This document shows, in pieces, positions 1-35,926 of a stretch of 35,926 nucleotides of DNA. The DNA comes from Lachnospiraceae bacterium (GTDB taxonomy: Bacteria; Bacillota; Clostridia; Lachnospirales; Lachnospiraceae), in contig JALERT010000138.1 in assembly GCA_022764445.1 (NCBI GenBank), forward strand, positions 1 to 35,926. Direction: 5' to 3'. The position numbers and the translations under genes were made by a program. How positions within the stretch are numbered: the stretch's first letter is position 1; each line of letters starts with the position of its first letter. Below the pieces are notes generated by a model that did no database searches, was not told the DNA's origin, and was given only the letters and a program-made list of their open reading frames with translations.

Positions 1-422
1 TCAAGGTAGATACCCTGTTTTCTCTGTGTAAGTGTTTCACCACAGCAGATAATAGGAGTAATACCATGTTCAAATGCCTTGAGAACCTTCTTATTAACTG
101 TCTCATCTGTTTCAGCAAAGTATTCTCTTCTCTCTGAGTGACCAAGTACAACGTACTTAACACCTGCATCTGTTAACATAGCTGGTGAAATTTCACCTGT
201 ATATGCACCACTCTCTTCAAAGTACATATTTTCTGCACCGATGCAGATATTAGAACCCTTTGCAGCTTCCATAGCTGGAATGATATCAATAGCAGGTACA
301 CAAAATACCACATCAACTTCATCATTTGCTACTAATGGTTTTAATTCATTTACTAAAGCAACTGCCTCGCTAGGAGTTTTATTCATTTTCCAGTTACCAG
401 CGATAATCTTCTTTCTTGCCAT
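1..422 (-). CDS. tpiA: Triosephosphate isomerase, 3' end truncated by window edge
   Basis: Minus-strand reading from the ATG at 422 gives [29 protein letters not shown]...[12 protein letters not shown]...; the N-terminal GNWKMN and GHSERR motifs are typical of TIM. Confidence 0.95.
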
Positions 423-445
423 GATTAAATTTCCTTCTTTCCAAA

Positions 446-1645
446 TTATTTATCGTCTGCTGCTACTACACCAGGAAGATCTTTACCCTCTAAGAATTCA
501 AGAGAAGCTCCACCACCTGTAGAGATATGTGTCATCTTGTCACCGAAACCTAACTGGTTACAAGCTGCTGCACTATCACCACCACCGATGATTGTTGTAG
601 CACCTTCAAGATCAGCCATAGCCTGAGCTACTGCAATTGTACCCTTTGCAAAGTTAGGCATTTCGAAACATCCCATAGGTCCGTTCCATACAACTGTCTT
701 AGCGCCTTTAACTGCATCAGCGAAAAGTTCTGATGACTTAGGTCCTATATCAAGACCTTCCATATCAGCAGGGATTTCACCACGGCCTACTACTTTGAAG
801 TTTGCATCATTTGAGAAATCATCAGCTACTACTGTATCAATAGGGATAAGAAGTTTAACACCTTTCTCTTCTGCCTTCTTCTCCATATCAAGTGCATACT
901 GCTTATAATCTTCTTCAAGAAGTGATTTACCAACTTCCTCACCATGAGCAGCCATAAATGTATATGCCATACCACCACCGATGATAAGTGTATCAACCTT
1001 GTCAAGAAGGTTTTCGATAACTGAAATCTTTGAAGAAACTTTAGCACCACCAAGGATTGCTACAAATGGTCTTTCTGGATTATTTACAGCGTTTCCAAGG
1101 AAATCAATTTCCTTCTGCATTAAGTAACCAACTACACAGTCACCTTTAACGAATTCTGTAACACCAACGTTTGAGCAGTGAGCTCTATGAGCTGTACCGA
1201 AAGCATCGTTTACGAATACATCACAAAGAGATGCAAGCTCTTTAGAGAATGCTTCACCGTTCTTTGTCTCTTCTGCTCTGTAACGTGTATTCTCAAGGAG
1301 GATAACGTCACCATCATTCATTGCAGCAACTGCAGCCTTGGCATTGTCACCAACTACGTTTGCATCAGCAGCGAACTTAACTTCCTGACCAAGAAGCTCT
1401 GTAAGTCTCTTAGCAACAGGTGCTAAAGAAAGCTCAGGCTTTGGCTCTCCCTTTGGTTTACCAAGATGTGAGCAAAGGATTACCTTACCACCATCTGCTA
1501 TTAATTTTTTGATTGTTGGAAGTGCAGCAACAAGACGGTTTTCGTCTGTAATCTTACCATCCTGTAAAGGCACATTAAAATCACATCTAACTAAAACTTT
1601 CTTACCTTTTACGTTGATATCGTCAACTGATTTTTTCTGTAACAT
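446..1645 (-). CDS. pgk: Phosphoglycerate kinase
   Basis: 399 aa; [25 protein letters not shown] and the C-terminal GGGDSAAA...[15 protein letters not shown] motifs. Confidence 0.97.
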
Positions 1646-1715
1646 ATTTCCTCCATTCCGCCGTATATCACGGCTTCAATAATAATGAAATTATCTGTCT
1701 GCCCTTAAAGAGCAA

Positions 1716-1803
1716 TTTATCGCTTTTTCGACACGCCACAAGCGGAGAGTTCTATAACAAAAACTCTATCCTGCCGAATAGGAAATTTCCAATATGCGAT
1801 AAA
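1716..1803 (-). other. Candidate structured intercistronic region between gap and pgk
   Basis: TTTATCGC (1716-1723) and GCGATAAA (1796-1803) close a region containing AGAGTT...AACTCT, CTAT...ATAG and the GGAAATTTCC palindrome. Confidence 0.3.
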
Positions 1804-1808
1804 AGAAA

Positions 1809-1842
1809 CGAGCCCGGTCCAATGAAAGACCGGACCCGTATA
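1809..1842 (-). terminator. Hairpin downstream of gap (likely terminator or processing stem)
   Basis: Minus strand CCGGTC-TTTCATTG-GACCGG followed by GCTCGTTTCTTTTATC. Confidence 0.5.
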
Positions 1843-1914
1843 TGGATCTAAAACCCAAGTACTTTGAAAACAGAATAAATCTGAAATCATTTACAAAACC
1901 TATATAATTATAAA

Positions 1915-2931
1915 TTATGCAAGCTCTGAGAAGTACTTAATTGTTCTTACCATCTGTGATGTGTAAGAGTTTTCGTTGTCATACCATGAAACAACCTGAA
2001 CTTCGTATAAATCATCAGCTACTTTGTTAACCATTGTCTGAGTAGCATCGAAGAGTGAACCATATCTCATACCAACGATATCTGAAGAAACGATTTCTTC
2101 ATCATTGTAACCGAATGACTCGTTAGCTGCTGCCTTCATAGCTGCATTGATGCCATCAACAGTGATGTCATTACCCTTAACAACTGCTGTTAAGATTGTT
2201 GTAGAACCTGTTGGTGTAGGAACACGCTGAGCAGATCCGATTAACTTACCGTTTAATTCAGGAATAACAAGACCGATAGCCTTAGCTGCACCTGTTGAGT
2301 TAGGAACGATGTTTACAGCTGCTGCACGAGATCTTCTAAGGTCACCCTTTCTCTGAGGACCATCAAGAGTCATCTGATCACCTGTGTAAGCATGGATTGT
2401 TACCATGATACCTGACTGGATTGGTGCAAACTTATTAAGAGCATCAGCCATAGGTGCTAAACAGTTTGTTGTACATGAAGCTGCAGAAATGATTGTATCG
2501 TCAGCCTTTAATGTTTCGTGGTTTGTGTTATAAACGATTGTAGGAAGATCGTTACCAGCTGGAGCTGAGATAACAACTTTACGAGCACCTGCGTTGATAT
2601 GTGCCTGAGCTTTTTCCTTAGATGTATAGAAACCTGAACACTCAAGAACTACGTCAACACCAAGCTCACCCCATGGGCAATTGTTAGCATCTGGGAAAGC
2701 GTAGATTTTGATTTCTTTTCCATCAACTGTGATAGAATCTTCACCAGCTGAAACTGTATCAGCCTTCTCATATTTACCCTGTGATGAATCATACTTTAAA
2801 AGGTGAGCAAGCATCTTAGGGCTTGTTAAATCGTTGATAGCTACTACTTCATAACCTTCTGCACCAAACATCTGTCTGAATGCAAGACGTCCGATACGTC
2901 CAAATCCATTAATTGCAACTTTAACTGCCAT
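1915..2931 (-). CDS. gap: Glyceraldehyde-3-phosphate dehydrogenase, type I
   Basis: 338 aa; [26 protein letters not shown] active site, [15 protein letters not shown]. Confidence 0.97.
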
Positions 2932-3072
2932 GTTAAAATTCCTCCTAAAATAAAATTTTATAATTTACCGAAAGAAGTTTTACCCTCCAACAGTAATTAA
3001 TCAACTACGAGTACAGGCTTGTCCAAAGCGTGTCCGTTCGTTCCGTAACACTTTATAACTTACCCGAACCTT

Positions 3073-3101
3073 ATTGTACCCAATTTAATCAGAAATTTCA
3101 A
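3073..3101 (-). promoter_or_regulatory. Sigma-A type promoter for gap
   Basis: Minus strand TTGAAA (3096-3101), 17-nt spacer, TACAAT (3073-3078), upstream of gap. Confidence 0.65.
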
Positions 3102-3148
3102 GATTATTTTTGTTGAAATTGTCATTTATTGAAATTTTAATGTTAAAA

Positions 3149-3364
3149 GTTACAGTTCACACTATATCAGCACAATATAATATTCAAGCTTGCTTGTTGT
3201 ATTATATTGTGCTGATATAGTGGAATAGCCTAACATTTCCTTAATGAATAAAACAAAAGCTGCATAGCAGCGACTGACAGCAGTCGATAACTATACTACT
3301 TTTTAAATATAAAAACTGCTGGCAGGTTTTATGAATGAAGGAAATGTTAGGTGTGAACTGTAAC
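3149..3364 (+). repeat. Copy A of the ITR-bounded multi-hairpin element, full length
   Basis: ITRs GTTACAGTTCACAC (3149-3162) and GTGTGAACTGTAAC (3351-3364). Perfect stem 3160-3182/3200-3222 with loop TTCAAGCTTGCTTGTTG; linker GGAATAG; second stem CCTAACATTTCC.../...GGAAATGTTAGG with inner hairpins GCTGC-ATA-GCAGC and CGACTG-ACAG-CAGTCG. Confidence 0.9.
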
Positions 3365-3383
3365 GTTGGAATAGCCAAACATA

Positions 3384-3905
3384 TTAAGGCTGCCAGTAAA
3401 TAATCTTTCCCTCAGCAAGAGATTCCTGTACCATTATCGTCCTCTGATTTGATGATCCCTTAAATACAAGATTAAGATCCTTTTTGTCAATCATAAATTC
3501 TCCATCAACGAGAACATCAATATATGACATAAACTCTTTTGTTTCATCCCACTCTTCCATCATTCTGCCGATTACGTCTTTTTCAAAATCATACCCTGTA
3601 AAACACCAGATGTCTTTCTCAGGATAAATCTGATCTATTTTCCTAATAAGTGGCAGAAGTCCCTGCTGGTTTGTTTGTTCCAGCGGTTCTCCTCCAAGAA
3701 GTGTAATTCCTTTTATATAATCAGGCTTCATGTATTCTATAATGTCATCAATCACTTCGTCAGTAAACGGCTTTCCAAAATTAAAGTCCCATGTTTCTTT
3801 ATTAAAGCACCCTTCACAATGGTGTGTGCATCCACTAACAAAAAGGGATACACGCACCCCGGGACCATTTGCTACATCACACGTCTTTATTTCTGCATAA
3901 TTCAT
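3384..3905 (-). CDS. nrdG: Anaerobic ribonucleoside-triphosphate reductase activating protein (radical SAM)
   Basis: 173 aa; NGPGVRVSLFVSGCTHHCEGCFNKETWDF (CxxxCxxC variant seen in NrdG), LLGGEPL. Confidence 0.92.
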   Translation of the reverse strand: MNYAEIKTCDVANGPGVRVSLFVSGCTHHCEGCFNKETWDFNFGKPFTDEVIDDIIEYMKPDYIKGITLLGGEPLEQTNQQGLLPLIRKIDQIYPEKDIWCFTGYDFEKDVIGRMMEEWDETKEFMSYIDVLVDGEFMIDKKDLNLVFKGSSNQRTIMVQESLAEGKIIYWQP

Positions 3906-3944
3906 TGTCTCTTTCCTCTAAACGCCCGTGCTTTTATTATTTTG

Positions 3945-3983
3945 GTTACAGTACCTACTCAACATTTTAGTGTGAACTATAAC
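3945..3983 (+). repeat. Copy E: short internally deleted derivative of the ITR element
   Basis: GTTACAGTACC...ACATTTTAGTGTGAACTATAAC, 39 nt, abutting the stop codon (3984-3986) of the sigma-like gene. Confidence 0.6.
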
Positions 3984-4874
3984 TTACTTTGCTACACGTT
4001 TTGCATCCTCTGACAGTCCCATTATACTTTCTATCTCTTCTTTTGGTATCTTTGTATAATCAGAAAGTTCTTCTTTTGTTGGAACACGTCCAATTTCCTC
4101 TGTGAGATACTTTGCAGCTTCATTTAATAAATTAGTTCTTGCAAGTACAGCACTTTCCCAGTCTTTATCTTTTGTTACATCATCAATGCTGTTCTCTATG
4201 GCATTAACTATCTCCATGTGTATAGTTCCGTATATTGCCTCCATATTGGGTTTACCATCCTGCATGATATATGTTTTCTTATTCTGCTCAATTACAGAAA
4301 TCCCTATAAGAAGACCAAGATTGCCCTCGCTGATAAGATCATCTATAGTTACTTCTTCATTCTTTACAGCTTCTCTTTCTTTATAAGTACCGGCAATGCT
4401 AATAACTTCTTTAAGGTAATTATTAATAACTGTATCTCTTGCCTTTTCATCCCCATCTAAAAATGATTCTACAGCTTTAGTCAGAGAATCTCCTTCCATT
4501 TTCTCTATGGAATTTACCTCCTGCTCGTAAAGTTTTCTGTTAATTTCTGCCCTTTCTTTTGCAGAAGTCCCTTTATCTCCCTTTTCTGATGATTTTACTT
4601 TTTCTTCTATATCTGAAGTTTTTGCCTCATCAGAAACAGGCTCATTACTTTCTGCTTCTTCATTCTCTGCAGATGGAACAGGCACATAGTCATATCCTTC
4701 TATCTCAACACCGCAAGATGCAAGATACTGATATACAGCTTCAAACTTACCTTCATCCATCTGCATGTCAGACAAATAACTCTTTATCTCATCTTTAGTC
4801 ATCTTGTTTTGCTGCGATACAGCTATATTCTTAATTTCCTCCAGCATTTCAAGGAATTTACTCTGATCTTCCAT
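3984..4874 (-). CDS. Sigma-70-like protein apparently lacking region 4
   Basis: 296 aa; DLISEGNLGLLIGI resembles sigma region 2, and NLLNEAAKYLTEEIGRVPTKEELSDYTKIPKEEIESIM resembles region 3. The protein ends without a region-4 HTH. The N-terminus resembles region 1.1 and is followed by an acidic linker. Confidence 0.7.
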   Translation of the reverse strand: MEDQSKFLEMLEEIKNIAVSQQNKMTKDEIKSYLSDMQMDEGKFEAVYQYLASCGVEIEGYDYVPVPSAENEEAESNEPVSDEAKTSDIEEKVKSSEKGDKGTSAKERAEINRKLYEQEVNSIEKMEGDSLTKAVESFLDGDEKARDTVINNYLKEVISIAGTYKEREAVKNEEVTIDDLISEGNLGLLIGISVIEQNKKTYIMQDGKPNMEAIYGTIHMEIVNAIENSIDDVTKDKDWESAVLARTNLLNEAAKYLTEEIGRVPTKEELSDYTKIPKEEIESIMGLSEDAKRVAK

Positions 4875-4903
4875 ATATTCTAAACCTTTCTGACGTTTCT
4901 TTG

Positions 4904-5410
4904 TTATCTTGCAAGGATATCAGTAATCTCTGCAATATATAATGTATGGTAATCATTATCCTTATACCATGCCTCATCTATTCCCTGATCGATAAAATCT
5001 TCCTTCTTTAAAACTGTATTTGACATAACCCTGCATATAAATACCATGTCCGCCTGGTCTATAAATGGGACACCGTCATGATAGTTTATATCAATCCCAG
5101 CCTCTTTTATCTTATCTTCATTGCGTCCCGATACTGCTCCAAGAAATTTCATTTCCTTTCTGTACTTTTTACTTGGAAAACTCAATGAAAACTTTCCTTC
5201 TTTATCAATGAATTCTTTTGTGAAACGTGACTGGCGTATAACAACATAGGCAACATCTTTACCCCACATAACACCTACACCGCCCCATGAAGCTGTCATG
5301 GTATTTGCTTTTTCTTCATTGCCTGCCGTTACAAGCATCCAGTCTTTTCCAATCTTAGTAAATGGATTCATCTCCATAATATCATCTGTTACTTTCTGAA
5401 AACTATGCAT
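4904..5410 (-). CDS. Flavin reductase-like / FMN-binding split-barrel protein
   Basis: 168 aa; NPFTKIGKDWMLVTAGNEEKANTMTASWGGVGVMWGKDVAYVVIRQSRFTKEFI pattern. Confidence 0.75.
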   Translation of the reverse strand: MHSFQKVTDDIMEMNPFTKIGKDWMLVTAGNEEKANTMTASWGGVGVMWGKDVAYVVIRQSRFTKEFIDKEGKFSLSFPSKKYRKEMKFLGAVSGRNEDKIKEAGIDINYHDGVPFIDQADMVFICRVMSNTVLKKEDFIDQGIDEAWYKDNDYHTLYIAEITDILAR

Positions 5411-5457
5411 AATATCATCCTCCTATTTTTACAACTTTTCTTTTAGATTAAACATTT

Positions 5458-5640
5458 ACAGTTCACACCTAACACTTCCACTATATTACATTATATTAAC
5501 ATAAAATCGACATTATTAATATAATTTTTTATCACGAATATGGTAACAACGTAACAGGCAGTATTCAAGCTGGCTTGGTATACTGTCTGTTACTTATATG
5601 GTAGAATAGCCTTTCATTCACGTAATGAATTAAAAATTCT
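5458..5640 (+). repeat. Copy C: rearranged or degraded ITR element
   Basis: ACAGTTCACACCTAACACTTCC at the left; hairpin GTAACAGGCAGTA (5551-5563)/TACTGTCTGTTAC (5581-5593) with loop TTCAAGCTGGCTTGGTA, then GAATAGCC; no right ITR found. Confidence 0.7.
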
Positions 5641-5745
5641 CATTTCGGGTATCGTTAAAAATTAAGAATTGTGTTATTATTCTCATAGTATTATTGTATC
5701 AAATTTGCTTTTTTACTGATACATATTAATAACGGGGGTAAGACA

Positions 5746-6417
5746 ATGAAAATAGAAATGCATACACACACAAAAGAATCAAGTCCATGTGCAAAACTAG
5801 AGGCTTCTTCAATAGTCGGACTTTACAAAGAAGTAGGATACGACGCTGTGGTCGTAACAGATCATTATAATAAATGGTGCATGGAACAGTCGGGTGCCGC
5901 TTCAGCAGATGAATATACAGAATACTTCTTGAAAGGATTTGAAACTGCGAAAAAGGCTGCTGGAGATGAACTTCTGATACTTCCGGGGATAGAAGTATCA
6001 CTTCTTGAAAGCCCCAACGATTTTCTTTTATATGGAATAACGAAAGATTTTCTCTATGACAATCCGGATATTTTTAGGATGACACTTAAAGAACTTCATT
6101 CACTCTGTAAAGAAAATAATATACTTCTTATACAGGCACACCCAAACAGAGGCTACTGCAATCCTGCACCTGTTGACTTTCTCGATGGAATGGAAGTTTA
6201 TAACGGCAATCCACACCATAATAACAATAATGAAAAGACATATGATATAGCTAAGGAGAATAAGCTTATAATGACATCTGGAAGTGACTTTCACGATAAG
6301 GAATATCTCGCTCGTGGTGGTATAATTACAGATACACGCATAAATAATATAAATGAACTTACTGAAATATTAAAATCGTCTTCCTATAGATTGATTTGTG
6401 ATGGAGAAGGTAAATGA
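5746..6417 (+). CDS. PHP-domain metal-dependent phosphoesterase-like protein
   Basis: 223 aa; MHTHTKES, VVTDHYN, ILPGIEVSL, QAHPNRG and SGSDFH metal-ligand motifs. Confidence 0.8.
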   Translation: MKIEMHTHTKESSPCAKLEASSIVGLYKEVGYDAVVVTDHYNKWCMEQSGAASADEYTEYFLKGFETAKKAAGDELLILPGIEVSLLESPNDFLLYGITKDFLYDNPDIFRMTLKELHSLCKENNILLIQAHPNRGYCNPAPVDFLDGMEVYNGNPHHNNNNEKTYDIAKENKLIMTSGSDFHDKEYLARGGIITDTRINNINELTEILKSSSYRLICDGEGK

Positions 6418-7289
6418 GTATTGAAAAATTATTGCATCTATTCAACAATGTAAAAGATATAATAAACATCATTTCAGCACGAATAAAAAAAGCTGCTATC
6501 TCGGCTTATTCCGGACAGTCAGCTTTCTTTATGATGCTGTCTTTTTTTCCTTTTCTAATGTTTATATTTGCACTTCTTAAATATACACCATTTGATAAAA
6601 ATGAACTTATAGCAATAGCGGCAATATTTCTTCCTGATTCATTTAAATCATTTTTAACTGAACTTATAAATGACATATATTTAAATCAATCGGCAACCAT
6701 GCTTCCGGTAACTATAATCATATCGCTATGGTTAGGCTCAAAGTCATTTATATCACTAATTCAGGGTATTAATTCCGTAAATGAAATAGAAGAAGACAGA
6801 AACTTCATTGTGATAAGATTTTTTTCTGTACTTTATACAATCGCATTTGCAGCATTAATAATTGCAACACTTACCATAATGGTATTTGGCAATGTAATAT
6901 ATTATTATGTATGCAGATATTTTCCAATATTAGGTGATACAGTTTTATATATAATAAGCTTACGTCCTGTTATAAGTTTTATAATCATGAGTGTTTTCTT
7001 TACAATTATGTATGTCGTACTTCCAAACAGAAAAACAAAATTGTCCAGACAGATTCCGGGAGCATTAATTGCATCCTGCGGATGGATAATCTTTTCATAT
7101 CTCTACTCATTTTACATTGACCATTACAGCAACTACTCAACTTTTTATGGTGCAATGACAATTATAGCACTCCTTATGGTATGGCTTTACTGCTGTATGT
7201 ATATTTTATTCTTGGGAAGCTTCATAAATTATCTTTTGGAACAAGAGCATATAAGTGATTATCTAAAGCTTCTTAAAAAAGAGCTTTAG
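6414..7289 (+). CDS. YihY/BrkB-family integral membrane protein
   Basis: 291 aa; AYSGQSAFFMMLSFFPFLMFIFALL and PNRKTKLSRQIPGALIASCGWIIFSYLYSFYIDHYSNYSTFYGAMTIIALLMVWLY pattern. Confidence 0.85.
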   Translation: MSIEKLLHLFNNVKDIINIISARIKKAAISAYSGQSAFFMMLSFFPFLMFIFALLKYTPFDKNELIAIAAIFLPDSFKSFLTELINDIYLNQSATMLPVTIIISLWLGSKSFISLIQGINSVNEIEEDRNFIVIRFFSVLYTIAFAALIIATLTIMVFGNVIYYYVCRYFPILGDTVLYIISLRPVISFIIMSVFFTIMYVVLPNRKTKLSRQIPGALIASCGWIIFSYLYSFYIDHYSNYSTFYGAMTIIALLMVWLYCCMYILFLGSFINYLLEQEHISDYLKLLKKEL

Positions 7290-8871
7290 ATATATCACCT
7301 GTTTTTATACCATCAAAATAGTGTGCAAGTATTGACATGTAATCGAAGCCTTCACGCGCCATACCCTCGGCACCCGTCTGGCTCATTCCTGTACCATGAC
7401 CAAATCCGCCACCTGTCACTACATAATAATTTTCCCTTCCGTTCTTCTTTTTATCTATATAAAAAGCTGCACTTGGAAGGAGTGAAAATCCTTTAACGTC
7501 TTCTCCTTTTTTCCTTTTGATCTTCTCATTTACAGGAGCAAGAACACTTCTTACATTATACTGTCTACATACCTTAACTGTACGCTTTGAACCTGTGATA
7601 ACAATCTCTGATACGAAACCGCTTTTGTCACGTTTTACAACCTTTATGGATTTAAGACTTCCTATTGACTTTAACATTACTTTTCTAAATTTTCCCTTTT
7701 TGTCTCTCGTAAGAACACTTTCTTTATCTGACAGATAAGACCTGTAAAGTGATGAATCAATCCTTTTTCCCAGATTTTTCTCCTTAAAATACACCTTCCA
7801 CCTGTACCAGTCATCATTACTGTCATATGTGTTACAAATATTTTTATCAATGAATTTTCTAAAAGTTTTCTCATCTGATAAATCCATTTTACTAATACCT
7901 GTTTTACTACGTGATTTTTCTGTAATCTGTAACTTTCCTTTTAGATACGATACAGGTTTTACAGTATTCCAGACACTCTTTCCATCAGCAGTAGCGCCCC
8001 ATGACGTAGCAAAATAATATGCTGATACCACCTTGTTATCATCTGTCATCATTACTATATTTTTTGTATTGTCAACAGCTTTAATTCCTTTTTTATCTTC
8101 TTTAATATTATTGTAGACCTGACATGAAACGCTGTCATCAACATCTGCACCGTACTTATCAAATCTACCTGAATTAAGCTGGGTGTATGCAAAACTTCTT
8201 GCACATACAGCCTGTGCTTCCAGGGCATTCATATTACAGCTTGTAGGCATTTCGCTCGGAATAACATCATACAAATACTTTTCAAGAGGCAGTATATTTT
8301 TAAGAAGTAATCCCTCTTTTCTCCATACGATTTCAAACTTTCCCCTGTACTTTGGACATCCCTGCTGTCTTTTTATGGACATCACTTTAAACTTTGTGTT
8401 ATTACATGGTTTTATAACCACTTTTCCGTTCTTTGATATTTTATCAGAGGCTTTAAATACAACTGTTTTTCCACTTTTATATCTTTTGGTTTTTTTGCCT
8501 GTAACAACTTCAAATTCTCCGTCACCTTTTATTTTTACCTTATTGTGAAACAGACTTTTATATCCCGTAGTATTTATAAGCACTCTGATATCCGGATTTA
8601 CTTTATATCTATTACCCTCATACCCATTGGTGGATTTATTCTTTGCATTAATATTGGTGCTAACTTCCTTATCTTTTGAAGTATCTTTTACGCTATTGTC
8701 ATTAACTGTTTCCGTAACATCCTGTGTATTTAAACCATCTTTTTTCCTGTCTTCTAAAGTTTTATCTGAATTTATCTTAATATACCCTTTATCATACGAC
8801 TGAACAACAACACAACCAACAGTCAGAAGTAATAAAAGAAAAAGCCATGTCAATGATTTATTATTCTTCAC
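7273..8871 (-). CDS. SpoIID/LytB-domain protein
   Basis: 532 aa; KNILPLEKYLYDVIPSEMPTSCNMNALEAQAVCARSFAYTQ and GGGFGHGTGMSQTGAEGMA. Confidence 0.88.
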   Translation of the reverse strand: MKNNKSLTWLFLLLLLTVGCVVVQSYDKGYIKINSDKTLEDRKKDGLNTQDVTETVNDNSVKDTSKDKEVSTNINAKNKSTNGYEGNRYKVNPDIRVLINTTGYKSLFHNKVKIKGDGEFEVVTGKKTKRYKSGKTVVFKASDKISKNGKVVIKPCNNTKFKVMSIKRQQGCPKYRGKFEIVWRKEGLLLKNILPLEKYLYDVIPSEMPTSCNMNALEAQAVCARSFAYTQLNSGRFDKYGADVDDSVSCQVYNNIKEDKKGIKAVDNTKNIVMMTDDNKVVSAYYFATSWGATADGKSVWNTVKPVSYLKGKLQITEKSRSKTGISKMDLSDEKTFRKFIDKNICNTYDSNDDWYRWKVYFKEKNLGKRIDSSLYRSYLSDKESVLTRDKKGKFRKVMLKSIGSLKSIKVVKRDKSGFVSEIVITGSKRTVKVCRQYNVRSVLAPVNEKIKRKKGEDVKGFSLLPSAAFYIDKKKNGRENYYVVTGGGFGHGTGMSQTGAEGMAREGFDYMSILAHYFDGIKTGDISKALF

Positions 8872-8929
8872 TGTACCCTCCTCATATTTTTATCCCATTG
8901 ATTATATGATGCCAATCCGGGTATTATGA

Positions 8930-10357
8930 TTACTTTTTTCTTCTTCTCATCCAGATTACAAAACCTGTAACAAGTATACAGAGAGGAATTATGACAATAA
9001 GAACTGCTGCCCATAATAACTGTGTTCCTGTTGTAAGATTTATATATGAATAAGATAAACTCTTAACATCTATAGATGCCTGTTTAACATCTGATTTTAA
9101 GAGAGAATTTACAGCATTTGAAAAAAGTTCACCATTATCAAGCTGACCTGCTGATGTAAAATCATCCGAAAATGCTGTTGCAGATCCAAATGCAATAAGC
9201 TTTGACTCTTTACCACTTTTATTTTTATCGGTTACTAAAACGCCAACATTAAATGGTCCGTCTATATCTCCTTCTGCTTTTTTACCATCGCCTGATGACG
9301 GATCAACTTTAAGATAAGAGCCATCTGAAGTCGTAAGAAGTTCTGATATCTTTAATGTGCTCCTTAAAGAGTCCTTCTTAACCTGTGAAAGTGCAACAGG
9401 ATAAGGAATTACAAGCATGCCGCTTAACTTTGAAGTAATACTTTCGCTTGTACTTATCTGTGGAACGATACAGTTGACATAATTATAATAATTGCCCGTA
9501 GTTTCACATATATTACCCATCTGCTCATTTATTCCATAATACTTAAGAAGTTCCTTAATATTTGGTGTTTCTTTTGTAGTATACTCTACATTTATTATAG
9601 CATAACCGCCATTTTTCATATACTCCATTATTCTGTCTTTTTCTTCATCACTTATATCTCTTGCGGGGCCATTAAGGAGAAGGATGTCGCAGTCATCAGG
9701 AACTTTTTCCATAGAATAAAGTTTAAGTTCTTCCGTATCAATATTCATCTTACTAAGTGAATCTGTTACATTTGTTCCAAGCTCCTGCTCCTCATGTCCG
9801 GACATAATGTACATTTTTGTCTCAGTATCAGACAATACATTCTGAATTGCAGAAGTAATCTTTCCCTCTGCATCAAGGTAATATGAATTCTGATATGTTG
9901 AGTAATCTACCTGTGAATAATACATCTCAGAACCACCTATATATTTTGCTGCCTTTGTATCGTTATTAACGACTATTATATCATTAGATGATACCTTATC
10001 ATCTACATATTTACTTGCAAATGAAGGATTAGATACAGGATCTACTTTCTTGACTTTTATCTTGTCTGATAATTTACTGTACTGCTTTACAACTTTATCA
10101 ATATGTTCCTCTTCTTTTCCATCCTGAACCATGTAATATATAGTTACATCATGCTTTGCATCCTTCACTATATCTTTTGTATCGTCTGATAATGTAAAAA
10201 GCTTATTGGAACTAAGATCAGTTGATAGATCAAGTTTGTTAAATATAATATTTACCGCAACTACTAATGCCACTACCAGTATAGTAAGAAATATACTAAA
10301 CGCCCCTGAGCGAAATTTTTTATTGGTAAATGAACGTTTAAAACTGTTATTTTTCAT
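8930..10357 (-). CDS. GldG-like ABC-associated auxiliary membrane protein
   Basis: 475 aa; N-terminal TM, DLSSNKLFTLSDDTKDIVK, YYLDAEGKITSAIQNVLSD, MSGHEEQELG, C-terminal TM. Confidence 0.75.
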   Translation of the reverse strand: MKNNSFKRSFTNKKFRSGAFSIFLTILVVALVVAVNIIFNKLDLSTDLSSNKLFTLSDDTKDIVKDAKHDVTIYYMVQDGKEEEHIDKVVKQYSKLSDKIKVKKVDPVSNPSFASKYVDDKVSSNDIIVVNNDTKAAKYIGGSEMYYSQVDYSTYQNSYYLDAEGKITSAIQNVLSDTETKMYIMSGHEEQELGTNVTDSLSKMNIDTEELKLYSMEKVPDDCDILLLNGPARDISDEEKDRIMEYMKNGGYAIINVEYTTKETPNIKELLKYYGINEQMGNICETTGNYYNYVNCIVPQISTSESITSKLSGMLVIPYPVALSQVKKDSLRSTLKISELLTTSDGSYLKVDPSSGDGKKAEGDIDGPFNVGVLVTDKNKSGKESKLIAFGSATAFSDDFTSAGQLDNGELFSNAVNSLLKSDVKQASIDVKSLSYSYINLTTGTQLLWAAVLIVIIPLCILVTGFVIWMRRRKK

Positions 10358-10371
10358 CTTAATACCTCTTT

Positions 10372-11238
10372 CTAGTTAAATCTTTTCTTTTTTACTACCT
10401 GAATAGTCAGGAATACAAATAAAAATGCGATACTTACATAATACACAACTGCATCATAGTTAAGTACACCCATGCTAAAATCATTGAATCTCTCAGATAT
10501 GGCAAAACATTTAAGTATATTTGAGAAAAGACCTTTATAAAGAGATGACTTCACAAAATATACGATCCAGATTGCAGCCTCTCCTATTACAGACATGGCA
10601 ATAAGAACAGTAGCATTTTCCATCATGTGATATGCCACCATACAAATCACAAGCCATACTATTGCAATCATTATACACTGAGCCAATTTGTCAGATGGCA
10701 GCATACTTGCAACGCTGCTTAAAAGATTAGATAAAAGCATTGTTACAAAGCTGAGAACTGCTGCTATTATCTGGCTTTCCGTAAGCGATGAAATAAAAGT
10801 TCCTATAGCTATATATGCAGCTCCAAGAAGATAAAATCCCATTATACTGCTATACGCAGGAGCAAGTCTTACATCTTTGCCATAGGCACTTATAAGTAGA
10901 GGATAAAGACTGATAAATGCAACACCGATAGAAAAAAGCGTCATTACAGAAAAATACTTTCCAAGCACTATACGCGCAGGTGATACAGGCGCAGTAAAAA
11001 GAAGCTGGTCTGTTTTCTGATGATTTTCCTCTGCTATTATCCTCATTGTCAATATAGGAATAAGAAGGACAAAGAGAAATGATATACTTCCAAGTGTCAT
11101 TTCAAAATTGCCTATACCTCCTGCAAGATTATATCCCCATGTATAAAAACCTACTATTGCAATAAAAAATGCAAGGAATACAAAACCTATCATTGAATTA
11201 AAATACTGCTTTAATTCTTTTTTATATATCGCTAACAT
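10372..11238 (-). CDS. ABC-2 type permease (GldF-like)
   Basis: 288 aa multi-TM; MLAIYKKELKQYFNSMIGFVFLAFF, RIIAEENHQKTDQLLFTAPVSPARIVLGKY. Confidence 0.82.
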   Translation of the reverse strand: MLAIYKKELKQYFNSMIGFVFLAFFIAIVGFYTWGYNLAGGIGNFEMTLGSISFLFVLLIPILTMRIIAEENHQKTDQLLFTAPVSPARIVLGKYFSVMTLFSIGVAFISLYPLLISAYGKDVRLAPAYSSIMGFYLLGAAYIAIGTFISSLTESQIIAAVLSFVTMLLSNLLSSVASMLPSDKLAQCIMIAIVWLVICMVAYHMMENATVLIAMSVIGEAAIWIVYFVKSSLYKGLFSNILKCFAISERFNDFSMGVLNYDAVVYYVSIAFLFVFLTIQVVKKKRFN

Positions 11239-12292
11239 CAGTTAAATCCTCCTCTTCCTCAATTTTCTTGTTATCTTTATCTTCTTCCTGCTTTTCGTCT
11301 TTCTGCTCTTCATATTCCTTATCTTCACTTTCTTTATCATCTTTTATATATTGGTTATCACCGTCTTTAGTAAGTGCAAGGAATACATCTTCAAGAGAAT
11401 TATCAGACCTGTGAAGTTCTAAAATAGGACAGCTCTTATCTGCAAATGCATAAAAAAGTGTTTCTCTTATATCGTTATCTTCTGATGAATACAGAGTCAT
11501 TCCTAATGTATTTTCCTCTGACTCAGAATCATATGATATTTTCTCTATATCAGGCATATTCTCAACTGTTTCTTTTATTATATCTTCATCACCCTTAACA
11601 ACCATATGAATTGCACTTGTGCCTTTTATCATATTTATAAGATTGTCAGGAGTATCTTTCGCTATCATCTTTCCATTATTAATAATGATAATTTCATCAC
11701 AGACAGCACTTATTTCCTGCATAATATGTGAACTGAGAAGTATGGTATGATTCTTACTAAGTTCCCTTATAAGTTCACGCATCTCTATAATCTGATTAGG
11801 ATCAAGTCCTACCGTCGGTTCGTCAAGAATAAGTATATCCGGTTCACCCATCATTGCCGCCGCAAGACCTACTCTTTGTTTATATCCTTTAGACAGATAT
11901 CTTATTAGTCTTTCTGACATATCATCAACTTTTGTCTTTTTCATTATAAGATTAACTTTTTCAGCTCTGTCATTTCGTGGTACCTTCTTAAGTTCTGCGA
12001 CAAACTGAAGATATTCACGCACCCTCATATCAGGATATAATGGTGGAATTTCCGGAAGATAACCTATATGTTTCTTAGCTTTCTCCGGCTTTTCCACCAT
12101 GTCTATTCCATCAATGAGAATACGCCCTTCCGTCGGTGCGATATATCCGGTAAGCATATTCATGGTGGTAGACTTTCCTGCACCATTCGGTCCTAAGAAT
12201 CCTACGACCTTACCTTTATCCACGGTAAATGACAATCCATCAACTGCAGCATGACTGCCATATTTTTTTACTAGATTTTCTACTTCAATCAC
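11222..12292 (-). CDS. ABC transporter ATP-binding protein (GldA-like) with a charged, acidic C-terminal tail
   Basis: 356 aa; Walker A GPNGAGKST, signature LSKGYKQRVGLA, Walker B ILILDEPTVGLD. Confidence 0.92.
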   Translation of the reverse strand: MIEVENLVKKYGSHAAVDGLSFTVDKGKVVGFLGPNGAGKSTTMNMLTGYIAPTEGRILIDGIDMVEKPEKAKKHIGYLPEIPPLYPDMRVREYLQFVAELKKVPRNDRAEKVNLIMKKTKVDDMSERLIRYLSKGYKQRVGLAAAMMGEPDILILDEPTVGLDPNQIIEMRELIRELSKNHTILLSSHIMQEISAVCDEIIIINNGKMIAKDTPDNLINMIKGTSAIHMVVKGDEDIIKETVENMPDIEKISYDSESEENTLGMTLYSSEDNDIRETLFYAFADKSCPILELHRSDNSLEDVFLALTKDGDNQYIKDDKESEDKEYEEQKDEKQEEDKDNKKIEEEEDLTDVSDI

Positions 12293-12311
12293 TATATTGA
12301 CCTCCTAGTAT

Positions 12312-12357
12312 AATAATGTAACGGCAGGATTAATTATATCAATCCCACCAAGTCAGT
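12312..12357 (-). repeat. Pre-SD hairpin repeat, copy 1
   Basis: Minus strand AACTGACTTGGTGGGATTGATATAATTAATCCTGCCGTTACATTATT, immediately upstream of the SD of the ABC ATPase gene; similar to 33297-33341. Confidence 0.6.
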
Positions 12358-12482
12358 TTTATGACATACAGATAAATATATCACCACTTTGTTATAACTT
12401 TGTGAACAGATATAATCCATATTTTATGTATATCATTATTTTGATAATTTTTACTCTATAGGATAAACTTTCCAATAAAAGC

Positions 12483-12526
12483 AAAAAGATGGATAATATA
12501 TTTTGTCGTATATCATCCATCTTTTT
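12483..12526 (-). terminator. Intrinsic terminator, possibly bidirectional, downstream of the cyclophilin gene
   Basis: AAAAAGATGGAT...ATCCATCTTTTT inverted repeat. Confidence 0.8.
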
Positions 12527-12592
12527 GTATTAACTTTATAGCTTATAATATAATGCTTCTTTCAATTGCTGCTTTGCCATGTTTAAATACAC

Positions 12593-13111
12593 TTAGCACT
12601 TCTCAGGCTCGTCATAGTCTACACCGTCTGTATCAACTGTAACCTTAGTCATAACCTGTGGCTCTAAAGGTGCATCCATATAATCTGTGGCAGTTTCTGC
12701 AATCTTATCTACTACATCCATACCTTCTATAACCTTACCGAATGCAGCGTACTGACCATCAAGGTGTGGTGCATCCTTATGCATGATAAAGAACTGTGAG
12801 CCGGCTGAATCAGGCATCTGTGAACGTGCCATTGAAAGCACACCTGCTGTATGCTTAAGATCATTCTGAAATCCATTCATTGTAAACTCACCCTTTATGG
12901 AATATCCAGGTCCACCTGTACCTATTCCGTCAGGATCTCCACCCTGAATCATAAATCCCTTTATTATTCTGTGGAATGTCACATTATCATAAAAGTTCTT
13001 ATTGATAAGTGAAATAAAGTTGTTTACTGTATTTGGTGCTATCTCCGGATAAAGTTCTGCCTTAATTGTTCCGGCTGTTGTCTCAAATGTTACTACCGGG
13101 TTCTTTGCCAT
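12593..13111 (-). CDS. Peptidyl-prolyl cis-trans isomerase (cyclophilin type)
   Basis: NNFISLINKNFYDNVTFHRIIKGFMIQGGDPDGIGTGGPGY. Start placed at MAKNPVV after GAGGAG; the longer ORF start at 13153 reads through repeat B. Confidence 0.92.
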   Translation of the reverse strand: MAKNPVVTFETTAGTIKAELYPEIAPNTVNNFISLINKNFYDNVTFHRIIKGFMIQGGDPDGIGTGGPGYSIKGEFTMNGFQNDLKHTAGVLSMARSQMPDSAGSQFFIMHKDAPHLDGQYAAFGKVIEGMDVVDKIAETATDYMDAPLEPQVMTKVTVDTDGVDYDEPEKC

Positions 13112-13132
13112 CATTATACTCCTCTCTTTCTT

Positions 13133-13321
13133 GTTACAGTTCACGCCTAGCATTTCCTACATTCATAAAACCTGACAATATTTGCAATATTGTCAGGCGC
13201 TGCTTCGCAGCTAATATTTTATTCATGCAGGAAATGTTAGGCTATTCCACTACATTAGTAAAAGATAATATAACAAGCAAGCTTGAATATTATCTTTTAC
13301 TAATGTAGCGTGAACTGTAAC
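13133..13321 (-). repeat. Copy B of the ITR-bounded multi-hairpin element, full length, opposite orientation to A
   Basis: ITRs GTTACAGTTCACGC (13133-13146) and GCGTGAACTGTAAC (13308-13321). Perfect 21-bp stem 13251-13271/13287-13307 with loop AACAAGCAAGCTTGA; linker GGCTATTCC; helices CTGACAATATT/AATATTGTCAG and GCTGC-TTC-GCAGC. Confidence 0.9.
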
Positions 13322-13326
13322 ATAGT

Positions 13327-14523
13327 CTATGGCAGATTATATATTATAGGGGAAAGATTGTAAAGTCCCGAAGAAGTCTTATCATCATGACCATTAAAAT
13401 CCGGCTTATAGTATTTTCCCGTTTCATCTCCCGATACATTTTGTTTATTTATTACAGAACCTGCATCTCCTCTTTTAAAACCAAATGATGTATATCCATT
13501 ATAAAGACCTGTATCTCCCCATTTATCAAGAGGAACTATATAAATATCACATAATTTTTCAAGAGTCTTCTGACTATATTTACCTTTTACATCGATACAT
13601 ACTGTATTGTCATCATACTTCTGTATACCTCGTATACTTGCAACATCACATTTAAATTTCTTTGATGACTGAATTCTTGATAAAGCAAGTTTTTTTACTT
13701 TTGAGCCGTAACTTTCTCCTGTTACCTTTTCAAGTTTTTTATACTTATATGAATACTGTTTTGAAATATCATCAATAACCTTATCAATATCTTTTCCCTT
13801 TGCCCTGTACCCTGTATTATAGGCAAAAAAATAAACAAATAAATCCCTGCTCTTAGAATATTTGTCTGTAATGTAATTATATTTCTTATTCTTGTATAAT
13901 GAGCACACCCATAAATACTGCTTTTCAAGTGCCTTTTTTATAACATTCTGCCTTATTTGCTCCTGAAATTTCTTATCCGGTTTTTTTATCATTTTATGTA
14001 TTTTTTTATCCACGGCAGAAGCATCTGATACTCCATAGTGATATTGTTTCAGTCCGATTATTGGGACACTGCCTGCATCACCACAGCCATCATAGTCCAG
14101 ATCACATCTAACATAATAATTAAATATAACATCATCCGCCGTAATTGCAGAGCCTGAACTTGTCATTATATTATCTTTCAAAGTAATTTTATATCGTGTA
14201 ATATTCCTTTCTTTATCGTATGAAGATGTAATACTTTTACATATGCTCTCACTGTCTTCTGTATCAGTAAGATTTCCATAACACATATTAAGGAGATATC
14301 TGTCAGCCTGTGTTTTGTACATAAAAGGTGATAAATCTTTAGATATATTACCTTTTATAACCACCTCTTTCATTTTATCTTTTACTACACTTTCTCTCCC
14401 ATTCACCTCTTTTGTCATTCCCTGCCTGTTCATTTTAATATTTTCTGCCGTACTCTTAAGAGTAAATGCAAGTAACACAAAAAGGCAGATATAAGCAATT
14501 CCAATCCATGTATATTTCTTCAT
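13327..14523 (-). CDS. Divergent, apparently C-terminally short peptide ABC transporter substrate-binding (SBP_bac_5-like) protein
   Basis: 398 aa; N-terminal TM and ITADDVIFNYYVRCDLDYDGCGDAGSVPIIGLKQYHYG resembling family-5 SBPs. Confidence 0.55.
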   Translation of the reverse strand: MKKYTWIGIAYICLFVLLAFTLKSTAENIKMNRQGMTKEVNGRESVVKDKMKEVVIKGNISKDLSPFMYKTQADRYLLNMCYGNLTDTEDSESICKSITSSYDKERNITRYKITLKDNIMTSSGSAITADDVIFNYYVRCDLDYDGCGDAGSVPIIGLKQYHYGVSDASAVDKKIHKMIKKPDKKFQEQIRQNVIKKALEKQYLWVCSLYKNKKYNYITDKYSKSRDLFVYFFAYNTGYRAKGKDIDKVIDDISKQYSYKYKKLEKVTGESYGSKVKKLALSRIQSSKKFKCDVASIRGIQKYDDNTVCIDVKGKYSQKTLEKLCDIYIVPLDKWGDTGLYNGYTSFGFKRGDAGSVINKQNVSGDETGKYYKPDFNGHDDKTSSGLYNLSPIIYNLP

Positions 14524-14681
14524 ATATTACCTCACTTCCAAGCAGCTTTTAAATGCTGCTCTTTATATATAGGTCTTAATAGTTACAATATAAGCTTAAA
14601 TCATATACGTTTCGTATTCAATTGCATTACTGTTTCATAATCATACACAAATCTATATTAACTTACAAAACATTCTTTATT

Positions 14682-14712
14682 CTGACACATGATTTGACAA
14701 ATCATGTGTCAG
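14682..14712. repeat. Perfect 14-bp inverted repeat fused to a partial ITR element (copy D)
   Basis: CTGACACATGATTT-GAC-AAATCATGTGTCAG, continuing into TTCACGCCTAACATTTTCTTCATA. Confidence 0.7.
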
Positions 14713-14797
14713 TTCACGCCTAACATTTTCTTCATATCAGGATTTTTAATTCATATTTTTAATTCATCCTCAATAATATATACAAAGGAGTTAAATT

Positions 14798-15412
14798 ATG
14801 GAACAGAAAACGAAACAGCAAATGAACGAAAAAAAAATACCCGGTATAGTAAAAATAATTATCGCCCTTTTTATTGCAGGAATGGTTATAGGAATTTTAA
14901 CAGGGTATTTTATGAAATCATCACTTTACTCCCCGCTTATAACCATATACAAGGATATACTTTCACGTCTGACTAGTCTTGATATAAGCCGTTCAGAGAT
15001 ATTTTTTCTTTCCTTAAAACGCAATCTAAAATATCTTGTATTGATATATATGTTTGCAATAACGAACATCTGGAACTGGTATTATGGTGCATTTTTGCTT
15101 TATATAGGTTTTTCTAACGGACTTTTACTTACATTTAATATAATTCTTTATGGTATGGCAGGTTCTATAAGATACTTATGCTATCTTTTTCCACAGTCAT
15201 TAATTTTTATACCAATTTATATACTGATTATTGCACACTGCAATTCTTTCCATAAAACTTATTATGTATGTACTGATACAGCCAAAAAAGGAAAACTGCT
15301 TTTTAGACAGTTTCCCTTTTGTATATTTATTATTTTATTTATGATAGCCGGATGTATACTTGAAGCATGGCTTAATCTGCCGCTTGTCATATGGTACTCA
15401 ACTGTTCAATAG
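14798..15412 (+). CDS. Stage II sporulation protein M-like membrane protein
   Basis: 204 aa multi-TM; IALFIAGMVIGILTGYFM, LKYLVLIYMFAITNIWNWYYGAFLLYIGFSNGLLLT, LFPQSLIFIPIYILI. Confidence 0.65.
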   Translation: MEQKTKQQMNEKKIPGIVKIIIALFIAGMVIGILTGYFMKSSLYSPLITIYKDILSRLTSLDISRSEIFFLSLKRNLKYLVLIYMFAITNIWNWYYGAFLLYIGFSNGLLLTFNIILYGMAGSIRYLCYLFPQSLIFIPIYILIIAHCNSFHKTYYVCTDTAKKGKLLFRQFPFCIFIILFMIAGCILEAWLNLPLVIWYSTVQ

Positions 15413-15989
15413 AAAATGCTTCTCTAAGTTCCTTGTCAAGCTCCTCAAATGAACCGTCATTTTTTATTATTCTGTCAGCTTTTTCAGTAAAAAATTCATC
15501 AGGCTTCTGATTAGCTATTATGGCTCTTGACTTTTCCACAGAGTATCCCCTGTTGTCTGAGAGCCTCTTTATCCTTATGTCTGCAGGAACATATACATAC
15601 CATACCTCATCACACAACTGATCGCATTTACATTCATACATAATTGCTGTTTCAAATATTATAATTCCGTCCATACCTTTTCTTTCATCGATATATTGTG
15701 CAACGTATTCTATAACTTCGGGATGTACTATATCATCAAGACGCTTTCTTGCCTCATTATCTTTAAATATAATGTCTGCCATTTTCTTCCTGTCTATTTC
15801 ACCATCACTGCCAAGTATATCTTTTCCAAATGATTTAACTATTTTTTCATGGCATTTTGTACCCTTTTTCATAACTACGTGGCCAAGCTCATCGGCGATA
15901 AGTAATTCTGCATCATACATTTCGCTTAACCTGTGTGCAACATATGATTTACCGCTTCCAACTCCACCTGTAAGTCCTATAACATACAT
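15387..15989 (-). CDS. coaE: Dephospho-CoA kinase
   Basis: 200 aa; IGLTGGVGSGKSYVAHRLSE, LIADELGHVV. Confidence 0.95.
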   Translation of the reverse strand: MYVIGLTGGVGSGKSYVAHRLSEMYDAELLIADELGHVVMKKGTKCHEKIVKSFGKDILGSDGEIDRKKMADIIFKDNEARKRLDDIVHPEVIEYVAQYIDERKGMDGIIIFETAIMYECKCDQLCDEVWYVYVPADIRIKRLSDNRGYSVEKSRAIIANQKPDEFFTEKADRIIKNDGSFEELDKELREAFSIEQLSTI

Positions 15990-16008
15990 AAAAAGCTAAC
16001 CTCCTTTG

Positions 16009-18894
16009 TTAATGAGCTTCATACCAGTCGCTGCCTTCTTCGACCTCTGCTATAAGCGGTATGGAAAGTTCTACTGCACCCTGCATTTCCTCTACGAGTA
16101 TTTTCTCAACTTCTTCTTTTTCGCTTTCAAGTGTCTCGACAAGAAGTTCATCATGCACCTGAAGTACGATTCTTGACTTAAGTTTCTCTTTTCTTATACG
16201 CTCTGCAACACGTATCATTGCTATCTTTATTATATCTGCCGCCGTTCCCTGAATAGGCGAATTCATTGCAATTCGTTCACCGAATGACTTTTGCATAAAA
16301 TTACTTGACTTTATCTCAGGTACTGGTCTTTTTCTTCCAAAAAGTGTCTCCGAATATCCTTTTTCTTTCGCCTGTGAAACCATACCATCGAGGAATGATT
16401 TAATCGCCGGATATGTTGCAAAATACTGTTTTATTATTTCATCAGCTTCTTTCCTGCTTACCCCTATATCCTGAGACAAGCCAAATGCACTTATGCCATA
16501 CACTATACCGAAGTTGACTGCTTTAGCATTTCTTCTCTGAGTCGGTGTAACTTCCTCGAAAGGAGTATGGAATACTTTGGCTGCCGTACTTCTGTGTATA
16601 TCCTGTCCTTCTATATATGCCTCTCTAAGCTCCTCATCACCTGACATATGTGCAAGCACACGAAGCTCTATCTGGGAATAATCTGCATCAAGGAATATAT
16701 ATCCTTCCTTTGGTTTAAATACTTTTCTAAGCTTCCTTCCAAGCTCCATACGGATAGGTATATTCTGTAGATTAGGCTCTGTACTGCTTATACGACCTGT
16801 TGCTGTAATCGTCTGGTTGAATTTACCATGTATACGGTTATCTGATTCTATATATACGGCAAGTCCGTCAGCATATGTGGATTTAAGCTTTGTAACCTGT
16901 CTGTACTCAAGTATTTTAGGTATAATGGGATCTTCACCACGAAGCTTTTCAAGTATATCGGCAGATGTTGAGTATCCCGTTTTTGTCTTCTTTGCAAATG
17001 GAAGCTTCATTTTCTCAAATAATATTATACCAAGCTGCTTTGGTGAATTAATATTAAACTCCTCACCTGCAAGATCATATATATCTGTTTCAAGTGCAAG
17101 TATCTTCTCATCGAGAAGTTTTGACATGGCGGCAAGCTCTTCCTTATCAGCCCTTACACCTTCTCTCTCCATCTGATAAAGATAATATGCCGTAGGCATT
17201 TCTATATCAACATAAAGGCTGTACATATCGTTTTCTTTTAACTCTTCAATAAGTTTACTGCATGCAAGACATGATACATATGCAAGATCTGAAGTATACT
17301 CAAGGATATTTTTCTTAAGAAGTTCTGTATCTTCTGTCCCTTCTTCTATTTCATTCACAATATCTGCAAGACGTTTCTTCTGAAATCTCTCTGCATATGA
17401 TGGAATCGTAATTCCAAGATAATCCCTTGCTATATCATCAACCATATATGTGTCTTTAAGAGGATTCATAAGATATGCTGCTATATTGATATCTTTAATA
17501 CTTTCAAAAAGCTTATGTGTACTTTCAATATCACCATCTTCAAATGCCATCTGTGACGGAGCATCACTTTGTGGTGTAAGTCTTTTTATGGGAGCTGTAA
17601 GATGCATCATATTCTTCCAGTCCATAAGAGCTGTATATTTAACCTTTTTAGCTATTTTTTTATAAATATCTATCAGGTAATCACCATCTGCATCTTCTGT
17701 TTTAATTATTGAAACAGTTTTAACTTTTCCGTTATCATCATATGATAAACTTAATCCAAGAAACAGATATTCATTGCCCAATTCTTCTGATTCACCTATC
17801 GACACATCAGTACTTTCTTCGTCAAAGACAAAGCTAAGCTGGCCTCCTGATTTCTTCTTACTCTTTTTTATCTCAGCTCCGGAATTGCTCCATTCATCTC
17901 CCCAAAATGATATACCAACTATATCCGGTTTAGATGATATAAGTTCTTTAACGAATAAGTCTATTTCTTTTTTACTCTCAAGGAATTTAAAATCGTCAGG
18001 TTGTTCTACTGCTGTAGATATTGTTTCTGTATCAAACTTTTTAATAAGAGATTTTAATTCAAGGCGTTTAATCCACTCAAATGCCTCCGGTGTAAAAAGA
18101 TTGCCAAGCTTAGCCTGATCAAAATCAAAGTCGAGCTCACAGTCTGTCTTAATTGTGGCTAACTTCTTACTTAAAAATGCAAGTTCCTTATTGGCACGAA
18201 GAAGTTCCCTCGCCCTTTTTGGTTCAACTTCTTCTATGTGTTCATAGGCTTCATCTACAGTAGGAAAAGCGGCAAGTATCTTTAGTGCTGTCTTTTCTCC
18301 TACACCCGGTACTCCCGGTATGTTATCTGCCGAATCTCCCATAAGACCTTTCATATCTACAACCTGTGCCGGTGTTATAGAATACTTCTCTATAACTTCT
18401 TTTGTATGATACTCTTCTACCTCGGAACCACCTTTTTTAGTCTTTGGTATACTTATTTTTATATTCTCTGACGCAAGCTGCAAAAGATCCCTGTCACCTG
18501 ACAAAAGCGTAACTTCCATTCCTTCACTTTCAGCTTTTTTAGCAAGAGTTCCCAGAATATCATCAGCTTCAAGACCACCTTTCATAACAAGAGGAATACC
18601 CATTGCTTTTAATACATCCTGTATTATAGGCACCTGCTGTCTTAATTCCTCCGGCATGGGTTTTCTTGTGCCTTTGTATTCTTTATACATCTCATGTCTG
18701 AAAGTAGGCTGCTTCATATCAAATGCAACAGTGAGATAATCAGGTTTCTCAGTATCAAGAAGTTTTAGCATTATATTGATAAATCCATATACTGCATTTG
18801 TATGAATCCCTTCTGAATTACTAAGATCCGGCACTCCATAAAATGCCCTGTTTAGTATACTGTGACCATCTATTAAAACTATTTTTTCACTCAT
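16009..18894 (-). CDS. polA: DNA polymerase I
   Basis: FLDADYSQIELRVLAHMSGD, NAKAVNFGIVYGISAFGLS, QVHDELLVE, and an N-terminal 5'-3' nuclease domain. Start placed at MSEKIVLIDGHS rather than the upstream ATG at 18927. Confidence 0.97.
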   Translation of the reverse strand: MSEKIVLIDGHSILNRAFYGVPDLSNSEGIHTNAVYGFINIMLKLLDTEKPDYLTVAFDMKQPTFRHEMYKEYKGTRKPMPEELRQQVPIIQDVLKAMGIPLVMKGGLEADDILGTLAKKAESEGMEVTLLSGDRDLLQLASENIKISIPKTKKGGSEVEEYHTKEVIEKYSITPAQVVDMKGLMGDSADNIPGVPGVGEKTALKILAAFPTVDEAYEHIEEVEPKRARELLRANKELAFLSKKLATIKTDCELDFDFDQAKLGNLFTPEAFEWIKRLELKSLIKKFDTETISTAVEQPDDFKFLESKKEIDLFVKELISSKPDIVGISFWGDEWSNSGAEIKKSKKKSGGQLSFVFDEESTDVSIGESEELGNEYLFLGLSLSYDDNGKVKTVSIIKTEDADGDYLIDIYKKIAKKVKYTALMDWKNMMHLTAPIKRLTPQSDAPSQMAFEDGDIESTHKLFESIKDINIAAYLMNPLKDTYMVDDIARDYLGITIPSYAERFQKKRLADIVNEIEEGTEDTELLKKNILEYTSDLAYVSCLACSKLIEELKENDMYSLYVDIEMPTAYYLYQMEREGVRADKEELAAMSKLLDEKILALETDIYDLAGEEFNINSPKQLGIILFEKMKLPFAKKTKTGYSTSADILEKLRGEDPIIPKILEYRQVTKLKSTYADGLAVYIESDNRIHGKFNQTITATGRISSTEPNLQNIPIRMELGRKLRKVFKPKEGYIFLDADYSQIELRVLAHMSGDEELREAYIEGQDIHRSTAAKVFHTPFEEVTPTQRRNAKAVNFGIVYGISAFGLSQDIGVSRKEADEIIKQYFATYPAIKSFLDGMVSQAKEKGYSETLFGRKRPVPEIKSSNFMQKSFGERIAMNSPIQGTAADIIKIAMIRVAERIRKEKLKSRIVLQVHDELLVETLESEKEEVEKILVEEMQGAVELSIPLIAEVEEGSDWYEAH

Positions 18895-18904
18895 GTCAAT
18901 CCCC

Positions 18905-19213
18905 CTATATAAGTATAATGATACCAATACATATTATAATAAATATTAAAACTTTCTCCGCATATAATATCCTGTATTTTATAAGATAATCCTCCGCTGA
19001 TTTAAGCTTCTGCTCCGGATCTATATTAAACTCTCCCTTACCACTATCGCTTTCAAGGTATCTCATTCCCATTATCATAGTATAATAAATATCATATTCT
19101 TCCCGACAGTTTTTACACGAACGGAGATGTTTTAAAAACTCTTCAAGCTCACTGATACTAAGTTCGTCATCGATAAATGGAATATATTTACTCTGTATTT
19201 CCTTACACTTCAT
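18905..19213 (-). CDS. zf-HC2-type zinc-finger membrane protein (anti-sigma-like)
   Basis: 102 aa; HLRSCKNC (Hx3Cx2C) and a C-terminal TM helix EKVLIFIIICIGIIILI. Confidence 0.65.
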   Translation of the reverse strand: MKCKEIQSKYIPFIDDELSISELEEFLKHLRSCKNCREEYDIYYTMIMGMRYLESDSGKGEFNIDPEQKLKSAEDYLIKYRILYAEKVLIFIIICIGIIILI

Positions 19214-19230
19214 AATAAATCACCTTCCTG

Positions 19231-22200
19231 TCAATCCTCAGACCATTTTACATGACTTCCATGACTTCCTTTAGTTACCATCAGTCTTTGTGGAATCTGC
19301 TCCTTTAATTCAGATACATGTGATATTACACCGACAAGTCTCTCATCACCGGCAAGCCCTACAAGAACTCTTACTGCCTTGTCACGCACATCATCGCTTA
19401 GCGAACCAAAGCCTTCATCGATAAACATTGTATCAAGCTTTGTCTTTCCAACAGTATTCTGTACAATATCTGCCATACCAAGAGCCATGGATAAGGACGC
19501 CATAAACGTCTCACCACCTGATAATGTTCTGGCATCTCTTACTTTTCCAGTAACAGGATTTACTACATCAAGCTCCAGTCCTGTTTCACCAAGACCACCT
19601 TTTCCTATATCTCTGCACTTAAGCAGAAATTCCCCTGATGTCATCACCTTAAGTCTTTTATTGGCAGCCTGAATTATCTGTTTAAAATACTGCCTCTGAA
19701 TATAAGTCTGAAAATGTATCTTTCCATTGGCAACGTCATTTAATGATTTAATTACTCTCATTTTATTATTCATATCGCCTCTGGATTTCATAAGTTCATT
19801 TATCCTCTCACGACATTTTTTATTAGTCTGAATTGTAAATGACAGCTTTTCAAGCTCTTTTTCACAGAGAATCATCTCTTCTGAAATAATATCATTTTCA
19901 TTCTGGAGCTTTTCTATATCAACATACTGTCTTCCTTCTGTCTGCTTTTTTAATGTCTGCACACGTGTATTTGTCTGAAGATATTCATTTTCATATGAGG
20001 AAATTTTATCAGCATATTCCTTTTCTTTTTCCATACTAAGAAGTGCTTTATGATAATCATCAACGTCCTCAAAACCATTTAATTTAATTTTAGATGTAAA
20101 TTCATCCCACAGTTTTTCTGTATCATTGTCATTTTTCTTAATACTTTCAATTACTTCGTTTAGTACACTTTTTGTTTCTGTAAATTTCTTTCTTATTATC
20201 TGAAGCTCCTTCTCTGTATCTGTATAATTTTTTTCAAGACTGAGTGACTCTTTCATGCATGACTTTATTTCTTCATTAACATCATCTACACTGTCATGTT
20301 TTAAATTACTTTTTAATATCTTTAACTCTTTTTCTGAGCCTTCAAGCTCTGCTAAAATCAGATGCTTTTTATCATTAAGCTTTTCAATCTCTGTCTCAAT
20401 CTTATCCTTTTTGTCAGAATTATCAATAAGTTCCTGTCTCTTCCTCTTTTTATCATTAATTATATTCAAGGCTTCTCTGCAGTCTGATTCAAGTTTACTT
20501 CCGTTCTCCTCAATTTCTTTCTCTTTATTTTTTATTAACTCATCAATTTCTATGTCATCTTTTTCATCAATGTTTTTATCACCAAATAATCTCTTCATTT
20601 GCTGATTAAGTACTGCTTCGTCTGCTGAAAGTTCGTTAAATACTTTATCTGATTTTTGCTGACATAAATTTTTTGCAGCCTCTTTTTTATCTTCAATATC
20701 TTTTTCCTGCTCTAATATCTCTTTTGTTATTACAACATCTAACCTAACAGCAGGATTTGGATGATTAAGTGAGCCACAAACGGGACATGGCTCATTCTCT
20801 TTAAGTGTCTGTGCTAAAAATGAGGATTGTCCAGCAATATACTGTCTATTACATTCTTCATATCTGTGTCTTTGCTCTTCCCATTCTTTTAAGCTTTCTA
20901 CAAGTTCCTGCTGTAACTTTTCAAGCTTGACTTTTAATTTCTTACAGACTTTATTTTGTGATTTTATCTCAGATAAAGCTTTATCATATTCATCATTTTC
21001 CTTTATCTTCTGCAGTATCTGCTCATATCTTACTTCTGCTCCCTCATACTCTTCAAGCTTCTTTTCTATTTCTTTTTTTCTGTCTGAAAGATTTTTCTCT
21101 TCTTCTTTTAATTTAGTGAAATTAAAAGAGATAGTTTCGTATTCTTTTTTCTTCTTAATATACAGTTCATAACTTTTATCATATTGTCTGTGATTGTCAA
21201 GTTCCTTCTCTAATTCATCCTTCTTTTTTGCATACTCAGGCATCTTTTCGTTATACTCTGACCTTAACTTTTCATAACTTTTCTCTGTCTTATCTAAGAT
21301 TGCACTATTTTCCTCTTCTTCTTTTTCAAGAGCATCTTTCCTTAGAAGAAGGTTATCTTTCTCTTTTACTTTGCCATTATACTCTTTTTCAGTGTATGAA
21401 ACTTCTCTTGCCTTTAAAGAGTTATTAACTGTCTTTTTTTCTTCTTCTATTTCGCTTCTTTTTTCGTCTAATATTGTCAGGTATGATGACTGTTCTTTAA
21501 GTTCGTCCATCATTCGATTCTGATCTTTAGCAAGAGCTATTTCTTTTTCTATTTTATTATAATTGTTTTCCTTTTCCTTATAAATATCATTTTTTTCTTT
21601 GTATATTCCGTTTACTCTTGCTATCTCTTTATCAAGCACCTCCAGAAGATTATCAGGTTCCGAATCTTTTCTCTGGAATGCATCCTCAAACTCATCAAAA
21701 AAAGGGCTTCCCTCATGTATATCTACACCCTTTACTATTTCACCAAGCTGTGTAGAATTTTTAATAATTATACTTTGTACATTCTTATATTTTTCAAAAA
21801 TCTTTTTCTCGATATCTTCATATATCTGTGTAGAAAATATCTGTCTGAATATCTCTTTCCTGTTGCCTGTCTTATCCATTATAAGATCCTGAAATTCTCC
21901 CTGTGCTATCATTGCAATCCTTGAAAACTGTTCCGGAGTAAGACCGACTATTTCCTGAAGCTTTTCATTAATCTGTGCAATCTTTCCAGGATATTCAGTA
22001 CCGTCAGGCATTATAAGACTAACTTTACTGCCCTGGCGTATCATGGAATACTCTCCATCTTTATTCTTCTTTTTACTCTTTCTGTCATATGCAGGATATC
22101 TCTTAACCGTATATTCCTCACAGTTTGTCCCACTTCCGTATTCAAATGTAAATTTTACATATGTTTCACGGTCGTCTTCTGCATATTCACTTCTCATCAT

Positions 22201-22392
22201 GGTGCCTTTTCGTTCTTTCCCACTCATTGTATCAAATAATGCAAACATAATAGCATCGAATATCGTTGACTTTCCTGAACCCGTATCTCCTGCTATAAGG
22301 AAAAGACCGCTTTTTTTCTTACTGAAATCTATAACTTCAAGTCCACCGTACGAACCAAATGCTGACATTTCAAGTCTTACCGGTCTCATCAT
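19231..22392 (-). CDS. sbcC: Exonuclease subunit SbcC
   Basis: 1053 aa SMC-like; LIAGDTGSGKSTIFDAI, zinc hook CPVCG, LSGGETFMASLSMALG. Confidence 0.95.
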   Translation of the reverse strand: MMRPVRLEMSAFGSYGGLEVIDFSKKKSGLFLIAGDTGSGKSTIFDAIMFALFDTMSGKERKGTMMRSEYAEDDRETYVKFTFEYGSGTNCEEYTVKRYPAYDRKSKKKNKDGEYSMIRQGSKVSLIMPDGTEYPGKIAQINEKLQEIVGLTPEQFSRIAMIAQGEFQDLIMDKTGNRKEIFRQIFSTQIYEDIEKKIFEKYKNVQSIIIKNSTQLGEIVKGVDIHEGSPFFDEFEDAFQRKDSEPDNLLEVLDKEIARVNGIYKEKNDIYKEKENNYNKIEKEIALAKDQNRMMDELKEQSSYLTILDEKRSEIEEEKKTVNNSLKAREVSYTEKEYNGKVKEKDNLLLRKDALEKEEEENSAILDKTEKSYEKLRSEYNEKMPEYAKKKDELEKELDNHRQYDKSYELYIKKKKEYETISFNFTKLKEEEKNLSDRKKEIEKKLEEYEGAEVRYEQILQKIKENDEYDKALSEIKSQNKVCKKLKVKLEKLQQELVESLKEWEEQRHRYEECNRQYIAGQSSFLAQTLKENEPCPVCGSLNHPNPAVRLDVVITKEILEQEKDIEDKKEAAKNLCQQKSDKVFNELSADEAVLNQQMKRLFGDKNIDEKDDIEIDELIKNKEKEIEENGSKLESDCREALNIINDKKRKRQELIDNSDKKDKIETEIEKLNDKKHLILAELEGSEKELKILKSNLKHDSVDDVNEEIKSCMKESLSLEKNYTDTEKELQIIRKKFTETKSVLNEVIESIKKNDNDTEKLWDEFTSKIKLNGFEDVDDYHKALLSMEKEKEYADKISSYENEYLQTNTRVQTLKKQTEGRQYVDIEKLQNENDIISEEMILCEKELEKLSFTIQTNKKCRERINELMKSRGDMNNKMRVIKSLNDVANGKIHFQTYIQRQYFKQIIQAANKRLKVMTSGEFLLKCRDIGKGGLGETGLELDVVNPVTGKVRDARTLSGGETFMASLSMALGMADIVQNTVGKTKLDTMFIDEGFGSLSDDVRDKAVRVLVGLAGDERLVGVISHVSELKEQIPQRLMVTKGSHGSHVKWSED

Positions 22393-23540
22393 TGCACCTC
22401 CCCAATTTCTAAAAGTATATCATTCAAAAAATCAATCTCATCATCATCCATATTTCTTCCTGCTACTTCATTAAAGAAAGCTGCAAATGCTTCACGCGGT
22501 GTCATCTGCTTAAGATCTGGAATTTCTTCTTCCATTATCTCTCTGTTTCTTATACTGTCGATAATAATTTCAAGTATATTGTCATAATATCCTTCAAGTA
22601 TATCCTTTACATTATCAGGTATTTCTTCATCCGTTATCGTTATACTTACATAATCATGTCTTATAATTTCATCTGCAGATTCAATTATTTCTTTTAAAGT
22701 TCCCTTAATCTTTCTTACATCTCTTTTATATCTTAATGGGATAGTTCTTATCTTTGGTTCTTCACCTTTTTTATTCATTTCTACAACTGTAATACTTTTA
22801 TTATGACTTACTTCACTGACAGAGTACTTTATAGGTGTCCCACAGTATCTGAAACACTCCCTGCCTATTTTCTGGGCACCGTGTATATGACCGAGTGCTG
22901 CATAATCAAAATCTTCAAGAACCGATATATCTACCGCATCTAGACCTCCGACTATTGCAACCGACTGTTCTGAATCACAAATCTCCGGGCTTTTTCCACA
23001 ATTAACATAAAACTGGTGTGATAAAATAACATTTCTGCTGTTTTTATCTATCTTTTCCACACTGAGAAGTTTTCTTATTACAGCCTCCTCACCGGCTCCT
23101 GCTTCATCCGGCATAAATGTTCGAACCATCCCCGGCTTAATAAATGGCATCAGATAAAAATTCACATCACCAAATTCATCGGTAAGTGTAACCTTCTTTA
23201 GTCTTTCATCTTCTGACTGTGGTGGCATGACAGATATATAAATATTATTTTCTTCCAAAAACTTCTGACCATATCTTAATCTTTCGGCAGAATCGTGATT
23301 TCCTGCTATTATAAGCACTGTATATCCCCTGAGTGCAACAAGTAGTTCATCAAGAAGCGTCATTGCTGATGCTGAAGGAACGGATTTATCGTATATATCC
23401 CCGGAAATTAATATTGCATCAGGCTTTTCTGCCAACGCACACTCAGCCACCTGATTTATAAATTCTCTATGTAATTCTGTTAAATCATAACCATGAAGCT
23501 GCTTTCCAAAATGTAAATCTGATAAATGAAAAAATTTCAT
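22389..23540 (-). CDS. sbcD: Exonuclease subunit SbcD
   Basis: 383 aa; FFHLSDLHFGKQLHG, ISGDIYDKSVPS, IAGNHDSAERL; 4-nt overlap with sbcC. Confidence 0.95.
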   Translation of the reverse strand: MKFFHLSDLHFGKQLHGYDLTELHREFINQVAECALAEKPDAILISGDIYDKSVPSASAMTLLDELLVALRGYTVLIIAGNHDSAERLRYGQKFLEENNIYISVMPPQSEDERLKKVTLTDEFGDVNFYLMPFIKPGMVRTFMPDEAGAGEEAVIRKLLSVEKIDKNSRNVILSHQFYVNCGKSPEICDSEQSVAIVGGLDAVDISVLEDFDYAALGHIHGAQKIGRECFRYCGTPIKYSVSEVSHNKSITVVEMNKKGEEPKIRTIPLRYKRDVRKIKGTLKEIIESADEIIRHDYVSITITDEEIPDNVKDILEGYYDNILEIIIDSIRNREIMEEEIPDLKQMTPREAFAAFFNEVAGRNMDDDEIDFLNDILLEIGEVQ

Positions 23541-23623
23541 ATAATCCCCCTAACATAAACTTTCCATAACAAAACAGACTTATTTTATCGTAACAGTTCA
23601 GCCTTGTGATAAGAAGTAAAATT

Positions 23624-23654
23624 AAAACTGAAGCAAATTCATCACTTCAGTTTT
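23624..23654 (-). terminator. Intrinsic terminator of the ACP gene
   Basis: AAAACTGAAG...CTTCAGTTTT stem followed by AATTTTAC on the minus strand. Confidence 0.7.
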
Positions 23655-23666
23655 GTCAAAAATCAT

Positions 23667-23912
23667 TTATTTTTCAACAAGGCTAATTACTAAATCGGCT
23701 AAACTGTCAACTGAATTAAAATTCTCAGGAATTAGTTCTTCTGATGTTATTTCAATATTGAATGCATCTCCAAGTTCTGTTGCAAGTGAAGCGATATCAA
23801 ATGAATCAAACACCTTATCATCAGCCATTCTTGTTTCTGCTTCAAAGTCAATATCTTCATGCATCTCCTGTAAGATTTCCAATATTTCATCTCTTATTTC
23901 ATCTCTGTCCAT
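23667..23912 (-). CDS. Acyl carrier protein-like
   Basis: MDRDEIRDEILEILQEMHEDIDF...DSFDIASLATELGDAFNIEITSEE; serine in the 4'-phosphopantetheine context DSFD. Start at the ATG following AAGGAG. Confidence 0.8.
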   Translation of the reverse strand: MDRDEIRDEILEILQEMHEDIDFEAETRMADDKVFDSFDIASLATELGDAFNIEITSEELIPENFNSVDSLADLVISLVEK

Positions 23913-24100
23913 TATAGTCTCCTTTTTGCGTAATTTGTGCATTTTTATTTTTCTCACCAGTCCCGATTATAAATGTACTTTCAAAATTCCCTGCATTATT
24001 ACTTTTGATATGTATTTCATTCACCTTATCAAATATCGTCATAAGGATATCACACTATTTTTCATTTTTCAATATTTTTCATTCTAGTGATACACGTTAA

Positions 24101-24139
24101 ATGGGCTATTGAGAGAATTTTTCACTCTCAATAGCCCAT
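24101..24139. terminator. Intrinsic terminator at the cysK 3' side
   Basis: Perfect 15-bp stem ATGGGCTATTGAGAG/CTCTCAATAGCCCAT. Confidence 0.7.
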
Positions 24140-24167
24140 CTTTTATTGATAAATTGAACTATTATAT

Positions 24168-25097
24168 TTAAGAAAATAAAGCCGTTGAATAATATCTGTC
24201 ACCACTGTCAGGAAGAAGAGCGACTATATTCTTACCTTTATTTTCAGGTCTTTTAGCAAGTTCTACTGCTGCCGCAAGTGCTGCTCCTGATGATATACCT
24301 ACAAGTATACCTTCCTTGCCTGCAATTGCCTTGCTGTAATTAAATGCATCATCATCTTTTACAGCAATTACCTCATCATAAATATTTGTATCAAATGTAT
24401 CAGGTATGAATCCTGCACCGATTCCCTGAATCTTATGAGGTCCTGCCTGGCCTGTAGATATAACAGGTGATGATGCCGGCTCTACTGCCACGATTTTCAC
24501 ATCTTTTTTCTTCTCTTTGAGGTATTTTCCTGTTCCTGATACCGTTCCACCTGTTCCTACACCAGCTACAAATATATCAACATTTCCATCTGTATCTTCC
24601 CATATCTCCGGTCCTGTTGTTCTGTAATGAGCCTCCGGATTGGCAGGATTTACAAACTGTCCGGGGATAAAGCTGTCAGGAATCTCTGAGGCAAGTTCAT
24701 TAGCCTTTGCTATAGCACCTTTCATTCCTTTTGCACCCTCTGTAAGCACAAGCTCAGCTCCATATGCTTTTATAATGTTGCGTCGCTCTATTGTCATAGT
24801 TTCCGGAAGAACTATTATAAGTCTGTATCCTTTTGCTGCTGCAATAGCTGCAAGTCCGATACCGGTATTACCTGATGTTGGCTCGATTATTGTTGATCCT
24901 TCTTTAAGCTTGCCTTCTTTTTCTGCTGTTTCTATCATCTCTCTGGCAATTCTGTCTTTTACACTGCCAGATGGATTAAAATATTCAAGTTTTACAAGTA
25001 AGTTAGCCTCAAGACCATATTCTTTTTCAAGATGAGTAAGCTCAACAAGCGGAGTTCTTCCAATAAGTCCCAATGCGCCTTTATATATATTTGACAT
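24168..25097 (-). CDS. cysK: Cysteine synthase (O-acetylserine thiol-lyase)
   Basis: 309 aa; NPSGSVKDRIA, EPTSGNTGIGLA, GTGGTVSGTGKYLKE. Confidence 0.96.
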   Translation of the reverse strand: MSNIYKGALGLIGRTPLVELTHLEKEYGLEANLLVKLEYFNPSGSVKDRIAREMIETAEKEGKLKEGSTIIEPTSGNTGIGLAAIAAAKGYRLIIVLPETMTIERRNIIKAYGAELVLTEGAKGMKGAIAKANELASEIPDSFIPGQFVNPANPEAHYRTTGPEIWEDTDGNVDIFVAGVGTGGTVSGTGKYLKEKKKDVKIVAVEPASSPVISTGQAGPHKIQGIGAGFIPDTFDTNIYDEVIAVKDDDAFNYSKAIAGKEGILVGISSGAALAAAVELAKRPENKGKNIVALLPDSGDRYYSTALFS

Positions 25098-25119
25098 GAT
25101 CTTCCTCCATTTTATTCAT

Positions 25120-25166
25120 ATGTTCTCTCGAAGTCTCTTTGTGAGATATTTTTTCCGAGAGAACAT
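25120..25166 (-). promoter_or_regulatory. Leader hairpin just upstream of the cysK SD
   Basis: ATGTTCTCTCG/CGAGAGAACAT 11-bp stem, about 10 nt upstream of GGAGG. Confidence 0.45.
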
Positions 25167-25180
25167 TCATTATTTATTTC

Positions 25181-25204
25181 GTGGACAAAGTAAACTTTGT
25201 CCAC
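25181..25204. repeat. Perfect palindrome between the sulfhydrylase gene and cysK
   Basis: GTGGACAAAGT-AA-ACTTTGTCCAC. Confidence 0.7.
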
Positions 25205-25251
25205 ATCTAATTCTTTAAATTTATGCTTTAAAATCCTGTATCAAAGCGCTA

Positions 25252-26559
25252 TTACTGTATACTCTTAAAGGCTTCGTCAATATCTTCTATTATATCATCA
25301 ATATTTTCAGTACCGATAGAAAGCCTTATTGTATTAGGCTTAATTCCCTGCTCAGCAAGTTCCTGCTCATTTAACTCTGCATGAGTAGTTGAATATGGAT
25401 GAATTACAAGTGACTTGACATCGGCAACATTGGCAAGAAGTGAGAAAAGCTCGAGATTGTCGATAAATTTCTTTGCTGTTTCTTCTCCACCTTTGATTTC
25501 AAATGTAAATATAGAACCACCACCATTTGGGAAATACTTCTTATATAATTCCTGCTGTGAAGGATCTTTTGATACTGCTGGATGATTTACCTTCTCAACA
25601 AGCGGATGGTTATTAAGGTAATCAACTACCTTAAGTGCATTCTCTACATGACGCTCTACTCTGAGTGATAATGTCTCAAGTCCCTGAAGGAATATCCATG
25701 AATGGAAAGGTGATAAAGTTGCGCCTGTATCTCTAAGAAGTATAGCTCTTATTCTTGTAACGAATGCTGCAGGACCTGCCGCATCAGCAAAACTTATACC
25801 ATGATAGCTTGGGTTTGGCTCAGTAAGCTGTGGGAATTTTCCTGAAGCTTTCCAGTCAAACTTACCACTGTCTACGATTACACCACCTATAGTTGTTCCA
25901 TGGCCACCTATAAACTTAGTAGCAGAGTGAACTACGATATCTGCACCATACTCTATAGGTCTGATAAGGTAAGGTGTACCAAATGTATTATCAATTACAA
26001 GTGGTATATTGTGTGCATGTGCAATATTAGCAATAGTTTCTATATCTGTAACTTCTGAGTTTGGATTACCTAGTGTCTCGATATAAAGAGCCTTTGTATT
26101 ATCCTTGATAGCTGCTTCAAATGCTGATGGATCAAGAGGATCAACAAATGTTGTCTCAACACCGTAATCAACAAGTGTATGTGCTAAAAGATTATATGTA
26201 CCTCCATATATATTCTTTGCAGCGACTATATGATCTCCTGCAAGTGCGAGATTCTGTATGGTATATGTAACTGCTGCTGCACCTGAGCCAACTGCAAGTG
26301 CTGCCACACCACCTTCAAGTGCTGCTATTCTTTTTTCAAATACATCTTCTGTAGGATTTGTAAGTCTTCCATAAATATTACCGGCATCTTTAAGAGCAAA
26401 TCTGTCTGCTGCATGCTGTGAATTATGGAAAACGTATGATGATGTCTGGTAAATTGGTACTGCTCTTGCATCTGTAACAGGATCAGCACTTTCCTGTCCT
26501 ACATGTAACTGAAGTGTTTCAAACTTAAAATCTCTATCTTTATATTCTTTTTTTGCCAT
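25252..26559 (-). CDS. O-acetylhomoserine aminocarboxypropyltransferase (O-acetylhomoserine sulfhydrylase)
   Basis: [64 protein letters not shown]. Start placed at MAKKEYKD after GGAGG, inside the 440-aa ORF. Confidence 0.93.
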
Positions 26560-26643
26560 AATTTTTTCCTCCATAATCTAAATCTAATTTTCTTTTATTA
26601 TTCTATCTTTTCTGTATTCTTTCGGGCTATTTTTATTAATTTG

Positions 26644-26699
26644 ATTAAGATGTAAGTAAAAACTTTATGGTGCAACCATGCACTCATTGACATCTTAAT
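26644..26699 (-). promoter_or_regulatory. Candidate structured leader between the Cys-rich ORF and the sulfhydrylase gene
   Basis: ATTAAGATGT/ACATCTTAAT closing stem enclosing ATG(A)GTGCA-TGGT-TGCACCAT and AAGT-TTTT-ACTT. Confidence 0.45.
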
Positions 26700-26712
26700 T
26701 TATAACTTAGTT

Positions 26713-26820
26713 TCAACAACATTTATCCTGACACATTACCATCTTTTTACAAATAAAATTTTTAAAACACATTCGATCGTCTTTTAAATTGTAATAGTTA
26801 AAAACATTTAATCTCTCCAT
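26713..26820 (-). CDS. Unannotated 35-aa Cys/Met-rich small ORF, candidate leader peptide
   Basis: AGGAGG-TTCATT-ATG; MERLNVFNYYNLKDDRMCFKNFICKKMVMCQDKCC*; preceded by a TTGACA-17-TATTAT promoter. Too short for the ORF track. Confidence 0.7.
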   Translation of the reverse strand: MERLNVFNYYNLKDDRMCFKNFICKKMVMCQDKCC

Positions 26821-26848
26821 AATGAACCTCCTGTATATAACTATCATA

Positions 26849-26875
26849 CAATTCATATTGTATTAATATGAATTG
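26849..26875. promoter_or_regulatory. Inverted repeat near the expected transcription start of the leader-ORF transcript
   Basis: CAATTCATAT-TGTATTA-ATATGAATTG. Confidence 0.5.
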
Positions 26876-26886
26876 CTGTTGTTCAT

Positions 26887-26923
26887 ATAATATCCTATTA
26901 TTCCTACTTTGTCAATAGGATAT
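26887..26923 (-). promoter_or_regulatory. Sigma-A promoter with overlapping operator-like inverted repeats
   Basis: Minus strand TTGACA (26910-26915), 17-nt spacer, TATTAT (26887-26892); ATATCCTATT (26890-26899)/AATAGGATAT (26914-26923); also CCTA-N9-TAGG (26903-26919). Confidence 0.7.
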
Positions 26924-26954
26924 TGTGACTTTTTTTATTTGTATGGCATAACTG

Positions 26955-28037
26955 TTACCTTTTTTCTATAATTCCTCCGCCATATATGTGATCTTTTTCA
27001 TATAAAACAAGTGCCTGTCCAGGTGTAACAGCCCTCTGTTTCTCTTTAAACTCGCATTTTAATCTGCCATTTCCAAGAGGTGTCACACGACACTCCGCTC
27101 CTTTATGTGAATATCTTATTTTTCCCATAAGTTCTTTAGGTTCTTTCATATCTTCAACTGCCATAAAAGAAGCATCTTTTACATATACCGTATCACTGTA
27201 TACACTATCGCCATCACCAAGAACGACCTCATTAGTATCTTTTTTTATTTCACATACATAATATGGATTTTTACCCGGTAAGTTAAGGCCTTTTCTCTGA
27301 CCTATTGTATAATGTTCTATTCCTTTGTGTGTTCCTAGTACATTTCCATCTCTATCCACAAAATTGCCCGGTTTACATTTCTCTCCTGTCTCCCTCTCTA
27401 TAAATCCTGCATAATCATGATCAGGAACAAAACAGATATCCTGACTGTCACTTTTATGTGCAACAATAAGGCCTGCCTCTTCAGCTATTTTTCTTATTTC
27501 ATCTTTATTGTAATCACCAACAGGCATAAGCGTATGAGATAACTGGTATTGATTGAGATTATATAAGGCATACGTCTGATCCTTATGTCTTGTTGCAGAC
27601 TCCTGTATGGTATATCTTCCGTTAGGAAGCTGTAAAATTCTCGCATAATGACCTGTTGCTATATAGTCTGCCCCAATTTCTACAGCTCGTCTAAGAAGCG
27701 ACTCCCATTTTACATATCTGTTACACGCAATACACGGATTAGGTGTATTACCATTTTTATATTCTTTTACAAAATAATCTATAACTGATTTTTGGAAATC
27801 ATCCCTGAAATTCATGACATAATAAGGAATATCGAGTGTCTGTGCAACACGCCTTGCATCCTCTACAGCCGACAAACCACAGCATCCTCCCTCATGTTCT
27901 ATGGTACACGCATCTTCTTTCTGCCATATCTGCATAGTAACGCCTGTTACATCATAACCCTGCTCTTTTAAAAGATATGCCGCAACTGATGAATCTACTC
28001 CCCCCGACATACCAACTACAACTTTTTTTCTTCCCAT
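26955..28037 (-). CDS. mnmA: tRNA-specific 2-thiouridylase
   Basis: KVVVGMSGGVDSSVAAYLLKEQGYDVTGVTMQIW, CGLSAVEDARRVA, TPNPCIACNRYVKW. Start moved to MGRKK after AGGAG. Confidence 0.95.
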   Translation of the reverse strand: MGRKKVVVGMSGGVDSSVAAYLLKEQGYDVTGVTMQIWQKEDACTIEHEGGCCGLSAVEDARRVAQTLDIPYYVMNFRDDFQKSVIDYFVKEYKNGNTPNPCIACNRYVKWESLLRRAVEIGADYIATGHYARILQLPNGRYTIQESATRHKDQTYALYNLNQYQLSHTLMPVGDYNKDEIRKIAEEAGLIVAHKSDSQDICFVPDHDYAGFIERETGEKCKPGNFVDRDGNVLGTHKGIEHYTIGQRKGLNLPGKNPYYVCEIKKDTNEVVLGDGDSVYSDTVYVKDASFMAVEDMKEPKELMGKIRYSHKGAECRVTPLGNGRLKCEFKEKQRAVTPGQALVLYEKDHIYGGGIIEKR

Positions 28038-28061
28038 TTTTATCTCCTTTTCTAAAATTAT

Positions 28062-28093
28062 GTTACTGTACACACTTATAGTTTTACAGTAAC
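28062..28093 (+). repeat. Copy F: minimal variant-ITR element
   Basis: GTTACTGTACACAC...TACAGTAAC between mnmA and the nifU-like gene. Confidence 0.6.
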
Positions 28094-28118
28094 CATAAAT
28101 CTTCTTATCTACAACAAA

Positions 28119-28142
28119 TGTGCGCCGTATATACGACGCACA
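28119..28142. terminator. Hairpin downstream of the nifU-like gene
   Basis: TGTGCGYCGT-ATAT-ACGRCGCACA stem. Confidence 0.5.
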
Positions 28143-28207
28143 TCATTATTTTAATTTTAAAAATATAACTTCAGGCAAGCCCGAATCTCTTTAATTTTAG
28201 TACTCTT

Positions 28208-28651
28208 TTAGTACTCTTCTTCGACTTCTTCCTCTTTCTCGCTGATATCATTAACAGGCTTTTCAAGTCCTTCAATTGTAATGTTATTCTTCTCAGCATA
28301 ATCCCAAAGAGCTGCATGAATAGCTTCTTCGGCAAGAAGGGAACAATGAACCTTTACAGGAGGAAGACCATCAAGTGCCTCCATAACTGCCTTATTTGTA
28401 ACTTCTAGAGCTTCCTGTACTGTCTTACCTTTTACAAGCTCTGTAGCCATACTGCTTGTAGCAACTGCTGCACCACAGCCAAAAGTTTTGAATTTAACAT
28501 CCTGTATTACATTATTGTCATCTATATCAAGATACATACGCATAATGTCACCACATTTTGCATTACCTACTGTACCTACGCCACTGGCGTTTTCTATTTC
28601 TCCCATATTTCTTGGATTATTGAAATGATCCATTACTTTCTCACTGTACAT
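28208..28651 (-). CDS. NifU/IscU-like Fe-S cluster scaffold protein
   Basis: 147 aa; MYSEKVMDHFNNPRNMGEIENASGVGTVGNAKCGDIMRMYLDI, FKTFGCGAAVATSS. Confidence 0.93.
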   Translation of the reverse strand: MYSEKVMDHFNNPRNMGEIENASGVGTVGNAKCGDIMRMYLDIDDNNVIQDVKFKTFGCGAAVATSSMATELVKGKTVQEALEVTNKAVMEALDGLPPVKVHCSLLAEEAIHAALWDYAEKNNITIEGLEKPVNDISEKEEEVEEEY

Positions 28652-29844
28652 TATTGCACCTCTTTCTTTTCTTTTTTCACAAAATCTTCGTATAATGGTG
28701 ACATGCTTCTTAATCTCTCAATAATCTCTTTAAGCTTGTCTACCGTATAATCTACTTCTTCCATTGTATTTTTCTCTGATATTGTCAGTCGTAAAGAACC
28801 ATGAGCTATCTCATGTGGCAGTCCGATTGCCAAAAGTACATGAGATGGATCAAGAGATCCTGATGTACATGCTGAACCACTGGAGCCGCATACTCCATTC
28901 TGATCAAGAAGTATAAGCATTGACTCACCTTCTATAAATCTAAAGCAGAAGTTCGCATTATTAGGAAGACGGTTTTCTCTATGACCATTAAGCCTTGAAT
29001 ATGGTATCTCTGCAAGAACTCTCTCTATAAGATGATTTCTAAGCTTCGTCTCCTTTTCCATACGACTTTCCATGTTTTTTGCTGCTAATTCAACAGCTTT
29101 ACCAATACCTACGATTCCCGGAACATTATGTGTACCGGCACGGCGCTTACGTTCCTGAGCTCCACCATGAATAAATGAACCAATCTTGACTCCTTTTCTG
29201 ATATACATAATTCCTATACCTTTAGGTCCATTAATCTTATGGCCGCTTGCACTAAGCATATCTATGTTCATATCATCGACATTAATTGGAATATGTCCCA
29301 ATGCCTGAACAGCATCTGTATGGAAAAGAACTCCATGTTTCTTTGCTATCTCCCCAATTTCTTTAATCGGTTCTATAGTTCCAATCTCATTATTAGCTGT
29401 CATTACTGATATAAGTATAGTATCAGGTCTGATTGCCTTCTCAACATCTTCAGGATTAACAGTACCATACTCATCTACATCAAGATAAGTAATCTCATAT
29501 CCATTTCTTTCAAGATATTCACATGTATGAAGTATCGCATGATGTTCGATTGAAGATGTTATTATATGCTTTCCTTTTGATGCATATGCCTCAGCAGTAG
29601 CTTTTAAAGCCCAGTTATCTGACTCACTTCCACCGCCTGTAAAATATATTTCTTCGGGTTTGGCACCGATAAAGTCTGCGATAGTCTTTCTTGCATCCTC
29701 CACAGCTTTCTTACTTTCACCTGCAAATGAATATATGCTTGAAGGATTACCATAATATTCTGTAAAATACGGAGTCATAGCTTCAACTACCTCCGGATAT
29801 GTCTGTGTAGTTGCCGCATTGTCCATATATATCACTTTATCCAT
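28651..29844 (-). CDS. Cysteine desulfurase (NifS/IscS-like)
   Basis: 397 aa; MDNAATTQTYPEVVEAM, SASGHKINGPKGIG, GSSGSACTSGSLDPSHVL. Confidence 0.95.
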   Translation of the reverse strand: MDKVIYMDNAATTQTYPEVVEAMTPYFTEYYGNPSSIYSFAGESKKAVEDARKTIADFIGAKPEEIYFTGGGSESDNWALKATAEAYASKGKHIITSSIEHHAILHTCEYLERNGYEITYLDVDEYGTVNPEDVEKAIRPDTILISVMTANNEIGTIEPIKEIGEIAKKHGVLFHTDAVQALGHIPINVDDMNIDMLSASGHKINGPKGIGIMYIRKGVKIGSFIHGGAQERKRRAGTHNVPGIVGIGKAVELAAKNMESRMEKETKLRNHLIERVLAEIPYSRLNGHRENRLPNNANFCFRFIEGESMLILLDQNGVCGSSGSACTSGSLDPSHVLLAIGLPHEIAHGSLRLTISEKNTMEEVDYTVDKLKEIIERLRSMSPLYEDFVKKEKKEVQ

Positions 29845-29889
29845 AATATAGTCCTCCTATTCCTAGTATCTTTATATGATTTCTTACTT

Positions 29890-29917
29890 ATTATAGCATC
29901 TTATCTTTTATTGTCAA
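29890..29917 (-). promoter_or_regulatory. Sigma-A promoter of the nifS-like operon
   Basis: TTGACA (29912-29917), 16-nt spacer, TATAAT (29890-29895), minus strand. Confidence 0.75.
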
Positions 29918-29945
29918 TATAAGAAGCATACTTAATACATCGAAT

Positions 29946-30078
29946 GTTACTGTACAGACGCAAGCTTGACACTTGCTGTCAAGCTATGCGCCAATAATTA
30001 AATTGTGCCTGCTACTATAAATATGCATTTAAAATGGGCTGTAATCGTTACTGTAGCACAATAGGTGTGTACAGTAAC
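29946..30078. repeat. Copy G: variant-ITR element with internal hairpins
   Basis: ITRs GTTACTGTAC (29946-29955)/GTACAGTAAC (30069-30078); internal GCAAGCTTGAC...GTCAAGCTATGC and ATTGTGC(CTG)CTAC...GTAGCACAAT. Confidence 0.7.
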
Positions 30079-30138
30079 CAGCGAATAATAAGTAAGATGT
30101 ATATGGTAACAATACTTAAAAGAACTTCCCTATAGAGT

Positions 30139-30171
30139 AAAAAGGAGCTCTGCATCAACAGAACTCCCTTT
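30139..30171 (-). terminator. Intrinsic terminator downstream of tRNA-Leu
   Basis: Minus strand AAAGGGAGTTCTG-TTGATG-CAGAGCTCCTTTTT. Confidence 0.85.
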
Positions 30172-30183
30172 CTTATACTCTAA

Positions 30184-30266
30184 TGCACCAGGTGGGATTT
30201 GAACCCACACGATATCGCTACCGACGGATTTTGAGTCCGTTGCGTCTGCCGTTCCGCCACTAGTGC
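30184..30266 (-). tRNA. tRNA-Leu (anticodon CAA)
   Basis: GCACTAGTGGCGGAACGGCAGACGCAACGGACTCAAAATCCGTCGGTAGCGATATCGTGTGGGTTCAAATCCCACCTGGTGCA; 7-bp acceptor stem, anticodon loop CTCAAAA, long variable arm, GGTTCAAAT T-loop. Confidence 0.95.
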
Positions 30267-30465
30267 ATTTATCTAATGCCACAACATTAGATATAATATC
30301 ATTTTTTTAATATGTTGTCAAATAAATAATGATACACTCCCTCTTAAAAACCCCTTCACTAAAACCAAGATTTTAATAATCCTTTTTGGCGTAATCAACA
30401 CAAAGATGTTTGATTAATTCAAAAAAAATTGATCTGCAAAATAATAAACTTAATAATCTAAATAA

Positions 30466-30516
30466 AAAACCTAATACTGTAAACATGTTATATGTAGACA
30501 ATATTAGGTTTTACTT
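30466..30516 (-). terminator. Intrinsic terminator of the CheY-like gene
   Basis: AAAACCTAATATTG...CAGTATTAGGTTTTTTATTT on the minus strand. Confidence 0.75.
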
Positions 30517-30530
30517 ATGTAATTATAAAA

Positions 30531-30893
30531 TTAACCGATTACTTTCTTCACGGCTTCCAGAACTCGATCCGCCTGGAAAGGTTTTACTATGAAATCCTTG
30601 GCTCCATTCTGAATAGCTTCGATAACCATTGCCTGCTGACCCATTGCAGAACACATGATAACATTTGCTCCGCCATCAACTTCCTTAATCTTCTTAAGAG
30701 CCTGAATACCATCCATCTCAGGCATTGTAATATCGAGTGTTACTAAATCCGGTTTTAATTCTGAATACTTCTGAACGGCAACAACACCATTCTCTGCTTC
30801 TCCTACGACATTATAACCACCCTTCGTTAAAATGTCCTTAACCATCATTCTCATGAAAGCAGCATCATCAACAACTAAAATATTATTTCCCAT
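30531..30893 (-). CDS. CheY-like single-domain response regulator
   Basis: ILVVDDAAFMRMMVKDIL, LVTLDITMPEMDGIQAL, KPFQ. Start at MGNN following AGGGAGA. Confidence 0.9.
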   Translation of the reverse strand: MGNNILVVDDAAFMRMMVKDILTKGGYNVVGEAENGVVAVQKYSELKPDLVTLDITMPEMDGIQALKKIKEVDGGANVIMCSAMGQQAMVIEAIQNGAKDFIVKPFQADRVLEAVKKVIG

Positions 30894-31034
30894 GGTCATT
30901 CTCCCTTGCAATAAAATTGTATATCAAGCCCTAAATAAATACACCTCATGATACAGTTGCACATAACTGTTCATGAAATATAGAATATAGCTTTCCTTGC
31001 TTTCGTCGTCTGAACAGACTACAACTATGTGTGT

Positions 31035-31063
31035 ATTATATATCTTTTGATATTATGTGTCAA
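31035..31063 (-). promoter_or_regulatory. Sigma-A promoter of the CheY-like gene
   Basis: TTGACA (31058-31063), 17-nt spacer, TATAAT (31035-31040), minus strand. Confidence 0.8.
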
Positions 31064-31087
31064 GCAAAAACCCTCTTTTTATGCGTA

Positions 31088-31125
31088 GTTATAGTTCACG
31101 CGTTACATTCATAAATCACTGTAAG
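31088..31125 (+). repeat. Copy H: degenerate ITR-element remnant
   Basis: GTTATAGTTCACGCGTTACATTCATAAATCACTGTAAG; shares CATTCATAAA with copy B. Confidence 0.45.
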
Positions 31126-31139
31126 CCATACATTTCCAA

Positions 31140-31592
31140 TCAGTAATATTTATTACTCCCCCATAAATTGCTTTTCTTTAAGTCAACATATTCACTGTAA
31201 GCCTGTTCAAGCATCTGTTTTTCATTGGAATATTTGAGCAAATGATATGCCTCATGGTACTTATAATATCCCGAATCCACAAAAAATTCTTCTCTTTGCG
31301 GTTTACTGTAATAGCTGTCTGCCATCATAAGATACCAATGAACATTCTTTACTACTGTGTCACCAGGTGTATTGAAAGAATACTGGCTTTTTCCTACATA
31401 TTTAATAATACTGGCTGATACGCCGGTCTCTTCCCTGACTTCTCTAAGAGCTGTTTCCTTATACTCTTCTTCCGGTTCGACAGTTCCCTTAGGCAGAACC
31501 CATCCGTCGTATCTGTTTCTGTAATTTTTATACAACAGTAAAACCTTTCCTCTAAAAATTACTACACCGCCACAACTTGTTGCCTCAATCAT
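31140..31592 (-). CDS. NUDIX hydrolase
   Basis: 150 aa; LPKGTVEPEEEYKETALREVREETGV matches the Nudix box GX5EX7REUXEEXGU. Confidence 0.93.
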   Translation of the reverse strand: MIEATSCGGVVIFRGKVLLLYKNYRNRYDGWVLPKGTVEPEEEYKETALREVREETGVSASIIKYVGKSQYSFNTPGDTVVKNVHWYLMMADSYYSKPQREEFFVDSGYYKYHEAYHLLKYSNEKQMLEQAYSEYVDLKKSNLWGSNKYY

Positions 31593-31682
31593 TGCAAACC
31601 CTCCTTGACCGGCGTATCTGTTATCTGATTATAAGTATAACCTTTTTGACCAATCTTTACAACAACATTTCATCTTATGTCA

Positions 31683-31697
31683 GGTGTGTACAGTAAC
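31683..31697 (+). repeat. Copy I: solitary variant ITR end
   Basis: GGTGTGTACAGTAAC, identical to the right end of copy G. Confidence 0.45.
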
Positions 31698-31741
31698 GTA
31701 CAACAACATAGCAACTGTAAGCCCTAGTGTACTGACACAAA

Positions 31742-33238
31742 TTAACCAAGATACTCCTCAAACATCTTTTTTGCTATAGGGATTGCATACTGGCTTCCCG
31801 TACCTGCACCTTCTACAACTATGCTTACAGCAATCTTTGGATTGTCGGCAGGTGCAAATCCAACAAACCATGCATGGGATGTTCCCTCTTCGTCAAACTC
31901 TGCTGAGCCTGTCTTTCCTGCGACCCGATATGACATTCCGCTAAGCGATGTACCTGTACCACTATTTACAACTTCTTTCATCAGCCTTTTCATAATCTCG
32001 GCAACTGACTTATCTACTATCTGCCCCATCGAATCAGGATTATATTGTTTTACGACTCTGCCTGCTTCATTTTCTGTATGATCCACGATATATGGTCTCA
32101 TCATTTCACCATTGTTGGCTAAAGCAGAAGTTATCATCGCATTAAACATAGGAGTAATCTGTGTTTTTCCCTGTCCTATGGCAGTCTGGACAATTTCTCC
32201 TTTATCAGATTTATTGTCAAGTACAAAACTGCTTTTATTATTTTCAAATCCAAGCTTTATCTTTTTATTAAAGCCAAATCTTTCACACAGCTTACGGAAA
32301 GATGATATATTAAGACCTACTCCTATATTGGCAAATGATGTATTACATGATTTTGCAAATGAATTTTTCAAATCAAGTGCTCCATGGGATTCACCGCCAT
32401 AACAGTTGATATTATTTCCTTCAAAAGAATCTGAACCATCACATATATATCTGTACTTTTTATACATTTCCTTATTCTCCATGATGTACTCCATGGCAGT
32501 CATAATTTTAAAAGTAGATCCTGGCGGATAAAGTCCCTGCGTCGCCCTGTTAAGAAGTGCCGAATTATCTTCAGAGTCCTCCACAAGTTCATCCCATTCC
32601 TGAAGTACGGTATTTGGATCATAGTCAGGCTTTGAAAGCATTGTCAGTATCTTACCAGTAGAAGGTTCTAAAGCCACTACTGCGCCCTTATATCCTCCCA
32701 GCGCATCATAAGCAGTCTTTTGAAGTCCGGCATCCAGTGTCGTTATAACACTATCGCCCTGACTCTTTTCTCCACGGAAGATATTTATAAGCTGCTTAAG
32801 AGGATTAGAATGAGATGTAAGAAGCGGATAACATTGTGACAGTTCAACACCTGTCATACTGTTATCAACTCTTCCTACTGCATGGCAGAAAACATCATTG
32901 TACGGATAATATCTCTTTTCCGAACCATCTTTTCCTTTTTCCGTCTTGGCAAGGACTTTTTTATCTGATGAATAAATCGTTCCTCTTACAATACGCTTAG
33001 CAAGCAATTCCTGTCGTTTGTTATATGGATTATTTATAACCTCGTCTGCATCTACTGCCATAAAGTAAACAAGATATCCTATCATTCCAAGAAAAACAGC
33101 AACAACACAATACGTTATAATAAGTACCTGTGCGTTTCCACGTCTTTCTTCTTTTCTGGCAGCCTTCTCAGCCTTCCGTCTGCTTTTTTTATCTTTCTGA
33201 TTTACGTTTTCTATTTCTTTCTGTGATTTTCTGCTCAT
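31742..33238 (-). CDS. Class B penicillin-binding protein (transpeptidase)
   Basis: 498 aa; TQGLYPPGSTFKIMTA (SxxK), SCN, and KTGSAE motifs, with an N-terminal TM. Confidence 0.93.
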   Translation of the reverse strand: MSRKSQKEIENVNQKDKKSRRKAEKAARKEERRGNAQVLIITYCVVAVFLGMIGYLVYFMAVDADEVINNPYNKRQELLAKRIVRGTIYSSDKKVLAKTEKGKDGSEKRYYPYNDVFCHAVGRVDNSMTGVELSQCYPLLTSHSNPLKQLINIFRGEKSQGDSVITTLDAGLQKTAYDALGGYKGAVVALEPSTGKILTMLSKPDYDPNTVLQEWDELVEDSEDNSALLNRATQGLYPPGSTFKIMTAMEYIMENKEMYKKYRYICDGSDSFEGNNINCYGGESHGALDLKNSFAKSCNTSFANIGVGLNISSFRKLCERFGFNKKIKLGFENNKSSFVLDNKSDKGEIVQTAIGQGKTQITPMFNAMITSALANNGEMMRPYIVDHTENEAGRVVKQYNPDSMGQIVDKSVAEIMKRLMKEVVNSGTGTSLSGMSYRVAGKTGSAEFDEEGTSHAWFVGFAPADNPKIAVSIVVEGAGTGSQYAIPIAKKMFEEYLG

Positions 33239-33279
33239 CTGATTCCCCCCTTAGGATAACAATCATTCACTTCGTTCAT
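33235..33279 (-). CDS. 14-aa small ORF (MNEVNDCYPKGGIR), coupled by ATGA to the PBP gene
   Basis: AAGGAGG-AATCATC-ATG; its TGA overlaps the PBP ATG. Confidence 0.45.
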   Translation of the reverse strand: MNEVNDCYPKGGIR

Positions 33280-33293
33280 GATGATTCCTCCTT
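33249..33293 (-). repeat. 45-bp direct repeat, PBP-proximal copy
   Basis: CCTTAGGATAACAATCATTCACTTCGTTCATGATGATTCCTCCTT on the plus strand, identical to 33390-33434. Confidence 0.95.
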
Positions 33294-33296
33294 AAA

Positions 33297-33341
33297 ATAA
33301 TGTAGTGGCACGATTGATTGCATCAATCCTGCCAAATCAGT
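33297..33341 (-). repeat. Pre-SD hairpin repeat, copy 2
   Basis: Minus strand GACTGATTTGGCAGGATTGATGCAATCAATCGTGCCACTACATTATT, upstream of AAGGAGG. Confidence 0.6.
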
Positions 33342-33420
33342 CGGAATCATTAACATCCCAAGGAATCCTCCCATCTTCGATGGGTCCCTCCTTAGGATAA
33401 CAATCATTCACTTCGTTCAT
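33337..33420 (-). CDS. 27-aa small ORF (MNEVNDCYPKEGPIEDGRIPWDVNDSD), coupled by ATGA to ftsW/rodA
   Basis: The ATG overlaps the TGA of the FtsW/RodA gene; the AAGGAGG SD lies inside the 3' end of that gene. Confidence 0.45.
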   Translation of the reverse strand: MNEVNDCYPKEGPIEDGRIPWDVNDSD

Positions 33421-33434
33421 GATGATTCCTCCTT
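33390..33434 (-). repeat. 45-bp direct repeat, FtsW/RodA-proximal copy
   Basis: Identical to 33249-33293; contains the last codons of the FtsW/RodA gene. Confidence 0.95.
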
Positions 33435-34796
33435 CTCATCAAGCACATACATTCCCTGGATTATGCTAAAAAGTATTATCGTACTGATAACGGAACTTCC
33501 GCCGTAACTTACAAGTGGAAGTGTTACACCTGTTGAAGGTATGAATTTTGTTACACCACCTATTGTCAAAAATACCTGAAATACATACTCAACGCTAAGT
33601 CCAAGTGCTGTTAGTTTATAAAATCTCCTTGTCATCTTAAGAGATATATTGATAAACATGATAAAACAGCTTATCTCAACAAGAATAAGGCATATTCCAA
33701 AAAATGCTCCAAGTTCTTCACATAAGGCAGAGAATATGAAATCAGATTCTGCAACAGGTATTTTATTCGGCATGCCTTCTCCAAGTCCCATTCCAAACCA
33801 TCCGCCTGTTCCTATGGCAAAGAGTGACTGTGCCACCTGGTATCCCTGTTTTGCGATGGTACTCCATGGATCTCTCCAGGCAATGACTCTGTTCTGTACA
33901 TGTGTAAACAAATGATATGCGATGACAGCGGCTGCCATACCGGCTCCCAGACCTGCACCAAAGTAAATTATGTTCTGAGTGGCAACATAAAGTATGACAA
34001 GATATGTTATAAAAAATATAAGTGCTGCACCAAGATCCTTTTCAGCAACGAGTATAAGTACATGAATTGCAGCGACAATTGTCACCTTAACCACATCATG
34101 GAACTCTGTGGATTTGGCAAGAAGGGCTGCTGCAAAGAATACAAATATAATCTTAACAAATTCTGAAGGCTGTAATGCAAAGCCTCCTATTTTAATCCAG
34201 TTACGTGCTCCATACATTTCTTTACCTATTACAAATACAAGAGCAAGCAGGAGTATACCTATAACAGCATAAAACCATCCAAACCTGTCAAAATATTTAA
34301 ATTTTTCTATAAGATAAGGAATAAAAAGTCCTACAAGGCTTATCCCGGCTGCAAACATCATTTGTCTTGTCACATTGGTAAGACTTAACCTCTCTATCAT
34401 AATAAAACCTATCATGAGAAGCATAAGCATATTGTTAAGAACTATTTTGGACATTCCTTCATATACATACGGATATGCCTTTCCTACAAATATAAGAAAT
34501 GCAAGCTGCAATAGATAAAATACAAGTATTTTCATATCCAGACTATTAAGAAACAGTACTAGAGAGCATATAAAATGTATAATATACATTATTCTTTTCT
34601 GCTTTTTGTATACTTTTTCCTTCCTATCCTTATCTTTTCCAATAAATACAGTAAAGCAGTGCCATGTATATATTGCAAATAAGAAAATTATTATATACTT
34701 TGAGCTTTCTACCAGTATTGAATGAAATACTCCTATAAAGTTCATATCTCCGAATATGTCCATCAATTTCTGTGCTGCTTTTTGTTTATCCATCAT
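33417..34796 (-). CDS. FtsW/RodA/SpoVE-family SEDS protein
   Basis: 459 aa multi-TM; GARNWIKIGGFALQPSEFVKI, AEKDLGAALIFF, FIPSTGVTLPLVSYGGSSVIS. Confidence 0.93.
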   Translation of the reverse strand: MMDKQKAAQKLMDIFGDMNFIGVFHSILVESSKYIIIFLFAIYTWHCFTVFIGKDKDRKEKVYKKQKRIMYIIHFICSLVLFLNSLDMKILVFYLLQLAFLIFVGKAYPYVYEGMSKIVLNNMLMLLMIGFIMIERLSLTNVTRQMMFAAGISLVGLFIPYLIEKFKYFDRFGWFYAVIGILLLALVFVIGKEMYGARNWIKIGGFALQPSEFVKIIFVFFAAALLAKSTEFHDVVKVTIVAAIHVLILVAEKDLGAALIFFITYLVILYVATQNIIYFGAGLGAGMAAAVIAYHLFTHVQNRVIAWRDPWSTIAKQGYQVAQSLFAIGTGGWFGMGLGEGMPNKIPVAESDFIFSALCEELGAFFGICLILVEISCFIMFINISLKMTRRFYKLTALGLSVEYVFQVFLTIGGVTKFIPSTGVTLPLVSYGGSSVISTIILFSIIQGMYVLDEKEESS

Positions 34797-34876
34797 TTCC
34801 TCCGGTTATTATCTTTTAATTACTGTTTACACCTGTGATGATTGCAATATAATTATTGGTGCATAGCTTGATTATC

Positions 34877-35926
34877 TTACTCAACACCATTTATATAATG
34901 TCCTGTCTGTGACGGCTCATCACACTGTCCCATAAGTATATTATTGACCTTGTCCTTATCTTCAACCGTAAAATCATACCTGAAATTTCTTATGCCTTTA
35001 TCATATAATTCATCTTCATATTCCATAAGTGACAGAGTTTCTTTCTGATAAATTGTATTGTAGCAGTATTTACAATAATTAACATCTATAAATTCTCTGC
35101 CTTTCATATCTTTTATCATAATCTGCCTGTTCATTCCTTTTCCCGATATCATGGCGCATGTATCGGTATTATATGATACACACTGTGCAGATACTATCAT
35201 AGGTATGTGGGTATAAATTATCATCTCTGCCCCAGGCTTATCCGTAAGACATCTCATCTCATATGATGTAAGCTCGTATGGTATCGTAAAGTTTTGAATA
35301 CCTCTGTCACGCCATAACGAATAAGACTCAGTATTCATTATATAAATTCCCGCATCAGTAACTATATCCTTTTCTTTTATGCCTGCTTTCTGCGTAAGAA
35401 ATATATACTCCTCAAGGTTTCTTATAACATAACCATCCCAAGACTTATTTATTATACTCTTCCCTGACTTAAGCTTCTTTTCCTCAGTATCCCATACATT
35501 TTTTCTAAATATATGCGGAAGCATGAGATAAGCTTTCTTGCAATTACCATGACATTTATCAAGTGCTTTTTCGAGCAGGTCGTCTGATAATAATTCTGTC
35601 TTTATATATACTTTACTTATTTTATCACTATCTGCCACAGTATCTAACTGCTCCATAGTCATAACAGAAGCTATATACGTAACATCTTTATCCTCAATAT
35701 ATTCTTCCTTATCACGCTTATCCGTACATTCTCTTTTATATCCGGCAAAATCTCTTCGCCTGAACTTTTCAAGGATGGCTTTCTTAAGCATAAGAAGTCC
35801 CTCTCTTCTAAGATTCTTCAGGACTCCCACAGGAAGAAATAAGTCACCTTTAAGTTCTATATCAAGTTTTGCAAATTCAAACTCACTATTACCCGTCTGC
35901 ATAATGCTCTTTCTTACTGATGCATC
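34877..35926 (-). CDS. Peptidase U32-family protein, 5' end beyond the window
   Basis: Frame open to the window edge (DASVRKSIMQTGNSEFEFAKLDIELKGDLFLPVGVLKNLRREGLLML...); SVRKSIMQTGNSEFEF and DLFLPVGVLKNLRREGL resemble the U32 C-terminal region. Confidence 0.75.
   Translation of the reverse strand, partial: DASVRKSIMQTGNSEFEFAKLDIELKGDLFLPVGVLKNLRREGLLMLKKAILEKFRRRDFAGYKRECTDKRDKEEYIEDKDVTYIASVMTMEQLDTVADSDKISKVYIKTELLSDDLLEKALDKCHGNCKKAYLMLPHIFRKNVWDTEEKKLKSGKSIINKSWDGYVIRNLEEYIFLTQKAGIKEKDIVTDAGIYIMNTESYSLWRDRGIQNFTIPYELTSYEMRCLTDKPGAEMIIYTHIPMIVSAQCVSYNTDTCAMISGKGMNRQIMIKDMKGREFIDVNYCKYCYNTIYQKETLSLMEYEDELYDKGIRNFRYDFTVEDKDKVNNILMGQCDEPSQTGHYINGVE

Follow-up and report, generated by a model that had tools for sequence, protein, structure and literature searches.

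A non-coding element beside nrdG in a Lachnospiraceae genome is a probable IS66/ISBst12-type MITE with a conserved cloverleaf fold

MITEs, which are non-autonomous DNA transposons, are usually viewed as transposon remnants. The described systems closest to the element analyzed here are the IS66/ISBst12 group of single-ORF insertion sequences, the pneumococcal BOX and RUP repeats, and the Clostridiales-1 RNA family (RF01699). IS66/ISBst12 members have ends of the form GTWAC...TTCA and duplicate 8 bp of target; the active ISBst12-group member ISDge4 is bounded by GTGACTACTCAGCA/GTAACTGCTCAGCA and by a repeat of 8 bp (PMC12898284). The element has similar ends and the same repeat length, and relatives of its host encode PF03050 transposases bounded by identical ends; distinct from the IS66/ISBst12 group, it has no transposase gene and carries a conserved cloverleaf in place of the coding region. 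BOX and RUP are, like the element, MITE-like repeats with target duplications and with terminal inverted repeats (TIRs) paired in a tight fold (PMC3049150). They belong to other hosts, have other sequences, and the ends of RUP resemble IS630-Spn1, whereas the arm pattern of the element is conserved across many genera. Clostridiales-1 was described in 2010 as a candidate RNA only (PMC2864571). It shares with the element an occurrence in clostridial gut bacteria, a length of approximately 150-200 nt, an outer stem that joins the ends, several arms, the apical loop GCUUGC, and a comparable internal loop (CATAA../..GCGAATG), but its ends are TGATGCC/GGCATCA and no target duplication was found.

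The window, that is, the whole stretch of DNA analyzed, comprises 35,926 nucleotides of a Lachnospiraceae bacterium (assembly GCA_022764445.1, contig JALERT010000138.1). The element occupies positions 3149-3364 (216 bases), is non-coding, and sits between gap (1915-2931, minus strand) and nrdG (3384-3905, minus strand), a ribonucleotide-reductase helper gene; gene names were assigned by reading the protein sequences. It lies beyond the nrdG stop at a measured distance of 19 nt, in agreement with an earlier estimate of about 20 nt. The original prediction, made from the letters of the window, described an ITR-bounded, multi-branched element without an ORF, and this was borne out: the terminal repeats are an exact 14-bp inverted pair, the z-score of the fold is approximately -14, and within it an ORF scan detected nothing of 60 aa or longer (a 45-aa frame is the longest small ORF that touches it). 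The parts are listed in Table 1.

Table 1. Parts of the element beside nrdG, its spacer, and the second full-length copy in the window
Feature	Position	Strand	Remark
Left TIR, GTTACAGTTCACAC	3149-3162	+	IS66-like insertion sequences of relatives end in the same or related TIRs
Arm 1, perfect 23-bp hairpin (3160-3182 / 3200-3222), 17-nt loop	3160-3222	+	
Linker, GGAATAG	3222-3228	+	Third hairpin instead in many other genera
Arm 2 (3229-3254 / 3326-3351), outer stem CCTAACATTTCC/GGAAATGTTAGG	3229-3351	+	
Junction hairpin A, GCTGC-ATA-GCAGC	3259-3271	+	Both-side changes in 5/5 pairs across genera (helix 4)
Junction hairpin B, ACTGACAGC ... GCTGGCAGG	3273-3326	+	Both-side changes in 7/7 pairs across genera (helix 5)
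Right TIR, GTGTGAACTGTAAC	3351-3364	+	Exact repeat of left TIR, inverted
19-nt spacer to nrdG stop	3365-3383	+	Contains GTTGGAATAGCCAAACAT
Second full-length copy, 189 bp	13133-13321	-	R1 104.8 bits

Arm 1 was found with the stem and loop originally proposed; it shares 3 nt with the end of the left TIR, and its apical region, CAAGCTTGCTTG, is conserved, with compensatory changes in alignment A1. In arm 2, an internal stem (ATAAAAC/GTTTTAT) closes a three-way junction. Two internal hairpins had been proposed here: junction hairpin A stands, with both-side changes in all five pairs, whereas CGACTG-ACAG-CAGTCG is a local option of the window copy only. Junction hairpin B carries an extended AT-rich insert typical of copies in the source genome, and the pairing kept in the family is that of CTGACAGC with GCTGGCAG/GCTGTCAG at the insert's far end. 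In the spacer, GTTGGAATAGCCAAACAT resembles the linker and the start of arm 2 (direct repeat, 94% over 16 nt) and is possibly a remnant of another copy. Directly upstream of the nrdG start lies a 39-bp remnant-like palindrome, GTTACAGTACC..GTGTGAACTATAAC (3945-3983).

The minimum free energy of the element is -97 kcal/mol, compared with -41.9 on average for shuffled sequences (z = -14.5; 0 of 200 shuffles as low). The opposite strand gave -93 kcal/mol (z = -14.3), and DNA energy parameters gave z = -15.7. The element is real, and its fold is far beyond chance.

The element is one of many copies. In the window, the TIR pattern gave 19 matches with at most 3 mismatches, versus 2.6 expected. In the source genome (G000), GTWACAGTTCASNC was found 167 times, compared with 2 for its reversed control, and BLAST of the assembly (2.4 Mb, 233 contigs) recovered at least 20 near-complete copies and many partial ones, with two main end types, GTTACAGTTCACAC and GTAACAGTTCAGCC. 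R1, a covariance model built on arm 2, scored 113 bits against 3223-3364, the window copy itself having contributed to the model. R1 matches numbered 43 in the source genome, 90 in Butyribacter intestini TF01-11 (G014), 37 in G008, and 32 in G023. Fourteen of the 28 genomes of the genus had matches; in a set of 397 genomes spread over the Lachnospiraceae, R1 matched 19, from 19 genera, at E <= 1e-4. Further full-length copies, named in the original prediction as a check on it, are present in the source genome and in relatives. Nearly all copies examined in the source genome and B. intestini (80/81) are intergenic. No similar DNA was found in phage and plasmid collections, and no exact core was found in viral contigs.

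Shorter and related forms were also observed. One-arm versions of 85-88 bp with 8-bp duplications occur in two species (L099, L100, L111, L130). A 133-bp element in the window (29946-30078) is bounded by the different but related pair GTTACTGTACAGAC / GTTACTGTACACAC and by an 8-bp duplication in which one position differs; ends resembling these occur at 28062 and 31684. Minimal palindromes, GTAACAGTTCAGCCTGTTAC, are present in the source genome and B. intestini (e.g., L207:215, L208:217, L215:367) and resemble leftovers of the element after deletion or excision.

In B. intestini, an 8-bp repeat (no more than one mismatch) borders 26 of 29 TIR-defined copies, compared with 0 or 1 in offset controls; lengths of 7 and 9 bp fit poorly relative to 8 bp. 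The source-genome copies look older, because the duplication is kept in only 5 of 27 and no intact one flanks the window copy. Among core-bearing elements, 50 of 60 have an 8-bp duplication with at most one mismatch, the ends having been chosen partly by means of the duplication. Diverse genera have it as well. Because 8-bp duplications also flank the one-arm copies and one copy of 49 bp, movement may not require the complete fold; alternatively, such copies may reflect later deletions. With exact TIRs but no transposase gene, many dispersed copies and, in B. intestini, a duplication of fixed length, it is well supported that the element is a full-length copy of a high-copy MITE family.

The same ends bound IS66-like elements in G008 (1835 bp), G015 (1615 bp; 8-bp repeat with one mismatch), G018, G009, and G409. 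They read GTAACAGTTCAGCC in G409 and GTAACAGTTCAG[T/C]C in G008; the G009 element has GTTACTATTCACGG at both ends, identical to the MITE end in G008. Two MITE end types match two insertion-sequence end types exactly. The transposases of these insertion sequences score above the PF03050 cut-off and below the NCBIfam IS66 equivalog cut-off. They retain D, D, and NN[LM]SE motifs; a search of them for a canonical beta-clamp motif was negative. Derivation from the IS66/ISBst12 group is thus indicated by the shared ends and the 8-bp duplication; a matching, mobilizing transposase was found neither in the source genome (88% complete) nor in B. intestini (99%), the two most copy-rich genomes. For old copies, a transposase in the source genome is not required. 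TIR identity and target duplications argue for recognition in trans by an ISBst12-group transposase, by which the element would have transposed.

A pair of inverted repeats 1.6 kb apart in the source genome (G000:C26) was rejected as an insertion sequence, the enclosed ORF reading as a MATE-like transporter, and the canonical high-scoring IS66 elements of the genus have other ends. No enclosed transposase was recognized by eye in other long TIR pairs of the source genome and B. intestini. Separately, the IS66-like element with these ends in G018 (L067, 770-3325) was observed to carry a long compound hairpin inside each end.

In the fold between the TIRs, a terminal stem is followed by arm 1, whose loop is of the GCUUGC type, then by a linker and finally by arm 2, which ends in a three-way junction. 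For 56 two-arm copies, RNAalifold predicted 52 pairs, of which 30 had changed on both sides. An alignment of 65 arm-2 sequences from many genera, fitted to the structure, showed both-side changes in 34 of 36 pairs. Its covariation score was 0.544, compared with 0.169 for shuffles that keep relatedness (strong evidence, though short of a formal R-scape test) and at most 0.094 with partners slid; pairing was 93%, versus 33-47% when slid. Both arms and paired ends appear in the fold of every one of the 26 diverse full elements, and in about half of them the linker forms a third hairpin. Letters in loops and junctions are also conserved (the GCUUGC-type loop, AU.AG..AAAC / GUUUU..G.AU, and the three-way junction). 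The element therefore has one of the features expected of a structured RNA, a conserved secondary structure with compensatory changes, and the cloverleaf has been preserved by such changes across genera.

The changes within pairs differ between strands. On the arm1-to-arm2 strand, with pairs predicted from the opposite strand, Watson-Crick pairs changed to G-U 52 times and to A-C 26 times (p = 0.004); unbiased pairs in the less diverse alignment A1 gave 34 versus 25, which was not significant (p = 0.3). An earlier count (32 versus 11) was discarded because it was biased by the choice of structure. As G-U changes exceed A-C changes, selection of the fold mainly as a single strand, in the arm1-to-arm2 sense, is moderately supported. 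Insertions are likewise oriented: the arm1-to-arm2 strand is opposite the G-rich strand in 107 of 144 (107:37 relative to GC skew; p = 4e-9). With gene context taken from simple ORF calls, the insertions between divergent genes alone show the same skew orientation (29 versus 9; 29/38), and therefore the bias is not only transcriptional. Replication-linked orientation bias is known for other bacterial transposons (PMC5371812), and replication may be its cause here. The arm1-to-arm2 strand is usually antisense to neighboring genes; hence, ordinary read-through would rarely make such RNA.

A role at the DNA level only, in which the arms form a cruciform or an extended end structure for the transposase or a host DNA-binding protein and no RNA is involved, is rather unlikely. 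It would agree with the nearly equal folding of both strands, with a basal stem formed by the TIRs themselves, and with an orientation that tracks replication and not transcription only. However, a cruciform is strand-symmetric, yet G-U exceeds A-C on one strand. Furthermore, the insertion sequences of G008 and G015 have the ends without the arm-2 core; thus, the transposase seems not to need this core.

The original view that the element is not a simple terminator holds, although in the source subfamily the minus strand at 3271-3259 forms a short terminator-like hairpin, GCTGCTATGCAGC, followed by a T-run, TTTTGTTTTA. Full or partial copies occupy the nrdG-gap spacer in G000, G008, G013, and G023, and no copy was found in this spacer in G004 and G022. 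Recurrent insertion is suggested, because the copies share one orientation throughout but differ in end types and are absent from the latter two genomes. A mobile terminator or insulator, whose minus strand would, in the common orientation, set a GC hairpin and T-run right after the stop of the upstream gene, could account for this hairpin, for the frequent location of copies just past a stop codon, for the uniform orientation in the nrdG-gap spacer, and for the excess of the fitting orientation in tandem gene contexts (52 versus 24). Nevertheless, we consider it unlikely: the combination of GC hairpin and T-run is not a family feature, the T-run not being conserved in other genera, which also lack a clear tandem bias (14 versus 11); the orientation bias holds between divergent genes; and the conserved cloverleaf would be superfluous for such a role.

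A selfish MITE with no selected fold, its arms kept by repeat repair and recent copying, would explain why copies within a genome are closely similar, and MITE arms are often palindromic; it is nonetheless quite improbable, since compensatory change recurs in at least 19 genera, short junction hairpins included, and junction and loop letters remain conserved.

The original statement that no described family was recognized was correct for Rfam, no family of which reached its cut-off on the element or on sampled relatives' elements; it is refined in that the element belongs to the known class of MITEs, with ISBst12/IS66-type ends and 8-bp duplications. Clostridiales-1 is the nearest Rfam family, and the idea that the element is a member of it is very improbable: the model aligns full-length to the L239 element (39.9 bits, one subfamily) and also to the L031 element (28 bits), and both families have a cloverleaf and a GCUUGC loop, but every element score is below the 48-bit cut-off, the window copy has no match, the ends differ (TGATGCC versus GTWAC), and no clear target duplication was seen. 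The match that does exceed the cut-off in L239 comes from a different copy in another part of that locus (L239:2552-2704). Because R1 misses genuine Clostridiales-1 copies, membership is not claimed, and Clostridiales-1 is likely a distant relative or a parallel case. Its copies (L049-L058, L239:2552-2704) were observed to have repeat-like ends and a three-arm cloverleaf; Clostridiales-1 may itself be a transposable element. RAGATH-9 (RF03146) aligned full-length but very weakly to arm 2 (20 bits, E 0.14-0.26; cut-off 75.2), a level compatible with chance, and many microRNA matches were at chance level or reflected mere long-hairpin similarity.

We therefore favor, with a probability of roughly 0.6, a non-autonomous IS66-type (ISBst12-group-like) MITE that carries a strand-selected cloverleaf aiding its persistence. 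A DDE transposase of the ISBst12 group would recognize the ends in trans and insert the element with an 8-bp target duplication. Insertion would be coupled to, or filtered by, replication, placing the arm1-to-arm2 strand preferentially on the C-rich strand. The interior is no neutral filler but encodes a cloverleaf, in which the paired TIRs form the basal stem and bear arm 1, in some elements a linker hairpin, and arm 2 with its three-way junction. The arm1-to-arm2 strand would act in folded form, as RNA or, less probably, as single-stranded DNA exposed at replication forks, and the fold may help the element to persist, e.g., by binding a host or transposition factor.

More tentatively, the element may represent a Lachnospiraceae-wide transposable class, comprising the ISBst12-type family and perhaps Clostridiales-1, in which a selected cloverleaf, as RNA or as strand-specific single-stranded DNA, acts in mobility or host tolerance. 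On this view, the interior of a MITE would be a functional structured nucleic acid and not a deletion remnant. An element mobile enough to leave exact target duplications has here retained, through compensatory mutation in many genera, a complex branched fold. It would serve as a model for testing what structured nucleic acid does in transposition, and a described Rfam motif without known function would be linked to the same kind of object. The family, defined by model R1, its ends, and its orientation bias, can now be annotated in gut genomes.
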